Shown here: positions 1 through 64,000 of the stretch, piece by piece | How positions within the stretch are numbered: the first letter of the stretch is position 1 | Layout: every line of letters starts with the position of its first letter | DNA from: Caldichromatium japonicum | Lineage (GTDB): Bacteria > Pseudomonadota > Gammaproteobacteria > Chromatiales > Chromatiaceae | DNA: 64,000 bases | Direction: 5' to 3' | NCBI RefSeq assembly: GCF_011290485.1 | Contig: NZ_CP048029.1 | Span: 1-64,000 of the forward strand | Position numbers and translations under genes: made by a program | Notes under the pieces: model-generated | The model's database searches: none | Told to the model about the DNA's origin: nothing | Seen by the model: the letters and a program-made list of their open reading frames with translations, nothing else

Positions 1-1332
1 GTGGCCTTGTGGGAACAGTGCGTCAATCAACTCAAGGCTGAGCTGACATCGGCCGAGTTCAACACCTGGATCTTACCGCTGCAAGCACGGGTCGAGGGGT
101 CTTTGCTTCGGCTTTTAGCACCCAACCGTTTCGTGCTCGATTGGACGCGCACCCATTATAGCGAGCGTCTGCGCGAGCTAAGCCAGCGTTATAGCCAGGG
201 GAGGATCTCTGAGATCCAGTTCGAGATCGGCGGATTTGAGCGGCGAGCAAGCGACCGCGCCCTCGAAGGCCAGATGCGGGGAGGTGAAGCCGATCTCGCC
301 GCGCGCCGCGCCGCCGCGAATCTCAATGCCGATTTTTGTTTCGAGACCTTCGTCGAAGGCAAATCAAACCAATTGGCACGCGCGGCTTCGATCCAGATCG
401 CCCGTAATCCAGGCGCTACCTATAACCCCTTGTTCATCTACGGCGGGGTGGGGCTGGGCAAGACCCATCTGATGCATGCCGTCGGCAACCTGATCCTAGC
501 CTCGCAACCCCAGGCGCGGGTCATCTATCTCCATTCGGAGCGCTTTGTCGCCGAGATGATCAAGGCATTGCAACACAATCGCATCAAAGAGTTCAAAAAG
601 ACCTACCGCTCGGTCAATGCGCTCTTGATCGACGACGTCCAGTTCTTTGCTGGCAAGGAACGCTCGCAGGAGGAGTTTTTCCATACCTTCAACGCGCTTT
701 TGGAGTCACGCCAGCAGATCGTGTTGTCGAGCGATCGTTTTCCCAGGGAGGTCCCCGGGGTCGAGGAACGCCTGCGTTCGCGCTTCGGCTGGGGGCTGAC
801 GGTGGCGATCGATCCTCCCGATCTGGAGACCAGCGTAGCCATCCTGCATTCCAAGGCCAGTTTGCTAAAGGTCAATCTCCCCGAAGATGTAGCCTTTTTC
901 ATCGCCAGTCACATCCGCTCCAACATCCGCGAGCTCGAAGGGGCTTTACGGCGCCTGGTGGCCAATGCCCATTTCACTGGGCGACCCATTACCCTGGACT
1001 TTACCAAACAGGCGCTACGCGACGTACTGGTGGCTCAGGACCGGCAGGTCAGCATCGAAAACATCCAGCGAACGGTCGCCGAATATTACAAGTTGCGCCC
1101 TAGCGATCTACTCTCGGCGAAACGCAGCCGGGTGCTGGCGCGTCCGCGCCAAATAGCGATGGCACTCGCCAAGGAACTGACCCGTCACAGCCTGCCCGAG
1201 ATCGGCCAAGCCTTCGGCGGACGTGATCACACCACCGTCCTGCACGCAACCCGCAAGATCAAAAGCCTACGCGACACCGATCCTGGGATTGCCGAAGACT
1301 ATCACAACCTGCTGCGTCTTCTGACCCTATAA
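1..1332 (+). CDS. dnaA: Chromosomal replication initiator DnaA
   Basis: DnaA binds DnaA boxes at the origin and opens the duplex as an ATP-dependent AAA+ oligomer. The 443-residue protein is slightly shorter than the E. coli one (467). It has the N-terminal domain I (LWEQCVNQL...EFNTWILPL), Walker A GGVGLGKT at residues 148-155, a Walker B around LLIDDVQFF, and the C-terminal DNA-binding signature GGRDHTTV near residue 410. The first base of the window is the GTG start codon. The N-terminus aligns with known DnaA proteins without missing residues, so the gene looks complete, but its promoter lies outside the window. The 78-bp gap to dnaN contains no DnaA box, unlike species whose origin flanks dnaA on both sides. 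Confidence 0.98.
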
Positions 1333-1410
1333 CGATTCAATAGGGCCAGGCAATCGATACAATCTCGCTACGTCAGTGATTTATCTAACCATGAAGAGAT
1401 GGAGCCTGTG

Positions 1411-2511
1411 ATGGAATTCGTTGTCGATCGCGAGGTGATCCTACCAGCGCTGAATCGAGTCATCGGGGTGATCGAGCGCCGCCAGACCCTGCCGATCTTG
1501 GGCAATTTTGCCGTGCTCACCGGCGAGGACCGCCTCTTGTTGACCGCTTCGGACCTGGACATCGAGGTCAAGACCCAGTGCCCAGCCAAGGTCATCGAAT
1601 CTGGTGAGACCACCATCCCCGCGCGCAAGCTCTATGAGATCTGCCGCAGCCTCGGCGATGGCACCGAGATCCGGCTCAAGGTGCGCGACGACCGCTGCAC
1701 CCTGACGGCAGGCCGCTCCCGCTTTACCCTCGCCACCCTGCCGGCCCAGGACTTTCCCTGCATGGAAAGCGGCGTGCCCTTCTTGCGCCTGAGCCTCCCT
1801 GAACATCTCCTGCGCCGCCTGATCGACAAAACGGCCTTCGCTATGGCCCAGCAGGACGTGCGGCATTATCTCAATGGTCTGCTGTGGGACTTCAAGGACG
1901 ACACGCTGGTGACCGTCGCCACCGATGGCCATCGTCTCGCCAAATATGTCACCCTTGTAGATGCCCCCAGCGAGACGCCGCTGCAGGCGATCGTGCCTTA
2001 TAAGACGGTGTCCGAGCTCAAGCGACAATTGAAGAGCGCCGATGGCCTGGTTCAGATTGCGGTGGGCGAGCGCCATATCCACATCGCCACCCCCGAGTTC
2101 GCCTTAACCTCCAAACTCATCGATGGCCGCTTTCCCGACTATGAGCGCGTGATCCCTGTTGCATCCGGCGAGCCGGCGGTCAGTAACCTGGAGGACCTGC
2201 GGCGTGCCTTGAATCGAGTCGCGATCCTATCCAATGACAAATACCGCGGGGTGCGGCTCGATTTTGCGTCCGGGGCCCTGCGGATCACCGCCACCAACCC
2301 CGAGCAAGAAGAGGCGGAAGAAGAGGTCGAGCTCAGCTATAGCGGTGAACCCGTCTCAATTGGCTTCAACGTTGCCTATCTCCTCGATGCCCTCGGCGCG
2401 ATCGATGAGGAGATGGTCGCTATCCAGATTCAGGATGTCAGTAGCTCGTCGCTGTGGCGGGGCCTGGGCGCCGAGGCGGAGACCTATGTGGTGATGCCGA
2501 TGCGTTTGTAA
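1411..2511 (+). CDS. dnaN: DNA polymerase III beta sliding clamp
   Basis: The beta clamp forms a ring on DNA that tethers polymerase III and other enzymes. The 366-residue product starts MEFVVDREVILPALNRV and carries the conserved TLPILGN stretch near residue 30. The C-terminus ends VVMPMRL, the usual conserved clamp tail. An upstream in-frame ATG exists at 1399. The ATG at 1411 is preferred because GGAG at 1401-1404 sits six bases before it and because clamp proteins begin at this point. The gene follows dnaA and precedes recF in the classic order, probably as one transcription unit. Confidence 0.97.
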   Translation: MEFVVDREVILPALNRVIGVIERRQTLPILGNFAVLTGEDRLLLTASDLDIEVKTQCPAKVIESGETTIPARKLYEICRSLGDGTEIRLKVRDDRCTLTAGRSRFTLATLPAQDFPCMESGVPFLRLSLPEHLLRRLIDKTAFAMAQQDVRHYLNGLLWDFKDDTLVTVATDGHRLAKYVTLVDAPSETPLQAIVPYKTVSELKRQLKSADGLVQIAVGERHIHIATPEFALTSKLIDGRFPDYERVIPVASGEPAVSNLEDLRRALNRVAILSNDKYRGVRLDFASGALRITATNPEQEEAEEEVELSYSGEPVSIGFNVAYLLDALGAIDEEMVAIQIQDVSSSSLWRGLGAEAETYVVMPMRL

Positions 2512-2528
2512 TACCCGGCGCGCCGGAT

Positions 2529-2544
2529 GGTTCCACGTGGAACA
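2529..2544. promoter_or_regulatory. parS-like ParB-binding site 1 (dnaN-recF gap)
   Basis: The sequence GGTTCCACGTGGAACA is a palindrome matching the bacterial parS consensus (TGTTtCACGTGaAACA; pseudomonad version TGTTCCACGTGGAACA) at all but the first base. It straddles the end of the dnaN-recF gap, and the probable GTG start of recF (2537) lies in its CACGTG core. ParB binding here would anchor the origin region for ParA-driven segregation. Confidence 0.85.
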
Positions 2545-3616
2545 TAGCGCCGCATCCACCGAGTCAGGTCTTTATTGGCTCAAGATCGAGTCTCTGCGCA
2601 ATCTCAGACGGATCGAGCTTGAGCTCGATTCACCTGTCCTGGTGGTCACTGGTGCCAATGGTTCAGGTAAAACGACATTTCTTGAATCCATCTATCTGCT
2701 CGTGCGTGGACGTAGTTTCCGCGGCTCTAAGGCCGGTCCGCTGACAACGCACGGCGCTATCCAGACCTGCCTCGAAGCGCTGTATCGCCCAGCCGACCGC
2801 TTACCGCTGCGGATACGCTATCGCAAGGACCCTACGGGATCGATCCATGAGATCCACCCCCCCCTCGGGCCTGGTGAGCGCCCGCTCTTTCAGGTCAAAC
2901 TGATCGGCGAAAACACCCAATCACTCGTCGAGGGCGAACCTAGCCTGCGCCGCCGTTTTCTCGACTGGAACCTCTTATACGCCAAACCCCGTCTAATCCA
3001 ACTCCATCAGGACTTCAACCGTGTCCTCATGCAGCGCAATGCAGCACTGCGTGCGGGGCGCGGTCAAGAACGGCTATGGGATCTAGTCTTTATCGAGCTG
3101 GCTGAGGCCATGGATCGGCAGCGCGCTCGTTTCCATGCTGAATGGCAGGCTGAGTTTCAGCGTTTGAGCGCTGCCTACCCCTTTCTTCAAGGGGTGGAGC
3201 TTTGCTATGAGCGCGGATGGCCCGAGGGTCGGGAGCTCAGCGAGACACTCAAGGCCGTCGCTGATCAAGAGCGATTACGCGGCTATACCCTAGTTGGACC
3301 CGCGCGCGCCGATTGCCGGGTCAGATCAGCGCACGGCGGTTTCTCGCGCGGCCAAGCCAAGGCTGTAGTCGTCCTGTTACAGCTTGCCGCCGAGCGCGTC
3401 CATCAGGCGCATGGCTGTCCGCCTGCCCTCTGGCTGCTCGATGATCTGGAAGCCGAGCTGGACAGCGCGCTAGCGAGCCGTTTGTGGATGGACATCCAGG
3501 CCACAGGCGGTCAGGTCATCGCGACCCGGGTGGGGCAAGAGGGGGGTTTGGGGATCTTCGCCCAGGGGAAGGCGCTTTCGCTTGTTCGCCTGACGCAGGC
3601 CCAGCAGTCAGGCTGA
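2537..3616 (+). CDS. recF: DNA replication and repair protein RecF
   Basis: RecF is an SMC-like ATPase that helps load RecA at gaps during recombinational repair. The 359-residue protein shows Walker A GANGSGKT at residues 39-46, the ABC-type signature region FSRGQAKAV, and a late Walker B LLDDLEAELD. The start is taken as GTG at 2537, 25 bp after dnaN, because the following residues lead into the conserved N-terminal strand (LKIESLRNLRRIEL). No better start with a clear ribosome site is visible, so the exact start is uncertain. The start codon lies inside a parS palindrome. Translation may be coupled to dnaN. Confidence 0.95.
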   Translation: MEHSAASTESGLYWLKIESLRNLRRIELELDSPVLVVTGANGSGKTTFLESIYLLVRGRSFRGSKAGPLTTHGAIQTCLEALYRPADRLPLRIRYRKDPTGSIHEIHPPLGPGERPLFQVKLIGENTQSLVEGEPSLRRRFLDWNLLYAKPRLIQLHQDFNRVLMQRNAALRAGRGQERLWDLVFIELAEAMDRQRARFHAEWQAEFQRLSAAYPFLQGVELCYERGWPEGRELSETLKAVADQERLRGYTLVGPARADCRVRSAHGGFSRGQAKAVVVLLQLAAERVHQAHGCPPALWLLDDLEAELDSALASRLWMDIQATGGQVIATRVGQEGGLGIFAQGKALSLVRLTQAQQSG

Positions 3617-3679
3617 CGGATCAGGCCTCTTGAGGGCGCAGCCTCTAGATGCCCTGGCAATGGCTGCACTCAGACCACC

Positions 3680-5008
3680 TCATGGCCGACCCCTGCCTTG
3701 CCAACCGCTTTTAGCAGGGATCTCGACCCAAGCGACCAGCCCCCCGCCGGGACGGGGTTCTAACCTCACCTGCCAGCCATTGACCCGCGCCAGCTCGCGC
3801 ACGATGGCCAAACCGAGACCAACGCCACCGGTCTGCGGGCTGCGGGAGGATTCAAGCCGCTGAAAGGGTTCAAACATGGACTCGATGCGTTCGGGCGGGA
3901 TGCCCGGTCCACGGTCGAGCACCCCCAGCCGACAAGAGCCCTTGTCCTCGACACAGACCAGCTCGATCGGGCCTACGGGCGCATGGCGCAAGGCATTGTC
4001 CAATAGGTTGCTGAGCGCGCGCTGCAGGGCGTGCCGAGCGATAGGACGCGGGCAAGGCGGGCAGTGCATGCTGATCTGGCGGCCTGCAGTAGCCGCCATC
4101 TCGGCCAACTCATTAAATAATATCGCTAGATCGCTCTCCTGAGGCGGTTCACGCTCGAGACCGCGTGCAAGATCGAACAGGGTTGCGATGAGTGCGTTCA
4201 TCTCCTCGATGTCGCGCTCGAGCCGCTCGATCAGAGCCGGCGATGGGTTTGACCTGAGCATCTCCAGCGCCAGACGCATACGGGCAAAAGGGGTGCGCAG
4301 ATCATGCGAGACCCCGGCCAGCAAGGTCGTCCGCGCCGATAAGAGATGATGGACCTGGCAGGCCAGCGCGTTGAAACGACGCGCCAGCGAGACGATCTCG
4401 GCAGGCCCGGTCTCGAGCAACAGCTCAGGATATTCCCCTTCGCCGATACGGATCGCTGCAGCCTCAAAACGCGCCAGCGGCGCACTGATCCGCTGCGCCA
4501 GCCACCAGGCAAAGCCGCTTGCCAAGGCGAAACCGCCGCCTAACGCCAGCGCGATCGCCGAATAGGGTTGGGTGGCAAGTCGCGCGCGCGGCAGGCCAAC
4601 CGCAAGCATACCTGCACCCGTGGGAATATCTGCCCAATACCAGATGACATCGCCGATCCGCTCGCTGGCGAGATGGCGCGATTCGCCGAGACGCCGCGAG
4701 AGGGCTGCCTCGAGCAGATAAAAATAGGGCGGATGCCATTCATCGCGACCCTGACCGGCAGGCTCGGCGCGCAAGGCGAGTTGGTAGTTGTCCATCAGCT
4801 CGTGCTCGAAGGCCGGGCGCGTTTCGGGAGGCAGTTCGACCCAGGTCTGGGCAGCGAGGATCATCAGGCCTGCCAGGTCATCGGTCGAACGCTGGGCCAG
4901 GGGCAGCATGATGAAGGCGGCAAACGACAAGCTCGCCAGCAGTTCGACCCCCAAAAATGCGGCTGCCAGCAACAGGGCAGTCTGATGGGCAAGACGCAGC
5001 GGTTTCAC
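3680..5008 (-). CDS. EnvZ-like sensor histidine kinase
   Basis: This membrane kinase is predicted to sense an envelope signal and phosphorylate an OmpR-type regulator. In the 442-residue protein, transmembrane segments lie at about residues 15-38 and 150-170 with a periplasmic domain between them, followed by a HAMP region. The HisKA H-box GVSHDLRTP has H235. The N-box NLLDNALRHAP, G1 DRGPGIP and G2 GGVGLGLAIV follow in order. The GTG start overlaps the TGA of the upstream response regulator (GTGA), the usual coupled arrangement. That regulator is broken by an IS remnant and a frameshift, so the kinase appears intact but orphaned and probably without its own promoter. It is convergent with recF, 63 bp away. 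Confidence 0.9.
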   Translation of the reverse strand: MKPLRLAHQTALLLAAAFLGVELLASLSFAAFIMLPLAQRSTDDLAGLMILAAQTWVELPPETRPAFEHELMDNYQLALRAEPAGQGRDEWHPPYFYLLEAALSRRLGESRHLASERIGDVIWYWADIPTGAGMLAVGLPRARLATQPYSAIALALGGGFALASGFAWWLAQRISAPLARFEAAAIRIGEGEYPELLLETGPAEIVSLARRFNALACQVHHLLSARTTLLAGVSHDLRTPFARMRLALEMLRSNPSPALIERLERDIEEMNALIATLFDLARGLEREPPQESDLAILFNELAEMAATAGRQISMHCPPCPRPIARHALQRALSNLLDNALRHAPVGPIELVCVEDKGSCRLGVLDRGPGIPPERIESMFEPFQRLESSRSPQTGGVGLGLAIVRELARVNGWQVRLEPRPGGGLVAWVEIPAKSGWQGRGRP

Positions 5009-5711
5009 CTCTCGCCGCCATGCGGATTGAAGAGATAGCCCTCGCCGCGCACGGTGCGGATATACACCGGAGCTGCCGGATCGGGCTCGATCTTACGCCT
5101 GAGGCGCGTCACCCGGATATCGATGCTGCGGTCGAAGGGATGGCGCTTATATCCCTTGAGCAGATCGATCAAGGTGTCGCGCGAGAGTACGCGGTTTGGA
5201 CGGGCGATAAAGACGGCCAGCAGATCGAATTCCGCCGAGGTCAGCGGACCTCGACACCATCGCGCAATAGCCGACGCCCGGCGAGATCGAGGGCATAAGG
5301 CCCGAAATGCTGGAGCGACATAGCGCTCTCGACCCCGGTGGCAGCAGGATGAGCGCGCCTGAGCAGCGCCCGCAGGCGGGCGAGCAGTTCGCGTGGGCCA
5401 AAGGGCTTGGCGAGATAATCATCGGCACCGACCTCCAGGCCGATCACCCGATCGATCTCCTCGCCGCGGGCCGAAAGCATCAGGATGGGGACATTGGATT
5501 GCGCGCGCAGGAGGCGGGTGAGCGCCAATCCATCCTCCCCCGGTAGCATCAAGTCGAGCACAATGATATCGGGAAACCGCTCGGCAAGCGCGATGCGCAT
5601 CGCCGACCCGTCGGCGACGGCCCGTACCGCAAAACCATTAGCCGCCAGATAGTCGCAGAGCAGTTCGCGTAAGGCCGGATCATCATCGACGACCAGGATG
5701 TCAGGTCTTAG
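5005..5711 (-). pseudogene. OmpR-family response regulator, 5'-truncated and frameshifted
   Basis: Residues from LRPDILVVDDDPALREL through the receiver domain (phospho-acceptor region IVLDLMLPGEDG) to RDGVEVR read in one frame down to about 5244. The winged-helix part (LTSAEFDLL ... YIRTVRGEGYLFNPHGG) continues in another frame to the TGA at 5005-5007. One base is missing at about 5241-5246: CGC TGA CC should read CGC nTG ACC. At the other end, the reading frame runs straight into IS5-family DNA at about 5708-5711, so the native start codon and promoter are lost. It was the partner of the kinase downstream. Reading the 5241-6437 stretch as a transposase-regulator fusion would be wrong, because the transposase is in other frames. 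Confidence 0.88.
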
Positions 5712-6312
5712 AACGAGCGCGGATTGAGTCGGTTGGAGCGTGGGGGGATGACCGCCTGGCTGCCCTGTGCGGTCACCGTTTCGACAAGGGCATCCGAGTC
5801 GTAACCCTTGTCGGCAATGACGCACTCGGTCGGTTGGTCCTGGATCAACGCCGCGGCCTGCTCGATGTCGGCGACCTGCCCTGCCGAGAGAATGACGCGC
5901 AGCGGATTGCCCAAGGCATCCACCGCAACGTGCAGTTTGGTCGTCAACCCGCCCCGCAAGCGACCGATTTCCTGTTGGCCCGCTTTTTTGGGGCGCCAGC
6001 AGAATGTGAGTGGGCGCACACGATGGTCGAGTCGATGAACAGATGCTCCATGTCGGCATCGCCTTGCAGTGCGGCGGCCACGCGCTCCCAAACACCTTTC
6101 TCGCGCCAGCGCGAGAAACGCACATATGTCCGGTGCCAGTGGCCCAGCTCGGCTGGCAAATCGCGCCACAGACAGCCGGTGCGCATGATCCAGAGCACGG
6201 CTTCGACAACGCGCCGGTTGTCCCTCGCTGTGCAACCCGGATCGCTCTTCTTCCCCGGTAACAGCTGCTCAATGCGTGCCCACCGCTCATCTCATAACAT
6301 CTTCCGCTCCAT
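5708..6312 (-). pseudogene. IS5-family transposase (orfA/orfB), inactivated
   Basis: OrfA would start at ATG 6312 (MERKML) but reads TGA at 6292-6294 (codon 7), where the family has a serine. It then continues DERWARIEQLLPGKKSD...WIMRTGCLWRDLPAELGHWHRTYVRFSRW to LFIDSTIV (first catalytic Asp). At 5983-5989 the minus strand carries the slippery heptamer AAAAAAG. A -1 shift there leads into orfB, with GRLRGGLTTKLHV, DALGNPLRV and VIADKGYDSDAL (second Asp), ending NRLNPRSF. The C-terminal part with the catalytic Glu (the Y-R-N-E region) is missing. The element therefore has three lesions or features: early stop, programmed-type frameshift and loss of the DDE glutamate. Confidence 0.85.
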
Positions 6313-6372
6313 CCTGACTCCTGCGCAAAAGTCAGGATATGACCAGACTTCACCCACTGTGAACAGCCCCTC
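5708..6372 (-). mobile_element. IS5-family (IS427/IS1031-like) element remnant
   Basis: About 665 bp of an IS5-family element remain. The upstream end is probably at about 6372, where the inverted-repeat-like GAGGGGCTGTTCACA (minus strand) precedes the transposase. The downstream end is missing: it stops after residues NRLNPRSF of the transposase, exactly where response-regulator sequence begins. The terminal repeat and target duplication on that side are therefore gone, and the junction was made by deletion after insertion or by partial transposition. The subgroup name is from memory of transposase motifs. Confidence 0.75.
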
Positions 6373-6611
6373 GCCATGTCAGTGACTGTGAACGATTTAT
6401 GCAACCTCGCTTGCATATGACATAGCACTATGCGCACGATTGAGAAGAGGACCTAGACTGTGCTCCATACCGAATACTTTAGCGCCAAGCCGGCAGACAA
6501 AGGTTGCCGGATACCGATAGATACATTGTGAAACATCCCGCAACCATGGGTTGCAGATAGGACATCAGCCGGTTACACCGCGGGGGGATGATCGCCTCAC
6601 CGGAAGCGATC
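6373..6611. other. Intergenic region upstream of the secreted-protein pair
   Basis: No gene is visible between the IS5 remnant and the ATG at 6612. The stretch contains ATGTCA...TGACAT and ATGCAA...TTGCAT inverted pairs near 6374-6422. These could be operator-like sites or part of the promoter for the next two genes. No confident promoter could be assigned. Confidence 0.4.
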
Positions 6612-6950
6612 ATGAAAACGCAACTGACCAGCCTTTGCCTATTGTTGCTTGCTGCCGCGCCAGCGGGGGGTCAATCCCCGGCGATACCGAGCAGCGAGAT
6701 CCTGCGTCCATTGAATCTCTCTCTGCCACGGGAAGCGCTGTCGATGCCCTCAGGTGTCTCCCGCAATGAGGACACAGGGATCGCCTTGCCCAGTCTAGGC
6801 GAGCAGGACGGCACATCTCAGCCCTTTCTGCGTTATGGCGCTGGCTATGAGGCACGCCGACGCAATATGGGTAGGGACGGCATAAACGGATTTGGTGCCG
6901 GAAGCGGTGCAGCGCCGGGCAAGGGCGGCGGCATGGGTCGTGGCCGGTAA
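6612..6950 (+). CDS. Small secreted Gly-rich protein of unknown function
   Basis: The 112-residue product has an N-terminal signal peptide (MKTQLTSLCLLLLAAAPAGG, likely cleaved before QS). A polar region without cysteines follows. The tail is rich in Gly and Arg (GYEARRRNMG, GINGFGAGSG, GKGGGMGRGR). The start at 6612 is chosen because GGAAG lies six bases upstream and it gives a canonical signal peptide; an in-frame ATG at 6588 would add eight residues. It lies 28 bp before the DUF2202 gene, so the two may be co-transcribed and both exported. I do not recognise a family, and the Gly/Met/Arg-rich tail is the only distinctive feature. Confidence 0.7.
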   Translation: MKTQLTSLCLLLLAAAPAGGQSPAIPSSEILRPLNLSLPREALSMPSGVSRNEDTGIALPSLGEQDGTSQPFLRYGAGYEARRRNMGRDGINGFGAGSGAAPGKGGGMGRGR

Positions 6951-6978
6951 TTCAACCCATTGCATAGCAGAGGATGAC

Positions 6979-7650
6979 ATGAACAAACTAGGCACACTCA
7001 CGATCCTGGCGGTTGCCATCAGCTTATCCACTGGCGCCTCGGCGGCTGGACCTAGCGGTCCCTTGGGCATGACGGGCAACCAGGATCAGGTCAGCGGCAG
7101 GGGTCTGAGTACACAGCTAAACGGTTCTGGCATGGAATCACAACTGCGCAGGCAGACCCGAGATCCGTCCAGTCATGCGGCGGGACAGCCCACCCAGCAG
7201 CGCAATATCACCTATACCCCTGAACAAATCGCCACCCTGTTGTGGATGATCGAAGAGGAAAAACTGGCCGGTGATCTATATGAAGCATTCTATGATCAAA
7301 CCAAACTGCCGGTGTTCGATCGCATCGCTGCCGCCGAGGACAGACACATGGATAGATTGGTTGCGCACGCACAGCAGGCGAATGTGGATGTTGCCCCCAT
7401 CCTGGCGCTACCAGCCGGTCAATTCGTCAATCATGAGCTCCAGGCGCTGTATGACCAACTACTGCAAGCCGGCAGCCTGTCTGCCGAGGCGGCCTTGGCA
7501 GTCGGTATCCAGGTCGAGCAGGACGATATCGCTGCATTGGAGGCGGCGATCGCTGAAGCGGCAGGTACTCTGCTAGAGACCGTCTATTCCCATCTGCAAG
7601 CTGGATCGGAACACCATCTGGCTGCCTTTGATCTCTGGTCGAAAATCTGA
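6979..7650 (+). CDS. DUF2202 ferritin-like secreted protein
   Basis: The 223-residue protein has a signal peptide (MNKLGTLTILAVAISLSTGASA) and a low-complexity linker. From about residue 85 a helical DUF2202 domain follows: TLLWMIEEEKLAGDLYEAFYD ... FDRIAAAEDRHMDRL ... ALYDQLLQAGSLS ... DDIAALEAAIAEA ... GSEHHLAAF. Conserved Glu residues in EEEKLA, the Glu-His pair AAEDRHM and the late EHH are laid out as in ferritin-like four-helix bundles, which suggests a metal-binding role; this is inference from the fold. The ATG at 6979 has AGAGGA just upstream. The reading frame also extends back to 6892, inside the previous gene, but that start lacks a signal peptide. Confidence 0.85.
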   Translation: MNKLGTLTILAVAISLSTGASAAGPSGPLGMTGNQDQVSGRGLSTQLNGSGMESQLRRQTRDPSSHAAGQPTQQRNITYTPEQIATLLWMIEEEKLAGDLYEAFYDQTKLPVFDRIAAAEDRHMDRLVAHAQQANVDVAPILALPAGQFVNHELQALYDQLLQAGSLSAEAALAVGIQVEQDDIAALEAAIAEAAGTLLETVYSHLQAGSEHHLAAFDLWSKI

Positions 7651-7669
7651 CAACGGTGTATCCATTCAT

Positions 7670-7716
7670 ACGCCGGCGCTTGCCGGCGTCCCTGCTTGCC
7701 AAGCTGGCAGGCAGGG
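7670..7716. terminator. Tandem hairpins between convergent genes
   Basis: Two stem-loops follow each other: arms ACGCCGGC/GCCGGCGT (7670-7689, GCTT loop), then CCCTGCTTGCCA/TGGCAGGCAGGG (7690-7716, 3-nt loop, one G-T pair). They sit between the convergent DUF2202 and HD-GYP genes. Neither strand has a long T tract, so they may act as a bidirectional terminator, an RNA-stabilising structure or a REP-like repeat. Confidence 0.5.
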
Positions 7717-7770
7717 CAGGGTGATCGCCTGCGTTCGAGGCTGTTATATTTGGCATTGGAGCAAATGCCC

Positions 7771-9033
7771 TCAGGCATCGAAATGCCGTCGGATGCACTC
7801 TTCGAGCAGTGCGCGCGCGCTCCTCTCGTCACTCGTCTTAAGCTGGGCGTGGATCTCGGCGGAGAGTGAGCGGAAGACTTTCATCACCGCCGGCTCAAAA
7901 TGGTGACCGGTGTCGTGCTCCAGGATCGCCATCGTCTCCTCAAACGAAAAGGGCTCCTTATAAGGTCGCTTTGAGGTGAGGGCATCAAAGACATCGGCCA
8001 CCGCAAAGATGCGTGCTGCCAGGGGAATCGCCTCTCCCGCCAAGCCGCGCGGGTAACCGCTGCCGTCCCATTTCTCGTGATGGGCGGCGACGACCTCCTG
8101 GGCCCCATGCAGCCAGCCCATGCCGCTGACGATCTCCTCGCCTTGGCTAACGTGGGTCCGCATGATCCTCATCTCCTCATCGGTGAGCCGCCCGGGTTTC
8201 AACAGGATCGCATCGGGGATGCCGATCTTGCCGACATCGTGCAAAAAACTGCCGGCGATCAGAGCCTGCATCGACGCGCCCGAAAGTCCTAGCGCCTCGC
8301 CGATCTTCGCAGCGATCCAGGCAACACGATAATTGTGTGCGCCGGTATCTGAATCACGCTTGGCGATCGCGCGGCCCAGAGAATCCATCATCGAGATGTG
8401 CGAGTCGAGCACCTCGCGCGCTTTCCTCTCGTTGTCGGCCGACAGATGCACCACCACCGGATAGATGACGAGACCACACAGGAGCGACGAAAGACCAGCG
8501 ATCAGGGCGGCGATCAGGGCGCTTTCTGTTATCTTCTCGTACTGCCAGTCGGGCATTATGCGCATGCCTTCAAAATAACCGGTGAGCGGACCGCCGCTTT
8601 GTTTGAGATCGGCAGAGAGCGGCACAAAGACACGCAGGACCCATCGTCCATCCGGCAGGGACAGGCTTTCGTATGAGGGCTGCGTATAGCTCGGCCGACC
8701 GTGTTTCGGCAACATGGGCTCGACCAGCTCACCTGCAACCGTTATCGCCTCGGCGAGCTTCTCGCCGTTTGGGTCATAGATCTCGGCGATATCGAATAGC
8801 CCCCCGACGATTTGGGAGGCCGCGTCGATGGCATGGGCCTGAGCATCAGGTCCAGTAAGATCAAAGGCATTAAAGTGATGCAATAGACGCCTGGATTCCT
8901 CCATGGCCAAGGCAACAATATCTTCTTCAGCGCGCTCATGTGCCACTAACCAAGCCAAGGAGCTCGCCAAATTAGCGAGCAAGAGACTTATGGCAGCGAT
9001 GCGGCGTGCAGCGCGACGGCGAAATAGATTCAT
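7771..9033 (-). CDS. Membrane-anchored HD-GYP cyclic-di-GMP phosphodiesterase
   Basis: HD-GYP proteins hydrolyse cyclic di-GMP and so favour motile over sessile behaviour. This 420-residue protein has transmembrane segments at about residues 11-31 and 172-196, enclosing a periplasmic sensor region with no recognisable family. The HD-GYP domain runs from about residue 205. It contains the HD pair in FLHDVGKIGIPD (H265/D266), the HHEKWDGSGYP motif (318-328, GYP at 326-328) and DVFDALTSKRPYK, so the catalytic residues look complete. It is transcribed toward the DUF2202 gene, and the IS3-family element begins 65 bp upstream of its start, which could separate it from its native promoter. Confidence 0.92.
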   Translation of the reverse strand: MNLFRRRAARRIAAISLLLANLASSLAWLVAHERAEEDIVALAMEESRRLLHHFNAFDLTGPDAQAHAIDAASQIVGGLFDIAEIYDPNGEKLAEAITVAGELVEPMLPKHGRPSYTQPSYESLSLPDGRWVLRVFVPLSADLKQSGGPLTGYFEGMRIMPDWQYEKITESALIAALIAGLSSLLCGLVIYPVVVHLSADNERKAREVLDSHISMMDSLGRAIAKRDSDTGAHNYRVAWIAAKIGEALGLSGASMQALIAGSFLHDVGKIGIPDAILLKPGRLTDEEMRIMRTHVSQGEEIVSGMGWLHGAQEVVAAHHEKWDGSGYPRGLAGEAIPLAARIFAVADVFDALTSKRPYKEPFSFEETMAILEHDTGHHFEPAVMKVFRSLSAEIHAQLKTSDERSARALLEECIRRHFDA

Positions 9034-9161
9034 AGACTTTCACCTGATGAGCGGGATACAGCCTGTACCAAGCAGATGCCAGTTGCCTGAAACTGCCCTG
9101 CCCGCAATTCTTTTGGACACGCAATTGGGGTAAATAGACGTGTGTGAAGAAGGAGCGGGAA

Positions 9162-9527
9162 ATGCTGAATGAGAGTGAGGGTGGTGGGGTTGCGCTGGGT
9201 GCGCTGGAAGGGGCGCGTAGCGCGGCGGGCGAGGTCAAGCGCTGGTCGTCGGGGCGGAAGAAACAAATCGTGCTGCGCCTGCTGTGGGGCGAATTGGTGG
9301 ATGCCCTGTTGCGTGAGCTGGCGGTGCCGATATACCGGCTGGAGGAGTGGCGCGACCGGGCGCTGGCGGGGATCGATGCAGGGCTCAAGGAAGGCGAGAA
9401 CGATCCGGTTGAGAAACAACGCGATGATGCCAACTGGCGCATTGGCGAGTTGGTGATGCAAGTCGAGATCCTGCGCAAGGAAAGGCAGGCGAAGCGTCCT
9501 TGGGTCGGCAGGAGGTCGTTGCGATGA
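9162..9527 (+). CDS. IS3-family transposase OrfA
   Basis: The 121-residue protein is the helix-turn-helix and leucine-zipper half of an IS3-type transposase. It contains RWSSGRKKQIVLRLLWGE, LAVPIYRLEEWRDRALAGI and a C-terminal coiled-coil region (DDANWRIGELVMQVEILRKE). ATG 9162 is preferred over GTG 9144 because GGAGCGGG precedes it. Its TGA overlaps the ATG of orfB (ATGA at 9524-9527). OrfA alone cannot transpose and may bind the element ends. Confidence 0.82.
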   Translation: MLNESEGGGVALGALEGARSAAGEVKRWSSGRKKQIVLRLLWGELVDALLRELAVPIYRLEEWRDRALAGIDAGLKEGENDPVEKQRDDANWRIGELVMQVEILRKERQAKRPWVGRRSLR

Positions 9528-10296
9528 GCCAGATGATCTCGCCGGGTACTGGAGTTCGCCCGCTCGACCCTTGACGCCCAGCAGTCCAGAGAGAGCGCCA
9601 AGGTGGTTCTGCTGCATCCGACGCGGCGCGGACCGAAGCCGAAGATTTCTGACGTCGACCTACTGGCCGCCATTCGAGCTGACCTAGAAGCTTCGCCGTT
9701 CGTCGGCGAAGGCCATCGCAAGGTCGGGGCGCGGCTGCGCATCCTTTCTGGCATCCGCGTGTCCAAGGATCGCGTCTGCCGCCTGATGCGCGAGAACGCC
9801 TTGCTGTCGCCGCACCGGGTACCGCAGGGTTCGCCCTCTGCCCACGATGGGTCGATCCAGGCCGAGGCGCCGAACCAGATGTGGGGCACCGACGGCATCC
9901 GCATCCAGACCGTCGACGCCTGCTGTGTCAGTATCCATAGGGCTTCAGGCCGAGTTCAGCACTACCGCCGCCTACGCCGGCAAGGGGCTCAAGCTGCGCA
10001 TGGATCATGGCACGCAATACACCGCCGACGACTTCCTGAAACAGATCGCGTTCTGGGCTATCGACCAGAGCCTCGCCTTTGTTGCTGAGCCCCAGACCAA
10101 TGGCGTGACCGAACGCTTCAATCGGACGCTGAAGGAGCAGGCCATCCACGCACGCCTCTTTTGCAACCTTAAAGAAGTCCGGCAGGCTGTCACCGAGTTC
10201 AGGAATCGTTACAATCGCCACTGGCGACTCGAAAAACTGGGCTTCATGTCACCCCTCGAAGCCCGGCAGGCTTATGCCCTCCAAAAGGCCGCATGA
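9524..10296 (+). pseudogene. IS3-family transposase OrfB (rve integrase), broken
   Basis: OrfB starts MSQMISPGTG at 9524 but reaches a stop within about 17 codons. The correct frame resumes by VVLLHPTRRGPKPKISD (about 9603), runs through GEGHRKVGARLR and HALLSPHR-like sequence to NQMWGTDGIRIQTVD (first catalytic Asp), then shifts frame again near 9920-9945. It continues LKLRMDHGTQY (second Asp) ... EPQTNGVTERFNRTLKEQAI (Glu) to the stop at 10296. Related proteins carry roughly 30 more residues between the two parts (a VWIFSAVEHWN-like stretch), so a deletion with frameshift has removed part of the catalytic core. Confidence 0.85.
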
Positions 10297-10368
10297 ACTG
10301 CAAACCAGTGTCCAATCAACTGCGGGCAGTACAACATGGGCTGTTTAGCATGCAACATAAGGCGCTTC

Positions 10369-10384
10369 TGTTCCACGTGAAACA
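10369..10384. promoter_or_regulatory. parS-like ParB-binding site 2
   Basis: TGTTCCACGTGAAACA matches the parS consensus with one asymmetric base. It lies 40 bp from the IS3-family right end, in the gap before the diheme cytochrome gene. Confidence 0.88.
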
Positions 10385-10411
10385 TGGTGGCCGGCTCCAT
10401 CTGCTGTCAAT

Positions 10412-10427
10412 TGTTCCACGTGGAACC
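10412..10427. promoter_or_regulatory. parS-like ParB-binding site 3
   Basis: TGTTCCACGTGGAACC is a near-perfect palindromic parS site only 27 bp beyond site 2. Close pairing of sites would favour ParB nucleation. Confidence 0.88.
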
Positions 10428-10461
10428 TATGGGGTCTCTCAACAACCCCTCGGGCCTGGGG

Positions 10462-11061
10462 TCAATCCTTTTCCCAGGGTCCGTAACCTGGGATATTCAC
10501 CCGATCTTCGTCAAAATCGCCTTTGTTTGCGTCGGCATGGCAGCGGTCGCATTGGCTGAAGCTCTTGACCTCTGGGTTGTCCGCCACCAGGCGCGGCGGG
10601 ATCTCGTCATGCTTGCGGATGAAATAGGCTGCCTGGGTGATCCGCGGGAGATCACCCCCGGCCTCGTCTGGGTTGGCAAAAGCGGCGAACGCGCGCTCGC
10701 GGCTGCGGCGCGATTGATCCGCGGCGTTTGCGATGAGATAGGACTCGATCGCAGCGCGCGTCTGCTCGGGGAGGCTGGCATCATCGCCATAGTGAGCAGA
10801 TAAAGATTCTGGGCTTATGATCCGCCGCCAAGCGCCCTCGGTCAGCAGCCCAGGGGGATAGGACAGATGACAGGAGCCGCATTCCTTAAGATAGGCGGGG
10901 TCTGTAGCAGGTGCGATATTAGCTTGAATCAGCGAGCGTTCCTTGCGCTCCTCACGGCCTTTGCCCCGCTCGTCGCCGTCATCATCGCTAAGCGCAATCC
11001 CCAATGACCCAAAGCCAAGCAACAAGGCGGTCGTAGTTAAGAGGAGATGGATGCGTTTCAT
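10462..11061 (-). CDS. Diheme cytochrome c (DHC)
   Basis: DHC is a periplasmic electron carrier thought to reduce SHP. The 199-residue protein has a signal peptide (MKRIHLLLTTTALLLGFGSLGIA), an acidic/basic segment, and two c-type heme motifs: CGSCH near residue 61 and CDRCH near 172. The overall layout (CGSCHLSYPPGLL at the first heme and CHADANKGDFDE at the second) fits the DHC family. It is last in a three-gene operon with SHP and cytochrome b, 31 bp after SHP. Two parS sites lie just beyond its 3' end. Confidence 0.9.
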   Translation of the reverse strand: MKRIHLLLTTTALLLGFGSLGIALSDDDGDERGKGREERKERSLIQANIAPATDPAYLKECGSCHLSYPPGLLTEGAWRRIISPESLSAHYGDDASLPEQTRAAIESYLIANAADQSRRSRERAFAAFANPDEAGGDLPRITQAAYFIRKHDEIPPRLVADNPEVKSFSQCDRCHADANKGDFDEDRVNIPGYGPWEKD

Positions 11062-11092
11062 GGTGCAATACCCCTATGCGCTTGGAATCTAA

Positions 11093-11452
11093 CTATTGCG
11101 TTTGGAGATAGGCGAGGAAATCCGCCTTCTCAGCTGGCGTGCATTCGCGCCCAAGGGTCCAGCGACAATTGCGGGCAAACCATTTCTCGACCTTTTCCGG
11201 TTCCTTGAGACGTTGGGGATTGACCGAGGGGGCCATGGGCTCAATCACCTTGCCGGTGTTGACCTGACGCCCAGGCTGTTTGAGGTCGCGTCCATGACAG
11301 GTGACACAGCTGCGCGCCGGTGAGCCATCGGCCTGCGGATATTCCTTGACCCAGGCCATTTCGCCCGCTTTGGGGTCACCTGCCGCCCAAGAGACGATTG
11401 CGCAGACCAACAATGCACTCGAAATACCCCAGGCGATGAGATGCTGTTTCAT
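11093..11452 (-). CDS. SHP-like oxygen-binding cytochrome c (DUF1924)
   Basis: The 119-residue protein has a signal peptide ending near AAG and one heme motif CVTCH (C49, C52, H53). It ends with WFARNCRWTLGRECTPAEKADFLAYL, the signature of Rhodobacter sphaeroides heme protein SHP. In SHP a conserved Asn (here probably N95) is the weak distal heme ligand and is displaced when O2 or NO binds. C96 and C104 could form the extra disulfide. The ligand assignment is by motif position. The operon order cytochrome b-SHP-DHC agrees with the described SHP systems, in which DHC reduces SHP. Confidence 0.88.
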   Translation of the reverse strand: MKQHLIAWGISSALLVCAIVSWAAGDPKAGEMAWVKEYPQADGSPARSCVTCHGRDLKQPGRQVNTGKVIEPMAPSVNPQRLKEPEKVEKWFARNCRWTLGRECTPAEKADFLAYLQTQ

Positions 11453-11456
11453 GTGA

Positions 11457-12065
11457 TTACCCCTTTTTGTAACCGCTGATCATGGCGGCGATCAGGTTTT
11501 CACGATGGATGAGGCTCGAGACCAAGACCCCACAAAGATGGATAATGATCAGGCTAAGGGTAAAATTGGCTAGGACCTCATGGATCTCCTCCAATCCCTC
11601 GCTGAATTCTCCAGAAAATCCGTGCATTAGCCCGGCCAAGGGACCGGCAAACTCCTCGGCGCCATAGAGCGCAAGACCGCTTAAGCCGGTCGCGGTAAGG
11701 CTGACTAACAAAAGCAGGATCATGGCCCCGCCGGCAGGGTTGTGTCCGAGATAACGCGGCGCCTTGCCCTGCAAGATGCCGTGGAGATATTCAAGGATGG
11801 AGCGTGGTCCGCGCACAAAGTCGCTGAAACGGGCATAGCGGGTCCCGATCAGTCCCCAAACGACACGCACGCCGATCAAGGCGAGCACCAGATAGCCGGC
11901 CCAGACATGGAGATTCAGGATCTCATCCTCGACCAGATAGGTCGTGGCAAAGGCCGCGACCAGCGACCAATGAAAGGCGCGCACCATGGGGTCCCAGACG
12001 CGGATAGGGGTTGCCAGTGGATCTGGATGTGCGCCCTGAAGGGTCGTCGCTACTGGGTTTGACAT
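11457..12065 (-). CDS. Cytochrome b561-type membrane cytochrome
   Basis: The 202-residue integral membrane protein has four hydrophobic segments and conserved His residues in MVRAFHWSLV, LNLHVWAGY, LHGFSG/EIHEVLAN and IIIHLCGVL that would bind two b hemes. It probably passes electrons from the quinone pool to the periplasmic DHC and SHP. It is the first gene of the operon, four bases before SHP. A GGAGGA-type ribosome site precedes the ATG. It is transcribed divergently from the PepSY-two-component operon. Confidence 0.9.
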   Translation of the reverse strand: MSNPVATTLQGAHPDPLATPIRVWDPMVRAFHWSLVAAFATTYLVEDEILNLHVWAGYLVLALIGVRVVWGLIGTRYARFSDFVRGPRSILEYLHGILQGKAPRYLGHNPAGGAMILLLLVSLTATGLSGLALYGAEEFAGPLAGLMHGFSGEFSEGLEEIHEVLANFTLSLIIIHLCGVLVSSLIHRENLIAAMISGYKKG

Positions 12066-12321
12066 ACTCGGTTCCTCCTACGGATGGGTAAAATGGCCTG
12101 AAAGCAGTTCGGTTATAGGCCGCTGTCGCAGGAAACCGTGCGGCCCAGGGTCCGTTCATGGATCAACGACAGACGAAGTAGCACCTGCGCTGATCCTGGT
12201 CGGGTACGGGGATAGAGCTTAATGCGTGGCTGCTGAACACCGCCTGAACGAATATGTCAGCTTGTTGTCAGGCAATCTGTCCCACAATGACAGCCAAGTA
12301 GATCAATTAGGGGCCTCTCCC

Positions 12322-12648
12322 ATGTATCACATGCTGCTGGCTGGACTCCTCGGCCTGCTCAGCCCCTTGAGCCTGGCTCATGAACCTCCTTCTGATCGCC
12401 CCTGGGATCACGACCACGAAGAGGCGCGTGCTGCGCGGACGCGCGGCGAGATCCGCCCGATTGCCGAGATCTTGCATGGAGTCCAGGCTCAGTTTCCTGG
12501 GCAGTTGCTCGATGTGGAACTCAAAAAGGGCAAAAAGGGCCGCCCCTGGGTCTATGAACTCAAACTGCTGACCGCGGATGGACGGCGCCTGGAGCTTGCA
12601 GTAGACGCCTGCAATGGGCGGGTTTTGAAACTGGGGGACGAAGACTGA
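12322..12648 (+). CDS. Periplasmic PepSY-domain protein
   Basis: The 108-residue product has a short signal peptide (MYHMLLAGLLGLLSPLSLAH) and a PepSY-like domain: EILHGVQAQFPGQLLDVELKKGKKGRPWVYELKLLTADGRRLELAVDACNGRVLKLGDED. PepSY domains are often small periplasmic inhibitors or sensors. The start at 12322 is chosen for the signal peptide and the upstream AGGGG; the frame is open further upstream. Its TGA overlaps the ATG of the following response regulator (TGATG), so the product is probably an accessory sensor of that system. Confidence 0.85.
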   Translation: MYHMLLAGLLGLLSPLSLAHEPPSDRPWDHDHEEARAARTRGEIRPIAEILHGVQAQFPGQLLDVELKKGKKGRPWVYELKLLTADGRRLELAVDACNGRVLKLGDED

Positions 12649-13319
12649 TGCGGATCTTGGTCGTTGAGGACGATGATCAGGTCGCAGAGATGGTTGAACG
12701 GGCGCTAAGTTCGGCCGGCTTTGTGGTTGAGCGCGCCCGCGAGGGACAGATGGCCTGGTTTTTAGGCGATACCGAGCCCTATGCTGCGATCGTGCTCGAT
12801 CTCGGTCTACCCCGTCTTGATGGGCTCTCGGTGCTGCACCGCTGGCGGGCTGCCGGTCAACAGGTACCGGTGTTGATCTTGAGTGCGCGCGGAGACTGGA
12901 CCGAGCGGGTCGAGGGGATCGAGGCAGGGGCCGATGACTATCTCCCCAAACCCTTTCGCGTCGAAGAACTGGTCGCACGGGTACGGGCGTTAATCCGCCG
13001 TACTGCCGGTCAGCCGACATCTGTCCTCGAACATGGGCCCTTTCGCCTCGATACCCGTCGCCAGCTCCTTACCCGCGACGGCGTACCGGTTCATCTCACC
13101 CCTCAAGAATATCGCCTGGTCAGCTATCTCATGCAGCATGCGGGGCGGGTGGTCTCGCAACAGGAGCTGACCGAGCAGCTCTATGCCCAGGATTTTGAGC
13201 GCGATTCCAACACCATCGAGGTGCTGGTGGGACGGGTGCGCCGTAAACTCGGGCCGGATCTCATCAAAACCCGACGCGGCTTCGGTTATCTGATCGAGCA
13301 CGAGGGACAGGGTCAATAG
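12648..13319 (+). CDS. OmpR/PhoP-family response regulator
   Basis: The 223-residue regulator has a receiver domain with acidic pocket VEDDD (8-10) and phospho-acceptor D51 (AAIVLDLGLPRLDG), then a winged-helix DNA-binding domain (LTPQEYRLVSYLMQHAGRVVSQQELTEQLY ... VLVGRVRRKLG ... RRGFGYLI). It overlaps the PepSY gene by one base and is two bases before its kinase. Its position, divergent from the cytochrome b-SHP-DHC operon, suggests it controls that operon; this is inference from context. Confidence 0.93.
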   Translation: MRILVVEDDDQVAEMVERALSSAGFVVERAREGQMAWFLGDTEPYAAIVLDLGLPRLDGLSVLHRWRAAGQQVPVLILSARGDWTERVEGIEAGADDYLPKPFRVEELVARVRALIRRTAGQPTSVLEHGPFRLDTRRQLLTRDGVPVHLTPQEYRLVSYLMQHAGRVVSQQELTEQLYAQDFERDSNTIEVLVGRVRRKLGPDLIKTRRGFGYLIEHEGQGQ

Positions 13320-13321
13320 AG

Positions 13322-14683
13322 ATGCCTGGGGCCGGTCGCTCATTGCGTGGGCGTCTGTGGCTTGCGGCTGGGCTGTCGATCGCTCTGGCCTTATTGATCG
13401 CTGCCTTTAGCTTAAGCGGTCTCTTTGCAAGACATGTCGAACGCCATCTCGCCTCCGAGCTGGATGACTGGCTCAACCAACTGGCCGCCGCCGTGACCAT
13501 TGACCCTGACGGCTCCGTGCGCCTCACCCATGCCCTGCGCGAACCGGCATTTAACCAACCGCTGAGCGGCCTCTATTGGCAGGTCGATCGACGAGGGCAG
13601 CCTGGGATATTACGCTCGCGCTCGCTGTGGGATGAGGTTTTGAGGAGCCCTAATGATCCAGACCCTGCGATCCAGACCCTTTATCTCAATGGGCCAGCGG
13701 GTCAGACCCTCTTGGTGCGCACCCGCTGGGTGCGCACCAACCGCGGGTCACCGGACGCTGAACTGCGGCTGATCCTGGCGCGCGATCGTTCAGAGATCAA
13801 ACAGGCGCGCGACCAATTTGCTGCCGACCAGCGGCCCTATCTGCTTTTAATCGCCCTCCTTCTGCTCTTGGCCACTGCTGTCCAGATCCAGACCGGACTT
13901 GCCCCTTTGGAGTCACTTCGCCGCGAGGTCGAGCTGATCCGCTTGGGACGGGCCGCGCGTCTCTCGGCCCAGGTCCCAGATGAGGTACAGCCGCTGATCC
14001 ATGCGCTCAATGACCTGCTCGATGCACGGGAGCGCGCGATCGAGCGGGCACGGGCCTGGACGGCCGATTTAGCGCATGGGATGAAGACCCCGCTCAATGT
14101 ATTGGCAGCCGATGCCGAACGTCTGCGCCGTGCCGGACATCCTCAGCTTGCCGATGATTTAGAGCAGCTCGCTGAGACCATGCGCCGGCAGGTCGAGCGC
14201 GAGCTGATCCGCGCGCGGGTGCGTTCTGGTCAGATCCCCACAGCTGTCGGCGCCGACTTGGGCAGTACCCTAAGGCGTATCCAGCAGGTCTTGACGCGGA
14301 CACCTACCGGTGAACGCCTGAGATGGCAGATGAGCGTGCCGGCTGGCATCCAGGTGGCCTTGATGCCAGAGGATCTGTTCGAGCTCCTCGGTAATCTGCT
14401 CGAGAACGCCAATAAATGGGCACACACTCGGGTCGAAGTGTATGTGCATCTAGCCCCGCCCGAGGTCATGATCGAGGTTGCGGACGATGGGCCCGGCGTG
14501 GATGAAGTGCATTGGTCGCGACTGGGTGAGCGCGGTTTAAGGCTGGATGAACAACAGGCCGGTCATGGTCTAGGGCTTGCCATTGTGCGAGATGTGATCG
14601 ATGCCTATGGCGGAGCGCTAGCCTTTGGACGCGCCGAAGCAGGTGGGCTAAGCGTTCGGGTGCGTCTGCCCTTGATCAAATAA
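13322..14683 (+). CDS. PhoQ/QseC-like sensor histidine kinase
   Basis: The 453-residue membrane kinase has transmembrane helices near residues 12-34 and 172-190 with a periplasmic domain between them, then HAMP. The H-box DLAHGMKTPLNVL has H252; the His-Gly-Met-Lys-Thr-Pro form is typical of PhoQ-type kinases. The N-box region is NLLENANKWAHTRVEV, followed by DDGPGVD and GHGLGLAIVRDVI. It forms a two-component pair with the regulator immediately upstream and a probable three-gene operon with the PepSY protein. Confidence 0.92.
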   Translation: MPGAGRSLRGRLWLAAGLSIALALLIAAFSLSGLFARHVERHLASELDDWLNQLAAAVTIDPDGSVRLTHALREPAFNQPLSGLYWQVDRRGQPGILRSRSLWDEVLRSPNDPDPAIQTLYLNGPAGQTLLVRTRWVRTNRGSPDAELRLILARDRSEIKQARDQFAADQRPYLLLIALLLLLATAVQIQTGLAPLESLRREVELIRLGRAARLSAQVPDEVQPLIHALNDLLDARERAIERARAWTADLAHGMKTPLNVLAADAERLRRAGHPQLADDLEQLAETMRRQVERELIRARVRSGQIPTAVGADLGSTLRRIQQVLTRTPTGERLRWQMSVPAGIQVALMPEDLFELLGNLLENANKWAHTRVEVYVHLAPPEVMIEVADDGPGVDEVHWSRLGERGLRLDEQQAGHGLGLAIVRDVIDAYGGALAFGRAEAGGLSVRVRLPLIK

Positions 14684-14695
14684 GCACATCGGCAC

Positions 14696-14711
14696 TGTTT
14701 CGCGTGGAACA
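14696..14711. promoter_or_regulatory. parS-like ParB-binding site 4
   Basis: TGTTTCGCGTGGAACA deviates from the consensus at one core position (CGCGTG rather than CACGTG). It lies just after the histidine kinase gene. Confidence 0.65.
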
Positions 14712-14876
14712 TAGTCGGGGGGCAACCTGACCCTCTAGACATCGTCCCCACTACGCCAACAAAGAGACCACTGATCAGTGGCTCACCCTGATACATACTG
14801 CTGTCCAGTTGCTTGATGAATCGCCCAGACGGCGTATACGGCAATGACTGAGGCAGGCGCAATCAGCGCATCCCTA

Positions 14877-14892
14877 GGTTCCAGGTGAAACC
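14877..14892. promoter_or_regulatory. Degenerate parS-like site
   Basis: GGTTCCAGGTGAAACC keeps both outer arms but has CAGGTG in the core. It is probably a decayed or weak site and is included because it lies between two good ones. Confidence 0.35.
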
Positions 14893-14920
14893 TCCTCATT
14901 ACCATTGGCTGGATTCTCTC

Positions 14921-14936
14921 TGTTCCACGTGAAACA
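14921..14936. promoter_or_regulatory. parS-like ParB-binding site 5
   Basis: TGTTCCACGTGAAACA is identical to site 2 at 10369-10384, about 200 bp before gyrB. Confidence 0.88.
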
Positions 14937-14993
14937 TGACCCTTCATCATAGGGATGGTTCTGAATTGCGCGCTCATCCAGATCGCCTGTCCC

Positions 14994-15009
14994 TGTTTCA
15001 CGTGGAGTA
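14994..15009. promoter_or_regulatory. parS-like ParB-binding site 6
   Basis: TGTTTCACGTGGAGTA has a perfect left half and CACGTG core, with two mismatches at the right edge. It is the site nearest to gyrB. Confidence 0.7.
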
Positions 15010-15053
15010 TCCTGACCCAACCCAATAGAGCACGGACGGGCAATGGTCCATGA

Positions 15054-17534
<2,481 letters not shown>

Positions 17535-17678
17535 GAGATGGATCGACACTAGCCAAACGCAGGTGCACCTTTTCACCCTCTATCTTCCACAAGATGGATA
17601 GGATCAAGGGGCGCTTTGCCGCCCTATTGCTTCGCAAGGAGAGTAGCGAGCCCTCTGCGCATGTTCTGCATTGAACAC

Positions 17679-18284
17679 TCAGGCATTGAGCGATTCGATC
17701 GCCTCGCACAAAAAATGCCCGAGCATCAGATGGACCTCCTGGATGCGCGGGGTCACCCGCGAGGGGATGGCCAGCACGATGTCGGCAGCAGGCAGGTCTG
17801 GGTAAGCGGCACCGGTTAGGAGCACGGTCACCAGACCCCGCTCACGGGCAGTTGCCAATGCTCGTACCACATTGGGCGAACGCCCGCTGGTCGAAAGCGC
17901 CCACAGGACATCCCCAGGGCGCCCCAGAGCCTGGATCTGGCGGGCGAAGACCTCGGCAAAGCCAAAGTCATTGGCCACCGCCGAGGCGGCACTAGGATCA
18001 AAACCGAGCGCGATCGCAGGCAGCGGGCGCCGCTGTTTATCGAGAAAGGGCCCGATCAACTCACCGCTGAGATGGGTCGATTCGGCGGCGCTGCCGCCAT
18101 TGCCGCAAATCAAGAGTCTTCCCCCTTGGGCAATTGCTTGGGCAGTGCGCAGTGCGGCATCTAGGGTCGCTGCGAGCAGCCGCTCATCGGTACGCACCCG
18201 CTGGATAAGTGCCAAGGTCTCATCCAGGCGTTCGATCAGGAGGGATTTGAGCAGTTCAGGTGAAGGAGGTAGGAGATCCGTCAT
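17679..18284 (-). CDS. gmhA: Phosphoheptose isomerase (sedoheptulose 7-phosphate isomerase)
   Basis: GmhA converts sedoheptulose 7-phosphate to D-glycero-D-manno-heptose 7-phosphate for LPS inner core synthesis. The 201-residue SIS-domain protein has the phosphosugar loop GNGGSAAES, STSGRSPNV, and the family catalytic/metal residues in THLSGE (H71, E75) and RIQEVHLMLGH. The RIQEVH...H motif favours GmhA over the replication factor DiaA, which has the same fold, although proximity to gyrB makes DiaA worth a thought. It is convergent with gyrB. Confidence 0.82.
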   Translation of the reverse strand: MTDLLPPSPELLKSLLIERLDETLALIQRVRTDERLLAATLDAALRTAQAIAQGGRLLICGNGGSAAESTHLSGELIGPFLDKQRRPLPAIALGFDPSAASAVANDFGFAEVFARQIQALGRPGDVLWALSTSGRSPNVVRALATARERGLVTVLLTGAAYPDLPAADIVLAIPSRVTPRIQEVHLMLGHFLCEAIESLNA

Positions 18285-18334
18285 AGGTGGGATGGGAACA
18301 CCAAGGGGATGAAACCAATGAGGGCAACAAGCCG

Positions 18335-18703
18335 CTACCAGACGCGCGGCTTGAAAGCGGGCGGATTGAGCAGCGCGATCGTTTCCCCCGATTGCCCCAG
18401 GACATAGATCCCTTCTTCAAACTGCATGGCTGCGATGGTGCCAAAGCGTTGCATGTCTGAGAAATGGGGAAAATTGCGCTTGAAATGATCCGGGCGCGCC
18501 AGATGGGTGCAGACATCCTCGACCGTAGTATTCAGCTTACATTCCACACCCACCGCCGCCCCGTTGTCGATGGCCAAGAGATTGATCCTGTTGAGAAACC
18601 GCTGTTGGTCATCGAGTGCCGTCAGTCGGCGCATGACCTGATGGACCGGTAGTCCACGCGCCCGAAAAAGCTCGGCCACTGCGATTCGAGCATATTCTCG
18701 CCC
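18335..18703 (-). pseudogene. Fragment of a DUF3782-like / PD-(D/E)XK nuclease-fold protein
   Basis: From about 18703 down, the frame reads AVAELFRARGLPVHQVMRR ... NLLAIDNGAAVGVECKLN ... HLARPDHFKRNFPHFSD ... GTIAAMQFEEGIYVLGQSGETIALLNPP. This is the C-terminal half of a family common in purple sulfur bacteria and cyanobacteria, in which a VECK motif marks a restriction-endonuclease-like fold. The usual N-terminal coiled-coil half is absent. The frame remains open to 18916, but the upstream residues (Cys, Pro and His-rich) do not look native. I treat it as a truncated remnant rather than a gene of 193 codons. Confidence 0.6.
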
Positions 18704-19179
18704 AGAAACCCTTCCGCAATTGCATTGTGTTTTTCTATGGATCGCTACGCCATGAGCACCTGATGCAAGGTTAGCGGGATAGCACTCATGGTAATAGACA
18801 GACCCGTCTAACCGATTCATGGATGGGCATGGGGGATGGAATGCTCGCAGACCGCATATATGCCGATACCAAATTGTTGAAACAATGGAGAGACTGAGCG
18901 GTAGAGCAGATGGCAAGACGCATCAGAACAATCCCCGATACCGGTTGCCTCAGCACTGCTGCTTATTATGGCAAGTGTTACTGATGACTGATGTTCGGGT
19001 TGCAACCTAAAATGGCTCAGGGCAATGGCATTGCGCACTGGCGCAATGTCACGAAACCCTCAACCAAACCAAGATTGTTACTATCGATGTCCTTGTATTG
19101 TTGATACCTCAAAACTAGATTTATAGCGCTTGATCCCCTCCGATCTGACCCTTGTTCCCGCCCTCTCAAGGAGCCAACG
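18704..19179. other. Gene-free stretch before the chemosensory operon
   Basis: About 480 bp have no credible gene. The stretch carries a perfect inverted repeat ATTGCGC-ACTG-GCGCAAT (19030-19047) that could be an operator or hairpin for the chemosensory operon, and a strong ribosome site AAGGAG (19169-19174) just before ATG 19180. No sigma-28-type promoter was recognised. Confidence 0.5.
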
Positions 19180-21097
19180 ATGGCATTGGTAGAAGAAAAA
19201 TCCCCCCCAGACCACCCAAACGACCAACTCCAATAAATCAACCCTGGCCGCAGCGCGCGAGGCCGAGGCCCAGCGCAAGCGCGCCCGCACCCTGGCCAAA
19301 CAACAACAGGTCGCTGAGCGCATCGCCGCGGCCACCGCCCAACTCGCCTCAGGGATCAATGAGGCGGCATCAGCGGCAGAGGAGCTCAAACGCGCCGCGG
19401 ATCAGATTGCATCTGGGGCCGAGGAGGCATCCGGCGCGGCCCAGGAATCGCTGCGCCTGGTCCAGGAGATGGCCAAAGGGATCGCCCTGGTTGAAAACAA
19501 TGCCAATATCACCCTTAGCAAGGGTGAGGCGCTCGTGCAAGCCGCGGCGCGGGTGCGAGAAGAGGTCAGCGTGATGGTCGGCAATGTAGTGCAGGCCGCC
19601 AATCGCCAGATCGAATCGGTCAAGATGGTCTCCGAGCTTGAAAAGCAGGCCGCTGAGATCGGCGATATCGTCAAGGCCGTGGGTCGGATCGCCGACCAGA
19701 CCAACCTCCTCGCCCTCAATGCCGCGATCGAGGCGGCGCGCGCCGGTAAACACGGCAAAGGCTTTGCGGTGGTGGCCGACGAGGTACGCACCCTGGCCGA
19801 GACCTCGGAAAAGAGCGCCAAGCAGATCTCCGAATTGATCTCCCAGATCCAGGCCGATGTCAAGGCCATTGCCAGCGGCATCAATGAATCGACCAACCTG
19901 GTGCAGGCCGAGGCGGAGAAGGGTCAGACGGTCAATACGCTCTTAGAGCAGATCGCTGTTGCTTCACATGAGGTGGTGACGGCTTCCGAACAGGTAGTCG
20001 GTGTCGCCAGGGCGGCCAATCTCGCTGCCCAGGCAATGCTGAAGAACTCCGAGACCATCGCCGCTGCCGCCGCCGAGCAGTCTGCCGCGGCCGAGGAATC
20101 CGCCAAGACGGTCGCGGAACAGGCCCATGCGCTCTCAGAATGCGAACAGGCCGCCCAGGGTCTCTCCGAGCTGGCCGAAGACCTCAAGAGCTCGACCGAT
20201 GTCACCAAGAGCGCTGAAGATGTAGCCTCAGCGGCTGAGGAGCTATCCTCGGCGGTGCAGGAGATCAACCGTGCCGCCGCCCAGATCATGACCGCGATCG
20301 AACAGATCCGGCGCGGTGCCTCAGACCAGATGCGCTCAGCGGAGGATGCGGTCAATCAAATCAAACAGGTCGAACAGGGGGTGGCGGCCTCGCTCGATGG
20401 CGGCAAGCTGGGCGTGGAAAAGGCCGAGTTCGGACGTCAAACCATCGCCGAGATCCGTTCGACCATCGCGGCCATGCTCGCTGGGACCCAGCGCTCGATT
20501 GCCATCTCTCAGGAGTGCGGCCGACAGATCGCCGATCTCCAGACCGTCGCCCGGCGGATCGACAAGATCGTCGAGGCCATCTCCATCGTCTCGATCCAGA
20601 CCAATATGCTGGCGGTCAACGGGGCGATCGAGGCAGCGCACGCTGGCGAATACGGCAAGGGCTTTGTCGTGGTCTCGACCGACATCCGCAACCTCTCACA
20701 CGACTCGGCCCAGAACGCCGACCGTATCAAGGACATGGTCAAGTCGATCCAGGACCAGATCCTGCTCGTTGCCAGCGATCTGCGCGAAATCATCGCTGCG
20801 GCCCTGGCCGAGACCGAAAAGGCCAAGGGTATCCTTGGCTTTATTGCAACTTCAGAAAACGAGGTCGCGGAGGTCCACACCGCTGCTGAGGCGATCAGGC
20901 ATGATGCAACCGAGGTCGGCACCCTGGTTGGGCAGGTCAAGATCGGCGTCGAGCAGATCTCGGCAGCGGCGATCCAGGCTGAGAGATCCGCGACTGAGGC
21001 CGCATCCGCCGCCACCCAGCAAGCGCAAGGCGCCGAGCAACTGGCTGCGGCGATCGAGGAGATCGCCTCTCTGGCGGATGAGCTGCAAAGCATGTAA
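19180..21097 (+). pseudogene. Soluble double-tipped chemoreceptor (DosM-like), frameshifted at a C7 tract
   Basis: ATG 19180 has an ideal AAGGAG seven bases upstream and reads [10 protein letters not shown], but soon stops (TAA after 18 codons). If the C7 run at 19202-19208 is read as C6, the frame continues as ...[23 protein letters not shown] and stays open to 21097, giving about 638 residues. There is no transmembrane segment and no sensory domain. Instead the protein is nearly all heptad coiled coil with two MCP hairpin tips: [20 protein letters not shown] (about 170-206) and [19 protein letters not shown] (about 467-506). This two-tip layout is that of Vibrio cholerae DosM, which bridges two cytoplasmic CheA/CheW layers. 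The N-terminus is basic ([18 protein letters not shown]). An internal ATG at 19469 would give a 542-residue product lacking about 96 residues. Confidence 0.85.
19202..19208 (+). repeat. C7 homopolymer at the receptor frameshift
   Basis: Seven consecutive C bases lie eight codons into the receptor gene. Loss of one C restores the full reading frame. Such tracts can slip in replication (phase variation) or be miscounted in sequencing. Confidence 0.85.
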
Positions 21098-21109
21098 AGG
21101 GCCGAATCC

Positions 21110-22642
21110 ATGAGCGCCGAACACTTGCAAGAGGCAGCGGTGGATGAGGAAGGCACTGAGTCGGCCGATGTCCACCAGTTCGTGACCTTCGTCGTTGGCG
21201 GTGAGGTCTTCGCCGTCGATATGGCCCCGGTGCAAGAGATCATCCGTCTGCCGGCGGTGGTGCGGGTACCTCTGGCTCCATCGTCATTGCTGGGCCTAGC
21301 CAATTTACGCGGTAAGGTGCTGCCGATCATTCTGCTGCGGCGCATCTTCGGTTTCCCGGAGCAGGCGCATGACGATGCCACCCGCGCCCTGGTGATCGAC
21401 GTTGGGCAACCTTTGGGTTTCGTAGTGGATCGGGTGGCCAGCGTTATTAGCGTCAGATCGGAACAGATCGAGCCGGTCGCCGGTATCCAAGGCACGTTCA
21501 ATAGTGAGCTTCTAACCGGCATCCTCAAGGATGTTGGCGGGTTTGCGATGGTGATGGTGCTCAACTTCGCGCGTTTGGTCGCCCAAGAGTTTGCCGAGAT
21601 CGCCCAGATCGCCAGAGGCACTGCCATGACCGGGGGCGTACTCGATAGCTCGGCAGACAATGAGGATAAAGAGGCTAGCGATGAACTTCAGTTGGTCAGC
21701 TTTGCAGTCGCGGGTCAGGAATATGCCATCGACATTACCAGCGTCCAGGAGATCGTCCAGATCCCTGAGACCATCGTCCATGTACCCAATTCGCCCACCC
21801 ATGTCCTAGGTTTGATGACTCTGCGCGAGCGCCTGCTACCGCTGGTGTCGCTGCGCAGCCTGTTTGCATTGCCAGCACGCGCACTCGATGAAAAGAGCCG
21901 GATCGTGGTCGTCGCCCTGGGGCAGGCGGCAGTAGGGATCATCACCGATAGCGTCTCTGAGGTTCTGCGCGTCCCTTTAGCCCAGGTCGATCGCATGCCT
22001 GGACTCTTGGCGCGCGAGGATGCGCTTTCGGACATTACTGAGATCTGCCGGCTCGATGGCGGCAGGCGTTTGGTTGCGATCCTGTCGGTTGACAATATGT
22101 TCAAGCATACAGTGGTTCAGGAAGCGCTCAAGACGGTGGATGGCATGAACGCAAACACCCACGATGAACAGCCAGGAGAGGACAGGAGCGATGAAGAAGA
22201 ACAGCTCGTGGTCTTTCGCCTCGCCGAAAGCGAGTTCGGGGTCCCGATCGAATCGGTACAAGAGATCGTGCGCCTCCCTGATGAACTGACGCCGGTGCCC
22301 AAGGCCCCCGCCTATGTCGAGGGGGTCATCAACCTGCGCGGGGCGGTGCTACCGGTGATCGATCAGCGCAAACGCTTGGGTCTGCCTCCGATCGAGCGCA
22401 ACGACCGCCAGCGGATCATGGTATTCGTGCTCAATGGGGTGCGCACCGGTTTCATCGTGGATACGGTCACTGAGGTCCTGAAGATCCCCAAGGCGGCGAT
22501 CGAGACCGCGCCGCGGCTGTCTGGCGAACAGGCGCGCCTGCTGGGGCGGGTGGCCAACCTCGAACAGCAGGGACGGATGATCCAGCTCATCGAGCCGGCG
22601 CATCTGATCGACACCACCGAACTCGCTGACCTGAACACCTGA
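21110..22642 (+). CDS. cheW: Triple-domain CheW scaffold protein
   Basis: CheW couples chemoreceptors to CheA. This 510-residue protein contains three CheW domains in tandem: about residues 20-175 (FVTFVVGGEVFAVDMAPVQEIIRLP), 190-330 (LVSFAVAGQEYAIDITSVQEIVQIP) and 360-500 (LVVFRLAESEFGVPIESVQEIVRLP). Each has the usual VxxVPxxPxxxxGLxxLRxxxLPxxxLR core. A typical CheW is about 160 residues with one domain, so this is a multivalent scaffold. It starts 12 bp after the receptor gene, follows it in the operon and precedes cheB. Confidence 0.92.
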   Translation: MSAEHLQEAAVDEEGTESADVHQFVTFVVGGEVFAVDMAPVQEIIRLPAVVRVPLAPSSLLGLANLRGKVLPIILLRRIFGFPEQAHDDATRALVIDVGQPLGFVVDRVASVISVRSEQIEPVAGIQGTFNSELLTGILKDVGGFAMVMVLNFARLVAQEFAEIAQIARGTAMTGGVLDSSADNEDKEASDELQLVSFAVAGQEYAIDITSVQEIVQIPETIVHVPNSPTHVLGLMTLRERLLPLVSLRSLFALPARALDEKSRIVVVALGQAAVGIITDSVSEVLRVPLAQVDRMPGLLAREDALSDITEICRLDGGRRLVAILSVDNMFKHTVVQEALKTVDGMNANTHDEQPGEDRSDEEEQLVVFRLAESEFGVPIESVQEIVRLPDELTPVPKAPAYVEGVINLRGAVLPVIDQRKRLGLPPIERNDRQRIMVFVLNGVRTGFIVDTVTEVLKIPKAAIETAPRLSGEQARLLGRVANLEQQGRMIQLIEPAHLIDTTELADLNT

Positions 22643-22646
22643 TCCC

Positions 22647-23726
22647 ATGCCGATCAGGCTCCTCATCGTCGATGACTCGGCGCTGATGCGCCGGCAATTG
22701 TCTCAGCTTTTCGAGGCGCAGAGCGATTTCATCATCCGCACCGCGCGCAATGGACGCGAAGCGGTCGAGGAAAACCGCGCATGGCTGCCCGATGTCCTGA
22801 CCCTCGACATCAATATGCCAGAGATGGACGGGCTGACAGCACTGGCGGCGATCATGGCCGAACGCCCAGTACCGGTGGTCATGGTCTCCTCGCTCACCGA
22901 GAAGGGGGCGCTGGCCACCTTCGAGGCCCTGGCCCTGGGTGCGGTCGATTACATCGCCAAACCAGGCGGGACCATCTCGCTGTCGATCGAGACGATCGAG
23001 TCCGAGCTAGTGGCCAAGGTCCGCGCGGCGGCACGGGCGCGGCTTAAATTCGGCAAAGGCTCGAGTTTGGCTGAACGCCTGCGCCGCGAACGGGAGGAAC
23101 GCCAAACTGCCAAGCCTGCCTTTGTGCGTCGCTCTCCAGCGGCTCAGGAGGCCGAGGGTCTGGTGATCATCGGGGTCTCGACCGGCGGCCCCTCGACTCT
23201 CGAGGAGATCCTGCCCCAGCTCCCCGCTGACTACCCATTCCCAATCATTGTGGCCCAGCACATGCCGGCAGCATTCACCGGCCCCTTTGCCCAACGCATG
23301 GATCAGCTCTGTGCCCTCAATGTGGTTGAGGTCAATCGGCCGCTCGAGGTCAAGCCCGGGACCATCTATCTCGGCAAAGGTGGTGCCGACGTGGTGGTGA
23401 CTGTGCGCGCCGGTCGACTGCTGGTCCTCGCCAAGCCCGAGGACCGGCGCTATCTCTGGCACCCTTCGGTCGAGGTTTTGGGACGCTCTGTGCTGGAACA
23501 TTGCGAGGTGAGCCATGTCATCGGGGTCATGCTCACCGGCATGGGCTATGATGGTGCCGATGCCTTCGCCGAGATCAAACGCCAAGGCGGGCGGACCATC
23601 GCCGAGGCCGAGGAGACCGCCGTGGTCTTTGGGATGCCGCGCGAGCTCATCGAACGCGGGGGTGCGAGCCTGATACTGCCAGCGCACCAGATCGCCGCCC
23701 AGTTGATCAACTGGGTAAACACCTAA
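22647..23726 (+). CDS. cheB: Chemoreceptor glutamate methylesterase CheB
   Basis: CheB removes methyl groups from receptor glutamates and deamidates glutamines, and is activated by phosphorylation from CheA. The 359-residue protein has a receiver domain with D54 (TLDINMPEMDG) and a C-terminal esterase domain with the catalytic triad S178 (GVSTGGPS), H205 (AQHMPAAFTG) and D302 (GMGYDGADA). All catalytic residues are present. It lies four bases after cheW in the operon. Its partner methyltransferase, cheR, is interrupted by a stop codon. Confidence 0.95.
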   Translation: MPIRLLIVDDSALMRRQLSQLFEAQSDFIIRTARNGREAVEENRAWLPDVLTLDINMPEMDGLTALAAIMAERPVPVVMVSSLTEKGALATFEALALGAVDYIAKPGGTISLSIETIESELVAKVRAAARARLKFGKGSSLAERLRREREERQTAKPAFVRRSPAAQEAEGLVIIGVSTGGPSTLEEILPQLPADYPFPIIVAQHMPAAFTGPFAQRMDQLCALNVVEVNRPLEVKPGTIYLGKGGADVVVTVRAGRLLVLAKPEDRRYLWHPSVEVLGRSVLEHCEVSHVIGVMLTGMGYDGADAFAEIKRQGGRTIAEAEETAVVFGMPRELIERGGASLILPAHQIAAQLINWVNT

Positions 23727-23739
23727 ACGGGGAGAAAGC

Positions 23740-24360
23740 ATGGGTATCGTCAAGCAGCAAACGGTTGAAAGCGTCCAACAGGATGAGCGGCGCCGCCCGC
23801 GCGATCGCGAGGGCCTGATTGCGTCACTGCGCGATCCCAATCCGGTTGCCCGCCGCTGGGCGGCGCGCGATCTGGCGGGATACCCGGAATCCGCGTCGGC
23901 CCTCGTCGAACGGCTGGCGGTGGAAGAGGATGTGAGCGTGCGCGAGGCGATCCTGCTCAGCCTTACCGAGATCGGCGATCAGACCGCGGTAAGCGGTCTC
24001 GTTCAGTGTCTCCGCAGCGAGGATGCCCATCTGCGCAACGAGGCGATCGAGGCAATGAAGCTCTTGCCCAATGCCGTGGCCCCGATCATGGCTAGGCTTT
24101 TGACTGATCCCGATCCCGATGTGCGCATCTTTGCGGTGAATATCTTGGAATCCTTGCGTCACCCGGATGTCGAGAAATGGCTGATCGAGGTCATCAGCGA
24201 AGATGAATACATCAATGTCTGCGCCACAGCCGTTGACCTTTTGGGTGAAGTCGGTACTGAGGCGGCCCTCGCACCCCTGGCATCGCTCAAGGCGCGCTTC
24301 GGCGACGAACCCTATATCGCCTTTGCCGTTGATCTGGCCCTCAAACGCATCCCGGGGTAA
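23740..24360 (+). CDS. HEAT-repeat protein of the chemosensory operon
   Basis: The 206-residue soluble protein is made of PBS-lyase/HEAT-type repeats, for example VARRWAARDLAGYPES, SVREAILLSLTEIGDQTAV, HLRNEAIEAMKLLPN, DVRIFAVNILESLRHPDV and YINVCATAVDLLGEVGTEAAL. These are protein-protein interaction modules with no catalytic residues. A HEAT protein between cheB and cheR is, as I recall, also present in V. cholerae cluster I, so it is probably a structural or adaptor component of this type of array. GGGGAG precedes the ATG. Confidence 0.85.
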   Translation: MGIVKQQTVESVQQDERRRPRDREGLIASLRDPNPVARRWAARDLAGYPESASALVERLAVEEDVSVREAILLSLTEIGDQTAVSGLVQCLRSEDAHLRNEAIEAMKLLPNAVAPIMARLLTDPDPDVRIFAVNILESLRHPDVEKWLIEVISEDEYINVCATAVDLLGEVGTEAALAPLASLKARFGDEPYIAFAVDLALKRIPG

Positions 24361-24363
24361 TCA

Positions 24364-25206
24364 TTGGCCGAAATGATGATCACCGATGAAGATTTCCAGA
24401 AGTTTCGGGAATTCTTCTATCGCAAGACCGGTATTCGCTTCGACGAGAATAAACGTTATTTTGTCGATAAAAGACTGATTGAGCGGATCGAGGCAACGGC
24501 AAGCGGCAATTTCCGCACTTACTTCAATCTGCTGCGTTTCCAGGCATCGGGCGAGGAGTTGCAAACCCTGACCAATCTGATGACGGTCAACGAGACCTAT
24601 TTCTTTCGCGAGGAATATCAATTCAAGTGTCTCGTCAATTCGCTTCTGCCAGAGATTATCGCCCGTAAAACCCCTGGCTCGCGCATCCGCATCTGGTCGA
24701 TCCCTTCTTCATCCGGCGAAGAGCCCTATTCGATCGCACTCTATCTGACCGAGTACTGACCAGGGATCGTGCACTGGGATGTCGAGTTGATCTCATCCGA
24801 CATCGATACGGACATCCTGAAAAAAGCCCGCCAAGGGCGCTATTCAGCGCGTTCGGTGCAGCATATCCCTGACTCACTGCTTAAAAAACATTTCGATCGC
24901 TTGGCCAACGGCGATTATCAGATCCACGATGATTTTCGCGAGGCGGTCGAGTTTACTCGGGTCAATCTCAATGAGCCGGCTGATACCCGTCCCTATCGTA
25001 GTTTCGATGTCATCTTCTGTCGCAATCTATTGATCTATTTCGACGATCTCTCACGTATCCGAGCGGCGGAGGTCTTTTATGATGCACTCAATCCTGGCGG
25101 ATTTATCTGTTTGGGTCATTCTGAGTCGATGAGCCGCATCTCGGCGCTCTTTCGAGTACGCAAGTTTCCGGATGCCATCGTCTATCAAAAACCGGAGGCG
25201 CGATGA
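24364..25206 (+). pseudogene. cheR: Chemoreceptor methyltransferase CheR with an in-frame TGA
   Basis: CheR methylates receptor glutamates with S-adenosylmethionine. The frame reads from TTG 24364 (CGGGG eight bases upstream; ATG codons follow at 24373 and 24376) through FREFFYRKTGIRFDENKRYFVDKRL and the SAM-binding motif SSSGEEPYSIAL to YLTEY, then TGA at 24757-24759. It continues in the same frame PGIVHWDVELISSDIDTDIL ... FDVIFCRNLLIYF ... GGFICLGHSES to 25206. CheR relatives usually have Trp at the stop position, so TGG to TGA is the single lesion in an otherwise perfect 280-residue gene. It may be a recent nonsense mutation, a read-through stop or a base-call error. Confidence 0.88.
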
Positions 25207-25586
25207 TGCAACAGGCGCGCATTCTCATCGTCGATGACGCGGCGACCGTACGGCTCTATCACCGCACCATCCTCGAAGAGGCAGGATTTGCAGTGGAGGA
25301 GGCGGTCAATGGGATCGAGGCGCTTGAGCGGGCACTGCTCCAGCCCTTCGATCTCTATCTGGTCGATATCAATATGCCCAAGCTCGATGGCTATGGCTTT
25401 TTGCGCGAGCTCAGAGGCCAGGATCTACCCCAAGTCCCAGCGATCATGATCTCGACCGAAGCGAAGTCCCAGGATCAACACCTAGCCTATATCGCCGGTG
25501 CCAATTATTACCTGATCAAGCCGATCAAACCGCGCGAGCTCATCCTGGCCTGTCGGATCCTGCTTGGATATGGAGGGTCGGCATGA
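25203..25586 (+). CDS. cheY: CheY-like single-domain response regulator
   Basis: The 127-residue receiver domain has acidic pocket DD (11-12), phospho-acceptor D55 (LVDINMPKLDG), Thr/Ser switch IMISTEAKS and Lys in YYLIKPIKP. There is no output domain, so it acts as a diffusible phospho-signal or phosphate sink. Its ATG overlaps the TGA of cheR (ATGA) and its own stop overlaps the cheA start. Its translation is therefore probably coupled to cheR and could be reduced by the internal cheR stop. Confidence 0.93.
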   Translation: MMQQARILIVDDAATVRLYHRTILEEAGFAVEEAVNGIEALERALLQPFDLYLVDINMPKLDGYGFLRELRGQDLPQVPAIMISTEAKSQDQHLAYIAGANYYLIKPIKPRELILACRILLGYGGSA

Positions 25587-28282
25587 GTCCACTCCTCCAG
25601 CAGTTCTTGATCGAGGCCCGCGACTTCCTGCAGGAGATCGGCGAAAAGCTGATGGCACTCGAGTCCCAGCCCGACGATGCGGCGCTGATGAATGAGCTCT
25701 TTCGCCTGGTGCATACCCTCAAGGGTAATTCGGGGCTATTCGACTTCCCTGAGATGACCCGGGTATTGCATGCCGGCGAGGACCTGATGGATGCGGTGCG
25801 CAGCCGGCGCCTACCTTATTCCCAGGAGATCGCCGACCGTCTGCTCGATGCCATGGATTATGTCGGTGCCCAGATCGACGCGATCGAAGCCAGCGGCGCC
25901 ATCGACCCCCTGCATATCGAACAGGCTGAAGAGCATGTCCTGGCATTGCGCGAACTGATGCCAGTAGATGCGCCCAGCACTGACCCAGAGACCACCGAGC
26001 TGCCCTCCGCGGCGCCGACCTGGCCAGAGGCACCCCCCCTCGCCGAGTTGCCTGAGGGCGCGCGTCTCTCTGCCTTTCAGTCGATGGGTCCGGATCATCC
26101 GGTGTGGCGGGTCCTCTACCATCCGGCCCCCGATTGTTTCTTCAAAGGAGAGGACCCCTTTTATCAGGCACGCCAAACCCCAGGGCTCGTCTGGGGGCGC
26201 GCCTGGAATCCAGGGGGCTGGCCGCCGCTGGCCGAGCTCGACTGTTATCAATGCGCCCTGGCCTTCGATCTTCTCGTCTGCGGCCCGCGTGCCTCAATCC
26301 TAGAGCATTTCCGCTATGTACCCAATGAGATCCGGATCGAGCCGGTGAATGCACTGGCGCTCGTTGTCCCACAGGGCGATCCAGGCGGCGGACCTGTGGA
26401 TGAGGACTTCGTTGCGCAATCCCTGGATCTCGTGGAACGCGGTGAGCTCGAGGAGCTGAGATCCGCTGCTGCTGCCCTGCTTGAGTTGACAGCGCCTAAG
26501 CGATGGGCAGCATCGGTCTTACGCTGGCTAATGGCGCTGCTCGATAAGATGCCGGAGGATAGATCTGCCATCCAGCGTTTGCTCGCATCCCTCAAGACCG
26601 GTCAGGCGCCTGCTTGGATCCAGGCCGATTGTCCGGAGGTACCCGAAGCCCCCGCCCCCGGGCTAGCGCCAGCAGAGCCCTCTGTTCGCCTCCCCGACCG
26701 TCCCGCCCCGAGCTCAGAGGAGCTGGCCCTGATCGAGCAGCTGATCGCGGTCCAACGCCAGATTCTGGAACTGCCCGACCAGGTCGATTGGCTCCCCGGC
26801 AGGCTCAAGGGATGTGCGGCAACCCTACGCGCAGCGCTGACCCCTCTCGGTCTTGCCACGCCCGAGCTCGACCAGGCGCTTGCAGCAGCGCTTGCCGAAC
26901 GCTCCAGCCTCCCGCTGGCCGTTTGGTTACAAACGATCCAGCCGCGGGCAGCGGTAGGGGAACCCGCGGCTGCACCCAACAATGCCGTGCCGACAGACGC
27001 CCCCGAGCACCCCCAGCCTCTCTCCCCGCCACCGGCGCTAGCCCTCGGTGAGCGGACCCTGCCCGAGGAGGAGCCCAGGTTTGGACGGCGCGCCGAGGAT
27101 GCACCCAGCGCCCGGGTGCTCAAGGTCGATCAGGCCAAGATCGACCGCCTGATGAACCTGATCGGCGAGATGGTGGTGACCAAAAATAGCTTGCCCTATC
27201 TCGCGCGGCGCGCCGAGGATGAGTTTGGCGTCAGGGAGCTCGCCCGCGAGATCAAGGCACAATATACAGTGATCAACCGCATCGCCGAGGAGATGCAGGA
27301 TGCCATCATGCAGGTGCGCTTGCTGCCGGTATCCTTCATCTTTCAGCGCTTTCCCCGCCTGGTGCGTGATCTCTCGCGCAAGCTGGGCAAGGAGATCGAG
27401 CTTGTCCTGGAAGGTGAGGAGACCGAGGCAGACAAGAGCATCATCGAGTCGCTCGCCGATCCTCTGATCCATCTGGTGCGCAACAGCCTAGATCACGGGA
27501 TCGAGCTGCCCGAGATCCGGCGCGCCGCTGGCAAGCCGCCTGCTGGTCGCCTGCTGATCCGCGCCCAGCAAGAATCCGACCGCGTCCTCATCGAGATCAG
27601 CGACGATGGACGCGGGATCGACCCCGCAGTGATCAAGCGCAAGGTTTACGAGCGCGGGTTGATCGATGAGAGCCAGCTCGAACGGCTCTCGGATCAAGAG
27701 GCCCAGAACCTGATCTTTGCCCCTGGCTTTTCGACTGCCGAACAGGTGACCGATCTCTCAGGGCGCGGCGTAGGCATGGATGTGGTGCGCACAGCCTTAG
27801 AAAGGGTAGGAGGAACGGTGGAGCTCCATAGCCAGGTCGGGCGTGGTACCATTATCCGCCTCTCTCTGCCCCTGTCGATGGCGGTGACCAATGTCATGAT
27901 CATCGAGTCCGACGACCAGATCTTCGGGATGCCGATGGATACGGTGGTCGAGACTGTGCGCCTGCCGCAAGGCCAGATCCATGGGATCAAACATCGCCGT
28001 ACAGCTGTGCTGCGCGGTAAAATCGTGCCGCTCGTGGCGCTCAATGACCTGTTGGCCATCCCCGCCGCCCCCCGGCCCAATGCCGAGAATGAGCTGGCGG
28101 TCTTGGTGGTACGCGCCGGCAGCGAGGTCGTGGGGCTCTTGGTCGATGATTTCCGCGAGGTGATCGATGTCATCCTCAAACCGCTGCCCGGTGAGCTCAG
28201 TAAGCTTGCCTGCTACGCAGGGACCGCACTCTTGGGCGATGGTTCGGTGTTGATGGTCTTGAATCCCAAAGGTCTTTTGTAA
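25583..28282 (+). CDS. cheA: Chemotaxis histidine kinase CheA
   Basis: CheA autophosphorylates in the array and passes phosphate to CheY and CheB. The 899-residue protein has an HPt domain with H44 (LVHTLKGNSGLF). Residues about 160-255 form an unfamiliar middle domain (VWRVLYHPAPDCFFKGEDPFYQ ... CYQCALAFDLL) and about 270-500 are a Pro/Ala-rich linker. The dimerisation domain starts near 511 (KIDRLMNLIGEMVVTKNSL). The ATPase domain has N-box HLVRNSLDHG (about 629) and G1 DDGRGID (about 674), and a CheW-like domain follows from about 766. All kinase motifs are present. The ATG overlaps the cheY stop, and the stop (TAATG) overlaps the next gene. Confidence 0.95.
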   Translation: MSPLLQQFLIEARDFLQEIGEKLMALESQPDDAALMNELFRLVHTLKGNSGLFDFPEMTRVLHAGEDLMDAVRSRRLPYSQEIADRLLDAMDYVGAQIDAIEASGAIDPLHIEQAEEHVLALRELMPVDAPSTDPETTELPSAAPTWPEAPPLAELPEGARLSAFQSMGPDHPVWRVLYHPAPDCFFKGEDPFYQARQTPGLVWGRAWNPGGWPPLAELDCYQCALAFDLLVCGPRASILEHFRYVPNEIRIEPVNALALVVPQGDPGGGPVDEDFVAQSLDLVERGELEELRSAAAALLELTAPKRWAASVLRWLMALLDKMPEDRSAIQRLLASLKTGQAPAWIQADCPEVPEAPAPGLAPAEPSVRLPDRPAPSSEELALIEQLIAVQRQILELPDQVDWLPGRLKGCAATLRAALTPLGLATPELDQALAAALAERSSLPLAVWLQTIQPRAAVGEPAAAPNNAVPTDAPEHPQPLSPPPALALGERTLPEEEPRFGRRAEDAPSARVLKVDQAKIDRLMNLIGEMVVTKNSLPYLARRAEDEFGVRELAREIKAQYTVINRIAEEMQDAIMQVRLLPVSFIFQRFPRLVRDLSRKLGKEIELVLEGEETEADKSIIESLADPLIHLVRNSLDHGIELPEIRRAAGKPPAGRLLIRAQQESDRVLIEISDDGRGIDPAVIKRKVYERGLIDESQLERLSDQEAQNLIFAPGFSTAEQVTDLSGRGVGMDVVRTALERVGGTVELHSQVGRGTIIRLSLPLSMAVTNVMIIESDDQIFGMPMDTVVETVRLPQGQIHGIKHRRTAVLRGKIVPLVALNDLLAIPAAPRPNAENELAVLVVRAGSEVVGLLVDDFREVIDVILKPLPGELSKLACYAGTALLGDGSVLMVLNPKGLL

Positions 28283-28524
28283 TGCCGATCGAATATTCAG
28301 ACACCCAGGCGCGTTTACCTGAGATCCTCTCGGTCGAGGAGGCGGAGGGTCTGCTGGAGTGGTTGATCCAGCATCCGGAGGGTATGGTCGATCTCGCCGA
28401 CTGCACCCATCTCCATGCCGCCAATCTGCAGGTACTCCTAGCCGCCCATCCCAAGATCAACGCCTGGCCCGCTGATCCTAAACTCGCTGCCTGGATCAAA
28501 GACAGTCTGCACGGAGGAGAATGA
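28282..28524 (+). CDS. Small STAS-like protein
   Basis: The 80-residue protein (MPIEYSDTQARLPEILSVEE start) has a layout reminiscent of a STAS/anti-sigma-antagonist domain: VEEAEGLLEWLIQHPEGMVDLADCTHLHAANLQVLLAAHP. The usual phosphorylatable Ser/Thr loop is not obvious. A short STAS-like gene between cheA and a second cheY is, as I recall, also present in V. cholerae cluster I. It overlaps cheA at its start and the next cheY at its end, so it belongs to the operon. The assignment is weak in sequence but supported by context. Confidence 0.65.
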   Translation: MPIEYSDTQARLPEILSVEEAEGLLEWLIQHPEGMVDLADCTHLHAANLQVLLAAHPKINAWPADPKLAAWIKDSLHGGE

Positions 28525-28895
28525 CCATGCCTAAGACCATCCTCATCGTCGATGATTCGACCGTGATGCTGATGAGCGTCAAACAGACCCTGGAGCTTGC
28601 TGGTTATCAAGTAGAAACGGCCAAGGATGGGCTGGAGGCCTTCAATCGCTTAAAGTCCGGCTTCAAGCCGGACCTCATCATCACCGACATCAATATGCCC
28701 AACATGAATGGGCTCGAGTTCATCCAAAACGCCCGCAGCATCCTGCGTTTTACCCCGATCCTCGCCCTGACCACCGAGTCGCAGGCCGCCAAGCGCGACG
28801 AGGCCAAGAGGCTCGGGGCCACCGGCTGGCTGGTCAAACCAGTGGGCGGCGAGGATCTCTTAAAGGTCATCAAACAGGTCCTGCCGGGGGCCTAA
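28521..28895 (+). CDS. cheY: CheY-like response regulator (second copy)
   Basis: The 124-residue receiver domain has acidic pair DD (11-12), phospho-acceptor D56 ([12 protein letters not shown]), the LALTTES switch motif and Lys in GWLVKPVGG. It differs clearly from the first CheY of the operon and is closer to the classical CheY/PilH type. The ATG overlaps the preceding stop (ATGA), with GGAGGAG directly upstream. Confidence 0.93.
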
Positions 28896-28926
28896 GCCGT
28901 ATCCCCCCAATCTGCAGGACCTGGCG

Positions 28927-30201
28927 ATGAGCTACAGTGAGGCCCTTGCCGTGTCTAAATCCCCGATCATCCAGCGTTGGGTCTTGCTGACGCTCGGCCT
29001 ATCCATCGCGACTATTGCAGGCGTCTTGATGTGGCTGCTGTTGCCCTGGCTCGAGACCCTGGCCACCCCCTCGTTTCGCCTGACCAAGTCGATCGTGGTA
29101 GGACTGATCGTCTTGGGAATGCTTGGGGTCTTGCATTGGGTCCTCAACATCCTCAAACACAGCATTTACCGCGACCAGACCCTTATTCAAGAGGCCTGGC
29201 TCAATGTGCGGATCAATACCCTCCAGATCCTCAATCAGATCAAAACCGATTTCCAAACCTTGCCGCGTTATCTAGAGCTGATGCGCAGTCATCTCCAGGA
29301 GGCCATTCGGGTCACCGAATCGGGAACCGTGAATATCCTGCATACCTTGGAAGATATCCGCGGGCAGGCCTTCGCCTTGCGCAATACCCTGCGCGACCAG
29401 GAGTCCAAGGCCAGCGACATCGCCCATGCCCAGTGCAAACGCCTGGAGGATAATGCCAAGATCCTGGAGGATATCGCCGAGTATCAAAGACAACGAACGA
29501 ACCAGATCGAGCAGGACAGGCGGCGGATCCAAGAGGTCCTTGATCATGTCACCCAGCTTGAAGGTCTGACCAGCATGATCCGCAAGATCGCCCGGCAAAC
29601 GAATCTCTTGGCGCTCAATGCTGCGATCGAGGCCGCGCGCGCCGGCGAGGCAGGCAAGGGATTTGCCGTGGTCGCCGATGAGATCAGAAAGCTTTCCCAA
29701 CAGACCGAATCTGCTACCCAAGAGATCAATACCGCGATCGCCGCCATGACTCAAACGGTCAACGAAAACCTCTCAGAGATCGTCTCGGCGACCCGCACCG
29801 AGGAGGAGACCTACAAGGTCCAGCAGATCACAGAAGAGCTCGAGCGGATGAACCAGGCCTTTGAAGAAGTGAGTCGCTATTTGAACCAGATCACCAGTGA
29901 GTCGAATCAGGCGATAGATGCGATCTATCGGGTAATCCTTGCCGCCCTCGGTCAGATGCAGTTCCAAGACATCGCCCGCCAGCAGATCGAACAGGTCCAA
30001 ACCGCGCTCGACCGTTTAAGCGCACATGCTGACCTCGTGGTGGGTGCACTCAATCGGGAAAGACCCGATTGGTCGCCCCTCGAAGAGCGGATCGATGAAA
30101 CCAAGGATGACTATGTGATGCACACCCAGCGCTTGACCCACGCCCAGGTGACCAGCAGTGCGCTCGAATCCGAAAGCCGACCCGCCATCGAACTGTTTTG
30201 A
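28927..30201 (+). CDS. Membrane-bound methyl-accepting chemotaxis protein without a sensor domain
   Basis: The 424-residue protein has two transmembrane segments at about residues 18-42 and 53-75 separated by a loop of about ten residues. It therefore has essentially no periplasmic sensor and could sense through the membrane or the long cytoplasmic coiled coil. The signalling tip reads [38 protein letters not shown] (about 220-260). The C-terminal part ([17 protein letters not shown]) resembles receptors that pair with this kind of cluster. The gene is 31 bp after the second cheY. The C-terminus ends SRPAIELF, without the NWETF pentapeptide used to tether CheR and CheB in enterics. Confidence 0.9.
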
Positions 30202-30277
30202 ACATGGAACCATTCGCGAGGCCGCGGGGTTAATGAGTCAAGCGGCGTTTTGAGTTTGGGCATTTCAGGGGACAGAA

Positions 30278-30412
30278 ATGGATCTGGCAATCGATAGAGA
30301 CAAACCGCCCTCGTATCAGCAGGGGTTGCGGGTGTTGCTCCAGGGGCGCAAGCCAAGGTTGAATCATTGGCAGATCCAGGCCGATGCCGATCCTCGCCGT
30401 CGCCAACCGTAA
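30278..30412 (+). CDS. Possible 44-residue protein overlapping parA
   Basis: A 44-codon reading frame (MDLAIDRDKPPSYQQGLRVL..., ending ADPRRRQP) begins seven bases after a good ribosome site (CAGGGGACAGAA). It overlaps the ParA-like gene by 29 bases. The ParA gene lacks its own clear ribosome site, so this frame may serve to couple ParA translation, may encode a real small basic protein, or both. I do not recognise the sequence. Confidence 0.5.
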   Translation: MDLAIDRDKPPSYQQGLRVLLQGRKPRLNHWQIQADADPRRRQP

Positions 30413-31172
30413 GGGCGGGACGGGCAAGACCACGGTAGCGGTCAATCTCGCGGCTGAGTTGGCTGCACGCGGTCTGCAGGTCCTGCTCCTCGACCTCGAT
30501 TCCCAAGGCCATTGCGCGGTGGGTTTGGGGCTCGAGGTCAAGGCCAGTGATGCTAACCTCCATCAACTGTTTCTTCAGCGTCGAGCCAAGCTCGCTAACG
30601 CCATCCGCCCGACTGCGTTCACCAATCTCTATCTGGCCCCCGCTGATCCCAGGCTCGATCACAGCCGTTGCGCGCCCGACCCCGATCGCCTCCGGCAGGC
30701 GCTTTCGCCGGGCGATCTAGGCCGGCATTTCGACCTGATCCTGATCGATACCCCACCCTCGCTCGATACCCTGTTCCTGAACGCACTCTATGCCGCGACC
30801 CATGTCCTGGTCCCCTATATCCCGCATTATCTCTCACTTGAAGGGGTACGCCAGTTGATCCGTGCCTTGTTCCCGGTGATGAGTCGCCACAATCGCGGCC
30901 TAAAACTCCTCGGATTCGTACCCAATCAAGCCGCCGCGCATATCCGCCTGCATCGGACTGTGACCGCACATATCGGGAGCGAGCTGGGTACAACCCGCAT
31001 CCTGCCGGCAATCCGCGCCGATATCCGGTTCGCTGAGGCCATGGCCGCCGGTCAGCCGATCCGCGTTTATGCCCCCACCAGCCGCGGTGCAGAGGATCTA
31101 GACCGGCTTGCTGCCGCAGTGGGGGAGGCCTTGGGCTTTGGTTCAGGAGATCCACCCGCTGCATCACCCTGA
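30384..31172 (+). CDS. ParA-like ATPase of the chemosensory cluster
   Basis: The 262-residue protein has the deviant Walker A motif KGGTGKTT (10-17) and Walker A' LLLDLDSQG, then LILIDTPPSLDTLFLNAL typical of the ParA/MinD family. Chemosensory ParA homologues (ParC in Vibrio, PpfA in Rhodobacter sphaeroides) position arrays at poles or segregate cytoplasmic arrays. As it follows the receptor gene of a cluster with a soluble double-tipped receptor, a role like PpfA is likely. It is not near a parB gene and is unlikely to be the chromosomal ParA that would act on the parS sites. Confidence 0.87.
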   Translation: MPILAVANRKGGTGKTTVAVNLAAELAARGLQVLLLDLDSQGHCAVGLGLEVKASDANLHQLFLQRRAKLANAIRPTAFTNLYLAPADPRLDHSRCAPDPDRLRQALSPGDLGRHFDLILIDTPPSLDTLFLNALYAATHVLVPYIPHYLSLEGVRQLIRALFPVMSRHNRGLKLLGFVPNQAAAHIRLHRTVTAHIGSELGTTRILPAIRADIRFAEAMAAGQPIRVYAPTSRGAEDLDRLAAAVGEALGFGSGDPPAASP

Positions 31173-31395
31173 CCTCTTACCGCCTATCATCGATGGTACT
31201 GATCTGCCATTTGATCGCAGCGGTCGGATATTTCCCTTCAGCGCAGAAGGAACAGAGGTCGGTGCTGTACGACCACGGCTCGACGCCTGGCATGTCGCAG
31301 CAAGGCGGTCTTGCACTTAAAATTAGTCCTTGTCTTCCTGGTTAAACCGACCAGGGATCTGGGAAACGCCAACAACCCTGTGATCATCAAAGTCA

Positions 31396-32469
31396 GTGAC
31401 CCTTAACATCGGTTTGCCTCGGTTCATCCAGGGCAGCGCGCGCGCCGATTTGGCCGATGCTGTTGCCCGCTGTCTGCCCCTGAGCCTGCGCCGGTTGCTT
31501 GCCCGCTATCATCGCCGACTGATCTTTCAGATCGAGGATGGACAGGCGCGAGCCTATTTGGTCGCTGGCCTCGAGACTCAGGTATTCGGTGGCTTTGATC
31601 CGAATGGGGATCTGCATCTGCCGGGCATGAACGGCGGGCAGAGGCACGATCGCCCGCCGCGGATCGAGGTCCATCTGCCCTCCGAGTCCGTGCTCAGACG
31701 CCGGGTCTCTTTCCCCGCTCAGGTCCGCGTCAATCTGCACCAGGTCCTGCGCTACGAGCTCGACCGCATCTCCCCCTTCAAACCCGAGGATGTGGTCTTC
31801 GATTTCATGGTGCTACCCGGTCCCAGGTCAGCCGAGCGCATCCAGGTCGAGCTCGCCCTCTGCCGGCGCGACCAGGTCGAGGCTTGGATCGAGCGGCTTG
31901 CGGCGTTAGGGGCACCGGTCGAGCGCATCGCCTGGGTGGGTGCCTGGCCAGAGGCCAATCTGCTTCCCGCTGAACGGCGCCCGCAGGCCCGCCGGTTTGC
32001 CCTGAATGCTGCCACCACCCTGGGGTCGATCGCCGTATTGCTCGCTGTTGCTGTCTTGCTCAGCCCCTTATGGCAGCGCGATCAGACGATCCAGCGCCTA
32101 GACACCCAGCTCAAACGCCTGCGGGCCCAGGCTGCTGAGGTCGAGCGTACGCGCCAAGAGCTCGAACGCGTGCGCCAAAGCAGCCGGGCGGTCATCGAAC
32201 GCAAACTCCAACAGCCCAGGCTCTTGGAGCTTCTGCGCGAACTGACCGAGCGCCTTCCGAATGACACTTGGGTACAAAATCTCGAGTTTGGCCCTGAACA
32301 GATCGAGATCCGCGGCGAATCTGGCCAGGCCAGCGCCCTGATCGCTATCCTGGAACAGTCCCCGCTGATCGAGGGGGTGGCCTTCGGCTCACCGGTCACC
32401 CAGATCGCGCAAACCGGCAAGGAGCGGTTCAACATCAGCTTTCGTTATACGAGCGGGGAAAGACCTTGA
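31396..32469 (+). CDS. gspL: Type II secretion GspL/PilN-like protein
   Basis: The 357-residue protein has a cytoplasmic N-terminal actin-like half (RRLIFQIEDGQARAYLV ... LRYELDRISPFKPEDVVFDFMVLPG), one transmembrane helix near residues 210-230 (LNAATTLGSIAVLLAVAVLL), then a periplasmic coiled coil and a PilN-like ferredoxin-type domain (LELLRELTERLPNDTWVQNLEF). This arrangement belongs to the inner-membrane platform of T2SS or PilMN-like systems. The GTG start has no strong ribosome site. Its stop overlaps the TTG start of the next gene (TTGA). Confidence 0.8.
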   Translation: MTLNIGLPRFIQGSARADLADAVARCLPLSLRRLLARYHRRLIFQIEDGQARAYLVAGLETQVFGGFDPNGDLHLPGMNGGQRHDRPPRIEVHLPSESVLRRRVSFPAQVRVNLHQVLRYELDRISPFKPEDVVFDFMVLPGPRSAERIQVELALCRRDQVEAWIERLAALGAPVERIAWVGAWPEANLLPAERRPQARRFALNAATTLGSIAVLLAVAVLLSPLWQRDQTIQRLDTQLKRLRAQAAEVERTRQELERVRQSSRAVIERKLQQPRLLELLRELTERLPNDTWVQNLEFGPEQIEIRGESGQASALIAILEQSPLIEGVAFGSPVTQIAQTGKERFNISFRYTSGERP

Positions 32470-33071
32470 ACACCCCCTGGCCACTGCCTCGCCGGTGTTT
32501 GGTCATCCTGGCCGCCTTGATCCTGATACCGGCCCTAGCCTTGGTAGCGATCGTGGTCCCTTGGCTGAACAGGCTCATCGCCCTCAATGCCCACATTGCT
32601 CAGAGCAGCGACCAGATCGCCCGCTATCGGCGGCTGGTCGATCAATTGCCCACCCTGCGCGCCGAGCTGGAACAGGCGCGGGCTGACAATACCTTTGCCG
32701 CCTTTTATTTCAAGGCGCCGACCCAGGCGCTCGCCGGTGCCCAGGTCCAAGGCCAGATCCAAGAGATCGTTCGGGTCGCAGGCGGGCGCCTGATCAGCAC
32801 CCAGATCCTACCCCCAGAAGGCCAGGAGGTCCCGCCGCGTATCCGGGTACGGGTTCAGATCCAGGGTTCGACCGATACCCTGCTTGCAGTGCTCCAGCGG
32901 CTGGATCAGGCTAAGCCCTTTTTGTTTATCGAACGGCTCTCGGTGCGCTCTTCGGCACGCCCAATGGAGGCGACGAGCCCGATGGCGCGCCGCCCCTTGC
33001 CCGATCAGGGTGGGAACCTCACGCTGCGTCTGGATCTCTATGGTTTCGTACTCGAGGGCAGCAACCCATGA
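32466..33071 (+). CDS. gspM: Type II secretion GspM (GspMb-like)
   Basis: The 201-residue bitopic protein has an N-terminal transmembrane helix (about residues 10-36), a coiled coil (NRLIALNAHIAQSSDQIARYRRLVDQLP) and a PilO-like periplasmic domain (VQGQIQEIVRVAGGRLISTQILPP ... RIRVRVQIQGSTDTLLAVLQRLDQAKPFLFIERLSV). It starts with TTG overlapping the gspL stop. GspL and GspM normally pair in the inner-membrane platform. Confidence 0.82.
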   Translation: MNTPWPLPRRCLVILAALILIPALALVAIVVPWLNRLIALNAHIAQSSDQIARYRRLVDQLPTLRAELEQARADNTFAAFYFKAPTQALAGAQVQGQIQEIVRVAGGRLISTQILPPEGQEVPPRIRVRVQIQGSTDTLLAVLQRLDQAKPFLFIERLSVRSSARPMEATSPMARRPLPDQGGNLTLRLDLYGFVLEGSNP

Positions 33072-33652
33072 GGCTCGGTTTGGCGGCCCTTGTGCTCGGT
33101 CTGACGGTCTTGCTGGCCCTGGAATGGACGCTTTGGTCGCCACAGCTCAAGTCCAATATGGCGGCGCCTTCTACCCCCCCAGCGCCGACGCCGGCCAACC
33201 CAGATACAAACGAACTGTTAGCGCAGTTAGACTCCGGGGAAGAGCGCGACAACTATGCCCTGATTACTGAACGCCCGCTCTTTCGCCCAGACCGCCAGCC
33301 CGACCCCCCATCCGATGCCCAAGCTATCACCCCCCCGTCCGCCGAGGGTGCGCCCTTGGATGCCCTCGATCTGAAGGCGGTCCTGATCATGCCGGAGACA
33401 GCACTCGCCTGGGTCCATGACCCTGCTCAACCCAGGGTGCGCCGGCTGCGAGTCGGCGATGAGGTCCAAGGCTGGGTGGTGAGGGCAATCCTCGAGGATC
33501 GCATCCTCGTCGAGCGACAGGGCCAGCAGGATGCGCTACTATTGCGTGACTATACCAAGGCGCCGCCTACTGCGGCCCCGCCAACCACACGGCCGATCCC
33601 GCCGCGGACCCCGCCGCGTGCCCCCCAACGTACCGCTCCGAAACCGCCTTGA
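33068..33652 (+). CDS. Type II secretion GspC/GspN-like protein
   Basis: The 194-residue protein has an N-terminal transmembrane helix (residues 3-20), a Pro-rich linker, an HR-type beta domain (NYALITERPLFRPDRQP ... LDLKAVLIMPETALAWVHDPAQ...VRRLRVGDEVQGWVVRAILEDRILVERQG), and a Pro/Thr-rich tail. The layout is that of GspC homologues, which link the inner platform to the secretin GspD. It overlaps gspM by four bases and lies just before gspD. It could equally be called GspN by gene order. Confidence 0.75.
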   Translation: MRLGLAALVLGLTVLLALEWTLWSPQLKSNMAAPSTPPAPTPANPDTNELLAQLDSGEERDNYALITERPLFRPDRQPDPPSDAQAITPPSAEGAPLDALDLKAVLIMPETALAWVHDPAQPRVRRLRVGDEVQGWVVRAILEDRILVERQGQQDALLLRDYTKAPPTAAPPTTRPIPPRTPPRAPQRTAPKPP

Positions 33653-33690
33653 TAACCGAAATCAGGCCATAGCGGTCTTTTGCTAAGCGT

Positions 33691-35877
33691 ATGTATCTCG
33701 ATCTATCGCCATCATTCACCCTGGATCACGCGCGCCGTCTGCCGTCCCTATTCTTGCTGGTGCTGGTTGTTGGGCTCGCAGGTTGCGAGCGGGCGCTCTG
33801 GGATCCGACACTCAAGGTCGGCGCCCCAGGTAGCCATATCCTGGATAACGCGCAATCCAAACAGGCCGAGCCGCGCACCCTGCCTGCTGAAACCATCGCC
33901 ATCGGCGAGCCCGAGCAACCGCCCAAACGCGCCGAGATCCTCCAGCGCGGCAGCGGCGCATTCGTGCGCAAGGTCTCACCGACCAAGGTGGATACCGCGC
34001 CGGGTGACATCACCCTCAATTTCGACGGGACGGATATCCGTGAGGTGGTCAAGGTCATCCTGGGGGATCTGCTGCGCGCCAACTATGTACTCCATCCAGC
34101 GGTGCAAGGGGCGGTCTCGCTCCAAACGGGGAGGCCGCTGCGCCTTGAGGACCTCTTACCCACCCTTGAGACCCTGTTGCGGATGAATAACGCGGCGCTT
34201 GTATATAAAGATAGGCGCTATGAGGTCGTGCCGCTGGCCAACGCCGTGCAGGGTCAAGTGACGCCGCAGCTTGGTAACTCGGATCGCCCTTTGCCGAGCG
34301 GCTATAGCGTTCAGGTGGTGCCCCTGCGTTATGTCGGCGCCGAGGAGATGAGCAATATCCTCAAGCCCCTTGCCCCTGAGGGCAGCATCATCCGGGTCGA
34401 TAACCTGCGCAATCTCTTGGTCATTGCCGGAACCGGCTCGGAGATGGCCAACCTGCTCGAAACCATCCGCGCCTTCGATGTGGATTGGATGGCGGGGCTA
34501 TCGGTCGGCCTGTTCCCGCTTGAATATGCCAAGACCAAGGATGTCGCTGCCCAGCTCGAATCCTTGCTGGCCGAGGAAGGTAACAACCCCTTGAAAGGGA
34601 TCTTCCACTTCATCCCTATCGAGAGCGCCAATGCGCTCCTGGTCGTCTCACCCCAGGCGCGCTATCTGGAACAGGTCCAGACCTGGATCGAGCGTCTGGA
34701 TCTAGCCGAGGCGCGCAACGATAGCTCGGAGCGGGTCTATGTCTATCGGGTCAGACACAGCGATGCCGAAAGCCTGGCCGATACGCTCTCCCAACTCTTC
34801 GGCGGGACTGGCAGCAAGCGCAAGTCAACCGTCGGCAACATCGCCCCTGGCCTGGGCAAGGCGACGAGCAGCACCACGGGCACGACCAGCAAGGGCACAA
34901 CGACCACCAGCAGCGATGACAGCACCCAAAACCAGACCCGCCAAGGGGCCACCGCGCATGAGATCGAGCTCTCCTCGACCGTGAATATCGTCGCCGATTC
35001 GATCAATAATTCGCTTTTGATCCGCGCCACCCCGCGCGATTATCAAAAGATCCTGGATGCACTCAAACAGCTCGATATCCTGCCGCTCCAGGTCTTGGTT
35101 GAGGCGACCATCGTCGAGGTCACGCTGGCGGGCAATCTCAAATATGGCCTGCAATGGGAACTCTTCGGTCCGGGCAAGGAGGGTAAGAGCTTCGCCTCAT
35201 TCGATGGCACACTGGATGATGCCAAGGCATCGGGGATCAAGACCATGTTCCCTGGCTTCAACTGGGCCTTGGTCAGCGATCCCAACACGATCAAGGCCAC
35301 CTTAAGCGCCCTGGCCGGTCAGAACCTGCTCAAGGTTCTGTCATCGCCCTCGGTCATGGTCATGGACAATCAGACGGCCAAGATCCAGGTAGGCCAAGAG
35401 GTCCCGATCGCCACCTCCCAGCAAGAGGGGTTTTCGACCACCGACCGCACCTATACCACCATCTCTTACAAGGACACCGGCGTGATCCTCAAGGTCAAGC
35501 CGCGGGTGACCCCTGCTGGGCTTGTCCAGATGCAGATCGAGCAGGAGGTCAGTACCGTGCTCGATCAAAGCGCCTCGGCCTTGAACTCGCCCTCGTTCAA
35601 AAAGCGCACGATCACCAGTTCAGTGGCGGTGCGTTCCAATCAAGCAGTGGTCTTGGGCGGTTTGATCGAGGACTCCCAGTCGGACGGCAAGCAAGGGGTG
35701 CCTGGTTTCCACAGCCTGCCGGTCGTCGGTGCACTCTTCGGCGAAAGCTCCAAATCCGCCAGCCGCACCGAGCTTTTGGTGGTGCTCACCCCCAAGGTGA
35801 TCGCCAACGATCAGGATATCGAGTCGGTCACCGAGGACTTTCGCAAAAAGCTCCAGGGGCTCAAGACCGGTCTCTAA
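33691..35877 (+). CDS. gspD: Type II secretion outer-membrane secretin GspD
   Basis: GspD forms the outer-membrane channel. The 728-residue protein has a lipoprotein signal with lipobox LAGC (C32), N0 and N1-N3 domains (ITLNFDGTDIREVVKVILGDLL; VQVVPLRYVGAEEMSNILKPL), a Ser/Thr-rich loop (about residues 395-415), and the secretin core ending VPGFHSLPVVGALFGESSKSASRTELLVVLTPKVI. Being a lipoprotein it may self-target to the outer membrane without a pilotin. No gspE, F or pseudopilin genes follow within the window, so the rest of the machinery must be elsewhere. Confidence 0.92.
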   Translation: MYLDLSPSFTLDHARRLPSLFLLVLVVGLAGCERALWDPTLKVGAPGSHILDNAQSKQAEPRTLPAETIAIGEPEQPPKRAEILQRGSGAFVRKVSPTKVDTAPGDITLNFDGTDIREVVKVILGDLLRANYVLHPAVQGAVSLQTGRPLRLEDLLPTLETLLRMNNAALVYKDRRYEVVPLANAVQGQVTPQLGNSDRPLPSGYSVQVVPLRYVGAEEMSNILKPLAPEGSIIRVDNLRNLLVIAGTGSEMANLLETIRAFDVDWMAGLSVGLFPLEYAKTKDVAAQLESLLAEEGNNPLKGIFHFIPIESANALLVVSPQARYLEQVQTWIERLDLAEARNDSSERVYVYRVRHSDAESLADTLSQLFGGTGSKRKSTVGNIAPGLGKATSSTTGTTSKGTTTTSSDDSTQNQTRQGATAHEIELSSTVNIVADSINNSLLIRATPRDYQKILDALKQLDILPLQVLVEATIVEVTLAGNLKYGLQWELFGPGKEGKSFASFDGTLDDAKASGIKTMFPGFNWALVSDPNTIKATLSALAGQNLLKVLSSPSVMVMDNQTAKIQVGQEVPIATSQQEGFSTTDRTYTTISYKDTGVILKVKPRVTPAGLVQMQIEQEVSTVLDQSASALNSPSFKKRTITSSVAVRSNQAVVLGGLIEDSQSDGKQGVPGFHSLPVVGALFGESSKSASRTELLVVLTPKVIANDQDIESVTEDFRKKLQGLKTGL

Positions 35878-36325
35878 CCCTAACCCAGAGCCCCTTTAAC
35901 CGAGCAACAGCTAAAGAGGAGTACCCTTCCCGGTCAGTGCGCAGGGCCTATTCCCCGGTCATTGCGAGGAGCGAAGCGACGAAGCAATCTCACAGAACGC
36001 CCCGCTGCACTTTGGGGATGCTCTGAGATTGCTTCGCTTCGCTCGCAATGACTCCTTTGGGAAGATCTGAATGAGTCCATCCTGGACTTCTCAGATCACG
36101 CCAATCGAAAAGTGTGATCCTCGACCTGCCTGCGCAGGCAGGTCGGCTTCATTTTTCAACGACCATGAGTCGTTGAAAAATGGCGGCACATCCCTGTGCC
36201 GCGGAAGCTCTGAGCTCATTCAGAGCTTCTTTTGTCATTGCGAGGGGCTTGAGCCCCGAAGCAATCTCATAGAAGGATCAAGTAGGGTGCGTATGACGCA
36301 CCCTATAGCGCTTAAGCCCTGTAGC
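35878..36325. repeat. Intergenic array of unlike palindromes between gspD and gltD
   Basis: This 448-bp gap between convergent genes holds at least seven separate stem-loops. (1) GTCATTGCGAGGAGCGAAGC (from 35958) pairs with TCGCTCGCAATGAC (to 36052), a REP-like family seen in many proteobacteria. (2) GATCTGA/TCAGATC (36064-36098). (3) A perfect 24-bp palindrome with arms CGACCTGCCTGC/GCAGGCAGGTCG (36122-36145). (4) ATTTTTCAACGAC/GTCGTTGAAAAAT (36151-36181). (5) GCGGCACA/TGTGCCGC (36183-36202). (6) AAGCTCTGA/TCAGAGCTT (36205-36228). (7) TAGGGTGCGT/ACGCACCCTA (36283-36305). A further copy of the GTCATTGCGAGG half is at 36234-36269. No gene is credible here. Confidence 0.85.
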
Positions 36326-37784
36326 TCATTCAGGCAGGTCCGAATACCCCATCAGCCAGAGATCGACGGCGCGCGCGCATTGGCGACCTTCGCGGATAGC
36401 CCAGACGACGAGCGACTGGCCGCGGCGCATATCGCCAGCGCAGAAGACCCCTTCGACCGAGGTCTGATAGGCATTCGGCCCCTCGGTGGCGCCGCGGACA
36501 TTGCCGCGCGCATCGAGTTTAAGTCCAGCCTCGCGCTGGAGCGCCTCGATCATGCCAGCATGCACGGGATGGACAAAACCCATCGCCAATAGCACCAGAT
36601 CGGCCTTCAGCTCACCTTCGCTCCCAGGAACATCTTCCATCCGCCAGCGTCCATCGGCGTCCTTGTCCCAACGCACCTGGCAGTAGCGCACGGCCTTGAC
36701 CCGCCCCTCGGCATCGCCGATGAATGCCTTGGTCGAGAAGTTCCACAAGCGGGTGCAGCCCTCCTCCTGTGAGCTCGAGGTGCGCAGGCGGTTCGGCCAA
36801 TAGGGCCAAGTCAGGAGCTTGTTTTCGCGCTCGGGCGGGCGGTCAAGGATATCGACCTGGGTCACCGAGGCCGCACCATGGCGGTTGGCCGTGCCGATAC
36901 AATCCGAACCCGTGTCCCCGCCGCCGATGACCAGGACATGCCGACCGGCAGCGCTGATGAACTCCTCATCCGGGACATAGACCCCTTGGACGCGCTGGCT
37001 GTTGCGCTTCAAGAACTCCATCGCGAAATGGATACCCATAAGTTCGCGCCCAGGGACATCGAGGTCACGCGGCTGCTCGGCCCCGCCGGCGAGCACCAGG
37101 GCGTCGTATTCGGCACGCAAACGGCTGACTGGAATATCGACACCGACGTGGGCATTGGTGTGAAACTCCACCCCTTCGGTGCGCATTTGCGCCAGCCGCC
37201 GGTCGATGAGCTTCTTGTTGAGCTTGAAATCGGGGATGCCATAGCGCAACAGTCCGCCGATTCGGTCGGCCTTCTCGAAGATGGCAACATGGTGACCAGC
37301 ACGGGCCAATTGTTGGGCGCAGGCCAGGCCCGCCGGCCCCGAGCCGACGATCGCGACCCTTTTACCGGTACGATGCTTGGGCACCTGCGGCTTAATCCAG
37401 CCCTCCTCCCAGGCGCGATCGACGATGGCGCACTCGATGGTTTTGATGGTGACCGGTGCATCATGCAGGTTCAGGGTACAGGCGGCCTCGCAGGGCGCGG
37501 GGCAGATACGCCCGGTAAACTCGGGAAAGTTGTTGGTCGCATGTAGAGCATCGATCGCCGCCTGCCAGTCGCCGCGATAGACCAGGTCGTTCCAATCCGG
37601 GATGAGATTATTGACCGGGCAGCCCTGATGGCAGAAGGGGATGCCGCAATCCATGCACCGCGCCCCCTGTTGCCGAAGCTCAGCCTCGGAGAGCGGGATG
37701 ATGAACTCGTCATAATGCACCACCCGATCGCTAACCGGCGCATAGCGCCGATCGGTGCGCGGATATTCCATAAATCCGGTTGGT

Positions 37785-37792
<8 letters not shown>
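36326..37792 (-). CDS. gltD: Glutamate synthase (NADPH) small subunit
   Basis: GltD passes electrons from NADPH through FAD and Fe-S centres to GltB for glutamate synthesis from 2-oxoglutarate and glutamine. The 488-residue protein has N-terminal cysteine motifs [14 protein letters not shown] and CPAPCEAAC for two Fe-S clusters, the FAD-binding [18 protein letters not shown], and the NADPH-binding [11 protein letters not shown]. The start is put at ATG 37792 ([12 protein letters not shown]), the usual GltD start, which overlaps the end of gltB; an upstream TTG at 37801 is less likely. It is the second gene of the gltBD operon. Confidence 0.95.
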
Positions 37793-42443
<4,651 letters not shown>

Positions 42444-42499
42444 CTGACCTCGTTGATACCTGGGGTGAATGGATGCCGACCGGGAGGCGGTATGACGCG

Positions 42500-42531
42500 A
42501 AAAAAAGGGGGGGCGGTTGGCAAACCGCCCC
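42500..42531 (-). terminator. Rho-independent terminator after aroB
   Basis: On the minus strand a perfect stem (arms GGGGCGGTT/AACCGCCCC, loop TGCC) is followed by CCC and a run of Ts (plus-strand A tract at about 42500-42506). It lies between the end of aroB and the start of gltB, so it ends the pilMNOPQ-aroK-aroB unit. Confidence 0.85.
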
Positions 42532-42605
42532 TATTTCGCCGGTAACATTTAATAATAACGCCCTCAGCGAAGGCGTGCCAACCGGCCAGCGGACCTTGCC
42601 TATCT

Positions 42606-43673
42606 TCAGGCAAGGCTCGCGTAAAGCGCGTCCTCGCCGAATGTACTCGTGATGACGGCCTCACCCAGGTGCCTAAGCAGCACAAGACGCAGCTGGCCGC
42701 CCAAGACCTTTTTATCGACAGCCATCAATTCGAGCATCCGTTCGGGCGTCAGTTCCTGGGGTAAATAGGTGGGCAGCCCGGCGGCTGCGATCAAACGGCG
42801 GGTGTGCTCGACCTCGGCATCGGTCAACCAGCCAAGCCGGGCGGATAAGGCTGCCGCTAGACAGATACCCACCGCAACCGCCTCTCCATGCAGCCAAGCG
42901 CCATAGCCCAAACCGGTCTCAATGGCGTGGCCAAAGGTGTGGCCGAGATTCAGAAGCGCCCGATTGCCCGACTCACGCTCATCCTCAGCGACGATCTCAG
43001 CCTTGATCTGACAGGAACGCTCGATGGCGAGGCTTAGGGCCTCGGGATCGCGTGCTAGGAGCCTAGACATGTTTGACTCGAGCCAGACAAGAAAGCCTGC
43101 ATCGCGGATGAAGCCATATTTGAGGACCTCGGCCAACCCAGCTGAAAGCTCGCGGTCAGGGAGTGTCTTCAGCGTTTCGGTATCGACGATCACGGCGCGC
43201 GGCTGGTGAAAGGCGCCGATCATATTTTTGCCTGCCGGATGATTGATGCCGGTCTTGCCGCCGACGGATGAATCGACCTGGGCAAGCAGGGTAGTAGGGA
43301 CCTGGATGAAATCGATGCCGCGTTGATAACAGGCTGCCGCAAATCCCGCCATGTCACCGATCACCCCGCCACCCAAGGCGATCAGAGTACAGTCGCGGGC
43401 AAAACGCGCCGCCAAAAGGTCATCAAAGATCCGCGCCCAGACATCCAAGGTCTTATAGCACTCGCCATCGGGCAGGATAGACGAGCGCACGTCCAGGCTT
43501 TGGAGCGCTGCCTGGACGGATTCAAGATAGAGCGGCCCCACCGTCTCATTGGTGACGATCATGACTTGGCACCCGCGCAGATGCGGGCGATAAAGCTCAT
43601 GGCGTGCAAGCAGGCCTGCGCCGATATAGATGGGGTAGCTGCGCGCCCCGAGTGCAACCTGGAGTGTCTTCAC
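42606..43673 (-). CDS. aroB: 3-Dehydroquinate synthase
   Basis: AroB makes 3-dehydroquinate from DAHP, the second step of the shikimate pathway. The 355-residue protein shows the NAD-binding [41 protein letters not shown] with active-site residues, the Zn-ligand region [12 protein letters not shown], and a late HGEAVAVGI. It follows aroK by about 30 bp, the arrangement common in gammaproteobacteria, and ends before a clear terminator. Confidence 0.96.
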
Positions 43674-43704
43674 CTTGGAACAGGACCTAACGACGTGTCA
43701 GCGA

Positions 43705-44229
43705 TCAGACGGCCTCGGATTTCAGCCGACGGCAAATCTCTTTGACCACTGAGCTCGTACCGCGTTTTTCGGTCGAGACGACGAGATCCGCGATCTGACG
43801 ATACAGCGGATCGCGCTCAGCCATCAGAGCGCGCAGACGCTGAAGGGGATCATCGGTTTCGAGCAAGGGGCGGTTGCGATCGCGCACCGTGCGCGCATAT
43901 TGCTGGTCAGGGCTGCAATAGAGATAGATCACCACCCCACGCGCGGCCAGATCGCGGCGATTATCTGGATTCAGTACTGCGCCACCACCGGTCGCAAGTA
44001 CGATGCGCTCTTCGGCAACCAGCTCGGAGATGACCTGCCGCTCACGGGCGCGAAATCCCTCCTCACCTTCATACTCGAAGATGGTCGGGATATCGACCCC
44101 GGTGCGCCGCTGGATCTCCTGGTCGCTATCCTTGAAGGTATAAGACAGGGCCTCGGCCAGTTGACGGCCCACGGTGCTCTTGCCTGCGCCCATGGGACCG
44201 ACAATAAAGATATTTTGTGCGCGAATCAT
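43705..44229 (-). CDS. aroK: Shikimate kinase
   Basis: AroK phosphorylates shikimate. The 174-residue protein has the P-loop GPMGAGKST (residues 9-17), the shikimate-binding motifs DSDQEIQRRTG and FRARE, and GGGAVLNPDNRRDL. The lid region is DRNRPLL. The start is the ATG at 44229 (MIRAQNIFIVG); the frame is open up to 44271 but those residues do not match the family. It lies between pilQ and aroB in the standard pilMNOPQ-aroKB order. Confidence 0.95.
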   Translation of the reverse strand: MIRAQNIFIVGPMGAGKSTVGRQLAEALSYTFKDSDQEIQRRTGVDIPTIFEYEGEEGFRARERQVISELVAEERIVLATGGGAVLNPDNRRDLAARGVVIYLYCSPDQQYARTVRDRNRPLLETDDPLQRLRALMAERDPLYRQIADLVVSTEKRGTSSVVKEICRRLKSEAV

Positions 44230-44284
44230 GGCATAGAATATGCCCAATTTCGACGCTCGAGGCAAGAGCAAGAGCGTGTGCCCT

Positions 44285-46612
44285 TCATCGTTTCTCTATC
44301 AGGTCGGTCTTGAGGATCTTGGGGGTCACGAAGATCAGAAGCTCGGTATTCTGATCGTTGCGCGCCTCCTTCTTGAACAACCGCCCCAAGACCGGCATAT
44401 CGCCTAACCAAGGCACTTGCTCCTTATTGAAGGTCTTCTCGCGCTCGAAGACCCCGCCTAAGACTACCGTCTCCCCATTGTCCACTAGGACATTGGTCTT
44501 GATCGAACGGGTGTCGATCGGGGGTGTGCCCAGGACGCTGCGCGACCAGTCGGGGTTGTCCTTGTTGATCTCAAGATCCATGATGATTCGGTCATCCGGC
44601 GTGATCTGGGGGGTGACGTCGAGCTGTAATACCGCCTCTTTGAATGAAACATTTGTATTACCCTGGCCGGTCTGTTGTTGGTAAGGGATTTCGGTACCGA
44701 CCTTGATCGTCGCCTTATGCTTATCGGCGGTCACGACGCGTGGGCTTGAGATGATCTCGCCGCGCCCTTCGCGCTGCATGGCCGAGAGCTCAAGCTGGAC
44801 GAGGTAAGATCCCACCTTGCCGATCAAAAAGTCGATTGATCCTGAGGGTGAGACCGCGGGGAGATTGGTGATTAGGCTTGCATTGCCATCCGCGCCGGCA
44901 AGGGTGGAGTTATAACGCGTCCCCCCCGTATTGAGCCCGAATGGGCCTGAATCATAGTCGCTCGGGGCAATACCGCCGCTTTGCCCGCCGCCGATCAGGA
45001 TCTCATTGCTGCCGAACTTCCCTGCCGACCCCGAGATACCAAATTTGACGCCCAGATCACGGGCGAAATTATTGCTCGCAATGACCACACGCGATTCGAT
45101 CATCACCTGGCGCACTGCGACATCAAGCAGTTTAACCGCCCGGCGTACAGCCTCGAGTGCAGCCAGGGTATCCTGAACGATCAGGGTATTGGTGCGCTCA
45201 TCGACGGTGATCGAACCGCGGAGCGATAGGATCCCCCGGTCCGGAATCCCTGCAGCAGCTGCCACCTGATCCATCCCCCCGGCCCCCTGCGCTTGGGTAT
45301 TGCGCCGCCTGGCCGTCTGCGCCCCGCCGCCGTTACCCCGCCCCGAACCGAGCAGAACAGCCGCGATATCCGCTGCCTTGGCATAATTGACCTGGATAAA
45401 TTCAGTGCGCAAGGGCGCCAGTTCCTCGATCTTTTGCATCGATTCCATCTCGAGCTGTTCCTGAGCGGCGAGCTCCTGGGCCGGTGCGATCCGCATCACA
45501 TTACCATCCTGGCGCATCGCCAGGCCCTTGGCCTTAAGGATGATGTCGAGCGCCTGGTCCCAGGGAACGTTCTTTAGGCGCAGGGTGATATTGCCCTGGA
45601 CGGTGTCGCTCGCCACCAGGTTCATGTCGGTAAAGTCGGCCAAGATCTGAAGCACCGAGCGGACGGGAATATCTTGGAAGTTCAGTGACAGCCGCTCACC
45701 TTCATAAACGACCTTTTTGCGCGCCAGCTCTTCCTTTTCCGCTGGCGTCAGGGCGCGGATCTCCAGGGTGAACAGGTCTTCGGTCTGATAGGCCATGTAG
45801 TCATAGTCGCCCTGGGTTTGGACCTCGACCTCGACGTTCTGCCCCTTCGGCCGAGACTCGACCATGGTTACCGGCGTGGCGAAATCCACAACATCGAGCC
45901 GCCGATAGAGCTGCTGCGGCAGGCTGGTCTGATAGAGATCGACCAGGAGGTGCATGCCTTCCTGACGCACTGCGACACGCGTCTGCGGGCTAGGCAGTTT
46001 GATCATCACCCGCCCCTCGCCCGTTGGACCGCGGCGGAAGCTGATGTCGCGGACCTCAGGTGCTGCATGCGGTCCCTGACGCACCCGTGCTGGTTGGGTC
46101 CAGGCTGGCGTTTCTGGGTTTTGAGCATTCGGCGTCTGGGCGCGAGCCGACTGTCCAGCAACTGGGGCAGAAGGAACTGGCTGTCTCTGCTCACCGACCT
46201 TGATAATGACCTGATTACCTTGGGTGCTGACTTGATAAGGGACCGGATCAGTGAGGTTCAACACCACCCGGGTGCGTCCGCCGGATTCGACCGCGACCAA
46301 GCTATGGACCGCTCCAAGACCAATGGGTACCGATTTACTGGCGAGGCGACTGGTCACGCCAGGTAGGTCCATGGCAATGCGTGCGGGCGATTCGGTCGCG
46401 AAGGTCTGGGGTTCGGGGATGGGGGCGCTGAGAGCGAGTTGGATCTCGATCTGCTGGCCGGGAAGGCTGGAAAATTTGACCTCCTGAAGGTCAACCGCCC
46501 AGATCGGGGCAGCCAGGGTTATCAGCATAGCGAAGACAACCAGCTGGTCACACCTGTTGTTGGCAATGCACCCATCGAATATCGCCCGCACCTTCTGCCA
46601 TTGAATGCTCAT
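44285..46612 (-). CDS. pilQ: Type IV pilus secretin PilQ
   Basis: PilQ is the outer-membrane pore for type IV pili. The 775-residue protein has a signal peptide (residues about 20-40), two AMIN-type peptidoglycan-binding domains (VKFSSLPGQQIEIQLALSAP; ISFRRGPTGEGRVMIKLPSP), a STN/N0 domain (LSLNFQDIPVRSVLQILADFTDMNLVAS), N1, and the secretin core through VPWLGDMPVLGRLFKKEARNDQNTELLIFVTPKIL. An insertion rich in Gly/Gln (GSGRGNGGGAQTARRRNTQAQGAGG) lies in the N1 region. It is the last pil gene of the operon, 16 bp after pilP. Confidence 0.95.
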   Translation of the reverse strand: MSIQWQKVRAIFDGCIANNRCDQLVVFAMLITLAAPIWAVDLQEVKFSSLPGQQIEIQLALSAPIPEPQTFATESPARIAMDLPGVTSRLASKSVPIGLGAVHSLVAVESGGRTRVVLNLTDPVPYQVSTQGNQVIIKVGEQRQPVPSAPVAGQSARAQTPNAQNPETPAWTQPARVRQGPHAAPEVRDISFRRGPTGEGRVMIKLPSPQTRVAVRQEGMHLLVDLYQTSLPQQLYRRLDVVDFATPVTMVESRPKGQNVEVEVQTQGDYDYMAYQTEDLFTLEIRALTPAEKEELARKKVVYEGERLSLNFQDIPVRSVLQILADFTDMNLVASDTVQGNITLRLKNVPWDQALDIILKAKGLAMRQDGNVMRIAPAQELAAQEQLEMESMQKIEELAPLRTEFIQVNYAKAADIAAVLLGSGRGNGGGAQTARRRNTQAQGAGGMDQVAAAAGIPDRGILSLRGSITVDERTNTLIVQDTLAALEAVRRAVKLLDVAVRQVMIESRVVIASNNFARDLGVKFGISGSAGKFGSNEILIGGGQSGGIAPSDYDSGPFGLNTGGTRYNSTLAGADGNASLITNLPAVSPSGSIDFLIGKVGSYLVQLELSAMQREGRGEIISSPRVVTADKHKATIKVGTEIPYQQQTGQGNTNVSFKEAVLQLDVTPQITPDDRIIMDLEINKDNPDWSRSVLGTPPIDTRSIKTNVLVDNGETVVLGGVFEREKTFNKEQVPWLGDMPVLGRLFKKEARNDQNTELLIFVTPKILKTDLIEKR

Positions 46613-46628
46613 GGGTCTTCCTCGGGTG

Positions 46629-47174
46629 TTATTTAGTCAGTGCGATCGTGGCCGAACGCTCCCGCCAATGACCAGGGGTATCAGCAACGATTTCATTGAG
46701 ATGGATGGCATCCAATTCGATTTCGACGATCTGGCCATGATTCTGGCCCAGGTAGTTGCCGACAGTGACGCGATGTATGACGCCATCCCGCGTGCGAATC
46801 AATCCCCAACGAATGCCTTCTTGTTCAAGAGTACCGACCATCTGGAGTGAATCAAGCGGATAGCTTTCGAGTTCTTCGCGCGGACGATTGGGATCAGGGG
46901 CAGGTCCGCTTTCGACGATGAGATCCTCCTCTAGAGGCTGTTCCTTGACGTCCGATCGAAAGGGATCCCGACGCTCGCCTGGCTCATAGACAAAGGTCTC
47001 GACCGGTTGAGGTTCAGGGATGGGGTCGATCGGTCCAGGTGGACGGGCATTGACCTGGGCGATATAGGAGTCGAGATCGCTCGTATCCCGATATCCACAG
47101 CCTGTTAGTAATAAGAGTGTTAGTAATAAGAGGGCTAATACCCAAGAGATGAAAGAGGGTCGCGGTGGAATCAC
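46629..47174 (-). CDS. pilP: Type IV pilus lipoprotein PilP
   Basis: The 181-residue lipoprotein has a hydrophobic leader with lipobox LLTGC and a C-terminal beta-sandwich (LDSLQMVGTLEQEGIRWGLIRTRDGVIHRVTVGNYLGQNHGQI). PilP links the PilNO inner-membrane complex to PilQ. It overlaps pilO by four bases. Confidence 0.93.
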   Translation of the reverse strand: MIPPRPSFISWVLALLLLTLLLLTGCGYRDTSDLDSYIAQVNARPPGPIDPIPEPQPVETFVYEPGERRDPFRSDVKEQPLEEDLIVESGPAPDPNRPREELESYPLDSLQMVGTLEQEGIRWGLIRTRDGVIHRVTVGNYLGQNHGQIVEIELDAIHLNEIVADTPGHWRERSATIALTK

Positions 47175-47767
47175 TTGCCACCCTCCTCTTGATAACGATA
47201 GGTCTTAAGGGTGGCCTGCATCGCTAGACGCTCAGGATTTCCTTTCTCGTTTCCACCCAAGATCTGGATATTATGGATCGTCACGATCCGCGGCAGGGCC
47301 GCTAGACCGCTGACAAAACGGCCAAAGTCATGATATTGACCGCGCACCCGGATGATGATCGGCAACTCTACGTAAAACTCTTGTGTCAGCTCGTTTTGCG
47401 GTTCAAAGCGTTCAAACTCCAGACCATTGGCCAATCCAGTCTGGGAGACATCGATCAGAAGTGCAGCAACCTCGGCCTTATTCGGCAATTGTTTGAGCAT
47501 GGCGCCGAATAGCTCTTGCATCTTGGCAAGTTGATCACGATAGGCCTGAAGATTGGCTGCTTTTTGCTGTTTGACCTCGAATGTCTTGCGCAGCTCTTGT
47601 TCATTCTGCTGTTGGCTGGCAAGCTCCTCGAGCAAGGGCTTGGTGTCGTAATAATAGGCCGCTGCACCCAGGGCAATGCAGACGATCAGAATGGCAATGA
47701 CCTTGACCTGAACCGGCCATTCGCCAAAATTGTTGAGATCAAGTTGGTTGAGTTCATTGAGATCCAT
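47171..47767 (-). CDS. pilO: Type IV pilus platform protein PilO
   Basis: The 198-residue bitopic protein starts MDLNELNQLDLNNFGEWP and has one transmembrane helix (VKVIAILIVCIALGAAAYYY), then a coiled coil and a ferredoxin-like periplasmic domain (FYVELPIIIRVRGQYHDFGRFVSGLAALPRIVTIHNIQIL). An upstream extension of the frame to 47914 overlaps pilN and is not used. PilO forms heterodimers with PilN. Confidence 0.94.
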   Translation of the reverse strand: MDLNELNQLDLNNFGEWPVQVKVIAILIVCIALGAAAYYYDTKPLLEELASQQQNEQELRKTFEVKQQKAANLQAYRDQLAKMQELFGAMLKQLPNKAEVAALLIDVSQTGLANGLEFERFEPQNELTQEFYVELPIIIRVRGQYHDFGRFVSGLAALPRIVTIHNIQILGGNEKGNPERLAMQATLKTYRYQEEGGK

Positions 47768-47795
47768 GCGCCGCCTCCCGGACTTGGTGATGAGA

Positions 47796-48386
47796 TCAGG
47801 TCTGCGGAGGCGGGCTGGCAGCCTTGGCCCCTCCCGCCCCGGGTTTAGGCGCGACCTGGTTAAATGACAGACGGAAGTGACTGAAGCCGGTTTCCTTGCC
47901 TCCCCTGCTTTCAATCAACATGAGCCGCGGCAGATCGATCGAGCGTGAGGCCTCGATCCTACGCATAAAGGCCGAGACCCGGGCATTCGATTGGGCCATG
48001 CCTTCGACCGTAATCGTTTTGCCGGATTGTTCGAGCTTAGTGAGATAGACCCCTTCGGGTAAGGCCGACACCAGTTCATCGAAGAGACGCACAACCTCGG
48101 GGCGACTTTTTTGCAGGCGCTGGATGATGTCCATACGCGCCAATAGGTTGGCCTTGGTCTTTTCGATCTCTTGGATCTCTTTGATTTTGCGGTCAAGGAG
48201 GGCGATCTGGTTTTGCAGTGTTTGGTTGCGTAGTTGTTGGGCGCTGATACGGTCCTGAAAATAGAGGTGTTGTCCAACGATCCCCACGCATACCAGGCCC
48301 ACTGCTGTACCCAGCATGATCAGGAACTCTTGCCGGCGCTGTTGACGCGCCGCCTCGCGCCAAGGTAGTAGGTTAATGCGTATCAT
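47796..48386 (-). CDS. pilN: Type IV pilus platform protein PilN
   Basis: The 196-residue protein begins with the PilM-binding motif INLLPWRE (residues 4-11), then one transmembrane helix (LIMLGTAVGLVCVGIVGQHL), a coiled coil and a periplasmic domain (LVSALPEGVYLTKLEQSGKTITVEGMAQSNARVSAFMRRIEAS). Its ATG overlaps the pilM stop (TGATG). The tail is Pro/Ala/Lys-rich. Confidence 0.95.
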   Translation of the reverse strand: MIRINLLPWREAARQQRRQEFLIMLGTAVGLVCVGIVGQHLYFQDRISAQQLRNQTLQNQIALLDRKIKEIQEIEKTKANLLARMDIIQRLQKSRPEVVRLFDELVSALPEGVYLTKLEQSGKTITVEGMAQSNARVSAFMRRIEASRSIDLPRLMLIESRGGKETGFSHFRLSFNQVAPKPGAGGAKAASPPPQT

Positions 48387-49456
48387 CAGTCAAACCCCCG
48401 CAAGGCTAGACCCACCGCCACCATCATCTCCGGCGCTTCACGCAGCAACAGCTTGGAATCGATCCGGGACGCAAACGCCATCTGGGCAAAGGGATTGGCT
48501 ACCGCAGTCGGAATCTTCAACCGTTCCTCAACCACTGTTTGAATGCGCGGAATGCTGGCCGTGCCGCCCGCTAAGATCAGACGATCGATGCTTGAAAAGC
48601 TCGTGCCCGAATAAAAAAACTGCAAGGCTCGACCGATCTGCTGGGCGAGCGCCTCACGGAACGGGGTTAGCACCTCGCCTTCATAGGTATCGGCGACCGT
48701 GCCCTCGCGGATCTTTTGCATGGCCTGTTCGTCGGTTAGGCTATAGCGGCGTTGAACCTCTTCTTTGAGCTGGCGTCCGCCAAAATTCTGTTCACGGGTA
48801 TAGATGATGCGGTCGTCATGGAGGACATAGAGGGTCGTGGCCGATGCCCCAATGTCAACGACACCAACCACCGGGCGTGTCTGAGGGTCGTTAACGTCCG
48901 GCAATAACGAACAGGCATTTTGGATGGCATAGGACTCGACATCGACCACGACGGGCGTCAGACCGGCGATTTCAAGGACGCTGGCGCGGTCATCCACATT
49001 CTCGCTGCGCGAGGCTACGAGCAGGACCTCCATCATCTCCGTGTTGCCAGGAGCTGGTCCTAGCACAGTGAAATCGAGCTTGACCTCTTCCAGGGGGTAG
49101 GGGATGTGTTGGTCAGCGCCATATTGGATCTGCTCTTCCATCTCCGCATCGCTGAGTGCCGCTGAGAGCATGATGACCTTGGTGATGACTGCAGCACCCG
49201 GTAGGGCAACTGCCGCCCGTTTTGTTTTGGTCCTCGACCTGGAGACTACCCGGCGGATGGCCTCGCTGACCGCCTCGTGCTGGGCGATCTTTTTGTCGCT
49301 AATGGCCCCCGGTGGGAGGGACTCAACTGCATAATGCTCGACGCGATAACGCGGCGTTGGCGTCGTCGCTGTGCGGGAGAGTTCGACCAGTTTGATCGCG
49401 GTGGTGCTGATGTCGATCCCCAGGAGCGGTTCGTTCTTGCGCGTGAGGCCAAACAT
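48386..49456 (-). CDS. pilM: Type IV pilus cytoplasmic protein PilM
   Basis: The 356-residue actin-like ATP-binding protein has LLGIDISTTAIKLVELS (phosphate-1 motif), VVGVVDIGASATTLYVLHD (phosphate-2) and LILAGGTASIPRIQTVVEERL (adenosine motif). It binds the PilN N-terminus at the inner membrane. The start is ATG 49456 (MFGLTRKNEPLLGID), matching the family; the frame is open to 49522. It heads the pilMNOPQ-aroKB unit. In many relatives mrcA is divergent from pilM; here a different gene occupies that place. Confidence 0.95.
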   Translation of the reverse strand: MFGLTRKNEPLLGIDISTTAIKLVELSRTATTPTPRYRVEHYAVESLPPGAISDKKIAQHEAVSEAIRRVVSRSRTKTKRAAVALPGAAVITKVIMLSAALSDAEMEEQIQYGADQHIPYPLEEVKLDFTVLGPAPGNTEMMEVLLVASRSENVDDRASVLEIAGLTPVVVDVESYAIQNACSLLPDVNDPQTRPVVGVVDIGASATTLYVLHDDRIIYTREQNFGGRQLKEEVQRRYSLTDEQAMQKIREGTVADTYEGEVLTPFREALAQQIGRALQFFYSGTSFSSIDRLILAGGTASIPRIQTVVEERLKIPTAVANPFAQMAFASRIDSKLLLREAPEMMVAVGLALRGFD

Positions 49457-49746
49457 GGTGATCTCGCTGGTCGTGGGCCTTGGCCCGCTGGTTTGTGAAA
49501 TACCACGGTTCATTATAGACACATCAGGCAGGATGTCGATGGCCGATGAGGTATGTTGCCAGGTTCAACCGCGGCCCCCTTCGGATTTATCTAGGCATCT
49601 AGGCCGATCAGATCAATTGGTACAAGGAGGCATAGCCTATTGTATGATCACCCACGCGATCGGCCAGTATGCCTGTTTGTTGCAGAATCACTACAATTGG
49701 TGCCGTTGAGCGAGGGCGCCTTAGCGTCATAAAGGGGAGGACTGAC
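49457..49746. other. Divergent promoter region of pilM and the gene at 49747
   Basis: This 290-bp gap has no credible gene. It must carry the pilM promoter on the minus strand and that of the conserved hypothetical gene on the plus strand. I could not assign -35/-10 boxes with confidence. Confidence 0.4.
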
Positions 49747-50367
49747 ATGTCCGTCCGCAATCGGGGCAATGCCCATAAGGAACGCCTGGCCTATGAGGCC
49801 GCACGCATCATGCTCGAACAGGGGCTCACCGATCTGGAGATGGCGCGACGTAAGGCCGCTGAGCGTGTTGGGATATTCGACCGCCGCCAGTGGCCGTCCA
49901 ATGCCCTCGTCAAAGAAGCCGTTCTCGCCCAGCAGCGCCTATTTGCCAGCGCTACTCATCAGACCGAGGTGCGTCTGCTAAGACGCGAGATTATTCAGGC
50001 AATGCGGATGCTGATCAATTTCCATCCCCGTTTGATCGGTCTAGCCTTGCACGGTCTGACCAATCGCAAACAGGGTGTCGAGTTGCTCTTGTTTGCCGAA
50101 CGCGCCGAGGATGTGCTCCTAGCGCTCATGGCTTGGGGCATCCCTTACTGGACGGGTGAACGTAGCCTAAGATATGCCGATGGTCAGCGGATCACGCACC
50201 CGATGTTCGGCTTTCTAGCCAATGAGATTCCCTTCAGATTGATCGTGGTGCCGCCGCGTACCCGCCGCCATCCACCGCTCGATCCGATCACTGAGCGTCC
50301 CCACCTGGGCGCAAATCTTGTCGATGTCGAACGCTCATTGGAGAGGGATGAGGGGCGGGCTATTTAA
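49747..50367 (+). CDS. Conserved hypothetical protein (nucleotidyltransferase-like)
   Basis: The 206-residue soluble protein begins MSVRNRGNAHKERLAYEAARIML, continues EMARRKAAERVGIFDRRQWPSNALVKEAV, and has a second half FHPRLIGLALHGLTNRKQGVELLLFAERAEDVLLALMAWGIPY...PFRLIVVPPRTRRHPPLDPITERPH. The second half has the alternating strands and helices of a nucleotidyltransferase-like fold, but a catalytic Gly-Ser...DxD motif is not clear. The family occurs in many gammaproteobacteria and has sometimes been misnamed a mur ligase. The start has an excellent GGGGAGG ribosome site. It is convergent with gltA. Function unknown. Confidence 0.75.
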   Translation: MSVRNRGNAHKERLAYEAARIMLEQGLTDLEMARRKAAERVGIFDRRQWPSNALVKEAVLAQQRLFASATHQTEVRLLRREIIQAMRMLINFHPRLIGLALHGLTNRKQGVELLLFAERAEDVLLALMAWGIPYWTGERSLRYADGQRITHPMFGFLANEIPFRLIVVPPRTRRHPPLDPITERPHLGANLVDVERSLERDEGRAI

Positions 50368-50386
50368 TTGTGCTGGTTAGCGATGA

Positions 50387-51682
50387 TTAGCGTTGCCAGA
50401 TCGGGAGATAGTCGCGTTTGCCTGGCCCGCGGTAGATCTGACGCGGACGCCCGATCCGATTATCGGGATCGCCCATCATCTCGAGCCAATGGGCAACCCA
50501 GCCGACGGTACGTGCTACGGCGAACATCACCGTAAACATATTGCGGGGGATACCGAGCGCCTGATAGATGATCCCCGAATAAAAATCTACATTCGGATAG
50601 AGCCGGCGCTCAATAAAATAATCATCGCTGAGGGCGATTTCCTCTAGACGCATCGCCAATTCAAATAGAGGGTTATTGGCATCGGCCAATTCGTTGAGGA
50701 CCTGGTGGCAGACCTCGCGCAGGATCTTGGCGCGCGGGTCATAGTTTTTGTAGACCCGATGACCAAAACCCATCAGGCGGAATGGATCATCCTTATCCTT
50801 GGCCTTGGCGATGTATTTCGGGATGTGTTTGACCTCCCCGATCTCAGTCAGCATAGCGATCACCGCCTCATTGGCTCCGCCATGCGCCGGCCCCCAAAGT
50901 GAGGCGATCCCTGCCGCGATACAGGCAAATGGGTTTGCTCCTGAGCTTGCGGCCAGACGTACCGTCGAGGTACTGGCATTTTGCTCGTGATCGGCATGGA
51001 GAATGAACAACAGGTTTAATGCCCGTTCTGCCAGAAGACTCGGCCTGTACTCCTCACAGGGTGTTGCAAACATCATATGCAAAAAGTTTGCACAATAACG
51101 CAAGTCATTGCGTGGATAGATGATCGGTTCGCCAATGCTGTGTTTATAGGCCGCGGCTGCGATCGTTGGTACCTTGGCAATCAGACGGTGCGCTGAGATC
51201 TCCCGATGGCGCACATTATTGATACTGAGCGAGTCGTGATAAAAGGCTGATAGTGAACCGACTACGCCGATGAGGATGGCCATCGGGTGGGCATCATAAT
51301 GGAAGCCATTGAGAAAGTTTTTGAGATTCTCGTTGAGCATGGTGTGGCGCATGATCACCTGCTCAAACTCAGCGAGCGCCTTTTCATTGGGCAGCTCCCC
51401 ATAGAGCAGGAGATAGGCTACCTCTAAAAAACTTGCCTTGGCCGAAAGTTGCTCAATGGGATAGCCGCGATAGAGCAAGATCCCTTGTTCGCCATCGATG
51501 AAGGTGATGCTGCTATGACAGCTTGCCGTAGACATAAAGCCCGGGTCATAGGTCAGGAACCCGGCTTCTTGATAGAGCGAGGAGATATCTACGGCAGGCG
51601 GACCCAAGGTGCCTTGGCGCAGGGGAAACTCATAGCGTTCGCCGGTAAGGTTGTTGATGACGGTGACGGTTTCAGTGCTCAT
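50387..51682 (-). CDS. gltA: Citrate synthase
   Basis: Citrate synthase condenses acetyl-CoA with oxaloacetate at the entry of the TCA cycle. The 431-residue length and the N-terminal beta-rich domain ([21 protein letters not shown]) indicate the type II, hexameric, Gram-negative form. Catalytic residues are visible in [28 protein letters not shown] (His), [14 protein letters not shown] (His/Arg) and NVDFYSGI (Asp). GGAGG lies six bases before the ATG. The gene stands alone and is convergent with the hypothetical gene upstream in coordinates. Confidence 0.97.
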
Positions 51683-51857
51683 AACACCTCCGCCGAGCTA
51701 GGATGGTGACCGGCTGGGAATGATTTCCAGCCGTCTAGGGTGGAATAAACGACTGGAGACACGGCTTGCGATGAGACGCAGGTCTTTGGCAGGTTGTTCG
51801 CACCGGATGCAATCGCCCCAGGCGCTCATCCGGCAAGGTGCGACGTCTGGAGGGATT

Positions 51858-53111
51858 CTAGTCGCTGAGCGGTAGGCGCGCTACACCGCTGGCAATGGCT
51901 GTCTGGGCGACAGCCCCAGCAACCCGCTCGCGCAGCCGCGGATCAAAGGGCTTGGGGATGATGTAATCCGGCCCAAAGCTCAATGCATTCAGGCCATAGG
52001 CATCCAGTACCGCCTGCGGGACCGGTTCCCGGGCGAGATCGCGCAGGGCCTCCACCGCAGCAATCCGCATCGCCTGGTTGATGCGCGAGGCGCGCACATC
52101 GAGCGCACCGCGGAAGATAAAGGGAAAGCCCAAAACGTTGTTCACCTGGTTGGGGTAATCCGAACGACCCGTGGCCATCACCAGATCAGAGCGCACCGCC
52201 AACGCCGCAGCGGGGCGGATCTCGGGGACGGGGTTGGAGAGGGCGAAGACGATCGGGCGCGGGGCCATGGAGGCAATCATCTCGGGTGTGACAAGGTCCG
52301 GCCCTGAAAGCCCGATGAAGACATCGGCGCCCTGCATGGCCTCGGTCAGGGTGCGCTTGTTGGTCTCGACCGCCACGCCGAACTTGTAAGGGTTGAGATC
52401 CGGGCGCCCCAAATGGATAACCCCCTGGCGATCGACACACAGGAGATGGTCGCGATGGGCACCAAGCGCCAATAAAAGACGTGCAGAGGCGATCCCCGCT
52501 GCGCCAGCGCCTAGGATGACGATCTGCGCCTCCTCCAGCGTCTTGCCCTGCAGCTCGAGGGCATTGAGCAGGCCGGCGGCCAGGATGATCGCCGTCCCGT
52601 GCTGATCGTCATGGAAGACGGGGATGTCGAGCTCGTCGATCAATGCCTGCTCGATCTCGAAACAATGAGGGGCGGCGATGTCTTCGAGATTGATCCCGCC
52701 AAAGGTTGGGGCGATGCGTACGACCGTTTCGATGAAGGCCTCGGGGGTTTCGGCCTGGACCTCGATGTCGAAACAATCGATGTCGGCAAAACGTTTGAAG
52801 AGTACCGCCTTGCCCTCCATCACGGGCTTACCGGCCAGGGGACCGACATTCCCCAGACCCAAGACTGCAGTGCCGTCGGTAATGACCGCGACCAGATTGC
52901 CCTTGTTGGTGTACGCATAAGCAAGGTCCGGGTCGGTATGGATCCGGCGTACTGGTTCGGCCACCCCAGGCGTATAGGCCAGCGCCAGGTCCTGTTGGGT
53001 AGCAGCGGGTTTGGTGACCAGGGTGCCGATCTTGCCTGGACGCGGCTGGGCATGAAAGCTCAGCGCCTTGAGATTGAGCTCATCATCGAGATGGGCGCTC
53101 TGCGCGGTCAT
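51858..53111 (-). CDS. Malic enzyme (MaeB-type without phosphotransacetylase domain)
   Basis: Malic enzyme decarboxylates malate to pyruvate with NAD(P). The 417-residue protein has AYTPGVAEPVRRI, the catalytic region TNKGNLVAVITDGTAVLGLGNVGPLAGKPVMEGKAVLFKRFADIDCFDIEV, the metal-binding INLEDIAAPHCFEIE and DIPVFHDDQHGTA, and the dinucleotide-binding ILGAGAAGIASARLLL. It stops where enteric MaeB begins its phosphotransacetylase-like domain, so it is the short form. Cofactor preference cannot be read with certainty. Ammonia-lyase or tartrate-type alternatives are not supported. Confidence 0.93.
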   Translation of the reverse strand: MTAQSAHLDDELNLKALSFHAQPRPGKIGTLVTKPAATQQDLALAYTPGVAEPVRRIHTDPDLAYAYTNKGNLVAVITDGTAVLGLGNVGPLAGKPVMEGKAVLFKRFADIDCFDIEVQAETPEAFIETVVRIAPTFGGINLEDIAAPHCFEIEQALIDELDIPVFHDDQHGTAIILAAGLLNALELQGKTLEEAQIVILGAGAAGIASARLLLALGAHRDHLLCVDRQGVIHLGRPDLNPYKFGVAVETNKRTLTEAMQGADVFIGLSGPDLVTPEMIASMAPRPIVFALSNPVPEIRPAAALAVRSDLVMATGRSDYPNQVNNVLGFPFIFRGALDVRASRINQAMRIAAVEALRDLAREPVPQAVLDAYGLNALSFGPDYIIPKPFDPRLRERVAGAVAQTAIASGVARLPLSD

Positions 53112-53223
53112 AGCGGTCTCAGCGGATGTCTGAATAGATCAGCGCTCGACGATGAACGGTCGATCGCCAGAGATGTGACCTCAGGTGGCCATCCCAGGCG
53201 CACCCAGCCGTTTTCTCGGGCTG

Positions 53224-53424
53224 TCAGCGGGCATACTTGCGGCGGAACTTATCCACGCGCCCGCCAGTGTCCACGATCTTTTGTTTGCCCGTAAAGAAGG
53301 GATGACAGGCCGAGCAGACCTCGATGTGCATCTCCTTGCCTTTGGTGGAACGGGTGGTGAAACTGTTGCCGCAGCTACATATCACCTTGATCTCGTGATA
53401 GTCCGGATGAATGCCTTCTTTCAT
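53224..53424 (-). CDS. rpmE: 50S ribosomal protein L31 (zinc-binding form)
   Basis: The 66-residue ribosomal protein has the four zinc-ligand cysteines C16, C18 (VICSCGN) and C37, C40 ([14 protein letters not shown]). It is therefore the C+ form, which is replaced under zinc limitation by a C- paralogue in some bacteria. The usual context (between the malic enzyme and another gene) and length are normal. Confidence 0.97.
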
Positions 53425-53494
53425 CGCAAAGCACCTGTGATAAAAGTATTTTTTAAAACATAAGAGAATATCTGTTCAGCTAAGTCGATACAAG

Positions 53495-54730
53495 TCAAAT
53501 CTCGGTTTCAATCAGATCGAGCAATAGGCTATCGAGCAGGTCATAGCCCCGCGGGGTCGGCTCGATGCGGCCATGGCCAATCTGTACCAGTCCTTTTTGG
53601 GCGGCGGTCGTCAGCTTGGCAGTGATCCAAGATCCAGGCCGCCCAGTCCTCGCAGCGAAGAGCCCGATCGCAAACCCCTGGGTCAGACGCAGGGCATTCA
53701 ACGCAAACTCGACCACCAGGTCTTCGTCGGTCAGCAAACGGCGCCTGACCTGGGGCCAGGCCGGGCTAGTCCGCAGATATAGCCTGGGGTGTCTGGGTTT
53801 CTCGGTCCGCCAGATCTGCCAAGGATGGGCTGGATCTTGCGGGCATGTCGTCAGCTTGCCGTGCGCTCCTGCCCCAATCCCGAGATAGTCTCCGAACTGC
53901 CAATAGTTGAGATTGTGCCGGCAGATATAGCCTGGACGGGCATAGGCTGAGACCTCGTAGCGCCGGTAGCCAGAGGTCTCTAGGTACTCTGCTCCCGCCC
54001 AGCCCATCTCGGCGATGAGATCGGGGTCGGGTAAGACAGGCGGTCGGGTGCCGAAGACCGTCCCTGGCTCGAGGGTGAGCTGATAATAGGATAGATGCTC
54101 GGGTACAAGGGCAAGGGCTTCATCGAGATCGGCGCGTGCCTGGGCGAGGTCTTGCTCGGGCAGGCCAAACATGAGGTCAAGATTGATGTTGGTAAAACCC
54201 GCAGCCCGCGCCATCTGAACCGCGGCGCGCGCTTCTTCTGGTCCATGGATGCGCCTGAGCTGTCGTAAATGTTTCGCTGACAGGCTTTGTACGCCAAGTG
54301 AGAGTCGATTGACCCCGGCGGCGCGATAGTCGTCGAGGCGTTGGGGATCGAGGGTCCCAGGGTTGGATTCCAGGGTGATCTCGGCATCCGCTGCAAGCTC
54401 ACTCCGGCTGCGGACACCATCAAGCAGTCTGCGGATCGCCCAGCCGGGAAATAGGCTGGGCGTGCCGCCGCCGATGAAGACCGTTTGGATCGGGCGTTGG
54501 GCAGCGGGCGCACTTAACTCTTGCTCCAGATCGGCCAGTAGGCGCTCGCTATAGGCGGCAAATGGCAACTCGCTGGTGGGGTAAGAGTTGAAATCGCAAT
54601 ATGGACACTTGCGGATACACCAGGGCAGATGGATATAGAGCCCGAGTGGGGGCAGTTCCAGGTGATGGGTATTAACTGATCCTGCCTGATCCGCGAATGG
54701 GCAGGCGCAGGGTTCTACCAAGTGCATCAT
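53495..54730 (-). CDS. hemW: Radical SAM heme chaperone HemW
   Basis: HemW inserts heme into target proteins and was earlier confused with coproporphyrinogen oxidase HemN. The 411-residue protein has the radical-SAM motif CIRKCPYC (C-X3-C-X2-C), the SAM-binding GGGTPSL, ESNPGT and the HemW C-terminal domain. The N-terminus has an extra 25 residues with two more cysteines (EPCACPFADQAG) before the core LGLYIHLPW; the true start could be downstream. Its ATG overlaps the uvrD stop by four bases, so the two form an operon. Confidence 0.92.
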   Translation of the reverse strand: MMHLVEPCACPFADQAGSVNTHHLELPPLGLYIHLPWCIRKCPYCDFNSYPTSELPFAAYSERLLADLEQELSAPAAQRPIQTVFIGGGTPSLFPGWAIRRLLDGVRSRSELAADAEITLESNPGTLDPQRLDDYRAAGVNRLSLGVQSLSAKHLRQLRRIHGPEEARAAVQMARAAGFTNINLDLMFGLPEQDLAQARADLDEALALVPEHLSYYQLTLEPGTVFGTRPPVLPDPDLIAEMGWAGAEYLETSGYRRYEVSAYARPGYICRHNLNYWQFGDYLGIGAGAHGKLTTCPQDPAHPWQIWRTEKPRHPRLYLRTSPAWPQVRRRLLTDEDLVVEFALNALRLTQGFAIGLFAARTGRPGSWITAKLTTAAQKGLVQIGHGRIEPTPRGYDLLDSLLLDLIETEI

Positions 54731-56901
54731 CTAGGGGAACAGACGCTTGGGGTCAGACCGGCATAGGCCAGGACCAGGCATTTGATCCCTACGCCGCCCT
54801 TGAAGTCGATATGTAGCCTTGTATCAGGTCCAAATCCCTCGCTGGTTAGCACCACCCCGTCGCCGAATTTGGGATGGCGCACCCACTGGCCAGGACGAAA
54901 GGGGCCTTCCATCCGGGCGGAGGGAGACTGCCCGCGAACTGGGCGCCGGATTAGTTCGCGGCGAACCTCCTCGATCATTTCCATGGGTAGCTCATATAAA
55001 AACCGCGAGGGTAGGGGATATTCCTCGCGTCCATGCAGCCTGCGGCTCTCGGCATGGGTGAGATAGAGCTCGCGCATGGCGCGGGTGATCCCGACGTAGC
55101 ACAGCCGTCTTTCCTCTTCGAGACGTTTGGGGTCATCGAGCGAGAGGCTATGGGGAAAGAGCCCCTCCTCTAGGCCTACCAGAAAGACCACGGGAAACTC
55201 GAGCCCCTTGGCGCTATGCAGGGTCATGAGCTGGACGCTGTCGGTGAAGGGTTCGGCCTCGGCCTCGCCGGACTCAAGGGCGGCATGAGCCAGGAAATCA
55301 TTGAGGAGCTGGGGTTGGGGGCCTGGCTGTTCCTGCTCAAAACGCTGGGCGGTCTCGATGAGTTGCTCTAGGTTTTCGATCCGGTCTTGCCCTCGTCCGT
55401 CTTTGTTTTCCCTGAAGTGCTCCATCAGACCGGTGCCCTCGATGGCATAGCGGCATATCTCGGCGAGCGTGCGTTCTGTCAAGGCCCTCCTTTGCCCCTC
55501 TATCGTTGTAAAAAATCCCTGTAAGGTCTGTACTGCACGTGCCCCGAGTGCACCGCTGTTGATGAGCTTGCGGGCCGCTCGCCAGAGTGAGAGACCATCG
55601 GGACGCGTCGCTTCACGGATGAGCTCGAGCGTGCGCTGACCGATCCCGCGTGGTGGGCGATTGACGATCCGGTCGAATGCCTGATCATCATCCGGGTTGG
55701 CGATCAGGCGAAGATAGGCCATGGCATCGCGGATCTCGGCGCGCTCGAAGAACCTTAGCCCGCCATAGACCCGATAGGGGATGCCGGTCTGGATGAGCGC
55801 CTCTTCTAACGGTCGCGATTGGGCAGTGGTTCGGTAAAGGATGGCGCAGTCGATGTAGGCGTAACCTTGGGCGTAGAACCACTGGATACGCTCGGCAACG
55901 AATTGGGCTTCGTCGATCTCATTGAAGGCGGTATAGAGCCGGATTGGGGCACCTGCTTCGCCCTGGGTCCAGAGTGTCTTGCCGAGCCGTCCGGCATTGT
56001 GGGCGATCAGGACATTGGCCGCATTCAGGATATTGCCGGTCGAGCGATAGTTTTGCTCGAGTCGGATCAGGCGCGCCCTTGGATAGTCCCGCTGGAAGGA
56101 TTGGATATTCTCGATCTGCGCCCCGCGCCAACCATAGATCGACTGATCGTCGTCGCCGACAACGAAGAGATGATTCTCTTCGCCGGCAAGCAGCCTCAGC
56201 CAGGCGTATTGGATGGCATTGGTGTCCTGAAACTCATCGACCAGGAGATGATTGAAGCGCTGCCGGTAGTGCTCAAGTAGATCTCGGCGCTCGCGTAGAA
56301 GCTCGAGCGTATAAAGCAGCAGGTCGGCAAAGTCCACCATCCCAGATTTGATCCGCGCCGTTTCATAGTTCTGGTAGAGCTCGATGAACCTGTCTTGGAT
56401 GAAGTCCCCGCGGGCGACGAGGTGTTGTGGCCTTCGTCCCTCGTCCTTTTGCCGATTGATAAACGCCTGGATCTGGCCAGGCGGCCAGCGCGACTCATCG
56501 AGCTGCATCTCCTTGAGCAAGCGCTTGATCAAACGCAGTTGCTCATCGCTGTCCAGGATCTGGAAATGCTGGGGCAGCCCTGCCTCTTGCCAATGGGCAC
56601 GTAAGAAACGATGTGCAAGCCCGTGAAAGGTCCCGATCCAGGCCCCGCTGAGCGCAGTATCCAACAGGTTGTCGAGCCTTGCTCGCATCTCGCGCGCTGC
56701 CTTGTTGGTAAAGGTCACCGCAAGGATTGACCAGGAAGGGGTTCCCTGTTGGATCAACCATGCAATCCGTTGGGTCAGAACCCTGGTCTTGCCTGAACCT
56801 GCACCTGCAAGGACCAGTATGTGACTCGATCGGCTGGCGACCGCCTCGCGCTGGGCTGGATTGAGTAGGTCAAACGACTGGATGTTGTTCATGGGTGTCA
56901 T
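54727..56901 (-). CDS. uvrD: DNA helicase II (UvrD/PcrA family)
   Basis: UvrD unwinds DNA in mismatch and excision repair. The 724-residue protein has the SF1A motifs in order: Q-motif LNPAQREAV, Walker A LAGAGSGKTRVLTQR, TFTNKAAREMR (Ia), DEFQDTNAIQYAW (II), VGDDDQSIYGWRGA (III), LEQNYRSTGNIL (IV), TLHSAKGLEFPVVFLVGLEEGLFPH (V) and EERRLCYVGITRAM (VI). A Tudor-like C-terminal domain follows (WVRHPKFGDGVVLTSEGFGPDTRLHIDF). The start is placed at ATG 56901; ATG 56892 and TTG 56910 are also possible. The promoter overlaps the origin-like region. Confidence 0.94.
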   Translation of the reverse strand: MTPMNNIQSFDLLNPAQREAVASRSSHILVLAGAGSGKTRVLTQRIAWLIQQGTPSWSILAVTFTNKAAREMRARLDNLLDTALSGAWIGTFHGLAHRFLRAHWQEAGLPQHFQILDSDEQLRLIKRLLKEMQLDESRWPPGQIQAFINRQKDEGRRPQHLVARGDFIQDRFIELYQNYETARIKSGMVDFADLLLYTLELLRERRDLLEHYRQRFNHLLVDEFQDTNAIQYAWLRLLAGEENHLFVVGDDDQSIYGWRGAQIENIQSFQRDYPRARLIRLEQNYRSTGNILNAANVLIAHNAGRLGKTLWTQGEAGAPIRLYTAFNEIDEAQFVAERIQWFYAQGYAYIDCAILYRTTAQSRPLEEALIQTGIPYRVYGGLRFFERAEIRDAMAYLRLIANPDDDQAFDRIVNRPPRGIGQRTLELIREATRPDGLSLWRAARKLINSGALGARAVQTLQGFFTTIEGQRRALTERTLAEICRYAIEGTGLMEHFRENKDGRGQDRIENLEQLIETAQRFEQEQPGPQPQLLNDFLAHAALESGEAEAEPFTDSVQLMTLHSAKGLEFPVVFLVGLEEGLFPHSLSLDDPKRLEEERRLCYVGITRAMRELYLTHAESRRLHGREEYPLPSRFLYELPMEMIEEVRRELIRRPVRGQSPSARMEGPFRPGQWVRHPKFGDGVVLTSEGFGPDTRLHIDFKGGVGIKCLVLAYAGLTPSVCSPR

Positions 56902-56920
56902 TCTAAACAAGCCGCATCCC

Positions 56921-56936
56921 TATCACTACAGTGATA
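56921..56936. promoter_or_regulatory. Operator-like palindrome upstream of uvrD
   Basis: TATCACTACAGTGATA is a perfect palindrome with 7-bp arms and a 2-bp centre, 20 bp before the uvrD start. Its size and position suggest a repressor operator for uvrD or a site in the adjacent origin region. It does not match the LexA box. Confidence 0.45.
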
Positions 56937-57253
56937 GAGATTTTAGTTAATAATAGAGGTGCTCCCTTGCTGTGGATAACTTTTTAAAAGTAAATTTAAA
57001 AACAATTACTTAGATTGATTTTTGCTTGTGGATAAGCCTGTGGATGAAATCGGCCTTCCTGTTTGCTGCACAGGTTAATCACAGCCTATCCACAGGGTTA
57101 TCCACAGGCTTATCCACAGGGAACTGGCTGCCAAGTCATTGATTGACAATGGATGCTTAAGAGAGGGTCAGGACAGCATCGGGCTTTAGGTATCGAGGCC
57201 ATCGTTGTGTAAAATGATTGACCCTTGGTTTCGTCCATCTTAGAGCCCGCTTC
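56937..57253. other. oriC: Candidate chromosome origin (oriC): DnaA-box cluster and AT-rich element
   Basis: The uvrD-hemE gap contains four perfect DnaA boxes (TTATCCACA): 56971-56979 and 57027-57035 on the minus strand, 57098-57106 and 57110-57118 on the plus strand. Two one-mismatch boxes lie at 57039-57047 (minus) and 57086-57094 (plus), and a weaker match at 57075-57083. The boxes face each other in two groups. About 56937-57026 is strikingly AT-rich (runs such as TTTTTAAAAG and AAATTTAAAAAC), fitting a DNA-unwinding element. An origin next to hemE is known from Caulobacter. No gene lies here. Confidence 0.8.
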
Positions 57254-58318
57254 ATGACACCGCTGCACAATGACACCTTTCTGCGCGCCCTGCTGCGCGA
57301 GCCTGTTGACTACACACCGGTCTGGATGATGCGCCAGGCGGGGCGCTATCTGCCCGAATATCGCGCCACCCGTGCGCGTGCCGGAAGCTTCATGACGCTG
57401 TGCAAGACCCCGGAGCTCGCCTGCGAGGTCACTCTACAGCCCCTTGAGCGCTATCCCCTCGATGCCGCGATCCTCTTCTCGGACATCCTGACGGTCCCGG
57501 ATGCTATGGGACTTGGGCTCTATTTCGCAGAGGGCGAGGGGCCGCATTTCGAGCGCCCGGTGCGTACCGCAGCCGACATCGAGCGCCTCCCCGTCCCCGA
57601 TCCAGAAGCAGAACTGCGCTATGTGCTGGATGCGGTCTCAACCATCCGCCAGGCGCTCAACGGGCGCGTACCCCTGATCGGTTTTTCCGGCAGCCCCTGG
57701 ACGCTTGCGACCTATATGGTCGAGGGCGGGGCCTTGAAGAACTTCGCCCGCATCAAGGCGATGCTCTTCGACCAGCCTGTACTGCTCCATCGCCTGCTCG
57801 CCAAGGTCGCGGATGCCGTGACCGTCTACCTCAATGCCCAGATCGCGCGCGGGGCGCAGGCAGTCATGATCTTTGATACCTGGGGCGGGGCCTTGGCGCC
57901 GGCCAATTATCGCGAGTTCTCGCTCGCCTATATGCAGCGGGTGGTCGAGGGTCTGAACCGCGAATCCGAGGGGCGGCGCGTGCCCGTGATCCTGTTTACC
58001 AAAAACGGCGGTCAGTGGCTCGCAGAGATGGCCAAGACCGGCTGCGATGCCTTGGGCGTGGATTGGACCACGGATCTTGCTGATGCCCGCCGCTTGGTCG
58101 AGGATCAGGTGGCGCTCCAGGGTAACCTGGATCCTTGCGTGCTCTATGCCTCGCCCGAGCGCATCCGCGCAGAGGTGGCGCGGGTGCTCTCCAGTTACGG
58201 GCCGGGCTCGGGCCATATCTTCAACCTTGGGCATGGGATCACCCAGGATGTCGATCCGGAGCATCCGGCGGTGATGGTCGAGGCAGTGCATACCCTAAGT
58301 CGCGCCTATCATCCGTGA
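57254..58318 (+). CDS. hemE: Uroporphyrinogen decarboxylase
   Basis: HemE removes four carboxyl groups from uroporphyrinogen III to give coproporphyrinogen III, on the path to heme and bacteriochlorophyll. The 354-residue protein has the conserved [16 protein letters not shown] near the N-terminus (active-site Arg residues), [48 protein letters not shown] and [15 protein letters not shown] 57254 fits the family start; the frame extends back to 57218. The candidate oriC lies immediately upstream, so hemE transcription would run out of it. Confidence 0.96.
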
Positions 58319-58379
58319 TTCCCTTCGCTCTTGGGTGATTGACCCTATCTCCTGGATTCGGCCATCGACGGAGGTCAGT

Positions 58380-59375
58380 ATGAAAGTCATCGAGATCCGC
58401 GAAACCGGTGGACCTGAGGTCTTACAGCTCGCCGAGTATCCGGAGCCTGCAGTGGGTGCGGAAGAGGTCCTGGTGCGCCTGAAGGCCGCTGGGGTCAATC
58501 CGGTCGATACCAAGATCCGGCGGCGCGGTCCTCTGATCCCCAATGGCCTGCCGGCGGTGCTCGGCTGCGACGGCGCCGGGGTCGTAGAGGCGGTGGGATC
58601 AGCGGTGACGCGGTTTAGACCAGGCGATGAGGTCTGGTTCTGCGCTGGCGGGCTCGGCGGACCTGCCGGCAACTATGGCGAATATCGGGTGCTGCATCAG
58701 GATATCCCCCAACCCAAGCCGCGCACGCTCGGCATGATCGAGGCCGCAGCCGCCCCCCTGGTGCTGCTCACCGCCTGGGAGTCGCTCTATGACCGTGCGC
58801 GTATCCAGCCAGGGCAGCGGGTGCTGATCCATGCTGGTGCAGGCGGGGTCGGGCATGTCGCGATTCAGCTCGCGCGTCTGGCCGGCGCCCGGGTATGCAC
58901 CACTGTCAGCAGCCCAGAGAAGGCCGCCTTTGCCCATGCACTGGGCGCCGAGTTTTGTATTAATTATCGCGAAGAGGATCTGGTCGAGGCGGTGATGGAT
59001 TGGACCGGGGGGGAAGGCGTGGATATCGCCTTGGATACCGTCGGCCCCGAGGTATTTCGCCGCACCATCCCCGCGGTCGCCCATTACGGGGATCTGGTGA
59101 CCATCTTGGACCCAGGCCCGCAGCTCGACCTCGCCGAGGCCAGGATGCGCAACCTGCGGATCAGCCTAGAGCTCATGCTCACCCCCATGTTGCGCAACCT
59201 CCCTAAGGCGCGCGCCCATCAGGGGGAGATACTCAACCGCTGTGCCGAGTCTATCGACCACGGTGAGCTGCGCATCCATGTCTCCCAGACCTTCCCACTT
59301 GCTGAGGCCGCCGCCACCCATCGCCTGATCGAGGAGGGTCATGTGACCGGCAAGATGGTCCTGATCCTGGATTGA
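58380..59375 (+). CDS. Zinc-independent quinone oxidoreductase-like MDR protein
   Basis: The 331-residue protein is in the medium-chain dehydrogenase/reductase superfamily, quinone oxidoreductase branch. It has the GroES-like N-terminal fold (VKAAGVNPVDTKIRRRG-like; GCDGAGVVEAVGS), and the Rossmann nucleotide motif AGAGGVGHVAIQLARLAGARV (about residues 145-165) for NADPH. The zinc-binding cysteines of alcohol dehydrogenases are absent. GGAGG lies five bases before ATG 58380. Natural substrate cannot be read from the sequence. It heads a run of three genes with short or negative spacing. Confidence 0.87.
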   Translation: MKVIEIRETGGPEVLQLAEYPEPAVGAEEVLVRLKAAGVNPVDTKIRRRGPLIPNGLPAVLGCDGAGVVEAVGSAVTRFRPGDEVWFCAGGLGGPAGNYGEYRVLHQDIPQPKPRTLGMIEAAAAPLVLLTAWESLYDRARIQPGQRVLIHAGAGGVGHVAIQLARLAGARVCTTVSSPEKAAFAHALGAEFCINYREEDLVEAVMDWTGGEGVDIALDTVGPEVFRRTIPAVAHYGDLVTILDPGPQLDLAEARMRNLRISLELMLTPMLRNLPKARAHQGEILNRCAESIDHGELRIHVSQTFPLAEAAATHRLIEEGHVTGKMVLILD

Positions 59376-59391
59376 GGGGGTTAAGACGCAC

Positions 59392-60030
59392 TTGGAGACC
59401 CTCTTGGGATTGAAACGGGTGCGGGTAGCGCTGCTCTCCGATACCCATGGGGCGCTCGACCCCAGGGTGCGTGAGGTAGTCGAGGGCTGTGACCTCGCCC
59501 TGCACGGCGGCGATATCGGCCATGCTGCGATCCTCGCCCAGCTTCAGCCGCGTCTCGGGCGGGTGCTGGCGGTCTTCGGCAACAACGACGTCGCGCGCAA
59601 ATGGCCCGAGGAGGACCGTAGGCTCTTGGTCCATCTCCCCGAATGGTTGGAACAACCCCTGCCGGGCGGGACGATCGCCCTCATCCATGGTCACCAGATC
59701 CCCGCCCGCGGGCGCCATGACCTCTTGCGCGCCCGCTTTCCCCAGGCGCGCGCCATCGTCTATGGTCACAGCCACCGGCTGGAGACCGACTTAAGCCGCC
59801 TGCCCTGGGTCCTCAATCCAGGTGCGGCTGGACGTTCGCGCACCTATGGCGGTCCCTCTTGTCTGGTCCTGATCGCCAACGAACAGGATTGGCAGATCGA
59901 GACCCATCGCTTCCCTTTATCGATCCAGCAACGCAAGTCGCACGGCCACTTTCTCCATGAACCCAGTCCTCAACGCAAGGGTCATACCGCCCAGGTCATT
60001 GTTGCGCCGGGTCGGGCAGGCCATTGCTGA
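59392..60030 (+). CDS. YfcE/MJ0936-type metallophosphoesterase
   Basis: The 212-residue protein has the five metallophosphoesterase motifs: LLSDTHG, LHGGDIGH, FGNNDV, IHGHQIP and YGHSHRLE, which bind a two-metal centre. Family members hydrolyse simple phosphodiesters in vitro; the physiological substrate is unknown. The TTG start at 59392 is tentative, because the core begins VRVALLSDTHG only nine residues later. The last 24 codons overlap the start of the next gene by 74 bp. Confidence 0.82.
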   Translation: METLLGLKRVRVALLSDTHGALDPRVREVVEGCDLALHGGDIGHAAILAQLQPRLGRVLAVFGNNDVARKWPEEDRRLLVHLPEWLEQPLPGGTIALIHGHQIPARGRHDLLRARFPQARAIVYGHSHRLETDLSRLPWVLNPGAAGRSRTYGGPSCLVLIANEQDWQIETHRFPLSIQQRKSHGHFLHEPSPQRKGHTAQVIVAPGRAGHC

Positions 60031-60817
60031 TTTTCAGATGATCGGCGAGGGGGATCGCATCCTGCTCGGGGTCTCGGGCGGCAAGGACTCGCTTTCGTTG
60101 CTTCAGATTCTGCTCCATCTCCAGGCTCATGCGCCGGTGCATTTCGAGCTGGCCGTAGCCACCATCGATCCCCAGGCCCCCGGCTATGACCCAAGCCCGC
60201 TCCAGGACTATTACCGGGCCCTGGGCCTGACCTGGCATTACGAGCGCCAGCCGCTGCTGGAGCAAGCGAGGGTGCATCTCAAGGGGGATTCGTTTTGCGC
60301 CTATTGCGCGCGTATGAAGCGAGGGATCCTCTATCGGCTCTGCCGCGAGCAGGGTTATAACGTCTTGGCGCTAGGCCAGCACCTCGATGACCTAGCCGAG
60401 AGCCTGTTGATGTCCCTCTTTCACAACGGCCAACTGCGCACCATGAAGGCCCATTATCGTAATCAGGATGGCGACATCCGCATCATCCGCCCCCTGGTCT
60501 ATTGCCGCGAGCGTCAGACCGCTGAGTTCGCCCGCAGCACCGGCCTTCCCGTGATCCCCGAATCCTGCCCCGCCTGTTTCGAGCAACCCGTGCGCCGCGC
60601 CGAGATGAAGGGGCTCTTGGACCGCGAGGAGTCTAAATATCCCAAGCTCTTTGCCAGCATTTTGCAGGCGCTCAAACCCCTCATGGTCGAGGGCGAGCTG
60701 CCTGAACCGGGTGGGCCTGCTCCTTATCCCTGCACCCGAGCAGACCGCGCGCAGGGAGCGGCCTCTCAGCGGGTGACTGACCATGACCCAGACCGCCGAA
60801 CGCCCGGCACGTTATGA
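59957..60817 (+). CDS. ttcA: TtcA-like tRNA 2-thiocytidine synthetase
   Basis: TtcA uses ATP and an Fe-S cluster to thiolate C32 of certain tRNAs. The 286-residue protein shows the N-terminal RRVGQAIADFQMIGEGDRILLGVSGGKDSLSLLQILL with the PP-loop SGGKDS, the first CxxC CAYCARMKRGILYRL, LGQHLDDLAESLLMSLFHNGQL, and the second CxxC CPACFEQPVRRAEMK. The motifs fit TtcA or a close paralogue. There is no ribosome site before the ATG, so translation is probably coupled to the overlapping phosphoesterase gene. The C-terminal tail (about 30 residues after KPLMVEGEL) is Pro/Arg-rich. Confidence 0.85.
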   Translation: MNPVLNARVIPPRSLLRRVGQAIADFQMIGEGDRILLGVSGGKDSLSLLQILLHLQAHAPVHFELAVATIDPQAPGYDPSPLQDYYRALGLTWHYERQPLLEQARVHLKGDSFCAYCARMKRGILYRLCREQGYNVLALGQHLDDLAESLLMSLFHNGQLRTMKAHYRNQDGDIRIIRPLVYCRERQTAEFARSTGLPVIPESCPACFEQPVRRAEMKGLLDREESKYPKLFASILQALKPLMVEGELPEPGGPAPYPCTRADRAQGAASQRVTDHDPDRRTPGTL

Positions 60818-60914
60818 GGACCTCCTCGTCCTGCCTGAATACCTCGTCGGCGAGATCCTCAACGGTGTCTTTTATACCCAGCTATACCCAGCAGCCGCCC
60901 TTCGAGGCGGTGAC

Positions 60915-62608
60915 CCGGTGCACGGCAAGCCCCGTCGTTGAGGGCGGGGATGGATAGCGCCCGCTGTCGTCGCGTTTTCCGCTTAGGTTGGCGTCTGCTG
61001 CTGTTCGATGTATTGGCGCACGATGGAAATTGGTGCGCCGCCACAACTTGAGGCGAAGTAGGACGGCGACCACAGCACGCCCTTCCAGTAGTGTTTCTGG
61101 ATGTCGGGTTGTTCCTTGCGCAGCAGGCGGCTGGATGCGCCTTTGAGGCTGTTCACGAGGCTGGAGACGGCAACCTTGGGCGGGTACTCTACCAACAGGT
61201 GGACATGATCGTCCTCGCCGTCCATCTTGATCAGTTGTGCTTCAAAATCCGTGCAGACGTTGGTGAAGATCGTTCGCAGTTGTGCGATGGCATCGCCGTT
61301 GAACACATTGCGGCGATGGTCATCGACCAAGAGACTGATTGAGCTATGCAACGGCTTCAAGCCTTCAAATTTGAGTTGAAGCCCAACGGCGATCAGGCGC
61401 GCGACCTGCGCCGCTTCGCGGGGTCGTGCCGCTTCGTCTACAATCGGGCGCTGGCGTTGCAACAGGAGCGGTATGCGACCGGCGAGAAGAAACTCGGGTA
61501 TGCCGATCTGTGCAAGGCGCTGACCGCGTGGAAGGCCGATCCCCCGACCGCCTGGCTTGGCGAGGCTCCCGCTCAAGCCTTGCGGCAGTCTCTCAAGGAT
61601 CTGGACCAGGCCTACGCCAACTTTTTCGCCAAGCGCGCCGGCTTCCCGCGCTTCAAGAAGAAAGGGCAATCCGACAGTTTCCGTTACTCCGATTCGGAAA
61701 AAATCAAACTCGACCAGGCCAACAGCCGTATCTTCCTGCCGAAACTTGGCTGGCTGAGGTATCGCAACAGCCGTGAGGTGCTTGGCGTGGTGAAGAACGT
61801 CACCGTGAGCCAGTCCGGCGGCAAGTGGTTCGTGAGTATCCAGACCGAGCGCGAGGTAGAGCGGCCCATCCCGCAGGGTGGCGCAGTCGGCATCGACATG
61901 GGCATTGTCCGCTTCGCCACCTTGAGCGACGGGACGGTCTACGCCCCGCTCAATAGTTTCAAGCGGCATGAGACGCGCTTGCGCAAGGCGCAACAGGCGC
62001 TCTCCCGCAAGGTGAAATTCAGCAACAACTGGAAGAAGGCGAAAGCCAGAGTCCAGCGCATTCATTCCCGCATCCGTAATGCCCGCCGCGACTTCCTACA
62101 TAAGACCTCGACCGCGATCAGCAAAAACCACGCGATGGTGTGTATCGAGGACTTGCAGGTAGGGAACATGACCAAGTCGGCGGCTGGGACAATCGAACAG
62201 CCGGGCAGAAACGTTCGGGGCAAGTCTGGCCTAAACAAGTCCATTCTCGACCAGGGCTGGTTTGAGTTTCGCCGGCAACTGGACTACAAGCTGGCATGGC
62301 GGGGTGGCTGGCTCATTGCCGTGCCGCCGCAGAACACAAGCCGCACCTGCCCGTGCTGCGGCCATGTGTCGGCGGACAACCGCCAGACGCAAGATCGGTT
62401 CGAGTGCGTGGAATGCGGTTTTGAGGAAAACGCCGATGTGGTCGGCGCGATCAATGTGCTAAGGGCGGGACACGCCCGGTTCGCCTGTGAAGTGAGCGAT
62501 GCAATCGGGCCCCAGCAGCAAGAACCCACCGAAGCGGTTCAGGAGCGCTTCAATACCACTCCTGAGCGCCGTTGGAATCCTCGACCTTCAGGCCGGGGAG
62601 GATGTCAA
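60915..62608 (+). mobile_element. IS200/IS605-family element with tnpA and tnpB
   Basis: The left end has the subterminal hairpin CCCCGTC...GGCGGGG (about 60929-60948). The right end has CCTCGACC/GGCCGGGG (about 62579-62597), followed by GGATGTCAA. The two genes face outward from a shared start region near 61346, the IS605 layout. Removing 60915-62608 rejoins GTGAC to CTTTCCC and restores a Uma2 C-terminus, so the boundary is supported within one base. The target motif upstream is GGTGAC, and insertion makes no duplication, as expected for this family. Confidence 0.85.
60983..61351 (-). pseudogene. tnpA: IS200/IS605 transposase TnpA, degenerate 5' end
   Basis: The Y1 transposase keeps its catalytic core: the HUH motif in DDHVHLLVEYPP and the tyrosine in IVRQYIEQQ. 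The C-terminus (YWKGVLWSPSYFASSCGGAPISIVRQY) is intact to the TAA at 60983. The N-terminus departs from the family: where related proteins have a strand like HLVFVTKYRRNVF, this one has SISLLVDDHRRNVF, and no ATG is available. TTG 61351 is the only simple start and would overlap tnpB by six bases. It is probably inactive. The antisense reading frame that continues to 62065 is a shadow of tnpB. Confidence 0.7.
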
Positions 62609-62713
62609 CTTTCCCTTGCATGCGCTGTGGACCGATTGAGCGTGAATCAAACGCGGCGCTTGAGGGCATGCACCAAATCCTTCAGGGTTTCGGGGCCCAC
62701 CTTCCCCCCATAG
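61346..62713 (+). CDS. tnpB: RNA-guided nuclease TnpB (IS605), C-terminus reading past the element
   Basis: TnpB is the compact, omega-RNA-guided RuvC nuclease ancestral to Cas12. The 455-residue frame has the N-terminal helix-turn-helix region (ELKPNGDQARDLRRFAGSCRFVYNRAL), RuvC residues D184 (GIDMGIVRF), E269 (VCIEDLQVGN) and D364 (NADVVGAINVL), and the zinc ribbon CPCC...CVEC (C335, C338, C354, C357). All catalytic residues are present. After QEPTEAV (about residue 395) the frame differs from relatives, which end in an AVGIP...LQAGEDV tail encoded by the right-end hairpin in another frame. Here the ORF runs 105 bp beyond the element and overlaps the 3' end of the transglutaminase gene, suggesting a frameshift in the tail. 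Confidence 0.85.
   Translation: MQRLQAFKFELKPNGDQARDLRRFAGSCRFVYNRALALQQERYATGEKKLGYADLCKALTAWKADPPTAWLGEAPAQALRQSLKDLDQAYANFFAKRAGFPRFKKKGQSDSFRYSDSEKIKLDQANSRIFLPKLGWLRYRNSREVLGVVKNVTVSQSGGKWFVSIQTEREVERPIPQGGAVGIDMGIVRFATLSDGTVYAPLNSFKRHETRLRKAQQALSRKVKFSNNWKKAKARVQRIHSRIRNARRDFLHKTSTAISKNHAMVCIEDLQVGNMTKSAAGTIEQPGRNVRGKSGLNKSILDQGWFEFRRQLDYKLAWRGGWLIAVPPQNTSRTCPCCGHVSADNRQTQDRFECVECGFEENADVVGAINVLRAGHARFACEVSDAIGPQQQEPTEAVQERFNTTPERRWNPRPSGRGGCQLSLACAVDRLSVNQTRRLRACTKSFRVSGPTFPP
62530..62624 (+). ncRNA. Putative omega-RNA region (right end plus guide)
   Basis: In IS605 elements the TnpB guide RNA overlaps the 3' end of tnpB, ends with the right-end hairpin and continues about 16 nt into flanking DNA, which is the guide. 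Here the hairpin lies at about 62579-62597, the element ends at TCAA (62605-62608), and the guide would be CTTTCCCTTGCATGCG (62609-62624), derived from the Uma2 C-terminal codons. The 5' boundary is arbitrary. Confidence 0.5.
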
Positions 62714-64000
62714 CGCGCTGGGACATAAAGCCTCAAAAAACCCTCGATCCAGGGTGCAAGCTCTGGTCTTAGGGCCGCCACCCGCCGTCCATAGTCCAGC
62801 GGTCCTTCGTGTGCAAGGCGCGGCACCCCTCGGCGCGCCAACTCCTGGCAGAGACGCGCATAAAGCTGCTCCAGCGGGTCCTGGGAGCTGCGCTCGCGCA
62901 TCAGGACCAGGAGGATCGTTCCAAGCGTCGAGGAGACGGCTAGGATCATCAGTCCTGCCAGTCCATATTCGCCCCAGTTATCGAACCCCAAGCGTTCGAG
63001 CAGCCGGCGCTGATCCTTGACCGAAAAGTCCAGGACCCAGTTCTGCCAGGTCGCCTCTAGGGTATCGGCAAACAGACGCAGGTTGCGCGCCCAGCGCACC
63101 AGACCGGTCGGGGCCTCGAGTTCTAGTCGCACAGGTCTAGGGCTTAAAAGGCGCGCCCCCGCGCGGCGGTCGATGCGCCTGGGATCGACGGCAGCGGTCG
63201 GATCGACCCGCACCCAGCCGCGCCCACGGATCGCAATCTCGACCCAGGCGTGCGCATCCGATTGGCGCACCAGGGTATAGCCGCCGAGGGTGTTCTCCTC
63301 GCCTCCGAGATACCCCAGGATCACCCGCGCGGGGATCCCAGCTAGACGCATCAGGATGGCAAAACTGCTCGCATAATGTTCGCAATAGCCGCTTCTGGTC
63401 TCGAACAAAAATCCATCGATCGGATTGGCCCCGAGCGGCGGCGGGATCAGGGTGTAATGGAACGCCTCGCGGTTAAAATAGACGAGCGCCTGTTGGACCA
63501 CCGCCCAGTCGTCTGGGTGTTCGACCCGCCAGCCCTCGACCAGGCGGCGCATGCGCGGGGTGACGACCCAGGCAGGCACCGCCAGCGCCAGGGCGCGCGC
63601 CGCCTCGCCCGGTTCGGCGGTGCGATAGTCCAGGGCCGAGGTTAGGCGATAGCGTTTGAGCACAGAGACCGGCTGATCGGCGATGAGCTGGTGTTCGGGG
63701 CCGAGGATTGAACCTTCGGGGGCAGCGAGCGGTAGGTCCAAGGCAAACAGCCAACGTTGGTCGGTCGGCTCGAGGACGATCTCATAGGCGATGGGGCGAT
63801 CCGAGTTGATCAAGGGCGCCGGGCTTGGGGTCGGCGATGTGCCCTGGGTCCAGCGCCTGCCGTCGGTCTGCCACAGCACCAGTGCACGCCAATAGAGCCG
63901 CTCGGTCGACGGTCGTTCTCCGGCAAAGCGCACCCGAAAGGCCGGCTCGTCGTTGAGTACGAGTTCGCTCAGGTTTCCAGGCTCGAGGCTCTCGGTGAGC
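62647..64000 (-). CDS. TgpA-like transmembrane transglutaminase (3' part)
   Basis: The frame is open to the window edge, so the N-terminal membrane domain is missing. The visible 450 codons hold a periplasmic transglutaminase-like core with the catalytic Cys in RSGYCEHYASSFAILMR, His in SDAHAWVEIAI and Asp in WVRVDPTAA, then a transmembrane helix near EYGLAGLMILAVSSTLGTILLVL and a cytoplasmic DUF4129-like C-terminus (YARLCQELARRGVPRLAHEGPLDYGRRV). This matches TgpA of Pseudomonas, an essential membrane protein often next to a MoxR ATPase and a DUF58 gene; those would lie beyond the window. The tnpB frame overlaps its 3' end by 67 bp. Confidence 0.88.
   Translation of the reverse strand, partial: LTESLEPGNLSELVLNDEPAFRVRFAGERPSTERLYWRALVLWQTDGRRWTQGTSPTPSPAPLINSDRPIAYEIVLEPTDQRWLFALDLPLAAPEGSILGPEHQLIADQPVSVLKRYRLTSALDYRTAEPGEAARALALAVPAWVVTPRMRRLVEGWRVEHPDDWAVVQQALVYFNREAFHYTLIPPPLGANPIDGFLFETRSGYCEHYASSFAILMRLAGIPARVILGYLGGEENTLGGYTLVRQSDAHAWVEIAIRGRGWVRVDPTAAVDPRRIDRRAGARLLSPRPVRLELEAPTGLVRWARNLRLFADTLEATWQNWVLDFSVKDQRRLLERLGFDNWGEYGLAGLMILAVSSTLGTILLVLMRERSSQDPLEQLYARLCQELARRGVPRLAHEGPLDYGRRVAALRPELAPWIEGFLRLYVPARYGGKVGPETLKDLVHALKRRV

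Follow-up and report, generated by a model that had tools for sequence, protein, structure and literature searches.

The intergenic region between uvrD and hemE of Caldichromatium japonicum is probably the chromosomal replication origin (oriC) of this organism, relocated in its clade. The proposal is built on motif content and on comparison among relatives, and our confidence in it is kept at good rather than high, since the chromosome-scale signals fall short of confirming a uvrD-linked origin. Throughout, the window denotes the whole stretch of DNA that was analysed, positions 1-64,000 of the 2,989,870 bp chromosome (genome G000). A literature search returned neither an origin at hemE or uvrD in the Chromatiaceae nor any study of a Chromatiaceae origin.

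DnaA boxes and accompanying elements between uvrD and hemE

The perfect DnaA box was taken as TTATCCACA and matches were counted at up to one mismatch. The window contains 17 such matches, compared with 6.3 ± 2.5 in shuffled sequence (0 of 100 shuffles reach 17), and 4 of the 15 perfect boxes on the chromosome fall inside 148 bp of the uvrD-hemE gap, an array far beyond chance. Moreover, the 90-bp tract from 56938 is 74% AT against 40% for the window, a value matched by fewer than 0.01% of 90-bp windows. A box scan from -160 to +224 kb recovered this intergenic region as the only DnaA-box cluster. The features referred to below are as follows.

1-1332, plus strand: dnaA (gene call)
1333-1398, unstranded: dnaA-dnaN gap, presumed ancestral origin site, 66 bp with no boxes
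2529-2544, unstranded: parS-like site with 1 mismatch; others start at 10369, 10412, 14696 and 14921
54727-56892, minus strand: uvrD (Pfam UvrD-helicase), the conserved neighbour of the array
56893-57253, unstranded: intergenic region, proposed oriC, between the uvrD ATG (56892, minus strand) and the hemE ATG (57254, plus strand)
56944-56961, plus strand: DnaA-trio-like tract 3'-GTG-GAG-ATA-ATA-ATT-GAT-5', separated from the first box by a 9-nt spacer
56971-56979, minus strand: perfect DnaA box in an R1-like position, adjoining the trio tract
56980-57026, unstranded: AT-rich tract, candidate unwinding element by composition only (83% AT over 47 bp)
57027-57035, minus strand: perfect DnaA box (motif match)
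57039-57047, minus strand: one-mismatch DnaA box TCATCCACA (motif match)
57086-57094, plus strand: one-mismatch DnaA box CTATCCACA, first of three boxes at a 12-bp period
57098-57106, plus strand: perfect DnaA box, second at the 12-bp period
57110-57118, plus strand: perfect DnaA box, third at the 12-bp period
57132-57144, minus strand: IHF-like site CAAGTCATTGATT (consensus match)
57254-58318, plus strand: hemE (Pfam URO-D), a neighbour in most, not all, clade members

The first-pass annotation of this DNA had reported four perfect boxes in two facing groups, two near-matches and a 90-bp AT-rich tract, and all of these lie where it placed them. The elements that it assigned to the uvrD-hemE gap are likewise present, and only its extent (56937-57253) was drawn slightly narrow, given that uvrD probably starts at 56892. 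Read from uvrD to hemE, the order is trio tract, spacer, minus-strand box, AT-rich tract, two minus-strand boxes, three plus-strand boxes and IHF-like site. Judged by its motifs, the array has the full anatomy of an oriC: an AT-rich tract, DnaA-trios, a short spacer, opposed box groups and an IHF-like site. A few kb past hemE, at 60983-62713 of the window, lies an IS200/IS605-type element with divergent Y1 transposase and OrfB/TnpB genes.

This layout resembles E. coli oriC (mnmG-mioC), where the K-12 record shows an AT-rich side followed first by a TGTGGATAA box and further on by opposed TTATCCACA boxes; both also have an IHF site, a position away from dnaA and a short spacer from the AT-rich tract to the first box. 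Unlike E. coli oriC, the array is situated at uvrD, with mnmG ~9 kb away (66.6 kb), and no GATC cluster was found in it. Moreover, E. coli K-12 oriC yields only two trios by the same trio score. The order of box, spacer and trios is that of the basal unwinding system of Bacillus subtilis, which has been proposed to be general (PMC6669920). The mean trio score of the 11 genomes carrying the array is 9.3, compared with 4.8 ± 0.6 for shuffled flanks (maximum 6.75) and a mean of 2.9 beside 96 one-mismatch boxes elsewhere. The trio tract stands next to the first box and scores far above the shuffles, in keeping with the basal unwinding system. The two have in common a box (tandem in most relatives), a short spacer and a trio repeat; they differ in locus and in box number, and the trios of the window copy are degenerate and its spacer is 9 nt long. 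In most relatives the spacer is 4 nt and the trio end is clearer, as in G002, where TAGTAGTAATAAGGGC is followed by two tandem boxes. The tract is strong in most array genomes and weak in G007 and G030, and the IHF-like site is kept in 7 of the 11, at the same place in six and shifted in G029.

Gain at uvrD and loss at dnaA-dnaN within one clade

The array was found upstream of uvrD in G000, G003, G001, G004, G005, G002, G007, G029, G025, G033 and G030. In a tree of hemE, uvrD and dnaA proteins these 11 genomes form one clade of the Chromatiaceae, with G006 nested within it. No array stood upstream of uvrD in any other Chromatiaceae or outgroup genome examined, nor at any of 80 further gammaproteobacterial uvrD loci. 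The inner opposed boxes are 69-71 bp apart in most genomes close to that of the window. In G001 and G007 hemE has moved away and the array is still at uvrD; the uvrD of G007 (2603346-2605304) contains an in-frame TGA. Conversely, the near outgroup G011 has adjacent uvrD and hemE with no array, and still has boxes at dnaA-dnaN. Therefore, hemE is not the defining neighbour; on these comparisons it is incidental, and the site would be better called a uvrD-linked origin.

These data also bear on the Caulobacter-type arrangement that had been suggested from the hemE adjacency. Ori-Finder counts dnaA, dnaN, hemE and gidA among its indicator genes for origins in general (PMC2275245). Adjacency to hemE is all that the array has in common with the Caulobacter-type origin, its own partner being uvrD and hemE being dispensable, and on gene order the parallel is a coincidence. 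What stands of the earlier interpretation is an origin away from dnaA, which is well supported by anatomy, conservation in the clade and the loss at dnaA-dnaN; the link to hemE and Caulobacter is not supported.

The constant position directly upstream of uvrD, between divergent genes, could also be expected of a DnaA-responsive regulatory region for uvrD (and hemE). We regard this as very improbable, because the array persists in G001 and G007 although hemE is gone from there, which excludes hemE control as its general role, and because such a region would leave the trio tract, the AT-rich tract, the opposed groups and the loss of boxes at dnaA-dnaN unexplained.

That loss concerns the presumed ancestral site. 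In most other Chromatiaceae the dnaA-dnaN gap is ~210 bp long and 67-76% AT, with opposed boxes 45-46 bp apart; genomes of this type include G010, G017, G019 and G027, together with the outgroup G047. These gaps resemble the array in having opposed boxes beside an AT-rich tract and differ from it in locus, length and box spacing (~70 bp in the array), and no consistent trio tract was found in them. In the array clade the gap measures 62-91 bp (179 bp in G025 and G030) and 40-62% AT, with no boxes except in G030. The absence of a DnaA box from the dnaA-dnaN gap of C. japonicum, already remarked on in the first-pass annotation, was borne out over its 66 bp. Boxes at dnaA-dnaN are also reduced in four genomes outside the array group (G028, G022, G024 and G054). 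The gain of an origin-like site at uvrD and the loss of one at dnaA-dnaN on the same branch form the strongest argument that the function moved. G030 retains an opposed box pair in the dnaA-dnaN gap (51% AT), 1339-1394 bases past the dnaA start at 2815589, in addition to its uvrD array, and by its motifs is a possible two-origin intermediate keeping remnants of both sites.

Within the clade, G006 has no array upstream of uvrD, and no dnaA match was found in its assembly, which is given as 99% complete; judged by eye from its sequence, the gene that precedes dnaN where dnaA would be expected is isocitrate-dehydrogenase-like. Unless an assembly gap is responsible, dnaA disappeared along with the array, which would be the expected fate of an element that depends on DnaA. 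In G026, whose assembly is likewise given as 99% complete, no dnaA was detected and dnaN sits between rnpA-like and gyrB-like genes. Both cases may be loss of dnaA, or assembly gaps.

Rival clusters and chromosome-scale signals

A combined scan for boxes and AT content over 160-400 kb around dnaA put the uvrD array first in each of five genomes, and across these stretches no second box cluster near dnaA was comparable, except the dnaA-dnaN remnant of G030. No other oriC candidate was seen in the scanned stretch of the window genome. Apart from the array and the weaker remnant of G030, no origin candidate could be recognised near the parS region. Box density upstream of dnaA, which the first-pass annotation had singled out as a check lying outside the window, amounts to a single perfect box at 2,989,754 in the rpmH-dnaA gap, and nothing denser occurs near dnaA. 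Since a lone box is found upstream of dnaA across most of the Chromatiaceae, it is more likely a promoter element of dnaA than an origin.

Two further sites were considered and set aside. An origin at mnmG, as in E. coli, was rejected as there is no second box cluster at that gene (66.6 kb). The second site, at 1121025-1121221 of G000, upstream of a typA/bipA-like gene, consists of two perfect tandem boxes (12-bp period, as in the array), a one-mismatch box and an AT-rich tract. It was rejected as a rival origin, its tandem boxes being in a single orientation and far from the origin region; on its motifs it is possibly a DnaA-titration site. Perfect tandem box pairs at a 12-bp period are also found in G003 and G028.

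The GC-skew minimum that had been looked to as a test of an origin at the array did not appear cleanly there in any genome examined. For the window genome, cumulative GC, k-mer and codon skew all reach their lowest values at 40-44 kb, a position between the two candidates that is closer to the array than to dnaA; the curve itself is flat and noisy. The KOPS (GGGNAGGG) switch lies left of dnaA. GC skew alone was discarded as an origin test, being weak (about 0.01-0.03) and confounded by gene direction. KOPS are polar along the chromosome arms. In the interval from dnaA to the array, their polarity is the one expected if replication began on the dnaA side in 5/5 genomes; the signal is strong in G001 (0 forward, 13 reverse) and in G007, and weak in G000, G005 and G030. 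The KOPS score has an accuracy of 72%, and all five genomes are drawn from the array clade. Orientation-corrected codon scores reached 62% cross-validated accuracy on 10-kb windows and were mixed between genomes. Combining KOPS and codon bias raised this to 76% (cross-validated, 10-kb windows) and gave logits for the array of -1.4 (G000), +1.0 (G005), -1.2 (G030), -12.7 (G001) and -14.0 (G007). Strand polarity is uninformative in the ancestral arrangement of G000, G005 and G030 and favours the dnaA side in the recently rearranged G001 and G007. As only these two had the array separated from hemE by rearrangement, lagging composition may account for their polarity. In G005 the switch point is shared by GC skew, k-mer skew and KOPS; it lies 85-105 kb left of dnaA, at a place with no box cluster. 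It coincides with neither candidate, so recent rearrangement probably disturbs the KOPS signal, and the switch point suggests a recent inversion near the origin.

The polarity of G005, in agreement with neither site, and the two box sets of G030 would also fit two origins in use, or a choice that varies by species, between the uvrD array and a residual origin near dnaA. Most clade members, the window genome included, lack boxes at dnaA-dnaN, and we consider such an arrangement extremely unlikely.

Sites resembling parS occur within 15 kb of dnaA in 8/8 genomes tested, and the array lies 24-157 kb from dnaA, on either side depending on the genome; the distance is about 97 kb in G001 and 157 kb in G007. 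parS marks the origin region and need not touch oriC. Measured from the single dif-like site of each genome, the clockwise arm is 45-58% from the array and 46-59% from dnaA; replichore balance is closer for dnaA in 5/6 genomes, weakly. Changes in syntenic-block distance from the array and from dnaA show small differences only.

The position of parS and the KOPS polarity of G001 and G007 point to dnaA, as would be the case if the array were a DnaA-control locus (datA- or DARS-like titration, inactivation or reactivation) and the true origin lay near dnaA with poorly recognisable DnaA sites. The array shares a DnaA-box cluster and an IHF-like site with such loci; datA and DARS2 have box clusters with IHF sites, and datA is near oriC (PMC4585315). 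However, datA and DARS leave oriC in place, whereas the array clade lost its usual origin: except for the G030 remnant, no box cluster or box-bearing AT-rich window occurs near dnaA in the clade, and a control locus would not explain why the dnaA-dnaN gap was stripped of boxes on the same branch. Moreover, the AT-rich trio tract beside a box is an unwinding feature that is not among the datA and DARS parts described in PMC4585315. A control locus is therefore unlikely, and a relocated origin at uvrD remains our preferred reading.

A probable relocated origin in the Chromatiaceae

For the elements, their conservation, their restriction to one clade and the loss at dnaA-dnaN, we propose the following model. 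The origin would have arisen once at the uvrD flank, at the base of one Chromatiaceae clade, replacing the dnaA-dnaN origin, whose gap would then have lost its boxes and AT-rich tract. DnaA-ATP is predicted to bind the box beside the trio tract and to extend as a filament onto the trios, thereby melting the AT-rich DNA towards uvrD. Further DnaA may come from the opposed boxes nearer hemE, which IHF bending would bring close; the helicase would then be loaded and replication would initiate at the gap. More tentatively, a single jump by way of a two-origin state, still seen in G030, might have left dnaA and parS behind, with origin and centromere-like sites up to 157 kb apart and shifting, and G006 may have lost both dnaA and the array; we put this forward as a possibility that is less likely than not.

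On this reading, the first position of these chromosomes as numbered from dnaA is probably not where replication starts. It is uncommon for an origin to change its neighbouring genes, and few accounts exist of how such moves happen. With the states before, during and after the move represented in one family, the steps of origin relocation would become directly testable.
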